Below are positions 1 to 46,236 of a stretch of DNA of 46,236 nt, piece after piece. Position 1 is the first letter of the stretch, and every line of letters begins with the position of its first letter. The translations under genes and the position numbers were made by a program. Origin of the DNA: Fidelibacterota bacterium (GTDB taxonomy: Bacteria; Fidelibacterota; UBA8477; JABMPR01); NCBI GenBank assembly GCA_021736185.1, contig JAIPGJ010000008.1, positions 1 through 46,236 on the forward strand, in the 5' to 3' direction. The notes below the pieces were generated by a model. That model did not search any database, was not told the origin of the DNA, and saw only the letters and a program-made list of their open reading frames with translations.

Positions 1-1272
1 AACACGGAAGCCACCATGGAGTTGCATCCCATTTATAATCGCGCCCATACCCAACTCGCGAACACCAAAGTGGAGGTTTCGACCGCCATAGGCATCGGCG
101 GGAATATCTTCATAGCCTTTGAGATGGGTATTGTTTGAAGGCGCTAGATCTGCCGACCCACCGACGAGGTAAGGGATGGCTTTGGCCAGGTCCTGTAAAA
201 CCTTGCCAGAGGCTGAACGCGTTGCAATCGCACCCGCGGGTTCAAAGTCCTCGATAACACCCGCCAGATCTGCAGGCAGACTGCCCTGCATACAACGGTT
301 CCATTCAGCGGCTTTCTCTGGCTGAGCGCTGGTGAAGTCAGCAAACATCCGGTTCCAGTTTGCTTCAACTTTGACATGCTCTGCCACGACTTGCCGGAAG
401 TGTTCACGAACTTCTTCAGGCACATAAAATTTTTTTGCTGAAATACCGAGCGCGGCTTTAGTCAGAGTGATTTCTTCTTCCCCAAGAGGGGCTCCATGGG
501 CAGCAGCAGTACCCGCCTTGTTGGGTGATCCGAAGGCAATGGTTGTTTTACAAATGATGACTGAGGGTCTACTGGTCTCATCCTGAGCCATTTTGGTGGC
601 AGCAGCAATCTCGTCATAGTCATGCCCGTTGATACGTTGCACATGCCAGCCATATGCAGCCATACGTTTATCCACATCATCGGTGTAGGTAATGTGTGTA
701 TCCCCCTCGATACTGATAAAGTTCTCATCGTAAAAAACGATGAGTTTCTCCAGTTTATGATTGCCAGCAAACGAGAAGGCCTCATGGGAGACCCCTTCCA
801 TAAATTCACCCTCTGAAGCGATGACATAGGTAAAATGATCAACCAGCTTATGCTCAGATGTATTGAAGCGGGTAGCCAGCATTTTTTCTGCCAGTGCCAT
901 CCCAACTGCATTTCCACAACCCTGGCCAAGGGGACCCGTGGTAGCTTCCACACCAGCGGTGTGTCCATACTCTGGATGACCCGGTGTTTTACTGTCCCAT
1001 TGGCGGAAATTTTTAAGCTCCTCCAAGGGCAGATCATAACCTGCCAGATGCAGGAGACTGTAGATGAGCATGGAACCATGTCCTGCGGAAAGCACAAATC
1101 GATCCCGGTCAGGCCATTCAGGATTCTCTGGGTTAAATTTCAGAAATTGGGTCCACAGGACAGTGGCCACATCAGCCATTCCCAGGGGCAGTCCAGGATG
1201 ACCTGAATTGGCTGCCTGGATGCCATCCATGGACAATCCTCTAATCGTATTTGCTACCTGCTTGAGATTCAT
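1..1272 (-). CDS. tkt: Transketolase, C-terminus cut by window edge
   Basis: Transketolase moves two-carbon ketol units between sugar phosphates in the non-oxidative pentose phosphate pathway (cytosol, thiamine diphosphate and divalent metal). The 424 codons present cover the N-terminal ThDP-binding domain and the start of the pyrimidine-binding domain; full proteins have about 660 residues. Visible hallmarks are NSGHPG near residue 20, the SAGHGS and TTGPLGQG segments, FYDENFISIEG, KTTIAFGSPNKAGT followed by HGAPLG, and GGSADLAPSN. The start is the ATG at 1272-1270. Oddity: the ThDP/metal motif, normally GDG followed by MEG, reads SEG here, so the metal-ligand Asp (Asp155 in E. coli) is Glu154. 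It follows the serine hydrolase gene with a 60-base gap. The family call is secure. Confidence 0.97.
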   Translation of the reverse strand, partial: MNLKQVANTIRGLSMDGIQAANSGHPGLPLGMADVATVLWTQFLKFNPENPEWPDRDRFVLSAGHGSMLIYSLLHLAGYDLPLEELKNFRQWDSKTPGHPEYGHTAGVEATTGPLGQGCGNAVGMALAEKMLATRFNTSEHKLVDHFTYVIASEGEFMEGVSHEAFSFAGNHKLEKLIVFYDENFISIEGDTHITYTDDVDKRMAAYGWHVQRINGHDYDEIAAATKMAQDETSRPSVIICKTTIAFGSPNKAGTAAAHGAPLGEEEITLTKAALGISAKKFYVPEEVREHFRQVVAEHVKVEANWNRMFADFTSAQPEKAAEWNRCMQGSLPADLAGVIEDFEPAGAIATRSASGKVLQDLAKAIPYLVGGSADLAPSNNTHLKGYEDIPADAYGGRNLHFGVRELGMGAIINGMQLHGGFRV

Positions 1273-1332
1273 GTTTTTTATTCCTATGTTTATCATTCGA
1301 TGTGTCAACGCCAGAGACGCAACAGCTGGTTG

Positions 1333-2247
1333 TCAATGTTTTGGAGCTTCCCTCCCCCAGGACTCCCAGAGGATCTGGCTCACTTCACGCAGGAGGACAA
1401 ACCCTGCATTGTCCTCTGCCCAGGATTCATCTTCCTGATTCTTGGTGATCACACAAAACACATAATCACCCCGGGGAGCATTTACCAACACCACCTCAGA
1501 TCGGGAGGCATCCACGGCACCTTGTTTTGACGCGGCTTGAATGGTTCTGGGAATGGCGGACAAAGCCTCATCATCCCAATAGATTCGGGTAAGATAACGA
1601 TACATCTCTTCGCTGGCCCAGGGCGAAACCGCTTTATTTTCATGAATCAGTGTGAGAAGTCCGGCCATTTCGCGTGGTGTGGTCTGTCCCCAGCCATAGC
1701 TTTCCCAGTCATCTTGCCGATCTGGAGTCCGGGAATTCATCCGGGTTTGAGAAAAACCATTGGCGTCCAGCCACCGATTGATCTCGAGACCCCCTCCAGA
1801 AAGTTGCTGACACCATAGACTGGCCAGATTGTCGCTGTAGGTGATCATCAATGAAATAATCTTGGTCAATGAAATGCTGGAACTGTCTTTGAAGGAACTC
1901 AAAATTCCATCATCAGAGTAATTCACCAGATCCGCCGACCAAATGAAAGTTGAATCGTAATCGATATCCCCATTTTGGATTTTTTGGAAGAGCGTCAGCA
2001 AGATGGGGACCTTGATCATGCTGGCTGTGGGAAAGAGGACATCGGCATTGATGGCTATTTCCTGGCCGCTTTTGAGATTTTTCGCGTAAATCCCAACATC
2101 GCCATGGAAAGGGTCAACCAGAGCTTGGAGGCTCGTCTCCATCTGAGCGACATCACGTGACAAGTCCTGGTGAGTGCCTGCGCAACCAGCCAGCATAAAT
2201 ATCAAAAGCATACTCGCTGGAATATGTTTAGAGAAAATCTGACTCAT
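1333..2247 (-). CDS. Class A beta-lactamase-fold serine hydrolase, lipoprotein
   Basis: A 304-residue protein of the PenP/beta-lactamase-fold superfamily. It begins with a hydrophobic signal ending in a lipobox (Leu-Ala-Gly-Cys, Cys22), so it is probably anchored by lipid outside the cytoplasm. The nucleophile motif SxxK is Ser76-Met-Ile-Lys79 and the SDN motif is at 138-140. A TTPREMA segment matches the TTP helix of class A enzymes. The third motif, normally KTG, reads KQG. The stretch that should carry the general base Glu of the ExxLN motif has no clear equivalent; an Asp is the nearest match. This fits a serine hydrolase, esterase or penicillin-interacting protein better than an efficient beta-lactamase. 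It lies 34 bases after dCMP deaminase in the same direction. Confidence 0.85.
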   Translation of the reverse strand: MSQIFSKHIPASMLLIFMLAGCAGTHQDLSRDVAQMETSLQALVDPFHGDVGIYAKNLKSGQEIAINADVLFPTASMIKVPILLTLFQKIQNGDIDYDSTFIWSADLVNYSDDGILSSFKDSSSISLTKIISLMITYSDNLASLWCQQLSGGGLEINRWLDANGFSQTRMNSRTPDRQDDWESYGWGQTTPREMAGLLTLIHENKAVSPWASEEMYRYLTRIYWDDEALSAIPRTIQAASKQGAVDASRSEVVLVNAPRGDYVFCVITKNQEDESWAEDNAGFVLLREVSQILWESWGREAPKH

Positions 2248-2281
2248 GATGGAGAAATCCTTGGCTTGGAAAGTTGTTTGA

Positions 2282-2710
2282 TCAATCAGGTAAATGAATC
2301 AAGTCAATCCCGGCTTCCTTAGCGTGTGTCTTGATGCGTTCATCTCGATACAACTCACCGTAGAAGATCCGTTTGATCCCTGAATTCGCGATCAGCTTGA
2401 AACAATTATAGCAGGGACTTGCTGTTACATAGATATCCGCGCCTTCAATTCCCACCCCATTTCTAGCAGCCTGAACAATGGCATTCGCTTCAGCATGCAC
2501 GGTCCGCACGCAGTGACCATTTTCCATTTCGTGTCCCACCTCATCACAATGGGGTAAACCACGGATGGAACCATTGTAACCGGTGGATAAAATCATCTTG
2601 TCTCGGACAATGACTGCACCTACATATTTCCGATCGCAGGTCGAGCGAGTGGAAACATCACTGGCAATCTGCATGAAATAATTATCCCAGGAAGTTCTAT
2701 CATTTACCAT
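2282..2710 (-). CDS. dCMP deaminase family protein (ComEB-like)
   Basis: Cytidine/deoxycytidylate deaminase fold, 142 residues. It probably converts dCMP to dUMP, feeding thymidylate synthesis in the cytosol. The zinc site is complete: His72-Ala-Glu74 (Glu is the proton shuttle) and Pro99-Cys100-x-x-Cys103. The insertion with His54, Cys55, His60, His66 and Cys67 matches the second structural zinc site typical of ComEB/dCMP deaminases, and YNGSIRGLPHC is diagnostic of this branch rather than of cytidine deaminase. Length is normal for the family. It sits 56 bases downstream of the asparaginase gene on the same strand. Confidence 0.95.
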   Translation of the reverse strand: MVNDRTSWDNYFMQIASDVSTRSTCDRKYVGAVIVRDKMILSTGYNGSIRGLPHCDEVGHEMENGHCVRTVHAEANAIVQAARNGVGIEGADIYVTASPCYNCFKLIANSGIKRIFYGELYRDERIKTHAKEAGIDLIHLPD

Positions 2711-2766
2711 TGATTGCTCATCCTCATATTTTTACGGCCTCTGCTTCAAATTCATTGCAAACTTTT

Positions 2767-3756
2767 TTATGATTGTTCAGCAATGATGGTGTTCGTGGTG
2801 CCAATAATGCGTTTGGCATGATTCTTCAACTCTGGCTTCCACCATGTCATCAGTCTTTCTGCCACAGGCTCCTTCACAAAACCAATATCTTCCAGCATTT
2901 TCAATACCATTTGCCCGATGGCTCGATAATTCCCATCAAGGACTTTCACTGCCAGACCGTAGACCTCCCCGTTGGGCATCATGAACCCCGCCGCTGAAAC
3001 GGCCTCCGCCCCACCTTTGGACATGATCCTTTCAGGATAACTTTCCATGAGCGCCGTGTCAAAGCGGCCTTGACCCCCAACCAGATGTGGGAATCCATTC
3101 ATAGCCTGAAAAATCTGGCGACATTCCCTGTTTCCCTGCTGGCTTATTCGAGCAAAAGCCAGAGCCACCTTCTGAAGCGGCAAATAAAATACAGGTGCGG
3201 AGCATCCATCCACTCCCCGGTGAATGCTTGCTGAAGAAGTATATTCTTTGACAATATCGTAGATGTATTGTTGGACGGGGTGATCTGGATTCAGATAGTC
3301 CCGAGGATCAAATCCCAGTTGAACACAAGTGGCCAACATCCCCACATGCTTTCCAGAGCAGTTGTTGTGCATTTGCTGGGGAGCTAGTCCTGCGGCTTCC
3401 AGTGCCTGGGCACTTTCTCTATGGATGGGTGGATGGATTCCACAAGCCAGCAGCTCTGGACCAATCCCAGCTTTGGAAAATATTTGTAATACCTTTTTAA
3501 TATGGATAGGCTGGCCACTGTGGGAAGAACAGATGACAGCCAACTCTTCTGGTGTCAGCTTAAAATTATCATAGGCGCCTGAACGTAAAACCGCCATGCC
3601 CTGCATGGGTTTGGCAGAAGACCGAACGTAGGTCAGGTACTCCGAATCACCGTAGGCTTTGACAATTCCACCCTTGGCATCTACAATAACTCCATAACCC
3701 ACATGATAACTCTCGACATAACCCGAACGGGTTACCTGAGTAATCAATGATTTCAT
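2767..3756 (-). CDS. L-asparaginase, AnsII (Rhizobium etli) type
   Basis: Hydrolyses L-asparagine to aspartate and ammonia. This is the PF06089 family, whose best-known member is the inducible R. etli enzyme, structurally a serine beta-lactamase-like fold unrelated to E. coli AnsA/AnsB. The 329-residue protein has RSSAKPMQ (Ser46, Ser47, Lys49), SSHSG (77-81), NNCSGKH (Cys133, Lys136) and VDGCSAP (Cys185). The two cysteines and the lysine match the metal-site residues reported for the R. etli enzyme. No signal peptide is seen, so it is probably cytosolic. Its ATG overlaps the stop of the PdxJ-like gene by four bases (ATGA), which suggests translational coupling. Confidence 0.93.
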   Translation of the reverse strand: MKSLITQVTRSGYVESYHVGYGVIVDAKGGIVKAYGDSEYLTYVRSSAKPMQGMAVLRSGAYDNFKLTPEELAVICSSHSGQPIHIKKVLQIFSKAGIGPELLACGIHPPIHRESAQALEAAGLAPQQMHNNCSGKHVGMLATCVQLGFDPRDYLNPDHPVQQYIYDIVKEYTSSASIHRGVDGCSAPVFYLPLQKVALAFARISQQGNRECRQIFQAMNGFPHLVGGQGRFDTALMESYPERIMSKGGAEAVSAAGFMMPNGEVYGLAVKVLDGNYRAIGQMVLKMLEDIGFVKEPVAERLMTWWKPELKNHAKRIIGTTNTIIAEQS

Positions 3757-4439
3757 AGAACCTGAGCTTTGAAATCCCGCACGGCTGTTTCCAGTCCGAC
3801 AAAGATTGAACGACCGATAATGGCGCGACCCACAACAATATTTTCCACTGCTTCAATACTCACTAGAGGCACAACATTTTTAAATGATATGCCACCATTA
3901 ACGGCAACACCAAGACCATTTTTCTCAGCTGTCCGAGCCATAAGCGCAATTTGTTCCTGGGCTTCTGCCTGGCCGGCAATACTTTTATTCTCCGTGTAAT
4001 GCTTCACACTGAGCTCTACCATATCGGCCTGTAATCGATAGGCCTTCTTTAGTAATGCCAATTCAGGTTCAAGGCAGAAAGAGATCAGCTTTCCTGCATC
4101 CTTGAGCTGAGGAATAAAAGTTTCAAGATCAGCACCATAGTCATCAAATAGATTGTCCCCTGAAAAAGTAACCTGAGTTATGGGCAGGCTGAGAGCAAGC
4201 TGGAGCAGTTCTGCCCGCGGGGTAATCCGTAAGGCAAATCGTGTACCCATGGCTGCTGCAATAGTTAATTCCAGATTCTTTTCAGTAAAGGTGGGTGAAC
4301 GCCCATCATAGGAAAGACTAAAGCCATCAACACCAGATAGTCCGGCAATAGTTACTACGCCGGGAAGCGTAAGTCCGTCAACTTTAAGCTGTTGCTGGGT
4401 ACTGATAAATGCATCCAGATTAAGTTCCATTTGAGCCAT
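3753..4439 (-). CDS. PdxJ-like TIM barrel lacking the catalytic residues
   Basis: A 228-residue protein that aligns end to end by eye with pyridoxine 5'-phosphate synthase PdxJ. Matches include NLDAF for NIDH, GVDGFSLS for GADGITVH, AVNGGISFKNV for the VNAGHGLTYHNV strand, and VGRAIIGRS for IGHAIIGRA. The catalytic positions of E. coli PdxJ are replaced: His45 region by Ser, Glu72 by Leu, His193 by Ile or Ser, and the His of GHAIIGR by Arg. The fold and the phosphate-grip GR seem kept, but vitamin B6 synthesis by the known mechanism is unlikely. It is coupled to the asparaginase (4-base overlap) and starts 34 bases after the polysaccharide deacetylase gene. Function unknown. The homology call is fairly sure; the loss of activity is inferred. 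Confidence 0.75.
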   Translation of the reverse strand: MAQMELNLDAFISTQQQLKVDGLTLPGVVTIAGLSGVDGFSLSYDGRSPTFTEKNLELTIAAAMGTRFALRITPRAELLQLALSLPITQVTFSGDNLFDDYGADLETFIPQLKDAGKLISFCLEPELALLKKAYRLQADMVELSVKHYTENKSIAGQAEAQEQIALMARTAEKNGLGVAVNGGISFKNVVPLVSIEAVENIVVGRAIIGRSIFVGLETAVRDFKAQVL

Positions 4440-4473
4440 AGTATCCTCGATTTATCGTAAGTTCTTTAATTGA

Positions 4474-5646
4474 TCACTTTGTCAGTTTTGAAACTTGAAC
4501 CAGATCAAATCCCGCCTCTGTCAGTGCAGGTAAATATTTTTTTAATGTCTTTAATGTATTTGGTCTACAATGTCCAATACCTATTGACGCCCCTTGTTCC
4601 TTGGCGAGGCGAGCCAGACGAAAAAGCTCATCGGCGATGACCTCTGGGTCATCCACATCATCCAGGAATACATCGCGGCTATTGGTTGGTACATTGCGTT
4701 CTCTGGCAACCGATTCGCCTACTGAAGCAGCGATGGTCCGGCTGTCGATGAAGAACATTTTCTCCTCGGCCAGAAAGTCTGCAACAGCAGTCATGACTTT
4801 TCTGCTCTGTGATCCACCACTCCCCTGGTGATTATTCATACCAACCGCCCTGGGCACATCTTTGCGGGCTTTCTTCAGACGTCGGACAATTTCCCCATCA
4901 CTCAAATCTTCAGATAAAGCAAAGTCTGGTTCACTGGTGGAGTTGGTCACCGTCACCATGGGCATATGAATCAGCGTTGGAATGTTTCTATTATTTAAGC
5001 GCTCATCCACCTGGGTAGAATAGGCACGTCCGGGAATAACGGCCGCGGTAAAAGGCTCTTTGATTGAGATGAAGCCATTGATGGTCTCATTCATTGAATA
5101 ACCAAAGTCATCAATGATAATAGCTATCGTGGGTCGCTTGGTTACCTTGGCGATATCTGCCGGCAAAATGGAGGTCGGAGAGGCTTTCTCGGCAGAATAT
5201 TCAAAGCGATATACCGACCAGACCGTTGAATCGCTACCGATTTGAAATTCCCAATAATCATCAGCATCTGCTGTTTGATGAACCTGGAATCCAAAACCAC
5301 CCAGAGTGCTTTCCAGTAGTTTTTTGATATCTGAAGGGCGGACTTTTTTCTGATCAGAGAGCTCAAATACCCTGGTCCCAAGACCATCATCACTCAAGCG
5401 CCCCTCCACAAATTCAAGGCTCGGGAAGCGTCTGGTCAGGGTTTGATCCATGCGTGTGTTCAGTGTGAAATATCCTTCATAAAATGCCTGCTCAGACATA
5501 AGTTCAGGTTCATAGGTGTTGGCCCGGTTCCACATGACAATCCAGACAATCACCACAATCAAAAGCAACGTTATTAGAAATAATTTAACAAAATTACCTG
5601 CCCTGGGATTGGATTTTAAACGATCTTTATAATATTGATATCTCAT
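4474..5646 (-). CDS. Divergent polysaccharide deacetylase (YibQ family)
   Basis: A 390-residue, single-pass protein. Basic residues at the N-terminus are followed by a transmembrane helix at about 20-40, so the rest probably faces the periplasm. Residues from about 170 to the end form a NodB-like barrel of the PF04748 divergent polysaccharide deacetylase family: TIAIIIDDFGYS at about 170-180, IPTLIHMPM, the GMNNHQGS segment, FFIDSRT and GIGHCRPNTL near the C-terminus. The region between helix and barrel (about 45-165) is not recognised. Family members are usually near cell-envelope and division genes, and their substrate is mostly unknown; glycan deacetylation is inferred. It leads the PdxJ-like gene by 34 bases. 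Confidence 0.88.
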   Translation of the reverse strand: MRYQYYKDRLKSNPRAGNFVKLFLITLLLIVVIVWIVMWNRANTYEPELMSEQAFYEGYFTLNTRMDQTLTRRFPSLEFVEGRLSDDGLGTRVFELSDQKKVRPSDIKKLLESTLGGFGFQVHQTADADDYWEFQIGSDSTVWSVYRFEYSAEKASPTSILPADIAKVTKRPTIAIIIDDFGYSMNETINGFISIKEPFTAAVIPGRAYSTQVDERLNNRNIPTLIHMPMVTVTNSTSEPDFALSEDLSDGEIVRRLKKARKDVPRAVGMNNHQGSGGSQSRKVMTAVADFLAEEKMFFIDSRTIAASVGESVARERNVPTNSRDVFLDDVDDPEVIADELFRLARLAKEQGASIGIGHCRPNTLKTLKKYLPALTEAGFDLVQVSKLTK

Positions 5647-5729
5647 GATTACTTATTATAGTTTTCTACCGGGCTGAGTCCACCGAAAAACAAAATTTCC
5701 ATGAGATAATTCAACTCAATCGGTTTGAT

Positions 5730-6191
5730 TCAATTTGCCTGTTTTAATTCTAGTTTCATGATGCATTCACCCGCTTCCATTTCCCCGGTATCCACAAATC
5801 CCGCCTTCTCATAAAAGCCTTTTGGATTGCCCTCATCCGGGACATAGCTGAGAAGAAACTCCCTGCTATCAGGGAGACTTTTCACATAATCAATGACCAG
5901 CTCCAGGGCTCTGGAACCATAGCCCAATCCCTGAAATTTTTCATCAATCATAAAACGCCATAAATAGTACTCTGGCTTTTTCCTGTCAATATCCAACATA
6001 ACAAATCCCACAACAGTATCCCCACAATAAATCCCCCGATACCAGGCCTGGGGATGAAACAAAGCTTGAGCCAGTGAAATGGCATTGCTGGCTACAAAGC
6101 GCATCTGCTGCTCCGCAACTTTTAGCTTGAGAAGGTCACCATAATTGGATTTGTCCAGTTCTCTCAATTCAATCCTGGGTTCACTTCTCAT
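5730..6191 (-). CDS. GNAT family N-acetyltransferase, diamine/spermidine-like
   Basis: A 153-residue acetyl-CoA-dependent acetyltransferase. The acetyl-CoA loop is FQGLGYGSRAL, preceded by a DEK stretch, and FYEKAGFVDTGEME is the usual terminal GNAT motif. The N-terminal part (AEQQMRFVASNAISLAQA) and YLWRFMID resemble the BltD/PaiA-like diamine or spermidine acetyltransferases, so a small polyamine is a possible substrate, but this is only inference. The gene overlaps the 3' end of the uridine kinase gene by 11 bases, so the two are probably cotranscribed. Confidence 0.88.
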   Translation of the reverse strand: MRSEPRIELRELDKSNYGDLLKLKVAEQQMRFVASNAISLAQALFHPQAWYRGIYCGDTVVGFVMLDIDRKKPEYYLWRFMIDEKFQGLGYGSRALELVIDYVKSLPDSREFLLSYVPDEGNPKGFYEKAGFVDTGEMEAGECIMKLELKQAN

Positions 6192-6810
6192 GCTTTTCTT
6201 TCAATACCGCATCGATTTTTGTTCGGATGAGGTCAACGGCAACCCGGTTCATCCCGCCTTCTGGTATGATCACATCAGCAAGATATTTATTAGGTTCAAC
6301 AAATTGTGCATGCATGGGTCTCACGGTTGCGTTGTATTGATCGATGACAGAATCAACAGAGCGACCCCGCTCCCTGATATCACGTTTCAGGCGACGAATA
6401 AAGCGGATGTCGGATGGTGTGTCGACATAAAGTTTTACATCCATTTTGGAAGTCAGCTCGGGGTAGTACAGTGCCAGGATTCCTTCAATGATAATGACCT
6501 TGTGAGGTTCCACTTCGCGGGTGTCTTGCGATCGAGTGTGGGTCGAAAAATTGTAGATGGGAATTTGGACCTTTTTCCCCTGGCACAAATCTTCCAGGTG
6601 TTGAACAAGAAGTTCAATCTCCAGAGAAGATGGGTGATCAAAATTGATTGATGCTCGCTCTTCCTCGCTGAGATTTGACAAATCCCGATAGTAAGAATCC
6701 AGATCCAGTCTTAATACTTCGCCGGGACCATACTCACGGACAATATTTTTTGCTATGGTGGTTTTGCCTGACCCCGTTCCACCGCCAATCCCAATAATGA
6801 TCGATTTCAT
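6181..6810 (-). CDS. udk: Uridine kinase
   Basis: Phosphorylates uridine and cytidine to UMP and CMP with ATP or GTP in pyrimidine salvage. The 209-residue protein has the P-loop GGTGSGKT (10-17), LDLDSYY after strand 2, NFDHPSSLE, PIYNFSTHTR and the lid region RFIRRLKRDIRERGR, all canonical for Udk. A good Shine-Dalgarno (AAGGAAG) lies just upstream of the ATG. It follows the DUF819 gene by 45 bases and overlaps the GNAT gene downstream. Confidence 0.96.
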   Translation of the reverse strand: MKSIIIGIGGGTGSGKTTIAKNIVREYGPGEVLRLDLDSYYRDLSNLSEEERASINFDHPSSLEIELLVQHLEDLCQGKKVQIPIYNFSTHTRSQDTREVEPHKVIIIEGILALYYPELTSKMDVKLYVDTPSDIRFIRRLKRDIRERGRSVDSVIDQYNATVRPMHAQFVEPNKYLADVIIPEGGMNRVAVDLIRTKIDAVLKEKHEK

Positions 6811-6855
6811 GGTGCTTCCTTAATGGATATGGTTCTAGAGTTTTTCTATTATCTA

Positions 6856-8007
6856 CTATAAGAATGCCCTGAAAATATATGCAAATCCAACACCCAGATA
6901 ATTGCCGATGGCGTAGCCGATGATTCCCGTGGTCAAGCCAGACAAAATAATCTCTTTATTATTCAGTGCCTTGGCCACAACAGGGACAAAAGGTGGTGAA
7001 CAGACCGCAGAAACTGAGGTGATCAGGAAAGTATCTGTATCAATATTGAGGAACTTGCAAAAGACGGCATGAAGTAGCATGGTCCCAAACACGGTAAAAT
7101 TGACGAAAAACATCATGGACCAATTGATATTCACCAATTGTTCCAGGTTTGCCATGGATCCCACAATTAGGCTGAATACCAGTATGATATACATCCCGAA
7201 TTGGAAGGTCATGGGAATCTCCCGAATTCTTCTAATGAAGGAAGAAGCAATACCCAGGCTGGTAATGGTGAGCATGATGGCAGCTGTTGAATATTCCTCT
7301 GGAATGAGCTGAGAAATCCCGAAACTCAGCCCCAAAATGACAATGGAAATGCCCAGTCCTGTCAGCAAGCCCGCCACGATGCGCGGTTTGAATATACCCA
7401 CATAGGAATGGATGTTTTCGTTGCTTTCAATGTCTGTTGTTGCCAGGCTGACCGCTTTGAATTTTGGTAAAAATTTATTGAAAACCCGCTGCCCAATACT
7501 CATGACAAAGATCAGGTAAATAATGCCATTGACGGCATCGTAGGTGTGCATCATGATATACTGGGTTGAATCAACATTGAGGGCTGTTTTGATGGCTGCC
7601 AGGTTGGGTGTACCTCCCGTATAGAGACCAATAGCCATCCCCCCAAACTGCCAGGAGTTTTCAATGTGGGACTGAATAAGCCAGCTTCCCAAACCCGCAA
7701 CAAAGACAACCAGTATGGTGGCGCCGAGCATGGAAAGTATGGCTTTTCCTGCGGAATGGACCCAGGAGCGCACATCCATTGAAAAGAGCAGGAGTGGCAA
7801 AGCCAGGGCTACAGTGATTCCACTCATTTCATCTTGCACTCCAGCGGCACCTTGGGGTAACAGACCGCTATTCCCTATCAGAATTCCAAACAGATAGGCT
7901 AGAATAACGGATCCAATTTTATCCACCAGGGTGGACTTGTAGCACAGCCACAGAATGGCGGCCGGCATGAGCAAATAGAAAGCAATGAGAACTGGAATTG
8001 AGATCAT
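6856..8007 (-). CDS. DUF819 family membrane protein
   Basis: A 383-residue, very hydrophobic protein with about ten transmembrane segments, of the DUF819 (PF05684, B. subtilis YjcL-like) family. Two glycine/proline-rich re-entrant-type motifs mark the two halves: LYTGGTPNLAAI near residue 130 and SAVCSPPFVPVVAKAL near 340. This duplicated arrangement suggests a secondary transporter with an inverted repeat, but no substrate is established to my knowledge. An AGGATAAT Shine-Dalgarno precedes the ATG. Only 17 bases separate it from the DUF4180 gene upstream. Confidence 0.88.
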   Translation of the reverse strand: MISIPVLIAFYLLMPAAILWLCYKSTLVDKIGSVILAYLFGILIGNSGLLPQGAAGVQDEMSGITVALALPLLLFSMDVRSWVHSAGKAILSMLGATILVVFVAGLGSWLIQSHIENSWQFGGMAIGLYTGGTPNLAAIKTALNVDSTQYIMMHTYDAVNGIIYLIFVMSIGQRVFNKFLPKFKAVSLATTDIESNENIHSYVGIFKPRIVAGLLTGLGISIVILGLSFGISQLIPEEYSTAAIMLTITSLGIASSFIRRIREIPMTFQFGMYIILVFSLIVGSMANLEQLVNINWSMMFFVNFTVFGTMLLHAVFCKFLNIDTDTFLITSVSAVCSPPFVPVVAKALNNKEIILSGLTTGIIGYAIGNYLGVGFAYIFRAFL

Positions 8008-8024
8008 AAATATTATCCTTCAGT

Positions 8025-8384
8025 TCAAGTCGTTAACCAGGTTTCAGCTGCTTCACGATGATCATAAAATCTAAAATGGTTACTTCCACTCATTTCAAAC
8101 ATCAATTCTTTAAAACGCTCTGACTTTTCTGCCTTTGGTGGCAGCAGAATGGCCACTTTCGCCTGGTAATTAGCAAATTTTTGCATGGCTGCACCAGCCA
8201 GGCCGGTTCTTAAATTGAAAAAATCCGAGGAGAGATTATTTTGATCCAGCAGAATAATATTTGAGTTGTGGTAATAGCACAGACTAAGGATATCATTCAG
8301 AGCTCCTTCACTATTGATCTTTGTATCACTTTCTGTGAAATCAATAAAATGGTTACCGTTTAAGGCTTTTAAAACGCCATCCAT
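8025..8384 (-). CDS. DUF4180 family protein
   Basis: A small cytosolic protein of 119 residues. The C-terminal half carries the DUF4180 signature: NNLSSDFFNLRTGLAGAAMQ, then QKFANYQAKVAILLP, and an ending with EAAETWL. Function of the family is unknown. The start is set by an AGGAG at 8399-8394: the ATG at 8384-8382 lies at proper spacing and gives the usual family length, whereas the longer reading frame back to 8426 begins with TTG and the ATG at 8393 is too close to the AGGAG. It heads the minus-strand run and is divergent from the NAT-like gene. Confidence 0.8.
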   Translation of the reverse strand: MDGVLKALNGNHFIDFTESDTKINSEGALNDILSLCYYHNSNIILLDQNNLSSDFFNLRTGLAGAAMQKFANYQAKVAILLPPKAEKSERFKELMFEMSGSNHFRFYDHREAAETWLTT

Positions 8385-8495
8385 ACAGCACATTCTCCTG
8401 GTTAGATTGGAATTCAATATACACAAAAGTTTGTTGCAACAAAATCATGAGCTATTTTAAGTTAATACAATGACAGTCACCTAAAATGGAAACCC

Positions 8496-9305
8496 ATGAA
8501 CCTATCCCATCCCGCCTCATTTGAAAAAGAGACCCTCACCTTTCTTGAACCATTCCATTTTAGTGGGCACCAGCCATCTCTGGAGCATATTGCTGAAATT
8601 TCAAGGTTTTTCAGTCGACTACCTTATGAGAATATAAGTAAAATTTTGAAACGTGATCAGGCTGCTGGTCTGAAGCGCTTCAGATTGCCTGATGAGGTCA
8701 CCCATGACCATCTTGCCTGGCATCTGGGGGGCACCTGCTTCTCATTAAGCTATTTTTTGTGTGGGCTTTATTCAATTCTGGGGTACCAGGCTCAACCCCT
8801 CATCTGCCATTTAAATTGGGGACAAAACAACCATTCGGCCATCGCCATAGAATTTAATGGTGCCCGCTATCTGGTGGATCCAGGTTATATGATCTTCAGA
8901 CCCCTCCCTTTGAAAAAATCTAATGTCGAAGCCAGGCTCTCTGCTGAGACGGGGCTTTCTTTACGCTTTGATCCTGAATCGGATGAATATGCCGTTTATA
9001 CTTTTCGCAAGGGACAATTTGTCCGTCGCTATCGCTTTGCTGACAAAGCTGTTTCCTGGGAGCAATTTTCGAGCTTCTGGGATGCTTCCTTTGATCTCCC
9101 AGGTATGAATGATCTGACCCTGACCCGTGTTGAGGGTCAGGAGATGATCTTTGTTCAGGGTGATTTTATCAAGATTACTTCACCGGAAACCATCAAAAAA
9201 TTTCGCGAGGGCAATCTGGCTGAAACACTGATCAAGGAAAGATTCAGGATACCTCTGGAAAAACTGGAGGAAGCCAGATATGTTCTGCGACAGAGACAAT
9301 TATGA
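8496..9305 (+). CDS. Arylamine N-acetyltransferase-like protein
   Basis: A 269-residue papain-fold acyltransferase of the PF00797 type. The expected Cys-His-Asp triad is present in order and spacing: Cys81 in GGTCFSLSYFL, His113 in NNHSAIAI and Asp128 in YLVDPGYMI. The N-terminal LPYENISK matches the LPFENL stretch of NAT enzymes. The C-terminal half is divergent, so the acceptor may not be an arylamine; in other systems NAT-fold enzymes act on varied acyl acceptors. No signal peptide. The stop overlaps the ATG of the DUF4416 gene (ATGA), so the two are coupled. Confidence 0.85.
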   Translation: MNLSHPASFEKETLTFLEPFHFSGHQPSLEHIAEISRFFSRLPYENISKILKRDQAAGLKRFRLPDEVTHDHLAWHLGGTCFSLSYFLCGLYSILGYQAQPLICHLNWGQNNHSAIAIEFNGARYLVDPGYMIFRPLPLKKSNVEARLSAETGLSLRFDPESDEYAVYTFRKGQFVRRYRFADKAVSWEQFSSFWDASFDLPGMNDLTLTRVEGQEMIFVQGDFIKITSPETIKKFREGNLAETLIKERFRIPLEKLEEARYVLRQRQL

Positions 9306-9832
9306 AAACCGTTGAACCACAAAAAGTAAAATATTTTATCGGGGCTTTGTTTTCAAATGCTGATGTGCTGGAAAAAGCGCTGGGATTATGCCAGGCTGAA
9401 ATCGGTAATATTGACTTTCACAGCGAAAATTTCCCTTTTGAATTAACCCATTATTATGATGAAGAAATGGGTGGCCCCATATTCAGGAGCTTTTTCAGTT
9501 TTGAGACACTTAGAAGCCCAGGTGATCTTGCCAAATTGAAGGTTTTATGCAACAGAATTGAAGACCAGCTCAGTATTGAGGGGAATCGGAAAGTGAATCT
9601 GGATATGGGATATCTTGATTTCCACAAAGTGATCCTGGCCTCGGCCAAATACAATGGACAAAAAATTTATCTGGATCAGGGTATTTACGCGGACCCTACG
9701 TTATTCTTTGAAAGCGGACAATTTCATGCCTTTGAGAACACATTCCCTGATTTCAAATCGAACACCTATGATGAAGTGTTTCTAGAAATTCGCAACATAT
9801 ACAAGAACCAGCTAAAAAGCGGAGTCGTTTAA
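9302..9832 (+). CDS. DUF4416 family protein
   Basis: A 176-residue protein matching DUF4416 in several places: KYFIGALFSN at the start, IDFHSENFPFELTHYYDEEMG, SFETLRSPGDLAKLKV, VNLDMGYLDFHKVILAS, and IYLDQGIYADPTLFF. The family is found in Deltaproteobacteria and other anaerobe-rich phyla; its function is unknown to me. It is translationally coupled to the NAT-like acyltransferase gene, which suggests a shared pathway. It ends one base before the converging stop of the NagB/PIG-L fusion gene. Confidence 0.85.
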   Translation: MKTVEPQKVKYFIGALFSNADVLEKALGLCQAEIGNIDFHSENFPFELTHYYDEEMGGPIFRSFFSFETLRSPGDLAKLKVLCNRIEDQLSIEGNRKVNLDMGYLDFHKVILASAKYNGQKIYLDQGIYADPTLFFESGQFHAFENTFPDFKSNTYDEVFLEIRNIYKNQLKSGVV

Positions 9833-9833
9833 G

Positions 9834-12194
9834 CTAGATTTGAGATTCCGTTACTTTCTGTAACTCTCGTGCCCGCGTATAAAATTCTTCCAGCTCCATT
9901 TCTTTCAGATAGACCAGACCATGGGCTGCCCGAATCCTGGGATGACTGTTCTCGTACCAGAAATCGCTCCCCATGACTCTTTTCATATCCTGATGCTGTT
10001 GAACTTGGATAGCCTGAGCCAAGCCTGAAAAGGGACCATTATACTCGTGGCTGGGAAAAGGGGCATCTACCTGTGATTGGAAACAGTACTTGAATGTTTC
10101 TTTCATGATGGCCATGGAATTTAATGAAACTGGCACGAATATGTTGGCATCTGTGGGCTGGAATTTGAACCAGACATTGCGATAGCCCCAGACTCTCAGG
10201 GGTGCTTCGGGATGTTTCTCTTTATACAGGCGAATGGCTTCAGCAATGGCTTGCATCACCTTGTAATGGGTATCAGGACCACTGGCCTCAGGATCGAGAG
10301 CCAAGGTTACGACGGTCGGTCGGATTTTCTCCAGATACTCTAGAATGGGCTGGACATCGCGATCCATGGTGGGATCCTCGGTAAAAATGTCACCTTTATA
10401 AAAGCCCAGGCGTAAATGATGGACATTTTTAATGGGGGTTCCATAATGTCCCCATACCAGATCGGCTTCCCATTCCCTGATCCGCCCTTTGAGTTTCTGC
10501 ATGACAGGGTCGTCTTTTTGACCGGGATAGCGTGTCTCCAGATAATCAATGAGTTCCTTCATTTTGATGGAGAGCGTGTCCAGGGTATGCTCTGGGTACA
10601 GAATCAGCAGGTTGCGGATGAGTCGACGGGATGAACCATTATTTCGTAGTGTTGTACTGTGATGAGCAACACCATCCAGATAGGTATAAATATCTCTCTG
10701 GGCACCCATTTCATTGTCAGTATCATAGTAGCCTTCAAGCTTGAGGCGCAAAAATTGTTGGGTTTCCATATGGTCCAGGGCGTTTAGAATCTGATCCCGA
10801 ACGAATTCGTTGGTTACCGCATTAAAACCACTGGTCATATATGCAAAATGATGCTCATTCAGAGGGGTCCGTACCAGATGAACGATATGGGCCAGATATC
10901 CCAGCATGATATCGTCATGGTGGGGCGCTGTGTGGAAGAACACTTCGTTTTCCAGGCGAGTCAACCCACGCTTGATTTTCAACTGAAGATCATTGAAAAT
11001 CCTTGCCTTGATTTCCGGAAGGCTTGACTTACTGCGCCTGAGAGCTATGGATGGAACCAGCTTTTCTGCAACCTGAGCTTCGGTGATATTATGAATAGAA
11101 GTTTGCGAACGCATGGAAAGTGTGATCAAATGCTGATCTACAACCTCCTCAGATATTTCGGCAACGCTCTCCATTTCATGGGCCTGTCTTCTATCCAGAA
11201 ATACGGCAGCTCCAGCAGTGATGTAAAATCTGGCATTGGCCATCCCATGCAGAACACCCGCGGGGTAGATGTTATTGGCGGCTTCCTGAATGGATGCAGC
11301 AACAATTTTTGCCTTGGCTTCACCGGCTGCGAAAATCAAACAGGTTGCTTCAGGATTGTGGGTGATAGTCTGTAGACCGATGGTAATCACCAGCCGTTTC
11401 TGAGCTACGCCGATCCCACCCAAATCACCAGCAGCCGCCGCCTGGGTCTCAAAATTTGTTGAGGTAAGCCGGGTCGTTGAAAAATAATCAGAACCCCGGA
11501 CATTAAAGGCAATATGGCCATCAGGACCAATGCCCCCTAAGAAAAAACCAATTCCACCCTTGGCACGAATCTGACGTTCATAATTGCTACAGTATTCATC
11601 AATGCGCTCGATAGCTTCTTTTTGTAAGCGACCTTTTCCAGTTTTGGGCTGACTATATCTCAAGCTGAGATCCACCACATCATCAGGGAAGATTTCGTGG
11701 TATGTTTTCCCCTGGGGCAAGGCGATTTGGGTGGCGTCTATAAGTTGGGCTCGATCCGCCCTGATACCAAATCCATGGATATAATACTTCATCACATAGT
11801 CATAGAAACTGTTATGCTGGGTGGGGGATATGGGGAAAAACTCGTCAATTTGAACAAACTGCAGATGATGCAAGCTGGGTTTGCGTGAACGATCGAGACC
11901 CACTTTTTCCAGAAAATCACTGGTTTGTTTGTCTTCCCAATTTTTCAGATAGTGTTCGGCATAGCGGATGAAATATTCAGGTGTTTTACCTGTTGGGAGG
12001 GAAACAACTCCCTCAGGATTATCTTGAACCCATTCCAAAAATCTCAGGGCAGTCAACTGACCCAGATTGGGAAAATTGCTAACCTGAACAACGGGAATTT
12101 TTTCATCTGGATCATAGCAAAAATCCAGCTTGGAACGGGTGCGGAAGTAATTTTCTACTGGGGTGGGCGGATTGTAATTATTCTTTTTTATCAT
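9834..12194 (-). CDS. Glucosamine-6-phosphate deaminase-like / PIG-L-like fusion
   Basis: A 786-residue, two-domain protein. Residues about 35-370 are a NagB-type deaminase/isomerase domain: VSLPTGKTPE, VQIDEFFPI (the base Asp), and GGIGPDGHIAFN with Asp225 and His227. Residues about 415-780 resemble the PIG-L/LmbE deacetylase fold, with APHHDDIMLG (His425, His426, Asp427, Asp428) in place of the AHPDDE metal motif. The pairing suggests a two-step amino-sugar route: deacetylation, then deamination to fructose-6-phosphate. The residue after AFN, a catalytic Glu in E. coli NagB (Glu148), is Val232 here. Similar long NagB fusions occur in Bacteroidota, so the fusion itself is not new. The exact substrate is unsure. 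Confidence 0.88.
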   Translation of the reverse strand: MIKKNNYNPPTPVENYFRTRSKLDFCYDPDEKIPVVQVSNFPNLGQLTALRFLEWVQDNPEGVVSLPTGKTPEYFIRYAEHYLKNWEDKQTSDFLEKVGLDRSRKPSLHHLQFVQIDEFFPISPTQHNSFYDYVMKYYIHGFGIRADRAQLIDATQIALPQGKTYHEIFPDDVVDLSLRYSQPKTGKGRLQKEAIERIDEYCSNYERQIRAKGGIGFFLGGIGPDGHIAFNVRGSDYFSTTRLTSTNFETQAAAAGDLGGIGVAQKRLVITIGLQTITHNPEATCLIFAAGEAKAKIVAASIQEAANNIYPAGVLHGMANARFYITAGAAVFLDRRQAHEMESVAEISEEVVDQHLITLSMRSQTSIHNITEAQVAEKLVPSIALRRSKSSLPEIKARIFNDLQLKIKRGLTRLENEVFFHTAPHHDDIMLGYLAHIVHLVRTPLNEHHFAYMTSGFNAVTNEFVRDQILNALDHMETQQFLRLKLEGYYDTDNEMGAQRDIYTYLDGVAHHSTTLRNNGSSRRLIRNLLILYPEHTLDTLSIKMKELIDYLETRYPGQKDDPVMQKLKGRIREWEADLVWGHYGTPIKNVHHLRLGFYKGDIFTEDPTMDRDVQPILEYLEKIRPTVVTLALDPEASGPDTHYKVMQAIAEAIRLYKEKHPEAPLRVWGYRNVWFKFQPTDANIFVPVSLNSMAIMKETFKYCFQSQVDAPFPSHEYNGPFSGLAQAIQVQQHQDMKRVMGSDFWYENSHPRIRAAHGLVYLKEMELEEFYTRARELQKVTESQI

Positions 12195-12375
12195 GGGTTC
12201 ATTATGCTAGACTTAAAGGGGATTTCCAATCATTTTTTATAAAATATCTTTTTATAAATACAATAATATCAATATGCACTAAATGTTGTTTGTTTGATTT
12301 ATTTACTAACCATAAATAATTAATAATGGAGCATTAAGCGCAATCGTAAAATTGTAATTAGAGGAATTATTGGCT

Positions 12376-13059
12376 ATGTTGAAGGATATGACTGGAAGCT
12401 TCAATACTGCTATTGTTGTCGCTGCTGGGAGCGGCAGCCGACTGACAAGTGAAATTCCCAAACAATTTCTCAAACTGAGGGGGCTGGAAATTTTAGCCTA
12501 TTCTGTGCAGGCTTTCCTGGCTCATCCAAAAATTAATGAGGTGATCATCGTCACCTCCAAGCACTATCTGGAGCATGTAGCCAGAGAATATCCAAACTGC
12601 CAAATTGTCCCCGGTGGCGAAACCAGGCAAGACTCGGTGTTCAATGGCTTGAGCGCTTGCTCAGCCAACACGGACATCGTTTTGGTTCATGACGCAGCCA
12701 GACCCTTGATTCCAGCTCGGGTTATTGATGAATGTCTTTTTCGTCTACAAACTTTGGACGGTGTCGCTCCTGCAGTAAGACCTGTTGATTCCATGGTGGA
12801 AATCGGGGAAACAAGCTTCAGGAACCTTCAGCGTGATTCGCTTAGAATAATTCAAACACCTCAATGCTTTCACTTCAATATTCTGAGAGATGCCCATGAC
12901 TCAGGGAAAATTGATACAGATGAAATGGGTCTCGTCAAGCAGTCCAATCCAAAAGCCCGGCTGGGTTTCGTGGATGGTGCCCCAGAAACCATCAAGGTGA
13001 CCAGATCGATTGATCTTGACATCGTTGAGATGTTTCTTCGGAACCAGGAAAAAGCATAA
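12376..13059 (+). CDS. ispD: IspD/TarI-family cytidylyltransferase
   Basis: Transfers CMP from CTP to a polyol phosphate. In IspD this is 2-C-methyl-D-erythritol 4-phosphate (isoprenoid MEP pathway); in the close relative TarI it is ribitol 5-phosphate. Motifs: AAGSGSRL, PKQFLKL, GGETRQDSVFNGL, VHDAARPLI, QTPQCFHF, TDEMGLV and ETIKVT, which fit IspD slightly better. The frame is open from a TTG at 12370, but GAGGAA at 12361-12366 is spaced nine bases from the ATG at 12376, which I take as the start (227 residues). The next gene is a TagB/TagF-like polyol-phosphate transferase 16 bases away, so a role in making a CDP-polyol for the envelope is a real alternative. Confidence 0.88.
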   Translation: MLKDMTGSFNTAIVVAAGSGSRLTSEIPKQFLKLRGLEILAYSVQAFLAHPKINEVIIVTSKHYLEHVAREYPNCQIVPGGETRQDSVFNGLSACSANTDIVLVHDAARPLIPARVIDECLFRLQTLDGVAPAVRPVDSMVEIGETSFRNLQRDSLRIIQTPQCFHFNILRDAHDSGKIDTDEMGLVKQSNPKARLGFVDGAPETIKVTRSIDLDIVEMFLRNQEKA

Positions 13060-13075
13060 ATCAGAAATCTTCTTG

Positions 13076-14140
13076 ATGCGCCACACCCTCGATTTAGTCT
13101 ATTCAACAACCAAGGGATATGCCAGCTTAGCCCCCCTTTTCAAATATATGAGCACCCAGGGTTGGCAGGTTCGTCTGGAGAAAGTTCATCGAAATTGTTT
13201 CCGGAACCGTAAGCTGTTAAAAACGATCTCACCCCATATTGTCATCGCCTATGACAAACCTCTGGTCCGGCTTGAAAAATGCGGCTGGAAGGGAAAGTTT
13301 ATTTACATCGAGCATGGCCTCAGTCCCATGAAATACTATACCTATAAATACAATTTCTTTCAAAGAGCAGATCTGCTTTTTTATCCCGGCGAAGTATTCA
13401 AACGTAAGATGGAAGCTATCAATCCGCAGTTTGAACGTGGTCTCCTGGGAGGGTATCCCAAAGTAGATGAATTGGTAAATCTGAAAATTGATCGAAATTT
13501 ATTGTGTTCAAAATATGGTTTAAACCCGGATAAGCCGGTTATTCTCTTTGCTCCTTCCTGGGGTGGCAAGAGGAACAAGAACGCGGGGATTCACAATGCC
13601 AAGCATCTCTTGTCACTTGAGAATCTGTTAATTGTTCCACACTCTGCTGATTACTCCTATGCCAAAAAATATGCTGCGGTGCGCCCTGGCGATGGCAATA
13701 TCAATCAGTTTTTACACCTGGCAGATGTGGTAGTCAGTGATATTTCCTCCGTTTTGGCAGAAGCTTCTATTTTGGATAAACCGGTTGTTCAGCTCATCCT
13801 GCCAGCCTACCCTGGTTGTTTCCCAGAAGCAGAAAGCAGGAAATCCGGAATCTGGGTCTCAGACGATATTCTGGCCGCAGAGCAGATGACCGACCGTTCT
13901 GTACGACCCTTCAAAATCCCCTATATAGATGAAGACTGGATTATGGGTCACACAGCCCGGCCAGCAGAACTCGAGGAGGCCATTCATGATGCCATCGAGA
14001 ATCCTCAACGGTTCAGCAAAGAGCGTACATACTGGGCTCAACAAAGCTGTTGGAAGGCTGATGGTCACTCATGCAAGCGAATTGCCCATATGATTGAGCA
14101 ATATTTGAATGATGGCTCAGTCACCCAATTGATGGACTGA
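13076..14140 (+). CDS. CDP-glycerol glycerophosphotransferase-like (TagB/TagF family)
   Basis: A 354-residue GT-B-type protein of PF04464. It has YIEHGLSPMKY near residue 90 (the THG-type catalytic His motif), VILFAPSWGGKRNK in the middle and VVSDISSVLAEASILDKPVVQL near 245, the classic donor-site stretch of CDP-glycerol/CDP-ribitol transferases. Family members move polyol phosphates from CDP donors to membrane glycans. The start is taken as the ATG at 13076, just past the cytidylyltransferase stop; the longer frame from 13010 begins with TTG and overlaps the previous gene. In a diderm the product would be a lipopolysaccharide or capsule decoration rather than teichoic acid; acceptor and donor are inferred. 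Confidence 0.85.
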   Translation: MRHTLDLVYSTTKGYASLAPLFKYMSTQGWQVRLEKVHRNCFRNRKLLKTISPHIVIAYDKPLVRLEKCGWKGKFIYIEHGLSPMKYYTYKYNFFQRADLLFYPGEVFKRKMEAINPQFERGLLGGYPKVDELVNLKIDRNLLCSKYGLNPDKPVILFAPSWGGKRNKNAGIHNAKHLLSLENLLIVPHSADYSYAKKYAAVRPGDGNINQFLHLADVVVSDISSVLAEASILDKPVVQLILPAYPGCFPEAESRKSGIWVSDDILAAEQMTDRSVRPFKIPYIDEDWIMGHTARPAELEEAIHDAIENPQRFSKERTYWAQQSCWKADGHSCKRIAHMIEQYLNDGSVTQLMD

Positions 14141-14154
14141 ATCGCAGTGAAAGC

Positions 14155-14213
14155 TTGTCTTTATACTTTGCTTAATTATATATCCAGGTCCAAAATTGTG
14201 CGGGCGCGACAAT
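14155..14213 (+). promoter_or_regulatory. Candidate promoter and operator ahead of the licC-like gene
   Basis: TTGTCT (14155-14160), a 16-base spacer and TATATA (14177-14182) form a sigma70-like promoter in the 126-base gap before the LicC-like gene. Twelve bases further on, ATTGT (14195-14199) and ACAAT (14209-14213) form an inverted repeat around a nine-base G+C-rich spacer, in a suitable position for an operator. Pattern only; no regulator is identified. Confidence 0.35.
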
Positions 14214-14266
14214 CGTATTAAACTGAATCCAAAAACTTGGGTTTCTAAAAAAACATAGGTGTAATA

Positions 14267-14947
14267 ATGAGAGCAATAATTCTAGCAGCAGGCATTGGTT
14301 CGCGACTGGGGAACCCCCGTCCCAAACCGCTGACACAACTTTCCACCGGGGAATTAATCATGGGCAGACAGGTGGAAGCCCTAAAACAGGTCGTTTCTGT
14401 GGATGATATTCTGGTCGTTGTCGGTTTCAAAAAAGATCTTATTATGGAAGAGTTTTCCGAACTTACCTATGTTTTTAATAACCTCTATGACCGCACGAAT
14501 ACCTCAAAAAGCTTACTGAAAGCCCTGAAAAAAGTCAGGTCTGATGATGTCATCTGGCTCAATGGAGATGTGGTTTTTGATGCACAAGTCCTCACTCGGG
14601 TGGTGGCTGCAAAAACTTCCTGCATGGCAGTAAACACTGCATCCGTAGCGGAAGAGGAAGTCAAGTATACGGTGTCCGCTGATGGTTCCATCAAGGAGGT
14701 ATCCAAGACAGTAAGCAATGCTCTGGGCGAGTCTGTGGGAATCAACAAAATTATTGCCCGCGATGTACCCTTGTTTATCGAGATGCTTGAACGCTGTGAA
14801 AATGATGACTATTTTGAGCGTGGAATTGAATTCGCCATTGGCAGTGGCTTGAAAATTTATCCAGTAGACGTTTCAGATGTACTCTGTATTGAGGTCGATT
14901 TCACCGAGGATTTGGAAAAAGCGAATCAGGAATTAGGAGAGGTGTGA
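14267..14947 (+). CDS. LicC-like phosphocholine cytidylyltransferase
   Basis: A 226-residue nucleotidyltransferase. It has AIILAAGIGSRLGNP then PKPLTQL (nucleotide-binding P-loop and Lys), VVVGFKKDLI, FNNLYDRTNTSKSLLKAL, IWLNGDVVF (metal-binding Asp) and a C-terminal CIEVDFTEDLEKA, similar to the EID...EDL end of LicC proteins. LicC makes CDP-choline from phosphocholine and CTP. The next gene is LicD-like and overlaps it by four bases (GTGA), which strongly supports a CDP-choline-type donor. PntC, which makes CMP-aminoethylphosphonate, is a related alternative. A good AGGTG Shine-Dalgarno precedes the ATG. Confidence 0.83.
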   Translation: MRAIILAAGIGSRLGNPRPKPLTQLSTGELIMGRQVEALKQVVSVDDILVVVGFKKDLIMEEFSELTYVFNNLYDRTNTSKSLLKALKKVRSDDVIWLNGDVVFDAQVLTRVVAAKTSCMAVNTASVAEEEVKYTVSADGSIKEVSKTVSNALGESVGINKIIARDVPLFIEMLERCENDDYFERGIEFAIGSGLKIYPVDVSDVLCIEVDFTEDLEKANQELGEV

Positions 14948-16029
14948 ACAACTTCTTTTTTACCGTACTAAGCCTCTTTCATCAATCAAAAATTAGCTAT
15001 ACGATTGGGGCTGAATCACTGGTTGGTCTCGTAGAGGGTGATCTTTTCAAGTATACTCATAACCTCCGTCTCTACCTCTTTCCAGTTCCTTCCTTCCGCT
15101 TGGTATTCATAGCCCTTAGGCTTCTGAAATACGGAATTTATTTTAAGCCCAAGTATAGCCAGGGACATCTTTTCTACAAGCTTCGTCATAAACCAAGTCT
15201 GTTCAAAAAAGATGCTACTTTCATAACCATTATTCCGCTGAAATCGGTCGAAAATGGCTTCATCGCCTTTTTGGGTGGTCATGACACATTTTTTGCCTCA
15301 GAGGATCTAGGCGAGACTTCTTTACTGGGTGTAGAATATGATGATCACACACTCCAGGTTCCTCAAAAGCGTGTTCAGTTTGAGAAGAAATACAAGGCTG
15401 AATTGATGTCTGGTTTTTACCAGAAACATGAGGTACAGTTTGATTCAGATTCTGAAAAAAGAGCTGTGAAATTCATGCACGAAAACGTGTCTGTGATGAA
15501 TGAAGCTGGCATCGATTTCTGGATTGAGGGTGGAACCCTTCTGGGAGCACTGAGAGACAAAAAGTTGATTCCCTGGGATCACGATCTGGACTTTGGAATG
15601 AAATACGAATCGGAAGCACAGATGAAGGGTTTGATTCGAAAATTACGTCGTCACTTTTACGTCAGTGTAAAATCTTTCCCCAGGGTATCAAAAATCTGGC
15701 ATTTAGGTAAATATAGAGTGTTGAAAATTTATCCCAGGAAATATTTATTTTTTAAAGACTCCTTGTGTCTCGATCTCTTTGTTTACTACAAAGGCACACT
15801 CCCGGGTCATGACGAACCAGTTTACAAATATGTAGTTTGGGATAGGAATGCTTTTCACCGCAAAGAATTTTTTGACACCATCGAAACGATAAAATTTTAC
15901 GGGAGTGAGGTTCCGGTTCCTGCAAATCCAGAGAAATTTATTGCCGTGAAGTATGGTGAAGATTGGCGGATACCTGTCAAGGAATGGAATGTCGCCCTGG
16001 ATGATGGATCCATTTACAGAGAAGATTGA
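14944..16029 (+). CDS. LicD-family phosphotransferase with an extra N-terminal domain
   Basis: A 361-residue protein. Residues about 195-360 are a LicD/fukutin-type nucleotidyltransferase-fold domain: FWIEGGTLLGALRDKKLIPW, then DHDLDFGM with the metal-binding Asp residues, LCLDLFVYY, and a C-terminal EKFIAVKYGEDWRIP. LicD moves phosphocholine from CDP-choline onto a glycan. The first 150 residues are unusual: ISYTIGAESLVGLVEGDLFKY lines up loosely with the start of a LicD domain but has no acidic metal site, suggesting a degenerate tandem copy. The start is GTG, overlapping the LicC-like stop. It lies three bases before the sialyltransferase-like gene. Confidence 0.87.
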   Translation: MNNFFFTVLSLFHQSKISYTIGAESLVGLVEGDLFKYTHNLRLYLFPVPSFRLVFIALRLLKYGIYFKPKYSQGHLFYKLRHKPSLFKKDATFITIIPLKSVENGFIAFLGGHDTFFASEDLGETSLLGVEYDDHTLQVPQKRVQFEKKYKAELMSGFYQKHEVQFDSDSEKRAVKFMHENVSVMNEAGIDFWIEGGTLLGALRDKKLIPWDHDLDFGMKYESEAQMKGLIRKLRRHFYVSVKSFPRVSKIWHLGKYRVLKIYPRKYLFFKDSLCLDLFVYYKGTLPGHDEPVYKYVVWDRNAFHRKEFFDTIETIKFYGSEVPVPANPEKFIAVKYGEDWRIPVKEWNVALDDGSIYRED

Positions 16030-16032
16030 GTC

Positions 16033-16680
16033 ATGACAAACTTCAATTTACATGATCTTCCGGCCCAATTTCAATCACTCCAAAATGCATCTGTCCTGAT
16101 TGTTGGGAATGGCCCTAGTGCTGCCCAACATGAGCTGGGTCATAAGATCGACACTTTTGACTGCATTGTGCGAATCAACAACTTTGTCACGCATCCTCTT
16201 GAATCAAAAGTTGGATCGCGCACTGATATTTGGGTAAATGGGGCAAACCAGGGTTTAAAGAAACGTACAGCTGTCCCCGTAAAAATCTTGGTAATGATAC
16301 CTCCTGTCGTCCTCAATCACAAGGGGGATGCTATCCACCCTCGTATTGAAAAACGGCTGGGCACGAAGAACTACACATTGCTGCCACTGAAGATCATGTC
16401 TGAGATGGAAAAAAGTTGTGGTTTGGAGCGACCGACAACCGGATTCTTTGCGATCTACTTTTTTTATTTATTGGGTCTGGATGTGACGCTTCACGGCTTT
16501 GATTTTTTTGTTGGTTCCACAGCCCACTATTTTGACAGCCCCATTAAGCGATGGCTTAAGGAAAAGGGGCTTATTAAAAAAGCCGCCAAGCATGATGTGC
16601 ATCAGGAGAAGGAATTTGTGGAAACCCTCATTCAAGAGGGCAAAATAAAAGTTTTAAACGCGTCGCCTGTCTCGCTTTAG
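16033..16680 (+). CDS. GT29-like sialyltransferase
   Basis: A 215-residue putative glycosyltransferase. It shows the sialylmotif pattern of family GT29: VLIVGNGPSAAQ followed by IDTFDCIVRINNF (L motif), ERPTTGFFAIYFFYLLGLDV then LHGFDFF (S motif), and HDVHQEKEF (His and Glu of the VS motif). Donors in this family are CMP-sialic acids. GT42 bacterial enzymes also start with NGPS, so the exact CAZy family is not settled by eye. No signal peptide or membrane anchor is seen, so it probably acts at the cytoplasmic face. A donor supply (NeuA, NeuB, phosphatase) lies just downstream, past the EamA gene on the other strand. Its 3' end overlaps that gene by 27 bases. Confidence 0.75.
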   Translation: MTNFNLHDLPAQFQSLQNASVLIVGNGPSAAQHELGHKIDTFDCIVRINNFVTHPLESKVGSRTDIWVNGANQGLKKRTAVPVKILVMIPPVVLNHKGDAIHPRIEKRLGTKNYTLLPLKIMSEMEKSCGLERPTTGFFAIYFFYLLGLDVTLHGFDFFVGSTAHYFDSPIKRWLKEKGLIKKAAKHDVHQEKEFVETLIQEGKIKVLNASPVSL

Positions 16681-17517
16681 CGTCAGCAGAATCAGACCCG
16701 AAAGCGTGATGGCTCCTCCAAAGATCACATTCCAACCCACTATTTCGCCAAAAAACAACCATGCAAGAATTGAAGCCAGAATGGGTTCCCCAAAGGGCAT
16801 GGAGCCCACAATGGTGGGCCGCAGATACTTGACTGCATAGCTCATGCTATTATGCCCGATGAGGGTGGGTAGAATAATCAAACCCAACAACCACTTCGTG
16901 TCAGCCATCTGAAATCTTAGGTCAATCCCCAGACTGATGGTCATGATGGCCAGGGTCGCAGCAGCAATTAAATACAGCCAGCGTGTGTATAATATATTGG
17001 TGATATTTGTACGTACTCCCTGGGCAATAATCAGCACAACAGCCATAAATACCGAACTCGCCAGAGCATATAGATTACCCGTGGTTTCCTCAGCTCCCCA
17101 TTCAAAACCTGCGCCTTGAACAATGACGGCCCCACTAATGGCAATCCACAATCCTATCATGGCACCGAAGGCTAGCTTTTGTTTTAAAACGAAGCGCTCG
17201 TAAATAAGTGTAAAAAGAGGTGCCATGGTTGCAAACAGCGTGGCATTTGCGATGGAGGTGATCTTGACCGCCGAATAGAAGAACGCAAAATGCAATGCCA
17301 AGAATATCCCGGCTACAATAATGGCTGCATATTGTTTTTTATCCAGAGGGTTCTGTTTCTGAAAGCCGCCATGGCTCCACAAGAGGGTTGCTGCCCCAGC
17401 CATTCTCCAAAAAGCAATCGTGAGGGCGGCAAGTTCAGGAAGGAAGCGGGCCAGGGGAGCGCCAAAGCTGACCCCCAGGAGTCCAAAAACAAGAATGATA
17501 TAGACACGATTATTCAT
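16654..17517 (-). CDS. EamA/DMT-family transporter
   Basis: An inner-membrane protein with about ten transmembrane helices in two EamA repeats, of the drug/metabolite transporter superfamily. Typical features are the first helix GLLGVSFGAPLARFL, FWRMAGAATLL after it, and GEPILASILAWLFFGE before the last helices. Substrate unknown. The frame is open from a TTG at 17571, and ATGs occur at 17547, 17529 and 17517; none has a clear Shine-Dalgarno. I chose 17517 because it puts the first helix right after a short start, as usual for the family. It runs against the surrounding plus-strand sugar genes and overlaps the sialyltransferase-like gene tail to tail. Confidence 0.85.
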   Translation of the reverse strand: MNNRVYIILVFGLLGVSFGAPLARFLPELAALTIAFWRMAGAATLLWSHGGFQKQNPLDKKQYAAIIVAGIFLALHFAFFYSAVKITSIANATLFATMAPLFTLIYERFVLKQKLAFGAMIGLWIAISGAVIVQGAGFEWGAEETTGNLYALASSVFMAVVLIIAQGVRTNITNILYTRWLYLIAAATLAIMTISLGIDLRFQMADTKWLLGLIILPTLIGHNSMSYAVKYLRPTIVGSMPFGEPILASILAWLFFGEIVGWNVIFGGAITLSGLILLTLKRDRRRV

Positions 17518-17645
17518 GGCGTCGAACATAAACCGAGCGGGGCTCATGGACACGCGCTGTTTGATGTTCAATCATTTGCAAGGAATCAGCAGGCAAGGAT
17601 TAAAATTGTGGGCTGTGATAGGCTCCTCACCATATATATTGGACC

Positions 17646-18329
17646 ATGTCAATTTTTTGCATAATTCCAGCTCGAGGTGGTTCGAAAGGCGTTCCACACA
17701 AAAATATCGCGCCCTTCCTGGGTGAGCCATTAATTAGTCATTCCATTAAATATGCCCTGCAATCAAAATTGGTTGGTGGTGTCTTTGTTTCTACAGACGA
17801 TGAACAGATTTCGGAAATATCGAGAAGCTCTGGAGCTGTGGTGATCCCCAGGCCTGCAGATATTTCAGGTGATACAGCGACGACAGAATCCGCCATTTCA
17901 CATGCCATTCAATGGTGGCAGGATAAGGCTCTGACACCCGATATCATTGTTTTACTCCAGGCCACCAGTCCACTGCGACCAGAGGGCTCGCTGGATATTG
18001 CTCTGGAAAAGTTTCTGACTGGTGGGTTTGACTCTTTGCTTAGCATCTCTCCTACCCACAGATTTTTCTGGAAGATAGATGGTCATGAAGCACGAGCTGA
18101 ATATGATTTTGCCAAGCGACCAAGACGTCAAGATATGACTGAGGCTGATATCCGATATGTTGAGAATGGTTCCGTTTATGTATTCTCTTTAAACCATTTT
18201 AAGCGCACGGGAAACCGCCTTGGCGGCAAGATTGGTTATACCATTTTCACTGAAGAATTCAGCCCCGAGATAGACACAGCAAGTGATTTCACCTTACTGG
18301 AAAAAATTGCAGAAAACTTAAACCGTTAG
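17646..18329 (+). CDS. neuA: CMP-nonulosonate (sialic acid) cytidylyltransferase
   Basis: A 227-residue NeuA-family enzyme that activates a nonulosonic acid with CTP to give the CMP-sugar. Motifs: IPARGGSKGVPHKNI (nucleotide-binding), STDDEQISEI, ILLQATSPLRPEGSL, YVENGSVYVF and a C-terminal EIDTASDF. These separate it from KdsB. It may accept Neu5Ac, KDN or another nine-carbon acid; sequence alone does not decide. It is followed 17-29 bases later by NeuB, depending on the start used for that gene. The Shine-Dalgarno is weak. Confidence 0.92.
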   Translation: MSIFCIIPARGGSKGVPHKNIAPFLGEPLISHSIKYALQSKLVGGVFVSTDDEQISEISRSSGAVVIPRPADISGDTATTESAISHAIQWWQDKALTPDIIVLLQATSPLRPEGSLDIALEKFLTGGFDSLLSISPTHRFFWKIDGHEARAEYDFAKRPRRQDMTEADIRYVENGSVYVFSLNHFKRTGNRLGGKIGYTIFTEEFSPEIDTASDFTLLEKIAENLNR

Positions 18330-18358
18330 TTCGTTTTATTAAAATATTGGAGGTTGCT

Positions 18359-19408
18359 TTGCCAACTTTACAACTGGGTTCACAAATTGTAGGCGATAGC
18401 AAGCCAACCTATATCATCGCAGAAATTGGAATTAACCATCAGGGTGATATTGAAATTGCCAAAAAGCTGATTAAAGAGGCTGCTGACGCAGGAGCCAACG
18501 CGGTCAAATTTCAAAAACGGAGCATTAAGCGCATCCTCACTCATGAGGGCTTGGAAATGCCCTACGATAATCGCAATTCATTTGGCAAAACCTATGGTGA
18601 GCATAAACGGGCTTTGGAACTCTCGGAGCGCGATTATCATGAACTCCAGCGTTTTGCTGCTGAGCACCAGGTTGATTTTATCGCGTCTGGCTGGGATGAA
18701 GAGAGCATTGATTTTCTGGATGCGCTTGGTGTGCCTTTCTTTAAAATGGCTTCAGCAGATTTGACCAACCTTCCACTGCTCATACATACAGCAAAAAAGA
18801 ACAAACCCATGATCTTGTCCACAGGTATGGCGAACATGGAGATGGTGGAAATTGCAGTTAATGCGATCAAACCCTATGAGGTAGCTCTCTGCATTCTTCA
18901 GTGCACTTCAACATATCCCTCGGTGTTTGAAGAGGTTAATCTGCAGGTGATTCATACTTATAAACAGAACTTTCCAGAGGCCATTATTGGCTATTCCGGT
19001 CACGAATTAGGTATCGCCATTACCGAGGCCGCTGTAGCACTTGGAGCAAATATTGTTGAAAGACACTTTACTTTGGATCGAACCATGAAAGGTGGAGATC
19101 ATGCTGCCTCCCTGGAGCCCGGGGGATTCTCAAAGCTGGTGCGTGATATTCGCCATATTGAAGCTGCCATGGGTGGTCCAATCAAGCAGGTTCAAGAATC
19201 TGAAGTCCCCATATTCAAGAAATTAGGTAAAAGTGTTGTCTCTCTTGTTGAGCTTTCTGCAGGTACGGTTCTGACGCGGGATATGCTTACTACAAAAGGT
19301 CCCGGTACGGGTATTTCGCCGGCCCGGATGGATGAGCTTATTGGTAAAACCGTGAAAAACAATATTTCAGCTGATGTCGTAATCAAAGATGAAGACATTC
19401 GCTGGTAA
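18359..19408 (+). CDS. neuB: Nonulosonate synthase, NeuB family
   Basis: Condenses phosphoenolpyruvate with a mannose-type sugar or its 6-phosphate to give a nine-carbon acid. The TIM barrel carries YIIAEIGINHQGDIEIAKKL, NAVKFQKRS, DFIASGWDEESIDFL, PMILSTGMANMEM, ILQCTSTYP, IGYSGHELG and the metal-site segment RHFTLDRTMKGGDHAASLEP. The last 60 residues are the antifreeze-like SAF domain (RDMLTTKGPGTGISP). The frame opens with TTG at 18347, but GGAGG at 18349-18353 points to the TTG at 18359 (349 residues). Because a phosphatase gene follows, the product may be a 9-phosphate (KDN-9-P or Neu5Ac-9-P) rather than the free acid; that is inference. Confidence 0.92.
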   Translation: MPTLQLGSQIVGDSKPTYIIAEIGINHQGDIEIAKKLIKEAADAGANAVKFQKRSIKRILTHEGLEMPYDNRNSFGKTYGEHKRALELSERDYHELQRFAAEHQVDFIASGWDEESIDFLDALGVPFFKMASADLTNLPLLIHTAKKNKPMILSTGMANMEMVEIAVNAIKPYEVALCILQCTSTYPSVFEEVNLQVIHTYKQNFPEAIIGYSGHELGIAITEAAVALGANIVERHFTLDRTMKGGDHAASLEPGGFSKLVRDIRHIEAAMGGPIKQVQESEVPIFKKLGKSVVSLVELSAGTVLTRDMLTTKGPGTGISPARMDELIGKTVKNNISADVVIKDEDIRW

Positions 19409-19455
19409 AATGATTTTCAATTAACATTGAGAGATACCAACAACAGGAGTCATAA

Positions 19456-19953
19456 ATGATATCTGAACAATTTCAGGCCAAAGCCCGGAAGATTAAATTA
19501 GTAGTTTCTGATATCGATGGTGTCTGGACAGATGCGAAGATTTACTACACTGCTGACGGTGAATTAATGAAAGCGTTCAGCTATTACGATGGCATGGCGA
19601 CCTATCTCCTGACCGAAGCAAATATTAAAACGGCAATCATAACAGGCGAAAATTCACAACCCGTCGCCCAAAGAGCCAAAAAGCTGAAGATCGAGGATGT
19701 CTTTCTTGGGGTTAGTAATAAGCTGGAAGTTTTTGAGTCACTCCTGGTGAAATATCAACTCCACCCATCAGAGGCAGCCTATATCGGCGATGATATAAAT
19801 GACTACGAGGTTATGCAGGTAGCTGGCCTCACTGCGGCTCCTTCAAACACGCCGGCTTTTCATATTCTTAAACCAGATATTTTGTTGACCCGCGCTGGTG
19901 GTGATGGCGCTTTTCGTGAGTTTGCTGATCTCATCATAGCCTCTCAGCAATGA
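19456..19953 (+). CDS. KdsC-fold phosphatase, probably KDN-/sialic acid-9-phosphate
   Basis: A 165-residue HAD phosphatase of the C0 (KdsC-like) group, which has no cap domain and acts as a tetramer. The catalytic Asp19 and Asp21 lie in VVSDIDGVWTDAKIYY, Thr63 in IITGE, Lys in GVSNKLEVF and YIGDDINDYEVM is the acidic loop. KdsC of E. coli has Arg after TG (TGRKA) and Thr eleven residues on; here these are Glu65 and Lys76. As I recall, the Bacteroides thetaiotaomicron KDN-9-phosphate phosphatase has exactly that Glu/Lys pair as specificity residues. With NeuA and NeuB just upstream, this is probably the 9-phosphatase of the same pathway. A clear AGGAG precedes the ATG. Confidence 0.85.
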   Translation: MISEQFQAKARKIKLVVSDIDGVWTDAKIYYTADGELMKAFSYYDGMATYLLTEANIKTAIITGENSQPVAQRAKKLKIEDVFLGVSNKLEVFESLLVKYQLHPSEAAYIGDDINDYEVMQVAGLTAAPSNTPAFHILKPDILLTRAGGDGAFREFADLIIASQQ

Positions 19954-21233
19954 AAACTCTTTTTTATTTATTTTATAATATCCTTATTTATCTAGCCCTG
20001 CCCTTTGCATGGCTGGCTGCATATTTTAACGATAAATTCGGTGGAAGCTTCGCTGGACAAAAGCAAATATTCTCAAGAGTTTTAAGTTTTAACGATAAAG
20101 TTAAGGATAACCCAAAACCAATTATTTGGACGCATGCCGCCTCAGCAGGTGAGTTTGAGCAAATGCGACCCGTACTGACCAGACTGTCGGAAATGGACGT
20201 CTACATATTTCAAACCTTTACTTCATCTACCATCTATTTTAAAGCTTCCCAGAATAAGATTTTTGATGGCGTGTGCTTTTTACCGTGGGATATATATCCG
20301 CGGGTGAATCGTTTTGTTACACAACTTAAGCCTGATCTTTTAATCAATACCAGGCATGATATTTGGCCAAACCTGTTACTGTCACTTCACCGAAACCAGG
20401 TACGCAATATTTTGATCAATGCCAATCTTTATAAGAATTCAAAACGAATGCTCCCGGGAATCAAGCAACTTAATTCTCTCGTTTTTAATCAAATTAATCA
20501 TATGTATACAGGCTCGGCTTCTCTCAAAGCATTATTAGAACAAATATATTCAGGACCCATTGATATCGTAGGTGACTCGCGGTTCGATCAAGTTGATGAA
20601 CGATCCCGAATAAACCTAGAAATGTTGATAAGTGAGGAATTAATCGCTGACCGCCGGGTCGTTGTCTATGGGTCTGTAGGCAATAGTGACTTAAAGATCA
20701 TTACCTCCGCTATCGCTCAAGCCCCTACTGACAGGGCCTTTACCCATATCATCGTGACTCACGAAACCTCGGAAAGAGACCTGATACCCTGGGATTCGGA
20801 ACTCTTCAGGCTTAAGGTTAAATCCATACGTAAATCTGAGCTTGAACAATTCAAAGGGGAGTCTGTGATTATCTGGGATAGCGTTGGCCAATTGGCTGAC
20901 CTGTATAAATATGCTGACCTCGCCTATATTGGAGCTGGCTTTGACGCCGGGGTACACTCTGTGACAGAAGCAGCAATCTACCATGTGCCGTGCTCACACG
21001 GTCCCAAGTATGATATTCTTGCTGAAGCGATTGATCTTGTGGAAGCGGAGCTATCCATGGTGATTCATGAAGCGCAAGATCTTGTAAAATTTCTGTCGCT
21101 GTCAGCTCAAGAGATTGGTTCGCTTTCGAGTCGAATAGAAGTCTTTGTCAATGATCGTCTTGGCGCAACAAATAAAATTATTGAGAGCGAGCCCTTACTT
21201 CAGTCCCTATTCCACAACAAAATTAAGCAGTAA
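19950..21233 (+). CDS. WaaA/KdtA-like lipid A sugar-acid transferase, atypical
   Basis: A 427-residue GT30-type protein with an N-terminal membrane anchor (about 1-25). WaaA moves Kdo from CMP-Kdo onto lipid A at the inner membrane. Hallmarks: WTHAASAGEFEQMRP with the catalytic-type Glu68, IVGDSRFDQV in the middle, and YIGAGFDAGVHSVTEAA near the C-terminus. The conserved Glu-Thr-Glu before IWPN (METELWPN in E. coli) is replaced by Arg135-His-Asp137. The ATG overlaps the stop of the phosphatase gene (ATGA), so its synthesis is tied to the NeuA/NeuB/phosphatase genes rather than to Kdo genes. It could therefore use CMP-KDN or CMP-sialic acid; this is inference. It overlaps the PNGase F-like gene tail to tail. 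Confidence 0.82.
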   Translation: MKTLFYLFYNILIYLALPFAWLAAYFNDKFGGSFAGQKQIFSRVLSFNDKVKDNPKPIIWTHAASAGEFEQMRPVLTRLSEMDVYIFQTFTSSTIYFKASQNKIFDGVCFLPWDIYPRVNRFVTQLKPDLLINTRHDIWPNLLLSLHRNQVRNILINANLYKNSKRMLPGIKQLNSLVFNQINHMYTGSASLKALLEQIYSGPIDIVGDSRFDQVDERSRINLEMLISEELIADRRVVVYGSVGNSDLKIITSAIAQAPTDRAFTHIIVTHETSERDLIPWDSELFRLKVKSIRKSELEQFKGESVIIWDSVGQLADLYKYADLAYIGAGFDAGVHSVTEAAIYHVPCSHGPKYDILAEAIDLVEAELSMVIHEAQDLVKFLSLSAQEIGSLSSRIEVFVNDRLGATNKIIESEPLLQSLFHNKIKQ

Positions 21234-22889
21234 TTCCTGACCATAATCTGACGGGAAAGTCATCAGCGTATCGCCATTCAAGGATTCAATCTGTACCTGA
21301 CCGTTGATTCCCACCTGCTCGGGTGCATCGTTTCTATTCCACCAGTGTATTGAAATGCCGTCCTGCATATCATCAATAAACTTCAACTCATAACTTCCCC
21401 GGGACAATTCGATGGGCAGTCTATAGTTTGTGCTGTCTTTGAACTCATCTTGATAATACCAGACCATCCCGGTGACATCTTTGATATATAGCCGGTTCTC
21501 TGCTGCACGACCCAGATTGTTAGTTTTAATAGATAATATAAACTCCCGTGGCAAGGTTCTCGGGTTCACATAATTTGAAACCAATATGTTGTTGCTAAGA
21601 TCCTCATCTTTAATGTCAGTGGGTAACTCTATTTCTACTTCAAATATTCCTGGCTCTCGCATCTTCTTCCAGCTAAGTGCCGGGAGTGTGACTTCTTCAG
21701 ATTCCAGAAAATTCAGGTTCCCTTTCCAGAATACCTTTTTCTTTCTGCTGCCATTTATTCCATATTTAATCGTAAGATCGCTTATGGAAAATTGCCCCTG
21801 GTTGCTAATGACTATCCTGGGGTTACCGCTACTCGGATTTAGGCGACTGAATTGATCTTCTGAATTCGGGACTAAAATCTCGGCAACCGCTACATCATAT
21901 CTAAACTTTGGCGGACCATAACTAAACAGTTGATGGCTCATTCTGAAGGTTCCGTCTTTTTCGCCACTATCCCTGAAAGGTTCAATGCTATAATCAAGAG
22001 TGATGGTATCGCCTGGTGATACTTTCGGAGTCAGTTCAAATTCATATTCATCAACTTTTGTCCCCGGACACCAGCCAGCCCGATCGAAAGGCCAGGTACC
22101 ACCCTGGGGAAATATTGGATTGTTGCCGCAATCCTTCCAAACATTCCATCTGTATGTCTCCCACCCATTGAGTCTATAGGTGTGAGTTTTACTGTCCCAC
22201 TCGCAACAATTAAATGGTCCGGCATGCCCATGCCCCGAGATGATCGCTTTTAATCTGAAAGCTTTAGCTTCAGCCGATAATATAATGTGTTTCTCCTTTA
22301 ACAAACTATCTGTTGCAAGATATTCATATTTGTATTCACCATACGGATAAACATTTTCAACGGAAAGAACTTCTCTGGCCGGCATTCCTTTAATAAATAC
22401 AAACTGCAAATTCAGCAATTCTTGATTATTCCCGGTAATTAACTCCCGCTCACCCGTGAGCAAGGGGGCATACTCGGTGATATCATAAACCCACTCCCAT
22501 CCGGTTGCCCCACCCAACTTCAGGCGCTTGCCATAGGGCGTTACAAAACTTCCCAGCGTAAATATCTCCAAAGTATCGTTTCGGGGAACCTTGATAAAAG
22601 TGTTCCAGATATAATCCCATTCACCACAGGGATAGGCATCCCCTGCAGTTGCAGAATCACATTTTAAAGTCTGGACCATCAATATTTTTGACCACTGGAT
22701 ATTATCCTCCGGGAACTTAACGATAGTTTTATATTGGGCATTCCATCCGATAGGGCTTGGATCATTAAAAGTGATTGGATTAATTCGTAATGTATCACCC
22801 GACCATGTTTGGCCATCAGCAACATTGGCAATTAAAGCCACTGCTAAAATCATTAACTTATATTTATCCATAAAACTTCTAACTATCAT
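21207..22889 (-). CDS. PNGase F-like secreted protein
   Basis: A 560-residue exported protein that resembles peptide-N-glycosidase F, the Flavobacterium enzyme that releases N-glycans by cleaving the Asn-GlcNAc amide. A signal peptide (hydrophobic LMILAVALIANV, cleavage near ADGQ) is followed by the two PNGase jelly-roll domains. CGEWDYIWN fits the Asp60 region and GHGHAGPFNCCEWDSKTH the Glu206 region of the model enzyme. The last 200 residues form beta-rich domains (CARDB-like, then a RGSYELKF repeat-type end). The start is the ATG at 22889, after GAGGTGG at good spacing; the longer frame to 22952 runs into a stem-loop. Activity on glycoproteins is inferred. The gene converges with the WaaA-like gene. 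Confidence 0.8.
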   Translation of the reverse strand: MIVRSFMDKYKLMILAVALIANVADGQTWSGDTLRINPITFNDPSPIGWNAQYKTIVKFPEDNIQWSKILMVQTLKCDSATAGDAYPCGEWDYIWNTFIKVPRNDTLEIFTLGSFVTPYGKRLKLGGATGWEWVYDITEYAPLLTGERELITGNNQELLNLQFVFIKGMPAREVLSVENVYPYGEYKYEYLATDSLLKEKHIILSAEAKAFRLKAIISGHGHAGPFNCCEWDSKTHTYRLNGWETYRWNVWKDCGNNPIFPQGGTWPFDRAGWCPGTKVDEYEFELTPKVSPGDTITLDYSIEPFRDSGEKDGTFRMSHQLFSYGPPKFRYDVAVAEILVPNSEDQFSRLNPSSGNPRIVISNQGQFSISDLTIKYGINGSRKKKVFWKGNLNFLESEEVTLPALSWKKMREPGIFEVEIELPTDIKDEDLSNNILVSNYVNPRTLPREFILSIKTNNLGRAAENRLYIKDVTGMVWYYQDEFKDSTNYRLPIELSRGSYELKFIDDMQDGISIHWWNRNDAPEQVGINGQVQIESLNGDTLMTFPSDYGQELLLNFVVE

Positions 22890-22941
22890 AAGCACCACCT
22901 CAAGAGTCTTAATTCTATACGGTCTTGTTTTATTTAAATAG

Positions 22942-22990
22942 AATCGCCTCACTATTTCCCATGGTACTTCGTGGTAATAGTCAGGCGATT
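22942..22990 (-). terminator. Stem-loop after thiol peroxidase gene
   Basis: Arms at 22942-22956 and 22976-22990 pair over 15 positions with one mismatch around a 19-base loop. Read on the minus strand it lies 27 bases past the tpx stop and is followed by CTATTTAAAT, so it probably ends tpx transcription, though the T-run is short. It sits before the PNGase F-like Shine-Dalgarno. Confidence 0.55.
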
Positions 22991-23016
22991 AAATTTATGC
23001 CATTATAGCAAAGGCC

Positions 23017-23517
23017 TTACCCTAGATGAGCGATAACCTCATCATAGTCGGGTTCATCGGATAAAACTGGAACCTGTTGTGTATATTCCACCTTCCCTTC
23101 GGTGGAAACAACAATGACAACACGTGACAGAAAACCTTTCATGGGTCCATCAATCAGTTGAAGGCCATAGTCTTTGCCAAATTGACCCGTTTCAAAGTCT
23201 GAAAGTGTTACAACATTTTCAAGTCCTTCAGCCCCACAAAAACGTGATTGCGCGAAGGGTGTATCTCTGGAAATACATAAAACCTTGGTATCAGGGAGCT
23301 TGCCTGCCAGCTGATTGAAATATCGAACCGAAGCTGCACAAGTGCCTGTATCGAGACTGGGAAAAATATTTAATACCAGTCTGGACCCTTTGAAATCTGC
23401 CATTGAAACACGCGATAGATTTTTTGCCACTAGCTCAAAATCCATGGCTTTCGATCCCAGCTTAGGCAGGTTACCGATGGTATGTATTGGCTTGTCTTTA
23501 AGTGTAATTGTTGCCAT
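23017..23517 (-). CDS. tpx: Thiol peroxidase
   Basis: Atypical two-Cys peroxiredoxin that reduces hydrogen and alkyl peroxides with thioredoxin. In 166 residues it has the peroxidatic Cys60 in SLDTGTCAASVRYFN and the resolving Cys94 in AQSRFCGAEGL, at almost the same positions as in E. coli Tpx (61 and 95). RPL-type C-terminal strand YTQQVPVLSDEPDYD is also typical. No signal peptide is seen. A GAAGGA Shine-Dalgarno precedes the ATG. A perfect palindrome lies 36 bases upstream and a stem-loop follows the stop, so the gene is probably a single unit. Confidence 0.97.
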   Translation of the reverse strand: MATITLKDKPIHTIGNLPKLGSKAMDFELVAKNLSRVSMADFKGSRLVLNIFPSLDTGTCAASVRYFNQLAGKLPDTKVLCISRDTPFAQSRFCGAEGLENVVTLSDFETGQFGKDYGLQLIDGPMKGFLSRVVIVVSTEGKVEYTQQVPVLSDEPDYDEVIAHLG

Positions 23518-23552
23518 AATAATGTCCTTCTTTTTAAAATAAAATGTTACGC

Positions 23553-23568
23553 ATATCCCCTGGGATAT
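23553..23568. promoter_or_regulatory. Palindrome upstream of tpx, operator candidate
   Basis: ATATCCC-CT-GGGATAT is a perfect 16-base palindrome located 36-51 bases upstream of the tpx ATG. The position fits an operator in or near the tpx promoter. It does not match the PerR or OxyR consensus I know. No clear -35/-10 pair with standard spacing was found around it. Confidence 0.4.
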
Positions 23569-23688
23569 TTCGTTCCAATCTAATTATTTTTGGAAATCAA
23601 TTGGCATATGGAATCCCGAAAACCACTTTTTAACAAAATCTTTTATCAAAAATTATCTGAGAATGCTGCATACGCCAGATGAATAATT

Positions 23689-24954
23689 TTAAGGGGTTCT
23701 ACGTCCTGATGGTCCACGGCGTCTGGACCGGCTGTTTCCACCGCCTTTATTGGATGAATTTGATTTTCTTCTCAACCCAAATGGTACGGCTGCATCTTTC
23801 GCCTCTACTTCAGGCTCATAATTCAAAAATGGATGTTCTGAAACGACTTCTATTTTTTGTCTGATAAGCTTTTCTATATCTCGCAGATAGGCTTTCTCTT
23901 CGCTATCACAAAACGAAAGTGCGATACCACTGGCCCCGGCCCTCCCCGTTCTGCCGATGCGGTGAACATAGGTCTCAGAAATATTGGGCAGGTCATAATT
24001 CACCACGTGGGATAATTCATCAACATCAATACCGCGGGCCGCGATGTCGGTGGCAACCAAGACTTTGGTCTCTCCACTTTTAAAGTTCCCCAGTGCCCTT
24101 TGACGAGCAGTCTGTGATTTATTGCTGTGGATAGCTTCTGCTGAAATTCCAGCTCGATCCAAAAACTTGACAATTTTATTGGCACCATGTTTTGTCCGCG
24201 AAAAAACCAGAACTGATTCCATGGGCGTCGTGTTTAATAGATGAATTAGCAGTTTTGTCTTGCCAGGTTTGCTCACGAAGTAGACCGCTTGATCTACTTT
24301 TTCTGCAGTGGTCTGATTGGGTGTTACTGACACTTTTTCGGGGTTGCCCAGTATTTTACGTGAGAGAGCTACAATATCTGGAGGCATCGTTGCAGAGAAA
24401 AATAGAGATTGACGCTTGGCTGGCAATAAGGCGATGAGCTTACGAATATCATGAATAAAGCCCATATCTAACATTCTATCAGCTTCATCAAGGACTGAAT
24501 ACTCCACGTCCTTCAAGCTGATAAATCCTTGACCAATGAGATCCAGAAGTCGACCGGGAGTTGCTACGAGTATGTCGATACCCCGCTCAAGAATTTTTGT
24601 CTGAGCTCCCTGTTTCACACCGCCAAAAATGACGGTATTCTTTAAACCAGTGAATTTTCCATAGACACTAAAACTCTCACCAATCTGAATCGCCAGTTCC
24701 CGGGTGGGTGTCACGATAAGGGCCTTGATTTTGCGAAAACCCCTGTTGTTTTGTTGCTTCAAATAAAGATGCTGGAGGATGGGGATCGCAAATGCCGCTG
24801 TTTTCCCTGTGCCTGTCTGAGCACAACCGAGCAAGTCTTTACCCTGCAATAGAATTGGAATGGACTGTTCCTGAATGGGTGTGGGATGAGTATAGCCTTC
24901 AGCGATTAAGGCTCTTAGGATGGGGTCAATAACCCCTAATTGTTGGAAGGTCAT
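23689..24954 (-). CDS. rhlE: DEAD-box RNA helicase, RhlE type
   Basis: ATP-dependent RNA helicase, 421 residues, with all motifs: Q motif ([12 protein letters not shown]), AQTGTGKT at about 42-49, [51 protein letters not shown] and [10 protein letters not shown]. The C-terminus is a short basic tail rich in Arg, Ser and Gly, as in RhlE proteins that act in ribosome assembly and RNA decay. It starts nine bases after the DeaD-like helicase gene, so the two are probably made from one transcript. Confidence 0.95.
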
Positions 24955-24963
24955 GCTATGCTA

Positions 24964-26829
24964 TTATTTCTTGCGACTTCGACGCGGGCTGATTCCGCTC
25001 TTTTTACTGCGCTTACCTCGATTACCACTCTGACTCATTCCATATTCTTTTTGTTTCGAGAATTTACCTTTTTTGGTTGGTAGGGGGGTTGGTTTGTCTG
25101 AAGAAACTTCCAATTGGACTTTAACTCCTTCATGTTCCTGACCATCTAATCTTTCAACCAGTTGATCTACAGCACCTTGCTCAATATCAAAGAAGGAAAA
25201 CTTTTTCATAATCTCGATGGCACCCACGTTGGCCCCGTTGGAATTCATAGTTTTATTGATTAATCCAATCAGACGGGTTGGAGTAAGGTCATTTTTCATG
25301 CCCAAATTAATAAATAATCGGGTAAAGGTCGTTTTGCCGGGACTTTGGTCCCGTCTGTTGTCCTGTTTATCTCCACGCTTACGTTCCGGCCTGTCACCGC
25401 GTTTGCTATCCTGCCCATCACCACGACTGCTTTCTGACCTGTCGCCACGGGTGCTTCTATCCCGACGTCCTGGACGTTCTCCCCGTTCTGGCTTGTCGCT
25501 GGCAGAAACATTGATATCAGTAGCATGCTTGTAATAAGACAGAAAACGGTTGAATTCAGCTGACACAAAATGCTTGATGAGGTCTTCTCTGGTCAACCAA
25601 TCCAGCTTTTCATAGATGGCAGGCATGAAGGGACCGATTTGCTTTTCATCGACCTCAACTTTTTCAATTTTATCAATTAGAGAGTACAACTGCGTGGTAC
25701 AGATATCCTTCCCGGTGGGTACCAGTTCCTTGCTAAACTTTATCTTGAACTTACTTTCAATTGATCTAATCTTACCCAATTCCCGGGTATGAATGATCGC
25801 AATGGAGATACCATTTTTTCCGGCTCGGCCTGTTCTGCCACTCCGGTGGATATAGACTTCTGAATCATCGGGTAAATTGTAATTCACTACGTGGGTCAGA
25901 TCGTTAATATCCAATCCCCGAGCAGCCACATCGGTGGCCACCAGAATCTGCAATTTTTTGGACCGAAACCTACCCATGACCTCATCACGCTGAACCTGAG
26001 ACAACTCACCATGCAGTGCATCGGCGTTATAACCGTCGTGCATAAATTTGTGTGCCGTATCCTTGGTTTCCTGTCGAGTCCGACAAAAAACCAGGCCATA
26101 AATATCGGGGTTTGAATCAGCAATACGCTTGAGAACTTCATAGCGGTTTTTCGCTTGAACCATATAGTAAATATGCTTGACGTTGACGGCTCCAGTGTTC
26201 ATGCTGGTTGCAGCAATTTCAATGGGATTCTTCATATAGGTCTTGGTCATCCGGAGAACTTCATTAGACATGGTCGCAGAAAACAAGAGGGTCTGCTTTG
26301 TGACCGAAGTTTCAGCGAGGATAAAATCTAAGTCCTCCTTGAAGCCCATATTGAGCATTTCATCAGCTTCATCCAGTACGACCCGCTCTACATTTCCGAG
26401 CAGCAACCTTTTACGCTTGATTAAATCTTTGGCACGACCCGGTGTGGCCACAACGATTTGAGCGCCTTTTCTCAGCGCTTTGATTTGCGTGTCGGCACTG
26501 GCGCCACCATAGACGGCGACAATCTCAATCTCCTTGATATGCTTGGCATAATTGTTCAAATCCTTGGTGATCTGAATACACAGTTCTCGGGTTGGGCAAA
26601 GGATGAGAGTTTGGGTTCGTTTATCCTCAGGTTTAGTGAGATGGATGGTGGGTAAACCAAAGGCCCCGGTTTTTCCCGTCCCGGTTTGCGCGAAGGCAAC
26701 CAGGTCCTGAGTTGAAGTTAGCAGGTGAGGAATTGTCTGTTCCTGGATAGGGGTAGGGATTTCAAATCCCATTTCTTGAACGGCCTTGACGATGTCATCA
26801 TACAGACCGAGTTGAGCAAAAGCATTCAT
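24964..26829 (-). CDS. deaD: DEAD-box RNA helicase, DeaD/CsdA type
   Basis: A 621-residue RNA helicase. The helicase core (about 1-360) has [47 protein letters not shown] and [11 protein letters not shown] charged linker rich in Arg-Gly-Asp repeats (about 443-500) leads to a DbpA-type RNA-binding domain (about 505-580), then a basic tail. This matches DeaD/CsdA, which unwinds structured RNA during ribosome assembly and in the cold. The frame opens with TTG at 26847, but the ATG at 26829 begins exactly at the family's usual N-terminus; neither has a strong Shine-Dalgarno. Its upstream region holds a palindrome and a TA tract, so it is probably regulated. Confidence 0.94.
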   Translation of the reverse strand: MNAFAQLGLYDDIVKAVQEMGFEIPTPIQEQTIPHLLTSTQDLVAFAQTGTGKTGAFGLPTIHLTKPEDKRTQTLILCPTRELCIQITKDLNNYAKHIKEIEIVAVYGGASADTQIKALRKGAQIVVATPGRAKDLIKRKRLLLGNVERVVLDEADEMLNMGFKEDLDFILAETSVTKQTLLFSATMSNEVLRMTKTYMKNPIEIAATSMNTGAVNVKHIYYMVQAKNRYEVLKRIADSNPDIYGLVFCRTRQETKDTAHKFMHDGYNADALHGELSQVQRDEVMGRFRSKKLQILVATDVAARGLDINDLTHVVNYNLPDDSEVYIHRSGRTGRAGKNGISIAIIHTRELGKIRSIESKFKIKFSKELVPTGKDICTTQLYSLIDKIEKVEVDEKQIGPFMPAIYEKLDWLTREDLIKHFVSAEFNRFLSYYKHATDINVSASDKPERGERPGRRDRSTRGDRSESSRGDGQDSKRGDRPERKRGDKQDNRRDQSPGKTTFTRLFINLGMKNDLTPTRLIGLINKTMNSNGANVGAIEIMKKFSFFDIEQGAVDQLVERLDGQEHEGVKVQLEVSSDKPTPLPTKKGKFSKQKEYGMSQSGNRGKRSKKSGISPRRSRKK

Positions 26830-26876
26830 TGTAATAGTTTGATCCAATTGATATTTAGTATGTTGTTATTTTCATT

Positions 26877-26928
26877 TCGTTTAGTATAAACGAGAAGCAT
26901 CCCTGTATATATATATATATTCATCCCT
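26877..26928 (-). promoter_or_regulatory. deaD leader: palindrome and TA tract flanked by direct repeats
   Basis: Upstream of deaD there is TCGTTTA-GTA-TAAACGA (26877-26893), a perfect palindrome with a three-base centre. Next, moving away from the gene, comes a TA tract (about 26906-26920) flanked by direct repeats CATCCCT at 26898-26904 and 26922-26928. The TA tract could supply a -10 element, which would place the palindrome in the early transcript as an operator or short hairpin. Pattern only. Confidence 0.35.
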
Positions 26929-27252
26929 CTATTTTTCTTCCCGAACCCTGAGAATGGTCACAGATAAGGGCTTGAGACACAAAATCAATAAATTATTCAA
27001 GCGGCTGGTTTCAGCGGACTTTGTGGAAAATAGTTTTTAGGGCTCTAAGTTTTGCTAAATCGCCAAGCGAAGCCGCTCAATTTGCTCCCAGAAGGGAAGC
27101 TGAAAAGGTGACCGGAAAAGTAAGTTTCAGGGCTTTCTAAAGCCTCAGCATATTTATCCTTCAACCCATATGGGGCATCCGCCATGGCCGTTAGGATGAG
27201 TAATGAAGACCATCAGAATAGCTGTATTATGCTGCTTGATGCCCTCTTAATT
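26929..27252. other. Non-coding stretch between deaD leader and SRPBCC gene
   Basis: No convincing gene or RNA is seen here. The only structures are a 7-base inverted pair AGCGGCT (27000-27006) / AGCCGCT (27071-27077) and a small palindrome GGCTTT-CT-AAAGCC (27131-27144), followed by the 3' side of the SRPBCC gene on the minus strand. The second could be a weak hairpin but has no T-run. Confidence 0.4.
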
Positions 27253-27720
27253 TCAAGTGAGTCGTGGAAATATTTTTTCTAGAGCCAGGGTTCGGTACTC
27301 AAATATTTTTGCCAGCTGGGATCGAATGACAATGGCATTGGCCATGGCACCTAGAAAACCTAATGGGGGTTGATAACTGACAATATCTTTCATGAGAACG
27401 CCGTCGGCCTGTTGTTCCAAAATATGTTGATGATGCCACATTTTATAAGGACCGATTCTCTGTTCATCTACAAAGTGCTTACCCTCTTGAACATGGGTGA
27501 TCTCAGTGACCCAGGTGGTGGGAATTCCAAATAACGGACGTACCCGATATTTGACAATCATACCGGCATACATTTTTTCCGGCAAAGCGCCTGAAACAAT
27601 ATCAAATCCCATTTCAGCGGGCGTAATTTTTTTCAAGTTTGCAGGTGACGATATAAAGTCCCATACATCAACCTGGCTTGCCGGTATGAGCTGCTCTCGC
27701 TTGAATTGGTAGAAAGCCAT
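27253..27720 (-). CDS. SRPBCC-fold protein
   Basis: A 155-residue single-domain protein of the START/SRPBCC ligand-binding superfamily. It starts with the usual strand-helix pattern (FKREQLIPASQVDVWDFISSPANLKKITP) and ends with the long C-terminal helix. PPLGFLGAMANAIVIRSQLAKIFEYR matches the plant-type polyketide cyclase/coronafacic acid-like branch often annotated as a cell-division inhibitor-like protein. Ligand and role are unknown. It follows the alpha/beta hydrolase gene by 14 bases and is probably the last gene of the amidase-hydrolase run. Confidence 0.85.
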   Translation of the reverse strand: MAFYQFKREQLIPASQVDVWDFISSPANLKKITPAEMGFDIVSGALPEKMYAGMIVKYRVRPLFGIPTTWVTEITHVQEGKHFVDEQRIGPYKMWHHQHILEQQADGVLMKDIVSYQPPLGFLGAMANAIVIRSQLAKIFEYRTLALEKIFPRLT

Positions 27721-27734
27721 ATAGCTTGTTTCCC

Positions 27735-28502
27735 CTATTTGTACTTATCAAGAAAAGTTGCTACCGCTTCCCAATACTGCTCATTCCCTTTTTGTTCTGG
27801 CCAGAGGGCTTTCGATCCATGATACCCTTCAAATTCTGGTGTGAAGAAGGTTTTTGAGGCCGCTGGAATCGCATCAAATATTTCCCTGCGGGATGCCGCC
27901 TCTTCTAGAGAACAGGTCATAAAGACCGGACATTGTACCAGTCTGGCATAATCAACAATTGTTTTGCCCTTAAAATTAAAGTAGGTACCTGGTGAAAAGG
28001 TGAGTAATGCGGAAATGTCCTCAGGATGCTGAGAAGCCAAGACTATCGCCAAGGATGCGGAGTAAGAGCTACCCCAGATAATTATTTTTTGATTAGGATA
28101 AGTTTTTTTTGCATGGTCCAATAAGAGTTCTAGATCTGGGTATGCATCTATATAATCGGTACCCATCTCGCGTTTCGTTGCCTGGGCATAGGTGTCATTG
28201 CTCACGCCTTTAATTTTGTCACCGGAACGCTGATCGATGGCCAGACAGGTAAATCCCAGCTCATTCAAATGCGGTGCTATGGAGCGATATTCCCCTCGAC
28301 TATAGCGGGCTTGATGAAAGAGCAAAATGACCGGAGCTTCACCACCCACCACTTCATAAACATCTGCCTTGATGGTCAAGCCATCAGATGTTGGTAACAG
28401 TATGGTCTGGAAAGCTGGCTCTTTAGGCGCACAATAACTCAAACTTAAAACGAACCCCGCAGCAATCAATAAGGTCACTAAAACTTTTGGTGGATACATC
28501 AT
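27735..28502 (-). CDS. Alpha/beta hydrolase, lipoprotein
   Basis: A 255-residue exported hydrolase. The N-terminal hydrophobic segment ends in a lipobox (Leu-Ser-Tyr-Cys24), so it should be lipid-anchored outside the cytoplasm. The nucleophile elbow is GSSYSA at about residue 145, ILLFHQARYSRGEYR provides the oxyanion region, and FEGYHGSKAL near the end carries the catalytic His. It resembles dienelactone hydrolase-type and peptidase S9-like folds; the substrate is unknown. A GAGGTG Shine-Dalgarno precedes it. It lies between an exported amidase and an SRPBCC protein. Confidence 0.85.
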   Translation of the reverse strand: MMYPPKVLVTLLIAAGFVLSLSYCAPKEPAFQTILLPTSDGLTIKADVYEVVGGEAPVILLFHQARYSRGEYRSIAPHLNELGFTCLAIDQRSGDKIKGVSNDTYAQATKREMGTDYIDAYPDLELLLDHAKKTYPNQKIIIWGSSYSASLAIVLASQHPEDISALLTFSPGTYFNFKGKTIVDYARLVQCPVFMTCSLEEAASRREIFDAIPAASKTFFTPEFEGYHGSKALWPEQKGNEQYWEAVATFLDKYK

Positions 28503-28525
28503 TTAAACACCTCAATAAACTTAAA

Positions 28526-30124
28526 TTAATCCAGAAATCTGGGGGACCGCCGATGATGGGTTCCCTGCTCATAAGCATAGGCAATCTCCAGGAGAATGGG
28601 CTCACTCCAGGCCCTTCCAAAAATGGATACACCAACGGGGAGTTCATCAACAAAACCCATGGGAACCGTAATATTAGGATAACCGGATTGAGCCGCCGGT
28701 GAGGAACTTCCCAACTGAAAACTGTCTCCATTAATGTGGTCTGTTTCCCAGGCAGGGCTGCCTGTCGGTGCCATAATTGCATCCAGTCTGTGCTCATTCA
28801 TGACACGGTCAATACCCTGTTCGCGGGCACCTCTAAGCATGGTGGCTAATGACTCTGCATATTCCTTTGAGCTGAGATCATCTTTTTCCTGAGCCATTTC
28901 CAAATATTTCTGATTATAAAAAGTCATCTCGATGTCATCGGAATGGTTAAAGGCGATCAATTCTTCCAAGCTCTTAATCGGTGCATTTGGTCCCAGGGAT
29001 TTGAAATACTTATTCAAGCCATCCTTATACTCAAAGAGCATGATGTTGAATGAAGCAGGTCCAACATCATTCCCGATAACTTGGTCGACCTCAATTATAT
29101 CAGCTCCCTGACTTTTCAAGTACTCCAGTGTTTCATCCATGAGAGCATCCACTTTGTAATTGGCTCCCCGGGGACCAGTAAAATGGCCGATCCGCTTACC
29201 CTTGAGGCCATCCATTTTCAAAAATTGGGTGTAGTCTGCATAAGCCTTCCCTCGGCTGTCCAAAGTTTTCTCGTCTGATTCATCTATCCCAACCATGGCA
29301 CCCAGGCAAAGCGCAGCATCACGTACGGTTCGCGCCATAGGTCCGGCAGTATCCTGCGTATATGAGATAGGAATGATTCCAGAGCGACTCACCAAACCAA
29401 CCGTTGGTTTAATGCCCACAATTCCATTACTCGTGGAGGGACAAACGATGGATCCGTTGGTTTCAGTACCGATGGCCAGAACAGTCAAGTTGGCTGAGAC
29501 GGCGACACCTGACCCCGAACTGGAACCGCAGGGATTGCGACTGAGCATATAGGGGTTATGGGTTTGCCCCCCCACACCACTCCATCCGCTGGAAGAGAGT
29601 TCACCCCTGAAATTCGCCCATTCGCTGAGGTTTGTTTTTCCCAGAATGACGGCTCCGGCTGCCCGCAATTGTTTGGCAACAAAACTGTCCTGCAAGGGGT
29701 GGGAATTTTTCAGCGCTCTCGATCCGGCTGTGGTGGGCATTCTATCGTGAGTATCAATATTATCTTTCAGCAGGATTGGAATACCATGTAAGGGACCTCG
29801 AATCTTGCCGTCCTTCATTTCGGCATCCAGCGCTGCAGCAATTTGCATGGCATCTGGATTAACCTGGATAATGGAGTGAAGCGTGGGTCCCGATTGATCA
29901 ATTTTTTCTATTCGTTTGAGATAGGCTTCAACCAGAGAACTGACACTATATTTTCCTGTTCTATAGTCTTCTTGAATCTGACCGATTTCTATTTCCTCAA
30001 ACATAAATGATTCTGAGAGATTTGTTTGTTCCGGTTTTGCCTGGCAAGAATAAACCCATCCGGATAATGCCAGAATCAATATTGTCCGGTATACATGTTG
30101 ACAACACTTGATTATGATTTTCAT
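28526..30124 (-). CDS. Amidase-signature family amidase, exported lipoprotein
   Basis: A 532-residue amidase. After a signal with a lipobox-like Val-Tyr-Ser-Cys27 comes the amidase signature domain: catalytic Lys in ILLKDNIDTHDRMPTTAGS, the Gly/Ser-rich loop CGSSSGSGVAVSANLT with the cis-Ser, and the nucleophile Ser in ETNGSIVCPSTSNGIVGIKPT, then the late PNITVPMGF segment. It hydrolyses amide bonds of small substrates; GatA function is unlikely because of the export signal and the lack of GatB/GatC nearby. A strong GAGGAG lies upstream of the ATG. The alpha/beta hydrolase gene follows after 23 bases. Confidence 0.93.
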   Translation of the reverse strand: MKIIIKCCQHVYRTILILALSGWVYSCQAKPEQTNLSESFMFEEIEIGQIQEDYRTGKYSVSSLVEAYLKRIEKIDQSGPTLHSIIQVNPDAMQIAAALDAEMKDGKIRGPLHGIPILLKDNIDTHDRMPTTAGSRALKNSHPLQDSFVAKQLRAAGAVILGKTNLSEWANFRGELSSSGWSGVGGQTHNPYMLSRNPCGSSSGSGVAVSANLTVLAIGTETNGSIVCPSTSNGIVGIKPTVGLVSRSGIIPISYTQDTAGPMARTVRDAALCLGAMVGIDESDEKTLDSRGKAYADYTQFLKMDGLKGKRIGHFTGPRGANYKVDALMDETLEYLKSQGADIIEVDQVIGNDVGPASFNIMLFEYKDGLNKYFKSLGPNAPIKSLEELIAFNHSDDIEMTFYNQKYLEMAQEKDDLSSKEYAESLATMLRGAREQGIDRVMNEHRLDAIMAPTGSPAWETDHINGDSFQLGSSSPAAQSGYPNITVPMGFVDELPVGVSIFGRAWSEPILLEIAYAYEQGTHHRRSPRFLD

Positions 30125-30217
30125 GGTTTAGTCTCCTCAATATCTCTCCTCACAGGGTCATCGTCATTCCCGCTCCAGCAGCAGGACTTTGATTATTTGC
30201 GCCCTATAAGCAGAAGA

Positions 30218-32767
30218 TTAGACAGAATTTCTACTGGCATTAATATTTCCATATAAAGATCGCTTCACGATCTTTTCATAGCTGGGTTTTAAGACTACCC
30301 CCTGCTCTATTTTCTGCATGGCGTACTGCTGGATGACCAGGAGTGGAAGCACAATCCGTTTTCGTATTTCGATAGATTCCTTGGAGACTGCCTCCTCCTG
30401 CATCAAATGATCGAAGCCTGAGATCAGAAGCAACATGTCTTTTGATAATTGATATTCATCAAGGAGAATATGCCAGAATTCCTTGTAATTATCATCTTTG
30501 GAAATATATCTGGTTAAGTTAAAATCACATTTAAACAAGGACATCATGCTATTCAACATGAGCGTTTTAAAATAAGGGACATCGCGGAACAAATGTTTTA
30601 ATTCGTCGAGTTTACCCTGCTTCTCCAGCTCCTTCAGAGCAGTGCCAACTCCAAAGTATCCTGGAACATTTTGCTTCATTTGGCTCCAGGAACCGACAAA
30701 CGGGATGGCTCGAAGATCTTTTAGCTCAAGCTTTTTATCATTCCCTCTTTTAACAGGCCTGCTGCCAATATTAGCCTCAGCGTAGTATTTGAGCGTGCTT
30801 TTATTTTCAAGATAGGGAAGAAACATCTCATGTTGTTTTAATCGTGTATATTTTTGGTGGCTCAACACAGCTAATTCTTCGAGCATGCGCCTATCATCCA
30901 CATTGATGTGATTCTCTTTATCTGAGATGATATTAGACAGACCTGCGGTCAGCAGTTGTTCGCAATTGTGGGTAAAGTGCGCTTTGGTGCCATAGCGACT
31001 GGTAATGGTCTGTCCCTGAATGGTAAGTTGAATTTCATGTTTGGCGATTTCTTTACTCTGAGAAGCGTAAAAGCGGTGTGTTTTGCCACCACCACGGGCT
31101 GGTGGACCACCCCGACCATCAAAAAAGACCGCCTTGATATGGTGCTGAGCGCAGACTGCGGAAATTGACTCTTTGGTCTTAAATATTGACCAGTTGGCCT
31201 GTAAGTATCCCCCATCCTTGGTACCATCGGAAAACCCCAGCATAACAGTTTGTGTATTATTTCTCAGGGCTACATGTTTGCGATATTCATTATTATTAAA
31301 AAGAGTTTCTATGATGTAGGCAGAATGAGTCATCCCGTCCATGGATTCAAAGAGTGGAATAATATCAAAAGTGAGCTGGGAATCCCTGAGTCCACACCAT
31401 CTAAAAAGCGCATAAACAAACAGGACGGCGTAAATATCTTCGGCGTTACTGATGATATAGCGATTACAGCCGGCTTCCCCATTTTTTGTTTGAATCAGTT
31501 TGAGTCCAGAAATAGTCTGGAGCGTATCCTTAATGAGTGGGTCCTTAAATTTTGTTACATCGATCAATATATTTTTACTGGTCAGAATATTAACTAATTC
31601 AGGTTCTTCCAGCTCATCCAAGCTTGATTCAATTAACTTTTCACTCCTAAGAATTGCCTCTATTGTCTTTTTATGTACATCATGATTTTGTCGAATATCG
31701 AGTGTGGCAAAATGGGTTTTAAATATTTTTACTTTATCAATAACTTTATCAAGTTCGTCAATGTACAAACTATTGTAGCACTTAATTATACGAGCTCTTG
31801 CTTTAGTGAGTGGCTCAAGTATTTCTGTAAATGGAATGGCTCTCTCAGACTCATACATGGCTTGATAAAGCTTCTGCTTTAAATTTAAAATAAGTTCGCT
31901 TACATCTTTAAAAGTCAGCATTAAAGAAAGCCGCTTCACATCCCAATAATAGCATTTCATCAGACTCATGCGAAGATCATCTGCTACCAGCATTGTGGCC
32001 TTATGGGTCACATAGGGATTACCATCTCTATCTCCACCGGGCCAGAACCCCAGCTGTATTAACTCAGGGTTATCAAATTCCTTTGACGCAATATTTTTCT
32101 TGATGTTGCTATATAATTCGCCAATTGCATCATAGTATACATACTTTAAGTAATAGATTAAATTTTGCGCTTCTTCATAGGGTGTTGGCTTTTTTGAATT
32201 GAGGAGTGAGGTCATGCCTAATTGCTGCAAAACCAAATCAATATCATTAATGTTGTTTTTACTAATCAATTTTCTCAAACTACTGATGATATCTAAAACT
32301 GACCGGGGATAAAACTGCGTTGGGTGTGCAGTTAGGACCAGACGAGCTTTAAATATTTTCAGTTGCTCTTCAAATTCAGGCCCTTTATTTTTCGTATTAT
32401 GTAGAGCGAAATATTCCTTGAGCGAGAGCTCGCTGGCATGTCTCTGGATTTGTTCAAAGGAGGCATCTTCAACACTATCAAACAAGACGACCTGCCGCTC
32501 AACAAATTGAATAACTTTAAACATAAAATTAATTTTGGCAGTTTCAGATTGAATGCCAGCTTGATTTTCAAAGAACGTATCCAATATCTCAATTGGATAC
32601 TGACCTGCTTCCAACCCCAGTTTGGAAGATTCATATAGAAGTGGAATAAGCATCCCGACATGTTTAAAAGAGTCCGCTCGTTGATTTAAAAATAAGCTGT
32701 TATAAATGTTAAATTTATTTTTAACCCACTTCTCAAATGCTTCGACACGGGCTGTGCTATTTGTCAT
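30218..32767 (-). CDS. ppc: Phosphoenolpyruvate carboxylase
   Basis: Carboxylates PEP with bicarbonate to oxaloacetate, the main anaplerotic step. The 849-residue protein has the catalytic LTAHPTQ (His148), GGDRDGNPYVT, MLGFSDGTKDGGYLQANW, FFDGRGGPPARGGG (about 547-560), and RAIPFVGSWSQMKQNVPG. Motif order and length fit bacterial Ppc. Oddity: the invariant C-terminal tail, usually QNTG or RNTG, is Arg-Asn-Ser-Val. No regulator binding is visible. It is preceded by a non-coding gap of about 220 bases and reads alone. Confidence 0.96.
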   Translation of the reverse strand: MTNSTARVEAFEKWVKNKFNIYNSLFLNQRADSFKHVGMLIPLLYESSKLGLEAGQYPIEILDTFFENQAGIQSETAKINFMFKVIQFVERQVVLFDSVEDASFEQIQRHASELSLKEYFALHNTKNKGPEFEEQLKIFKARLVLTAHPTQFYPRSVLDIISSLRKLISKNNINDIDLVLQQLGMTSLLNSKKPTPYEEAQNLIYYLKYVYYDAIGELYSNIKKNIASKEFDNPELIQLGFWPGGDRDGNPYVTHKATMLVADDLRMSLMKCYYWDVKRLSLMLTFKDVSELILNLKQKLYQAMYESERAIPFTEILEPLTKARARIIKCYNSLYIDELDKVIDKVKIFKTHFATLDIRQNHDVHKKTIEAILRSEKLIESSLDELEEPELVNILTSKNILIDVTKFKDPLIKDTLQTISGLKLIQTKNGEAGCNRYIISNAEDIYAVLFVYALFRWCGLRDSQLTFDIIPLFESMDGMTHSAYIIETLFNNNEYRKHVALRNNTQTVMLGFSDGTKDGGYLQANWSIFKTKESISAVCAQHHIKAVFFDGRGGPPARGGGKTHRFYASQSKEIAKHEIQLTIQGQTITSRYGTKAHFTHNCEQLLTAGLSNIISDKENHINVDDRRMLEELAVLSHQKYTRLKQHEMFLPYLENKSTLKYYAEANIGSRPVKRGNDKKLELKDLRAIPFVGSWSQMKQNVPGYFGVGTALKELEKQGKLDELKHLFRDVPYFKTLMLNSMMSLFKCDFNLTRYISKDDNYKEFWHILLDEYQLSKDMLLLISGFDHLMQEEAVSKESIEIRKRIVLPLLVIQQYAMQKIEQGVVLKPSYEKIVKRSLYGNINASRNSV

Positions 32768-32991
32768 TTATGCCACTTCACTCTCTCTTGGATGATTTCC
32801 CCCAGTATTTCCCTGAAGTATATTTATTTTAAACCCTCGACACGTGATCATCAGATGAAACTAAATATTCACCTGAAATAAGTGTCTTCTCTATTAACAA
32901 TAGTCTGCTTTCTCTTTCAATATATTGATGTCAGTCAAGCTACAGGTGGAAAGCAGAGACCCTTCAATAATAAGAGGAATGAAACTGCTGT

Positions 32992-33627
32992 CTAAAGCCA
33001 ACCTAAGCCGAGTCCAAACACGAGAATCGCCAGAACATCAAAGCCCCAGATGGCTCCCACGGTGACCAGCTTTTGCTTCATGGTGGGCATATCATAAACC
33101 CAAAAAGCAACAACAAAAAAGGTAAGATAGCCAAACAGAAATATGAGCCAGGGGGTATTTGCATCCCAGAAGGTCCAATCCCAGGTTAGTGCGTCAACTG
33201 CATTGAGCAGTATCTCGATGAACACACAAAAAATGGAGCCGGCAATGGCGATGAACCAGCGGTTGGGAACACCTAGAATCTTATCCTCCTTATTGGGGAG
33301 TAAAAACTTTGTCCAAATAATCCCTGAGACGGCAAACATAAACATGATTTCAATATTTAGCCCGATGAGGATGAGATAAGAGCTATCACCAGGTGTACAC
33401 CAGAGCGGTGCCCAACCTGCAAGTTTAAAAATGACGGAATTCATGATTTCATTGAACCAGTCCATGCCCCAGAAAGCAAGCCCTGCCAGAACAGCAACAT
33501 AATTTTTTTTCTCCATCTCCACGGCATAGACATAAAACACAAATGCCAGAAGTGGAATGACATACCATTGAAACTGTGAACCATCCCGTAGATGCATCAT
33601 CGCTTGTTGTGAAAAATCGCTGGGCAT
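32992..33627 (-). CDS. Unrecognised integral membrane protein
   Basis: I do not recognise this 211-residue protein. It has about six or seven hydrophobic helices, several Trp-rich (WDWTFWDANTPW, FWGMDWFNEIMNS). A cluster of charged or polar residues inside or next to the helices (NEIMNS, NIEIMF, FIEILLNAVDAL) may form a ligand or ion site. A very strong GAGGGGAGG precedes its ATG, so it is well translated. It follows the DUF4199 gene by 65 bases and appears to belong to the VOC/DUF4199 operon. No signal peptide or catalytic motif is seen. Confidence 0.75.
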   Translation of the reverse strand: MPSDFSQQAMMHLRDGSQFQWYVIPLLAFVFYVYAVEMEKKNYVAVLAGLAFWGMDWFNEIMNSVIFKLAGWAPLWCTPGDSSYLILIGLNIEIMFMFAVSGIIWTKFLLPNKEDKILGVPNRWFIAIAGSIFCVFIEILLNAVDALTWDWTFWDANTPWLIFLFGYLTFFVVAFWVYDMPTMKQKLVTVGAIWGFDVLAILVFGLGLGWL

Positions 33628-33692
33628 AGTGCCTCCCCTCTTTTTTAATTTGAGGGCAAATTAATCTCCGGAGGAAAAAGAAAAAGAATTAG

Positions 33693-34190
33693 CTAAGCTT
33701 CGCTGGTGACTTCTGGCTTCGATTTAAGAAAAAAAGCTACCACAGCACTTGTCACCACACCCATCATTGGTGCACTGATAGTGCTGACGAGGATATAGTG
33801 TCGGACATTGAAATAAGCTTCAGCCTCGGGGAGTGTGGCTAAACCATTTGCTACGCCATGTCTGATGGCATTCTCAAAATAATGAGGACTGATAACGAAG
33901 GCAGATACCAGTTGGACACCGGGAGTCAATAAACCCACGATTATGGAGATAATGACGCCACTTTTCAAGCCCTGCCAATAGGTCATTTTGCCAGAAAAAT
34001 CTTGGTCTCTTTTGTCTCTTAATGCAAAGACATAAATGACCACAGCCACAATTGCGAAAAGGTTTGAATAAGTCGCATGCTTATCAATGTGAGTACTGTG
34101 TAATCCCATGAGACGTTCAAGCAGCATCCACAGCATGATGCCACAGGTAAAGATAAGACCCCATTTTATCTCAGTTTTAAATTTGTTCAT
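33693..34190 (-). CDS. DUF4199 family membrane protein
   Basis: A 165-residue protein with four hydrophobic helices, fitting DUF4199 (PF13858), a small membrane family common in Bacteroidota. Typical parts are the first helix WGLIFTCGIMLWMLLE, FAIVAVVIYVFALRDKRD, the WQGLKSGVIISII segment and a C-terminal helix followed by KSKPEV. Function unknown. AAGGAG lies upstream of the ATG. It begins 15 bases after the VOC gene. Confidence 0.8.
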   Translation of the reverse strand: MNKFKTEIKWGLIFTCGIMLWMLLERLMGLHSTHIDKHATYSNLFAIVAVVIYVFALRDKRDQDFSGKMTYWQGLKSGVIISIIVGLLTPGVQLVSAFVISPHYFENAIRHGVANGLATLPEAEAYFNVRHYILVSTISAPMMGVVTSAVVAFFLKSKPEVTSEA

Positions 34191-34205
34191 TTCAGCTGCT
34201 CCTTC

Positions 34206-34586
34206 CTATTGCCTTGAATGGATACCTACCATATTCCCCTCAGTATCTTCAATAATACAGATAAAGCCAAATTCACCGATTGCGTGTTTGGATTGGATAA
34301 CTTTGCCTCCATTTTCAGCAACACGGCGTTCTTCCACACCGCAATCTGTGGAATTGAAGTAAACCAGGGTTCCACCTTTTCCCGGAGACCATCCATCGGC
34401 CTTCACCAGGGCACCCGCTGAATAAAGCCCATCTTCAACCGAGGGGAAGCCCATGAGCTGCTCTTTACCAAAACTAAAGTCGGTAAATTCACTGCAATCC
34501 AGAACTGATTTATAAAAATTAACCGCACGATCCATATCACTGACATAGATTTCGAACCAGCCAACTACATTATTTGTCCTCTTCAT
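34206..34586 (-). CDS. VOC (glyoxalase/bleomycin resistance) family protein
   Basis: A 126-residue vicinal oxygen chelate protein. It shows the two beta-alpha-beta-beta-beta halves: WFEIYVSDMDRAVNFYKSVL at the start, and GGTLVYFNSTDC with the C-terminal IEDTEGNMVGIHS. The Glu of WFEIYV and the ending match CGA-type VOC lactoyl or isomerase-like proteins, but metal residues are not clear enough to assign a reaction. AAGGAG and the ATG are well spaced. It heads an operon with the DUF4199 and unrecognised membrane proteins, behind a promoter with a palindrome. Confidence 0.9.
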   Translation of the reverse strand: MKRTNNVVGWFEIYVSDMDRAVNFYKSVLDCSEFTDFSFGKEQLMGFPSVEDGLYSAGALVKADGWSPGKGGTLVYFNSTDCGVEERRVAENGGKVIQSKHAIGEFGFICIIEDTEGNMVGIHSRQ

Positions 34587-34610
34587 AATTAGCTCCTTAA
34601 CTTGAATATA

Positions 34611-34639
34611 TATATATGACCATATTGGTCACTATACAA
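34611..34639 (-). promoter_or_regulatory. Promoter with operator-like palindrome in its spacer
   Basis: On the minus strand TTGTAT (34639-34634), a 17-base spacer and TATATA (34616-34611) form a sigma70-like promoter 25 bases ahead of the VOC ATG. The spacer contains the perfect palindrome TGACCA-TAT-TGGTCA (34617-34631), placed where a repressor would block RNA polymerase. The TGACC/GGTCA half-site type is common for TetR-like regulators; no regulator gene is adjacent. Confidence 0.55.
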
Positions 34640-34721
34640 TATCTACACAGTTCAGATTAATTACAAGTTTGAAAAATTATTCAGATTCTCAGCGAAGGTA
34701 TAACTTTGATTAATGGAAGGG

Positions 34722-35999
34722 TTAATGTCCACCCCGACGTACCAGTCTATTTAAAAAGGTTGATTTCAGTGGCTCAATGGCCATGAGCGCCTTCACTGGA
34801 GATGTTTTTTCAAGCACACTTAATACCCGACCCAGTGTGCGGTGACTAAAACCATCATAATCATAAAAAATCAGGTCGGCGAGTTTGCCTCTTTCAATGG
34901 CCATTCTGGCATATTTATCAAAACTGCTTTCCGGAGTATAAATCCTTTGCGCTCTGGCTTTCATCTTGGCTGACCCTGATTCGCAATAGGTAGGACAAAC
35001 CCCGCACCCCAGACAGACTTCTTCATCCCGGACAGCTCTCTGCTTTTTGCGACCATTCTTTTCATACTTCACCATCTCAATGGCATCCACCGGACAGGCT
35101 GCTTCACATTTGCCACAACCGGTGCAGCTTGTCTCATCGATTTCCACAATCCAACTGGAAGAAACAATGGCATTGTTCATATCAAATGTTTTGATGGCTT
35201 CCATCATCCCACAACAGCAACCACAACAGTTACAAATGTAACTCAGATCATTTTGAACATTGTCACCGGTTTGGGCTAAGCCAGCCTCCTTGCTCCGGTC
35301 CAAAAGCCGCATGGATTCCGAGACAGAGATAGATTGTGCCAGGCCATTATAGACCAGGACGTCCGCTGCTCCTCCAAATGAAAGACAATTGTTTTGCTCG
35401 TGGTCACATGCTTTTCCCAGATGTTCGGCCTTATGGCGGCAGGCACAGAGAGAGACTGCATGGGAGCTGGCATTTTTAACTACATGAGAAGCCCGGTCAT
35501 AATCCAGAATCTCAATATGATCACCCTCCGGTAATGATTCTTCCCGAGGGAGTGAACGACCAACCTGGGTTTGTCCTTGAAACACAGCTCGACTGAAACG
35601 ATCATTCTCCATCATATAGGTTTCAAACAATTGAGCGATTTCCGCCATGGGTGCCTCTGGCCTGGATCGCATAAAGGTGTATTCAAAAAAGCCTATGACC
35701 ACTGGAGGGAGGGCGACATAGCGGCGCCCTTTGTTTTCCACATCCACAACCAGACCCCGTTGCGCTAAATCCTGGATCAGGTCATTCAGTTTTTCCTCAT
35801 CCATATTGAGCTTCTCGGCCAATTTGGATGTCCTGGTGGGAATCGTTGGGAAACGACGTACCAACCTGGCTTCATCAGGAGTAAATAAAAGCTCCAATAT
35901 TTTGGTGAAAGTAGGAGAGGCCGGAGCTCCAGTTATGTGGCGATCAAAACGTTCTTGAAGTAGACGGTAATCCCTGTGCTCACTGACAATATGTCCCAT
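34722..35999 (-). CDS. Winged-helix N-terminus with multiple 4Fe-4S sites
   Basis: A 425-residue cytosolic protein. Residues about 30-100 look like a winged helix-turn-helix (ARLVRRFPTIPTRTSKLAEKLNM, RGLVVDVENKGRRY). The middle has a four-Cys group (LCACRHKAEHLGKACD and a later Cys) and the very Cys-rich ICNCCGCCCG. Two ferredoxin motifs follow: CTGCGKCEAACPVDAIEM and CLGCGVCPTYCE, giving two 4Fe-4S clusters. Related proteins occur in anaerobic bacteria and are annotated only as 4Fe-4S proteins. A redox-sensing or electron-transfer role is inferred; DNA binding is not certain, since the winged helix could be a protein-protein module. It is divergent from pyrG. Confidence 0.82.
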   Translation of the reverse strand: MGHIVSEHRDYRLLQERFDRHITGAPASPTFTKILELLFTPDEARLVRRFPTIPTRTSKLAEKLNMDEEKLNDLIQDLAQRGLVVDVENKGRRYVALPPVVIGFFEYTFMRSRPEAPMAEIAQLFETYMMENDRFSRAVFQGQTQVGRSLPREESLPEGDHIEILDYDRASHVVKNASSHAVSLCACRHKAEHLGKACDHEQNNCLSFGGAADVLVYNGLAQSISVSESMRLLDRSKEAGLAQTGDNVQNDLSYICNCCGCCCGMMEAIKTFDMNNAIVSSSWIVEIDETSCTGCGKCEAACPVDAIEMVKYEKNGRKKQRAVRDEEVCLGCGVCPTYCESGSAKMKARAQRIYTPESSFDKYARMAIERGKLADLIFYDYDGFSHRTLGRVLSVLEKTSPVKALMAIEPLKSTFLNRLVRRGGH

Positions 36000-36340
36000 A
36001 ATTCCCCTTGCTTGAATAAGCAGTCAATATAGGCGCGAGGAGTCAAAAAATAGGCCCTGTTTTTGATTGAAAGAGCTTGGCCTTGGGAGACCTGTTGCTA
36101 TATTGCTACACATGAGAGCTGGCCTTCATGTGACCCCAACATCCCCATGTATTTCTGACCTCTTAAAAGTGCTTGTCTATACTCCCTACTGTTTAAACCG
36201 TTGGAAGATTCACAAGATTTAGATTATGCATTTCCAGGTGGAACATATCAGTACCAACCCATTCACACTGGCACTGGCACCACCAGAAAAACAAACGCCA
36301 CCTTACTTACAGACAATTAAATTTAATATTTGAGGACACT
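36000..36340. other. Divergent intergenic region with inverted repeat and a small ORF
   Basis: This gap separates the iron-sulfur gene and pyrG. It contains the inverted repeat CACATGA (36109-36115) / TCATGTG (36126-36132) around a ten-base centre, which could bind a regulator. A 35-codon frame runs from ATG 36226 to TGA 36333, ending seven bases before the pyrG ATG, with no clear Shine-Dalgarno. The pyrG ATG itself follows TTGAGGACACT, a fair ribosome binding site. No terminator or RNA gene is seen. Confidence 0.4.
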
Positions 36341-37975
36341 ATGGAAGCGCATCAGGCTAAACATATCATTGTAACAGGGGGCGTTATCTCGGGTCTTGGG
36401 AAAGGTATTGCCGCTGCTTCTCTGGGGATGTTACTCGAGTTAAAAAATAAAAAAGTTACCATACAAAAACTTGACCCTTATTTAAATGTGGATCCTGGTA
36501 CCATGAACCCATTTCAACATGGTGAAGTGTTTGTCCTGGATGATGGAACTGAGACGGATTTGGATCTGGGCCACTATGAGAGATTCATTAATGCCGACAT
36601 GAATAAAGCCAACAACAGTACTGCCGGCAGTATCTACTATGAAGTTCTGGAAAGAGAACGCCGGGGAGATTATCTCGGTGGTACCGTGCAAATCATCCCT
36701 CATGTCACTGATGAAATCATTAAAAGAATTGAACAACCTGAACGTATTGATCCGACTCTGGATGTGGTTATCACCGAGATCGGCGGGACCGTTGGTGATA
36801 TTGAGAGTCTTTCCTTTCTTGAGGCAGTTCGTCAATTTCAACAGGCTCGAGGCCACGAGAATGTCATTATTCTTCATGTTACCCTAATCCCATATATCCA
36901 AGCCAGTGAAGAGTTGAAAACCAAGCCAAGTCAGCACTCAGTGATGCGACTGCGTGAGATCGGTTTACAGCCAGACATTCTCTTATGCCGTACTCAGTAT
37001 GAGCTGACTGATGATGTGAGACAAAAACTGGCCTTATTCACCAATGTAAAGCCCAATGCCGTAATCCAGGGACTCGATGCAAAATCAATCTATGAAGTCC
37101 CTCTCTTGCTTCAAAAAGAACATCTGGCAGGGATTGTCATGGAAAAACTTCAGATGGAAAATGTTGCATCTGATACCTCCCAATGGGAACAGTTTGTTCA
37201 TCACGTTTTAAATCCTGAAGATGAAATTACCGTCGCTGTGGCCGGCAAATACACGGCCATGGTGGATGCCTACAAAAGTATCATTGAATCCTTCGTCCAC
37301 GCTGGTGTTGACAATCGTTGCAAGGTAAACATTGAATTTATCGAAGCCGAAGATTTGGAGTCTGATTCCGATTTTGAAAAGATCATGGGACATGTCCATG
37401 GCATTCTCATTCCTGGTGGTTTCGGCTCTCGGGGCATTGAGGGAAAAATCAGAGCAGCAAGGTATGCCCGTGAAAAACATGTTCCTTTTCTAGGCTTGTG
37501 TCTGGGTCTGCAGGTGGCAGTCATTGAATATGCACGGAACGTCCTGGGTCTTAAAGATGCAGATTCCGAAGAGTTCTCTGAAGTCACACCTCATCCCGTC
37601 ATTCATCTTATGCTTTCACAGCACCATGTCACCCACAAGGGTGCCAGCATGCGGCTGGGCGCCTATGATTGTGTCCTGAAGGAAGGGACTAAATCATTTG
37701 CTGCTTATGGTGAAGGGAATATTTCAGAACGACATCGTCATCGCTTTGAAGTCAATAATGCTTATCGCGATCAGTTGGAAGCGCAGGGAATGATCATCTC
37801 GGGAGTATCCCCTGACAATGAGCTCGTAGAAATGATTGAAATTTCCGATCATCCCTGGTTTGTTGCCACCCAGGCGCATCCTGAGTTTAAATCCAGAGTC
37901 GCTAAAACGCACCCACTGTTCAAGGATTTCGTGAAAGCAGCCCTGACATATAAAAATCGCCCGACGTCGACATAG
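36341..37975 (+). CDS. pyrG: CTP synthase
   Basis: Makes CTP from UTP, ATP and glutamine. The 544-residue protein has the synthase domain (1-270) with IIVTGGVISGLGKGIAAASLG, KLDPYLNVDPGTMNPFQHGEVF and EIGGTVGDIES, and the class I glutamine amidotransferase domain from about 300 with ILIPGGFGSRG, nucleophile Cys387 in LGLCLGLQ, and HPEF near residue 515. Length is normal. Its product is the donor needed by the cytidylyltransferases of the 12-21 kb island, though there is no sign of co-regulation. It stands alone with non-coding DNA on both sides. Confidence 0.98.
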   Translation: MEAHQAKHIIVTGGVISGLGKGIAAASLGMLLELKNKKVTIQKLDPYLNVDPGTMNPFQHGEVFVLDDGTETDLDLGHYERFINADMNKANNSTAGSIYYEVLERERRGDYLGGTVQIIPHVTDEIIKRIEQPERIDPTLDVVITEIGGTVGDIESLSFLEAVRQFQQARGHENVIILHVTLIPYIQASEELKTKPSQHSVMRLREIGLQPDILLCRTQYELTDDVRQKLALFTNVKPNAVIQGLDAKSIYEVPLLLQKEHLAGIVMEKLQMENVASDTSQWEQFVHHVLNPEDEITVAVAGKYTAMVDAYKSIIESFVHAGVDNRCKVNIEFIEAEDLESDSDFEKIMGHVHGILIPGGFGSRGIEGKIRAARYAREKHVPFLGLCLGLQVAVIEYARNVLGLKDADSEEFSEVTPHPVIHLMLSQHHVTHKGASMRLGAYDCVLKEGTKSFAAYGEGNISERHRHRFEVNNAYRDQLEAQGMIISGVSPDNELVEMIEISDHPWFVATQAHPEFKSRVAKTHPLFKDFVKAALTYKNRPTST

Positions 37976-38163
37976 ATGCATCGATTGTAAACTCAGGTAA
38001 ACAGTTGATCATCTTTGTGAATTGGATTCTCTCTACTTAAAAAGTGCTTTTCCTGGCTTGATTTTTATTAAATTTACGCCCTGATCAGCTAACCCCACGT
38101 CAGTCATGTATTATCCGGTGGTATTCATCACCAAAATTCACCTATCAAAACTGGGAGTATAGC

Positions 38164-38847
38164 ATGCACGCAAAAGCTGTTTCAAATGCTGGTCATCGAC
38201 AAAGGTTAAGAGATCGATTTTTCCAAAACGGGATTGAGTCCTTTCACGATTATGAGGTTCTGGAGCTCTTGCTCACGCTGGCCACGCCTCGCAAAGACAT
38301 GAAACCTCAAGCCAAAGAATTGATTCGACGATTTGGCAGTCTGGCCGGGGCGCTGGAAGCACCCACATCGGTTCTGCTGGATGTGAAGGGAATGGGCCAG
38401 TCCAATGTCTTTGCACTCAAGCTACCCCACGCCGTGGGTCGGAGATTTCTGTTCGAACAGACTCGAGGCAAAGATTATTTGCGGTCCAGCAAAACCGTGA
38501 AAGATTATCTTACGCACAATTTACGTGAAAGAAATCGTGAGATTTTTATGGTTATCTTTCTGGATGGTCAAAATCAGATTATCAAGATGGAGGAGCTATT
38601 TGCTGGCTCGCTTACCACCTCAGCCATTTATCCGCGTGAAGTTGTTCAGAAGGTTCTGGACTATGATGCGGCCAGTGTCATTCTAGTTCACAACCATCCC
38701 TCAGGCTCACTGACACCCTCAGGAAGTGATCGAGCAGTTACCAAAAAGCTGCAGGTTGCCCTGGCTTCCATTGATGTGGAAATTCTGGATCACCTTATTG
38801 TGGGAGGTAATGATTTCTTTTCATTCGCAGATCACAGGCTTTTATAG
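38164..38847 (+). CDS. radC: RadC family protein (JAMM/MPN domain)
   Basis: A 227-residue protein with an N-terminal helix-hairpin-helix-like part (about 15-85, with VLDVKGMGQSNVFALKL-type pattern) and a C-terminal JAMM metal-binding domain. The metal motif is complete: upstream Glu in KMEELFAGS, His176-Asn-His178-Pro, Ser and Asp in TPSGSD. RadC was once linked to DNA repair; its true role is not settled. GGAG lies before the ATG. The next gene is a collinear copy of the JAMM domain fused to a lipoprotein signal. Confidence 0.96.
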   Translation: MHAKAVSNAGHRQRLRDRFFQNGIESFHDYEVLELLLTLATPRKDMKPQAKELIRRFGSLAGALEAPTSVLLDVKGMGQSNVFALKLPHAVGRRFLFEQTRGKDYLRSSKTVKDYLTHNLRERNREIFMVIFLDGQNQIIKMEELFAGSLTTSAIYPREVVQKVLDYDAASVILVHNHPSGSLTPSGSDRAVTKKLQVALASIDVEILDHLIVGGNDFFSFADHRLL

Positions 38848-39025
38848 AATCAATGCGCCATAAAAAATGAGCATAGATATCAGAGCGAAGAGTCCAACTT
38901 GGTTTACTTTCACCAATAGAACAAAATGATAGAAATTAGCTAGACCACCCATCCCTAATAATTTCCCCGATTCGACTTTTTAACGCAGGGCACTTCATGG
39001 TGTGCGGTAACTTTAATATATACTG

Positions 39026-39061
39026 TTGACTAGCATATATTATGATATATATTGTCATAAT
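39026..39061 (+). promoter_or_regulatory. Promoter with overlapping inverted repeat before the RadC-like lipoprotein gene
   Basis: TTGACT (39026-39031), a 16-base spacer and TATATT (39048-39053) make a good sigma70-like promoter, 35 bases before the start codon. ATTATGA (39039-39045) and TCATAAT (39055-39061) form a perfect inverted repeat around the -10, so a bound protein would block the promoter. The gene therefore appears to be transcribed independently of radC. Confidence 0.5.
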
Positions 39062-39087
39062 TTATTATCAGAGAGCTGGGTAGCAGA

Positions 39088-39648
39088 TTGAAACACATAT
39101 ACTTATTACTATTGGTGGCTGGATTATGGTCATGCAGCGCGCCACAGAGTACGGCTCCAAAAACCGCCACCCACTTCCAGCATTCCAGCAGAAGAGCTGA
39201 CTATGGTAAATACATTGTCAGCGAAAACCACGTGACAGGCAGTCGCAAAATGTTTGTTCAACCAGGCGGGATAAACTGCTTAAACTCAAGTAGTGCCGTA
39301 TCTACTTATCTTGGAAAGAATATTCACGAAAAAAATCGCGATGCAGTTCTCATTATTTTTCTTGATAGTAAAAACATGGTTATAAAAATGGTTGAGTTAG
39401 AACCAGAATTTCTAGCAACACCGGCGTTGTGCACTTCCATGGTGACGCAGGAGGCTACAGATGTCCGTGCCACTTCAGCCATTATAGTACAATGTCTACC
39501 CACCAGATCATCAACACCCTACAATAATGATCGGGAAATTTCAAAAAACTTAAAGTCGGCACTCGCCTCAATCAATGTGGGGTTGCTTGACTACCTCATA
39601 TTGGGGCGTAACAAATGTTTTTCCTTTGCCGACAATAATCTGTTATAA
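39088..39648 (+). CDS. Lipoprotein derived from RadC, metal site lost
   Basis: A 186-residue protein with a TTG start. Residues 1-16 form a lipoprotein signal ending in Leu-Trp-Ser-Cys16. From about residue 48 to the end it aligns without gaps to residues of the RadC just upstream; I count 56 identities in the last 120 positions by hand. Shared stretches include IFLD, IKM.EL, ALASI.V and FSFAD at the end. The JAMM histidines are gone: His-Asn-His-Pro of RadC is Gln135-Cys-Leu-Pro138, and the Ser is Tyr, while the Asp remains. It is probably an envelope pseudoenzyme made by local duplication; decay is the alternative. A diheme cytochrome gene follows after 17 bases. Confidence 0.8.
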   Translation: MKHIYLLLLVAGLWSCSAPQSTAPKTATHFQHSSRRADYGKYIVSENHVTGSRKMFVQPGGINCLNSSSAVSTYLGKNIHEKNRDAVLIIFLDSKNMVIKMVELEPEFLATPALCTSMVTQEATDVRATSAIIVQCLPTRSSTPYNNDREISKNLKSALASINVGLLDYLILGRNKCFSFADNNLL

Positions 39649-39665
39649 AAAAAGGATCAATCATT

Positions 39666-40619
39666 ATGATAAAAAACATATTCATACTCAGTCTTATTCT
39701 AAGCCTATTATCCTGTAGCATTCTATTGCCTATTAAGGTTGGAGATGCCGATGACCTCGTCATTAAAGCCACACCTGAGCGGCTGGAACGCGGTGAATAC
39801 CTGGTGGAGCATGTTGCTGGCTGTATGGATTGCCATAGCCAACGTGACTGGTCCCGGTATGCAGGTCCGGTTATTGAAGAGACTCGCGGAGCTGGAGGTG
39901 AGGCTTTTACTGAGGAGATGGGCGTCCCTGGAACCATCTATACACCCAATATTACCCCAGCAGCATTGAAATCCTGGACAGACGGTGAAATTGTCAGAGC
40001 CATAACCAGCGGGGTAAGTCGAGATGGGACACCCCTCTTCCCCATTATGCCTTATCCGAACTATTCACACATGAGTCAGGAAGACATCTATAGTATCGTA
40101 GCCTATCTCAGAACCCTGGATCCCATCGAAAATGAAATCCCTAAGCGAAAATTGAATTTCCCTGTGAGCCTGATTGTTCGTACCATTCCCAGGGAAGCAG
40201 ATTTTGGAGTATTACCGTATGCTACTGATTCTATTGCCTATGGGAAGTATATGATAACAGCTGCTGGATGTGCTGACTGCCATACGCAAATTGATGGGAA
40301 GGGCAAACCACTGGAAGGAATGGACTACGCAGGTGGTTTCACAATGGGCCTTCCATCTGGGGGTAATGTCAGTTCGTCTAACATAACACCCCACGAAACC
40401 GGGATCAAAACCTGGACCCGCGAAGGCTTTATTGCACGCTTTAAAGCGCTGAATAATGAAGCAACCAAAAACATTCCACTCCAGGAAGACCAGATTAATA
40501 CAATAATGCCCTGGCTCTATTATGCAAGCATGAAGACAGAAGATTTAGGCGCTATTTACGATTATTTAAGAAGTATTCCTGCTGTGGATAATACGGTAAT
40601 CAAATATCCTGAACAATAA
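39666..40619 (+). CDS. Diheme cytochrome c, lipoprotein
   Basis: A 317-residue exported electron carrier. The signal ends in a lipobox-like Leu-Leu-Ser-Cys17. Two class I-type cytochrome c domains each carry a CxxCH heme site: Cys53-Met-Asp-Cys56-His57 and Cys202-Ala-Asp-Cys205-His206. Possible Met ligands lie in the PIMPYPNYSHM and TIMPWLYYASM regions, which occur at equal places in the two domains. The domains resemble the cytochrome subunits of alcohol or aldehyde dehydrogenases. AAGGA precedes the ATG. It converges with the acyltransferase gene nine bases downstream and is probably cotranscribed with the RadC-like lipoprotein. Confidence 0.93.
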   Translation: MIKNIFILSLILSLLSCSILLPIKVGDADDLVIKATPERLERGEYLVEHVAGCMDCHSQRDWSRYAGPVIEETRGAGGEAFTEEMGVPGTIYTPNITPAALKSWTDGEIVRAITSGVSRDGTPLFPIMPYPNYSHMSQEDIYSIVAYLRTLDPIENEIPKRKLNFPVSLIVRTIPREADFGVLPYATDSIAYGKYMITAAGCADCHTQIDGKGKPLEGMDYAGGFTMGLPSGGNVSSSNITPHETGIKTWTREGFIARFKALNNEATKNIPLQEDQINTIMPWLYYASMKTEDLGAIYDYLRSIPAVDNTVIKYPEQ

Positions 40620-40628
40620 GGTGAACGC

Positions 40629-41225
40629 TTAGTTTTCCAGTTCTTCCCGCAGAATGATATCTGATTCCAGCTCGGGATGATCACCTCGAATGTCGGCATA
40701 AAACTCTCGGATACGATCCATATCTTGCTTGATATTACCCGATGGAGTAATGGAAGGACCGGTTCCCACAATTTTATTGGGGAAATCGACATAGCCGAGC
40801 AAAAGGGGCACCTGAGCTTTAAATGCAATGTGATAAAACCCGGATTTCCAGTGATCCGTTTTATGTCTTGTCCCGGAGGGGGACACGGCGATGACTAAAT
40901 TCTCATATGCAGCAAAATAGTCGGCAATCTGATCAACCACACCATGAGTACTTCGACGATCTATGGGAATACCGCCCAACCATTTCATAAAACCACCAAA
41001 TGGCTTTTTAAATATCGTGTGCTTACCTAACCAGGAAATTTTTATGCGATTGATAAACATGACTGCCAGGAGATGAATGAAATCCCAATTGCTGGTGTGA
41101 GGCTCGCAAATCAGGATATACTTGCCGGTTGGAGAAAGATCCCCTTCGAACTTCCACCCTGTGAACCAGAACCATATCTTGCCCAGCATCAATTTAAACA
41201 GACCGGATCGTTTCGTTTTCTTCAT
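40629..41225 (-). CDS. PlsC-like acyltransferase
   Basis: A 198-residue lysophospholipid acyltransferase-like protein. The catalytic HxxxxD motif is PHTSNWDF, followed by GKHTIFKKPFGGFMKWLGGIPIDRRS (substrate-binding blocks), and SPSGTRHKTDHWKSGFYHIA corresponds to the FPEGTRS block with Pro-Ser-Gly in place of Pro-Glu-Gly. It should move an acyl chain to a lysolipid or related acceptor at the membrane. It begins three bases after the HI0933-like gene and is probably in one operon with it. Confidence 0.9.
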   Translation of the reverse strand: MKKTKRSGLFKLMLGKIWFWFTGWKFEGDLSPTGKYILICEPHTSNWDFIHLLAVMFINRIKISWLGKHTIFKKPFGGFMKWLGGIPIDRRSTHGVVDQIADYFAAYENLVIAVSPSGTRHKTDHWKSGFYHIAFKAQVPLLLGYVDFPNKIVGTGPSITPSGNIKQDMDRIREFYADIRGDHPELESDIILREELEN

Positions 41226-41228
41226 GAT

Positions 41229-42500
41229 TTATACCTCGAGATCATGGTTGCGCATGGATCGACCAGCTAAAAAGCCGGTTGACCAGCTGGAGGTTAAATT
41301 ATAACCCCCGGTTTCACCATTCACATCAATAACTTCCCCTGCAAAATACAGCCTGGGTACCAATTTTGATTCCATGGTAGTTGGGTCTATTTCCTTAAGC
41401 GAGACACCACCAGATGTTACAATGGCATGATCATAGGAATCGTGGCCGATGACATCCATGGGAAATTCTTTCAGGAGCATTCTCAAACGTTTCCGCTCTT
41501 CTCCGGTAATTTGGTGCAGTTTTTTTTCAGGATCAATTTCCAGTAAATCTACAAATAGGTCTATCAGTTTGATAGGCAATAGAGATTTAAGCAACCTTCT
41601 GAAATTTTGTTTGCTGTTCTCTGATAATTCTCTGAGCAGTCTTTGATCCAATTTTTTATGATCCAGGGCTGGTTTTAAATCAATCTTGATATGAACTTTT
41701 TTTTGTGAATCAAGCATGGCCACCAGGGTTTCACTCAGGGTCAGGATAATGGGCCCGGTCAGTCCTTTCCGAGTGAACATCATCTCACCAAACATTTCAG
41801 TCTCTTTCTTATTATCGTTCCAGATTGAAACGCTAATATTGCGAAGACTAAGACCCTGTGCTCTTTTAGCGATATCACCTGCGGTGAGAACCGGGACCAG
41901 AGACGGCGCTGTATCTACAATAGTATGCCCAAAAGTCTGGGCCATTGAATACCCCTCGCCGGTGGAGCCGGTTGCAGGATATCCCAGTCCACCACAGGTA
42001 ATACAGACCTGATCTGCGAGCAGCTGTGTTTCGTGGGCCCCCTGTTTGACCATCAGTACAAAATGACCCTCGTTATTTCGACTCAGGCCCGTCACATGAG
42101 CTTTCATGGCAATGGGGACCTTCAGCTCTCTGAGTTTTTTTTCGAAGGCTTCAACAATATCCGTGGCCCGATCACTTTGGGGGAAATAGCGTCCGCCCCT
42201 TTCCAATTTGGTTGGAACCCCCATTTCGTTGAGATAATTCAATAAGTCATGGTTGAAGAATTGCGAAAAGGCATATTTGAGGAAACGACCTTTTTTACCG
42301 AATCGATTCAGGAAGCTCTGCATGTCCTCTTCGTTGGTAATATTGCATCGACCCTTCCCGGAAATCCGCAATTTGATGCCTGTTTTGTGCATTTTTTCAA
42401 GGATAACAATACTGTGCTTTGGATTAAAGGCTTCAACTCCCGCCATAAGGCCGGCTGGTCCAGCACCAATTATGACCGTATGATAGTGGGACTCTAGCAT
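41229..42500 (-). CDS. HI0933/BaiN-like flavoprotein
   Basis: A 423-residue FAD-binding oxidoreductase. The N-terminal dinucleotide fold has VIIGAGPAGLMAGVEA, then GIKLRISGKGRCNITN, the family signature. GGRYFPQSDRATDIV, TCGGLGYPATGSTGEGY and a C-terminal FAGEVIDVNGETGGYNL are also characteristic. Members reduce or oxidise small molecules; BaiN acts on bile acid intermediates, but most have unknown substrates. It lies between GNAT and acyltransferase genes with spacings of six and three bases. Confidence 0.93.
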   Translation of the reverse strand: MLESHYHTVIIGAGPAGLMAGVEAFNPKHSIVILEKMHKTGIKLRISGKGRCNITNEEDMQSFLNRFGKKGRFLKYAFSQFFNHDLLNYLNEMGVPTKLERGGRYFPQSDRATDIVEAFEKKLRELKVPIAMKAHVTGLSRNNEGHFVLMVKQGAHETQLLADQVCITCGGLGYPATGSTGEGYSMAQTFGHTIVDTAPSLVPVLTAGDIAKRAQGLSLRNISVSIWNDNKKETEMFGEMMFTRKGLTGPIILTLSETLVAMLDSQKKVHIKIDLKPALDHKKLDQRLLRELSENSKQNFRRLLKSLLPIKLIDLFVDLLEIDPEKKLHQITGEERKRLRMLLKEFPMDVIGHDSYDHAIVTSGGVSLKEIDPTTMESKLVPRLYFAGEVIDVNGETGGYNLTSSWSTGFLAGRSMRNHDLEV

Positions 42501-42506
42501 GCCAAA

Positions 42507-43064
42507 TTATTTTGCATCATGCTGCTGCCAGGTGGTTGCTAATATTCCGTAAGCGGCCAGGTCAACAAAGTGATCCCACTTGAGTGCATGTTGCTTGAGA
42601 ACTCCCTCTTGATCCATGCCGATCTTTTGCATGACGCGTCCCGATGCTGGATTGCGAGTCATATGGGTGGCGTAAATCTTGTTCAGCTGTAACTCCTCAA
42701 AACCATATCTGAGAATAGCCTGGGCTGCTTCAGTGGCATAGCCTCTGCCCCAGAAGGGATGACCTACCCAATAGCCCAGTTCTGCACGGTTAAATCGTTT
42801 GGTGATCATCAGTCCAATGGCTCCCACCAAATTGCCTGATTGCACATCAACCATCGCGAAAACAACAGCATCTCCTGTATTAAAATCCTGCTGGTGGCTG
42901 GCTATCCAGTCTTCAGCCATACCATCCAGATAGGGATGAGGAATGTTCAGGGTCATTTTAGCAACCTCAATGCTACCGGCTAGCAGCTGAACCTCTGGAG
43001 CATCAGCAGGCTGGAAACCACGAAGGAGCAGGCGCTTGGTTAATATTTCAGGATAATTTCCCAT
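42507..43064 (-). CDS. GNAT acetyltransferase, RimJ/RimL-like
   Basis: A 185-residue acetyltransferase. It starts with TKRLLLRGFQPADAPEV, the hallmark of the RimJ/RimL-like branch, and has the acetyl-CoA loop WVGHPFWGRGYATEAAQA and NPASGRVMQKIGMDQEGVL. Such proteins acetylate N-termini of ribosomal proteins or other amines; the substrate here is unknown. It is six bases from the flavoprotein gene and 50 after the phosphohexomutase gene. Confidence 0.92.
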   Translation of the reverse strand: MGNYPEILTKRLLLRGFQPADAPEVQLLAGSIEVAKMTLNIPHPYLDGMAEDWIASHQQDFNTGDAVVFAMVDVQSGNLVGAIGLMITKRFNRAELGYWVGHPFWGRGYATEAAQAILRYGFEELQLNKIYATHMTRNPASGRVMQKIGMDQEGVLKQHALKWDHFVDLAAYGILATTWQQHDAK

Positions 43065-43114
43065 GGCAATGATGCTCTCCGGAAGTATTCATCCCATTGA
43101 GGAGCACTCAAAAT

Positions 43115-44482
43115 CTATAACAAAGCCTGTATCTCAGTCTTAAACTCATTTACCAGCGAGGCTGCAACCGTTCTGCTTGATCCTTCTGCAAAAATCCTGA
43201 CGATAGGTTCAGTGTTGGAAGCGCGGAAATGCACCCAGCGATCCTTCCAACTGATTTTTACTCCATCTTCAAGGTTTGGCACAAGGCTGGCGTATTTTTC
43301 AGCCAAAGCCTGGAGGATAGCGCTTGGCTCGTAGCCTTGCACATTGATTTTATCCTTCACCATCTCATAACGTGGAAGATCGTCTGCAATCTCGCGAATC
43401 GTTTGCTTTGTTTCAGCCATGAGCGAAAGAATCAGGCCGGAAGCCACCAGGGAATCCCGTCCCAGATGGGATTCAGCCAGAATGACACCCCCGTTGCCTT
43501 CCCCTCCAATAAGTGTTGGCTGTTGCTGCATTTTCCGGGCAACATGAATTTCACCTACTGGTGTTCTTAACACTTGGCGACCATATCGCGCAGCCAATTC
43601 ATCCAGAGCCATGGTTGTGCTTAAATTAGTTACCAGCGGGCGAAGATCGTCCTCGGCGGCATGGCGTAAGGCGTGGTAAGCAGCCAACACCAGTGTGTAT
43701 TCCTCTACCAGGGGATTCCCAAGGGCATCTATAACGGCAAGTCGATCAGCATCCGGATCCGTTGCGATGCCAAGGTCAGCTCCCACGCGGCTCACCGTAC
43801 TTCTCAATTCCATGAGATTCTCTGGCAATGGCTCAGGGGTATGAACAAAATTTCCATCATTATTACAATTGATGGGAAAAACTTCGCAGCCCAGTCGTTC
43901 CAGAAAGGCCGGTAAGGCTTCTGACCCGGCACCATTGATGGCATCGATGACCACCTTGGGGTGCATTTTACGAATGGCCTCCACGTTGACCAGATCCAGA
44001 GCCATGACATTGGCGATATGCCGCTCAATTCGATCATCTAATTTCGTGACCGAACCACGCAAGTTGGAATGGAGTGGACCGGCGGCTTTCACGTCCTGCA
44101 ATTCGATTTGAAGCTGCTTATGTTCTTCAGAATCCAGAAAAAGACCCTGATCACCTACAAATTTAAGGGCATTCCATTCGATGGGATTGTGGCTGGCTGT
44201 AACAATAATACCTCCCTTGGCATGCAGGTCTTTCACCATGAGCTGTGCTGTAGGTGTGGGGCAAATTCCACAATCAATGATTTCGCAACCCATTTTCCTT
44301 AAAGTATTTTCAACCACACCCTTGAACATCTCCCCTGAAGGTCGACTGTCTTGTGCGATGACAATTCGTCCCTTGTTCATGAGTTGGGCAAAAGCTCTGG
44401 TATAAACTTCCACGACCTCTTCGTCAAACCCGTCATTGATGAGTCCACGTACTCCTGAGATCCCTGAAATTAAAATTGGCAT
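43115..44482 (-). CDS. Phosphohexomutase (GlmM/ManB family)
   Basis: A 455-residue alpha-D-phosphohexomutase. Catalytic Ser97 lies in VTASHNPIEWNALKF, the Mg site is DPDADRLAV, the sugar-selecting loop is GGEGNGGVI and the phosphate-binding loop near the end is FRASNTEPIVRI. GlmM makes glucosamine-1-phosphate for peptidoglycan and LPS; phosphomannomutase/phosphoglucomutase are alternatives. The GEGNGG loop differs from GEQSGH of bacterial GlmM and from GEMSGH of PMM/PGM and is of the kind seen in archaeal and some FCB enzymes, so I give no gene symbol. The GNAT gene at 44509 lies upstream by 26 bases. Confidence 0.93.
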   Translation of the reverse strand: MPILISGISGVRGLINDGFDEEVVEVYTRAFAQLMNKGRIVIAQDSRPSGEMFKGVVENTLRKMGCEIIDCGICPTPTAQLMVKDLHAKGGIIVTASHNPIEWNALKFVGDQGLFLDSEEHKQLQIELQDVKAAGPLHSNLRGSVTKLDDRIERHIANVMALDLVNVEAIRKMHPKVVIDAINGAGSEALPAFLERLGCEVFPINCNNDGNFVHTPEPLPENLMELRSTVSRVGADLGIATDPDADRLAVIDALGNPLVEEYTLVLAAYHALRHAAEDDLRPLVTNLSTTMALDELAARYGRQVLRTPVGEIHVARKMQQQPTLIGGEGNGGVILAESHLGRDSLVASGLILSLMAETKQTIREIADDLPRYEMVKDKINVQGYEPSAILQALAEKYASLVPNLEDGVKISWKDRWVHFRASNTEPIVRIFAEGSSRTVAASLVNEFKTEIQALL

Positions 44483-44508
44483 GTTTCCTCCTGAGGGCTA
44501 GGGCTGAA

Positions 44509-45003
44509 TTATATCAGCTTGTACCCGTATAAATGTTCAATTATAGTCTTACCAATAGTAAAGGGTTTGCTTTCCTCGAACACAAATCCCTGACGATGAT
44601 ACCATTCAATAGCTGGCAGGTTATCAACCATCACACCTAACCATACTCGATCGACTTTATAATTCCTGGCAATGTTGATTCCGTATTCCATCATAAGTTT
44701 CCCCAGCTTCAATTTCTGATATGCTGGTAAGACATAGAGCGAAGTAATAAAAAACTGCAGGTCCTGCTGGTTCCAATAAGTTTTGCTATAACCAACAATG
44801 GATTGGTCTACCACAGCTACACACCCGTCAACGACCTTTGAATCATAGAGATTCTGAAGTTTTTGCAGGGCATAATAGGAATCATGGAATTCCTGCCGAT
44901 CTTCTTCTGGCACAAACGATCCGTAAGCATCAGCCCAGGTATCCCAGGCAACCTGTTGAATAGAGGGTAAATCGGATCGACGCCAGTGACGTACTTCCAT
45001 CAT
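44509..45003 (-). CDS. GNAT acetyltransferase
   Basis: A 164-residue acetyltransferase of the GNAT fold. The acetyl-CoA loop region is FFITSLYVLPAYQKLKLGKLMM and the C-terminal part has NLPAIEWYHRQGFVFEE. The glycine-rich loop is weaker than usual (QKLKLG for QxxGxG). Substrate unknown. Two ATGs in a row occur at the start (45003 and 45000); the first overlaps the stop of the DUF423 gene by one base (TAATG), so the pair is translationally coupled. Confidence 0.88.
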   Translation of the reverse strand: MMEVRHWRRSDLPSIQQVAWDTWADAYGSFVPEEDRQEFHDSYYALQKLQNLYDSKVVDGCVAVVDQSIVGYSKTYWNQQDLQFFITSLYVLPAYQKLKLGKLMMEYGINIARNYKVDRVWLGVMVDNLPAIEWYHRQGFVFEESKPFTIGKTIIEHLYGYKLI

Positions 45004-45386
45004 TATCTATATGCAGCCTTAAAGAGGGCGTATGCCAACCACGACCAGCCGATGATAAAAGCAACACCGCCAATGGGTGTAATGGCTCCAAAATATTTTT
45101 TACCACTGAGAGCCAGAATATAAAGACTTCCAGAAAACAGCAAAATACCCAGGATGATCAGGTAGCCTGTAATATTCAAGTCTTTGGGAGATAGGTAGCT
45201 TGAGAGACTAGGCAAGATGAGGAGCAGGAGGGCATGAAGTGCTTGATAGAAAACTGCCTTATCCCAGATGCCCTGGCTGTAGCTGTCTAAAATATTTTTT
45301 AAAGCATGTGCTCCAAAAGCACCCAGAGCAACCGTCAGGATTCCAAAAACGGCCCCAACAAAGGCAAAGGCTGTTGCTGACATCAT
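45003..45386 (-). CDS. DUF423 family membrane protein (YgdD-like)
   Basis: A 127-residue inner-membrane protein with four helices. It has the DUF423 pattern: FGILTVALGAFGAHALK at the start, then WDKAVFYQALHALLLL, GILLFSGSLYILALSG and ITPIGGVAFIIGW near the end. Function of the family is unknown. Its start overlaps the GT2 gene stop by four bases and its stop touches the GNAT gene start, so the three genes are coupled in order GT2, DUF423, GNAT. Confidence 0.93.
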   Translation of the reverse strand: MMSATAFAFVGAVFGILTVALGAFGAHALKNILDSYSQGIWDKAVFYQALHALLLLILPSLSSYLSPKDLNITGYLIILGILLFSGSLYILALSGKKYFGAITPIGGVAFIIGWSWLAYALFKAAYR

Positions 45387-46236
45387 TGTTCCAAATCCCT
45401 GACTCGCTTACGCCCGCGTAAAAAATATTGGAAAAAGATGGAGCCACCATACATCTTTCGTAACGTAACTGCAACCGACTGGGAGTTCCTTTTTTTACCT
45501 GCTTCCTGGTGCTTCTTAATGAGCAAAAATGGATGCGTAAAATTCCAAGCGAAGGCCATGACAATCGCAGCCATCCGCTTCCAGTCACGAATCAGTGCCG
45601 AGAACACAAAGGCAACTCCCTCAAGTGCAATTCGGGCAGGTAAAATGGCGGCGAGATAGGCAAAAGGATAGTTTTTGACAATCATCATCAAGTTATTACG
45701 GTGATTCAAATATTTTTTCTGGTACCGATCGGGTGGCAGGGTCCAGCCCGAGTGATGATATATTCTGGATTTGGGGGCATTCACAACCCTCCAGCCAGCA
45801 TTGTGGAAGCGCCAGCACAGATCAATTTCCTCCATGTGGGCAAAAAAGTCTTCATCAAACAATCCCACATCCTGGACGGCTGCACCACGGATGAGGAGCG
45901 CCGTTCCACTGGCCCAAAAAATATCTCGTGGGCTATCGTAATATCCATCATCTTTCTCAGTCGTCGTAAATATTCTACCCAGGGCATAAGGAAAAGCCAA
46001 AATGTCCAGCAGACCGCCCACCCCTCCTGCATAGTCAAAGATCTCCGGGTTTTGGGCTGACATAATTTTAGGTTGAACCGCTGCAATCCTGGCGTCTGAT
46101 TCCATGCGCTCAACCAGAGGTGCGATCCAATCCGGGTCGTGGGTGGTATCATTATTCAAAATGAGATATAGCTCGGATTTAATTTCTCTCAAACCAGTAT
46201 TACAACCACCAGCAAATCCAAGGTTCTCAGAATTCT
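45383..46236 (-). CDS. Family 2 glycosyltransferase, N-terminus cut by window edge
   Basis: The last 284 codons of a GT2-family (GT-A fold) glycosyltransferase. The frame is open to the window edge, and the residues at the edge (ENLGFAGGCNTG) are the classic rhamnosyltransferase-like motif, so the true start lies beyond 46236. Further motifs are LNNDTTHDPDWIAPL (metal-binding region), ASGTALLIRG, FDEDFFAHMEEIDLCWRF (catalytic ED region) and a membrane-associated C-terminal part of about 80 residues. It uses a nucleotide-sugar donor to build an envelope glycan; donor and acceptor are unknown. Confidence 0.93.
   Translation of the reverse strand, partial: NSENLGFAGGCNTGLREIKSELYLILNNDTTHDPDWIAPLVERMESDARIAAVQPKIMSAQNPEIFDYAGGVGGLLDILAFPYALGRIFTTTEKDDGYYDSPRDIFWASGTALLIRGAAVQDVGLFDEDFFAHMEEIDLCWRFHNAGWRVVNAPKSRIYHHSGWTLPPDRYQKKYLNHRNNLMMIVKNYPFAYLAAILPARIALEGVAFVFSALIRDWKRMAAIVMAFAWNFTHPFLLIKKHQEAGKKRNSQSVAVTLRKMYGGSIFFQYFLRGRKRVRDLEQ

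Follow-up and report, generated by a model that had tools for sequence, protein, structure and literature searches.

The window analysed here, a stretch of 46,236 nucleotides, carries a radC gene followed on the same strand by the gene of a RadC-derived lipoprotein and by that of a diheme cytochrome c. The features of this locus, with comparisons drawn from the seven orthologues described below, are the following:

38164 to 38847, forward strand: radC, the parent gene of the duplicate, 227 aa, with an intact JAMM motif (HNHPSG...TPSGSD), identified by Pfam, NCBIfam and tree
38428 to 38439, forward strand: radC codons for His-Ala-Val-Gly (residues 89-92), the inferred donor breakpoint, where the homology of the lipoprotein begins
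39026 to 39057, forward strand: conserved promoter-like site, with -35 TTGACT, a spacer of 16 and -10 TATATT (39026-39053), and a dyad TGA-N9-TCA (39043-39057) over the -10
39088 to 39648, forward strand: RadC-derived lipoprotein gene, 186 aa, TTG start; signal 1-16, linker 17-47, RadC-homologous region 48-186
39088 to 39240, forward strand: predicted signal peptide, Cys16 (codon 39133-39135) and linker, for which the 5' end of the cytochrome gene is the probable source, with the junction HVTG at 39229-39240
39277 to 39279, forward strand: Cys64, invariant in the seven lipoproteins and Cys in 0/36 RadC sequences compared
39490 to 39537, forward strand: former JAMM loop, HNHPSGSLTPSGSDRA in RadC and QCLPTRSSTPYNNDRE in the lipoprotein, from the comparison with 36 RadC sequences; pN/pS 0.14
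39616 to 39618, forward strand: Cys177, invariant in the seven lipoproteins, where most RadC have Phe or Tyr
39666 to 40619, forward strand: diheme cytochrome c lipoprotein (by sequence), 317 aa, with two CxxCH motifs (Pfam Cytochrom_C), 17 nt past the stop codon of the RadC-derived gene

The radC product matched PF04002 (E 1.8e-42) and UPF0758_N in Pfam and scored above the cut-offs of both TIGR00608 and NF000642 in NCBIfam. To our knowledge, RadC is widespread and has no agreed function. In the downstream lipoprotein, PF04002 covered residues 66-184 (E 1.3e-18), and the domain was found in 7/7 lipoproteins with a best E of 1.7e-27. The protein nevertheless stayed below both NCBIfam RadC cut-offs (67.9 vs 180 bits and 58.6 vs 133.85 bits): the full-length model, which spans the N-terminal domain and JAB, was matched at positions 89-218 alone. 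Aligned to the adjacent RadC without gaps, the lipoprotein has 56 identities over the last 120 aligned positions, exactly the count given in the first-pass annotation of this DNA, and 57/123 over the domain. The match begins at RadC His89, equivalent to lipoprotein residue 48 (HAVGRR-LFEQ-GK vs HVAGSRNLFVQPDGK); therefore, only about the first 88 residues of RadC have been replaced, and residues ~89-227 are present behind a linker of ~30 aa and the lipoprotein signal. The earlier statement that a lipobox signal replaces the N-terminal part of RadC stands for the signal, but has to be amended for the boundary, as the RadC match starts earlier than had been assumed.

Structure prediction, proposed at the outset as a check, likewise returned a RadC fold. 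The AlphaFold2 model, built from 36 sequences (two lipoproteins, two RadC and 32 RadC domains of viral contigs), reached a mean pLDDT of 78.5, mostly above 84 within the domain, with low values for the linker. Its best Foldseek match was RadC of Chlorobium tepidum (2qlc; TM 0.86 on the target, rmsd 2.0), followed by weak matches to 5cw3 and 5cw4 (E 0.02-0.03). As modelled, the lipoprotein has thus kept the fold of RadC. Its N-terminus, on the other hand, is of the lipoprotein type (KHIYLLLLVAGLWSC). The opening residues, MKHIYLLLLVAGLWSC, look like a lipoprotein signal in which Cys16 is the predicted lipidated residue, and this cysteine is invariant in 7/7 orthologues. A positive n-region, a hydrophobic stretch and a lipobox [LFI]-x-[SN]-C at Cys16 recur in every one of them, including the early-branching G015 with its non-canonical ITNC. 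The proposed export by a lipobox signal can therefore be predicted for all seven orthologues, and we infer export and lipidation at Cys16.

Homologues were searched for in 60 relatives and then in 245 genomes of the phylum. Full orthologues were present in seven of the 19 genomes searched of the window's genus (Ca. Neomarinimicrobiota), a genus of uncultured marine bacteria. No lipoprotein orthologue was recognised in the 226 other phylum genomes searched; by alignment range and frame length, the remaining matches of the phylum search correspond to RadC proteins of the ordinary or the short kind. Besides, a peptide-pattern scan of one genome per species across 84,980 species, which reaches close relatives only, returned Candidatus Neomarinimicrobiota isolate BS150m-G71 (G012), a Black Sea 150 m assembly, as the sole orthologue. 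All seven orthologues have radC on one side and a diheme cytochrome c gene on the other, and the flanks are conserved. As the locus recurs in seven genomes within 10 kb of conserved surroundings, an assembly artefact was ruled out.

The JAMM motif takes the form E..HxH-x7-S-x2-D (PMC300881), and its five positions (E, H, H, S, D) were invariant in 36/36 phylum RadC sequences compared. In the seven lipoproteins, the same positions hold D, Q, L or Q, Y and D, which leaves the final Asp as the sole JAMM residue kept. The His-Asn-His of RadC is Gln-Cys-Leu in the window lipoprotein; G015 has QNQ and the remaining six lipoproteins QCL, which suggests, given the early branching of G015, a path from HNH via QNQ to QCL. 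Replacement of both JAMM histidines and erasure of the metal site, first noted for the window copy, are thereby borne out in 7/7 orthologues by residue comparison with the 36 RadC sequences. While E, H, H and S were replaced in all seven, core columns (A, D, I, S, D) were retained, and the replaced catalytic positions are themselves fixed among the lipoproteins. The G..A.YPR segment has mostly lost its RadC residues. At the positions matching lipoprotein residues 64 and 177, none of the 36 RadC sequences compared had a cysteine. Both residues (49 and 162 of the mature protein) occupy strand positions of the AlphaFold2 model, and a Cys64-Cys177 disulfide is possible.

Relative to the window copy, the lipoprotein orthologues are 46-64% identical, and RadC 90-93%. 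One rival reading is a functionless tandem duplicate of radC in decay, its frame open by chance. The lipoprotein does evolve faster than RadC (dN 0.11-0.54 vs 0.02-0.14), its catalytic residues are gone, and it was lost repeatedly within the genus, all of which would agree with decay. However, all seven frames are full-length and free of stops and frameshifts, even though dS ranges from 0.8 to >2. In eight pairs with dS 0.8-1.5 (Nei-Gojobori), dN/dS was 0.11-0.21, well below 1 and with tight intervals (bootstrap upper 95% limits 0.18-0.33), the remaining lipoprotein pairs being saturated at synonymous sites; for comparison, RadC gave 0.02-0.08 and the cytochrome 0.04-0.11. Pooled pN/pS was 0.14 in the former metal loop (residues 134-150), 0.23 in the RadC-homologous region, 0.41 in the linker and 0.44 in the signal. 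As pN/pS is lowest at residues 134-150, constraint is strongest where the metal site was erased, albeit over only 17 residues. The fixed replacements at the catalytic positions and the conserved promoter equally speak against decay, which we regard as a most improbable reading; its neutral form is rejected by the rates and the seven intact frames. With dN/dS at 0.11-0.21 and constraint at its highest in the former active-site loop, the lipoprotein is not a decaying duplicate. Looking, as had been set beforehand, for a lack of intact homologues and for neutral rates, we found seven intact orthologues and the low ratios given above, so that the reading of the first-pass annotation was not refuted. 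With catalytic residues gone in 7/7 and the frame under purifying selection, the lipoprotein is a pseudoenzyme, as the first-pass annotation had supposed, and it is maintained by selection.

As to its origin, the seven lipoproteins form one clade (100/100) in a tree of JAB domains, nested within the chromosomal RadC of the genus, whose internal nodes are weakly supported. The lipoprotein gene arose once, by duplication of the chromosomal radC next to it; the supposed duplication of the RadC domain thus finds support in seven orthologues and in their grouping with chromosomal radC. The carriers fall into one subclade of a concatenated flanking-gene tree, and one gain with joint loss of the lipoprotein and cytochrome genes in four genomes (G010, G011, G009 and G013) fits the distribution. 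The branching order of the lipoproteins agrees with the flanking-gene tree, so that vertical descent is likely. Many genomes of the genus also contain several short RadC-like genes (~150-185 aa, e.g. L073-L081), with HNH intact and probably on mobile elements; two of these short genes carry an in-frame TAA (G010:C135 and G004:C26). An origin from such mobile-element genes was ruled out, for the tree sets the lipoproteins apart from them. A viral or plasmid source was likewise dismissed: there was no relative in viral contigs, a viral search with conserved RadC peptides of the genus found nothing, and plasmid and phage matches were distant (24-32% identity among the matches listed) and mostly ordinary RadC.

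The N-terminal part of the lipoprotein resembles that of the neighbouring cytochrome. Both N-termini have an equal distance to the lipid Cys (CSLFIPL and CSLVLPI in G015) and, in most genomes, share R-x3-G-[KE]-Y-[IL]-x-E-(x2)-HVAG. Profile-profile comparison gave E 6.6e-8 and 3.2e-9. Since signals resemble each other by composition, the comparison was redone on the part after the Cys only, where the score was 14.7 vs 2.3 +- 1.7 for shuffles, with 0/200 as high; with both the signal and the shared HVAG removed, it was 12.2 vs 6.3 +- 1.6, with 2/300 as high. When the lipoprotein N-terminus was searched against seven whole genomes, the best non-self match was the neighbouring cytochrome (E 0.033, 44/47 positions). 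In the reciprocal search with the cytochrome N-terminus, the lipoprotein came fourth among non-self matches, through the signal peptide alone (E 0.42). Similarity at the DNA level that would demonstrate a tandem duplication or chimera was not detectable, the sites being saturated. This last point, together with the weak reciprocal search and the compositional likeness of signal peptides, would agree with a signal taken from another lipoprotein gene, which would leave the rest of our explanation unchanged. Against such a donor count the similarity that survives removal of signal and HVAG, the rank of the neighbour's N-terminus in seven whole genomes, and a chimera geometry that requires one event only. 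Another donor is a serious alternative to which we give somewhat less than an even chance; probably, the signal peptide and linker derive from the cytochrome gene itself.

We lean, with modest confidence, towards a model in which one tandem duplication joined the 5' part of the cytochrome gene to the 3' part of radC and thereby gave rise to the lipoprotein gene. In the ancestor, the cytochrome gene would already have stood directly behind radC. Breaks within radC at HAVG and within the cytochrome gene at HVAG would yield the product order radC - [cyt 5'::radC 3'] - cyt, as observed, and this one duplication would have supplied signal, anchor, promoter and stop codon in a single step. If the model is true, both parent genes still flank the daughter, which would make this an unusually readable case of bacterial gene birth, with signal peptide, anchor and promoter gained in one rearrangement.

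The presumed promoter of the lipoprotein gene, proposed earlier from the window alone, corresponds to a promoter-like site at 39026-39053 that is conserved in seven genomes. TTGACA-16/17-TATATT with the dyad TGA-N9-TCA over the -10 was kept in 7/7 carriers. The pattern TTGAYN{12,13}TGANNTATATTNTCA occurred exactly once in each carrier genome (7/7), always at the lipoprotein locus, and was absent from the three non-carrier genomes searched. Having been written from the seven sites, the pattern matches them by construction; the information lies in its lack of matches elsewhere. In its 7-1-7 geometry, the dyad is like a Fur box, and two Fur-family genes are present. Yet the genes near other such boxes, among them one resembling PEP carboxykinase, form no recognisable iron or peroxide set, and Fur-type regulation was not retained as an explanation. 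A perfect or one-off TGATAATTATTATCA palindrome lies at -115 to -249 of the start of a second, distantly homologous diheme cytochrome gene in six genomes of the genus (L055 1222-2208 (G012:C25), L050, L051, L053, L054 and L056). With one mismatch, it also overlaps the annotated start region of an ATP-dependent PEP carboxykinase-like gene in two genomes (L148 and L153, ~1501).

The diheme cytochrome c gene reported downstream in the first-pass annotation follows the lipoprotein gene in 7/7 carriers. Between the last sense codon of the lipoprotein gene and the cytochrome start lie 73 nt in G015 and 13-20 nt in the other six genomes. In the rest of the genus, the two genes are absent as a pair, and the flanks are intact. 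Besides, no second close homologue of the cytochrome occurs in the carrier genomes. A link between the two genes is thus supported, although their joint absence could also stem from single deletions of adjacent genes. A gene more closely related to the window cytochrome (421 bits) occurs in a 63% complete genome (G007:C119; L066 2755-3693) without a RadC lipoprotein; its neighbours are genes of other kinds, a small cytochrome among them. In G013, where the pair is absent, a GIY-YIG nuclease-like ORF (L040 2817-3197) lies between radC and an acyltransferase gene.

Exported by Sec and lipidated at Cys16, the lipoprotein might reside at the periplasmic face of a membrane and there bind or scaffold the diheme cytochrome as a partner without catalytic activity; contact could be made via the remodelled former active-site loop, with Cys64-Cys177 perhaps forming a stabilising disulfide. 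We regard this partnership as plausible, if somewhat short of probable. An independent periplasmic protein, concerned with ligand, metal or heme binding or with stress, and co-transcribed with the cytochrome but not touching it, would be compatible with the co-loss of neighbours by one deletion; on the other side, the pair is unsplit across seven carriers and four inferred losses, and the carriers have no other close homologue of the cytochrome. To us, this independent role appears unlikely, though well within consideration. Alternatively, the ORF might act as a leader or translational-coupling ORF for expression of the cytochrome, the protein itself being minor. The short spacing in six genomes and a sole conserved promoter upstream of the lipoprotein gene would suit such a role, but it is the amino acid sequence that is under selection, above all in the former active-site loop, and the predicted fold is retained, which makes a leader improbable. 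The preferred reading, the cytochrome partner, offers one diheme cytochrome as a directly testable candidate. Its conjunction with the chimeric birth, i.e. a protein born in one step that became the dedicated partner of the same cytochrome and reused its former active site as a binding surface, is more doubtful and should be read as a possibility. The broader interpretation, an exported and membrane-anchored RadC JAB-domain pseudoenzyme kept by selection, is our best explanation overall and, on balance, a probable one. It would mean that a RadC relative devoid of its metal site, and by its sequence outside the cytosol, is nonetheless selected, so that the fold can have a use of its own.

No exported RadC domain or RadC pseudoenzyme was described in a limited literature search that had most subscription journals outside its scope, which is weak evidence of absence; within these bounds, the earlier remark that no such system had been described still holds. 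With the RadC/UPF0758 family (PF04002 and UPF0758_N; TIGR00608; 2QLC), the lipoprotein has in common the JAB fold, ~140 homologous residues and the C-terminal end. Unlike this family, it lacks the N-terminal helical domain and the JAMM residues, has extra invariant cysteines, is linked to a cytochrome c and, judging by its signal, would be exported. The downstream protein is related to cytochrome subunits of membrane-bound sugar/alcohol dehydrogenases (8hdd_B, 7w2j_C, 8gy2_B; best 8hdd_B, E 5.5e-28). Those subunits comprise ~440-490 residues and have a dehydrogenase partner, whereas the window cytochrome has 317 residues, a lipoprotein signal and no dehydrogenase gene alongside. A parallel to the proposed partnership is offered by the inactive MPN- partners of JAMM/MPN+ metalloproteases (e.g. 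CfKIAA0157, 5cw3), in which a JAB/MPN fold without metal ligands is kept as a partner, as we propose here. These are cytosolic scaffolds of eukaryotic deubiquitinases, while the lipoprotein is plainly RadC in sequence. Since inactive JAB/MPN partners are known from cytosolic eukaryotic complexes, the principle is known; the family, the location and the linkage are new.
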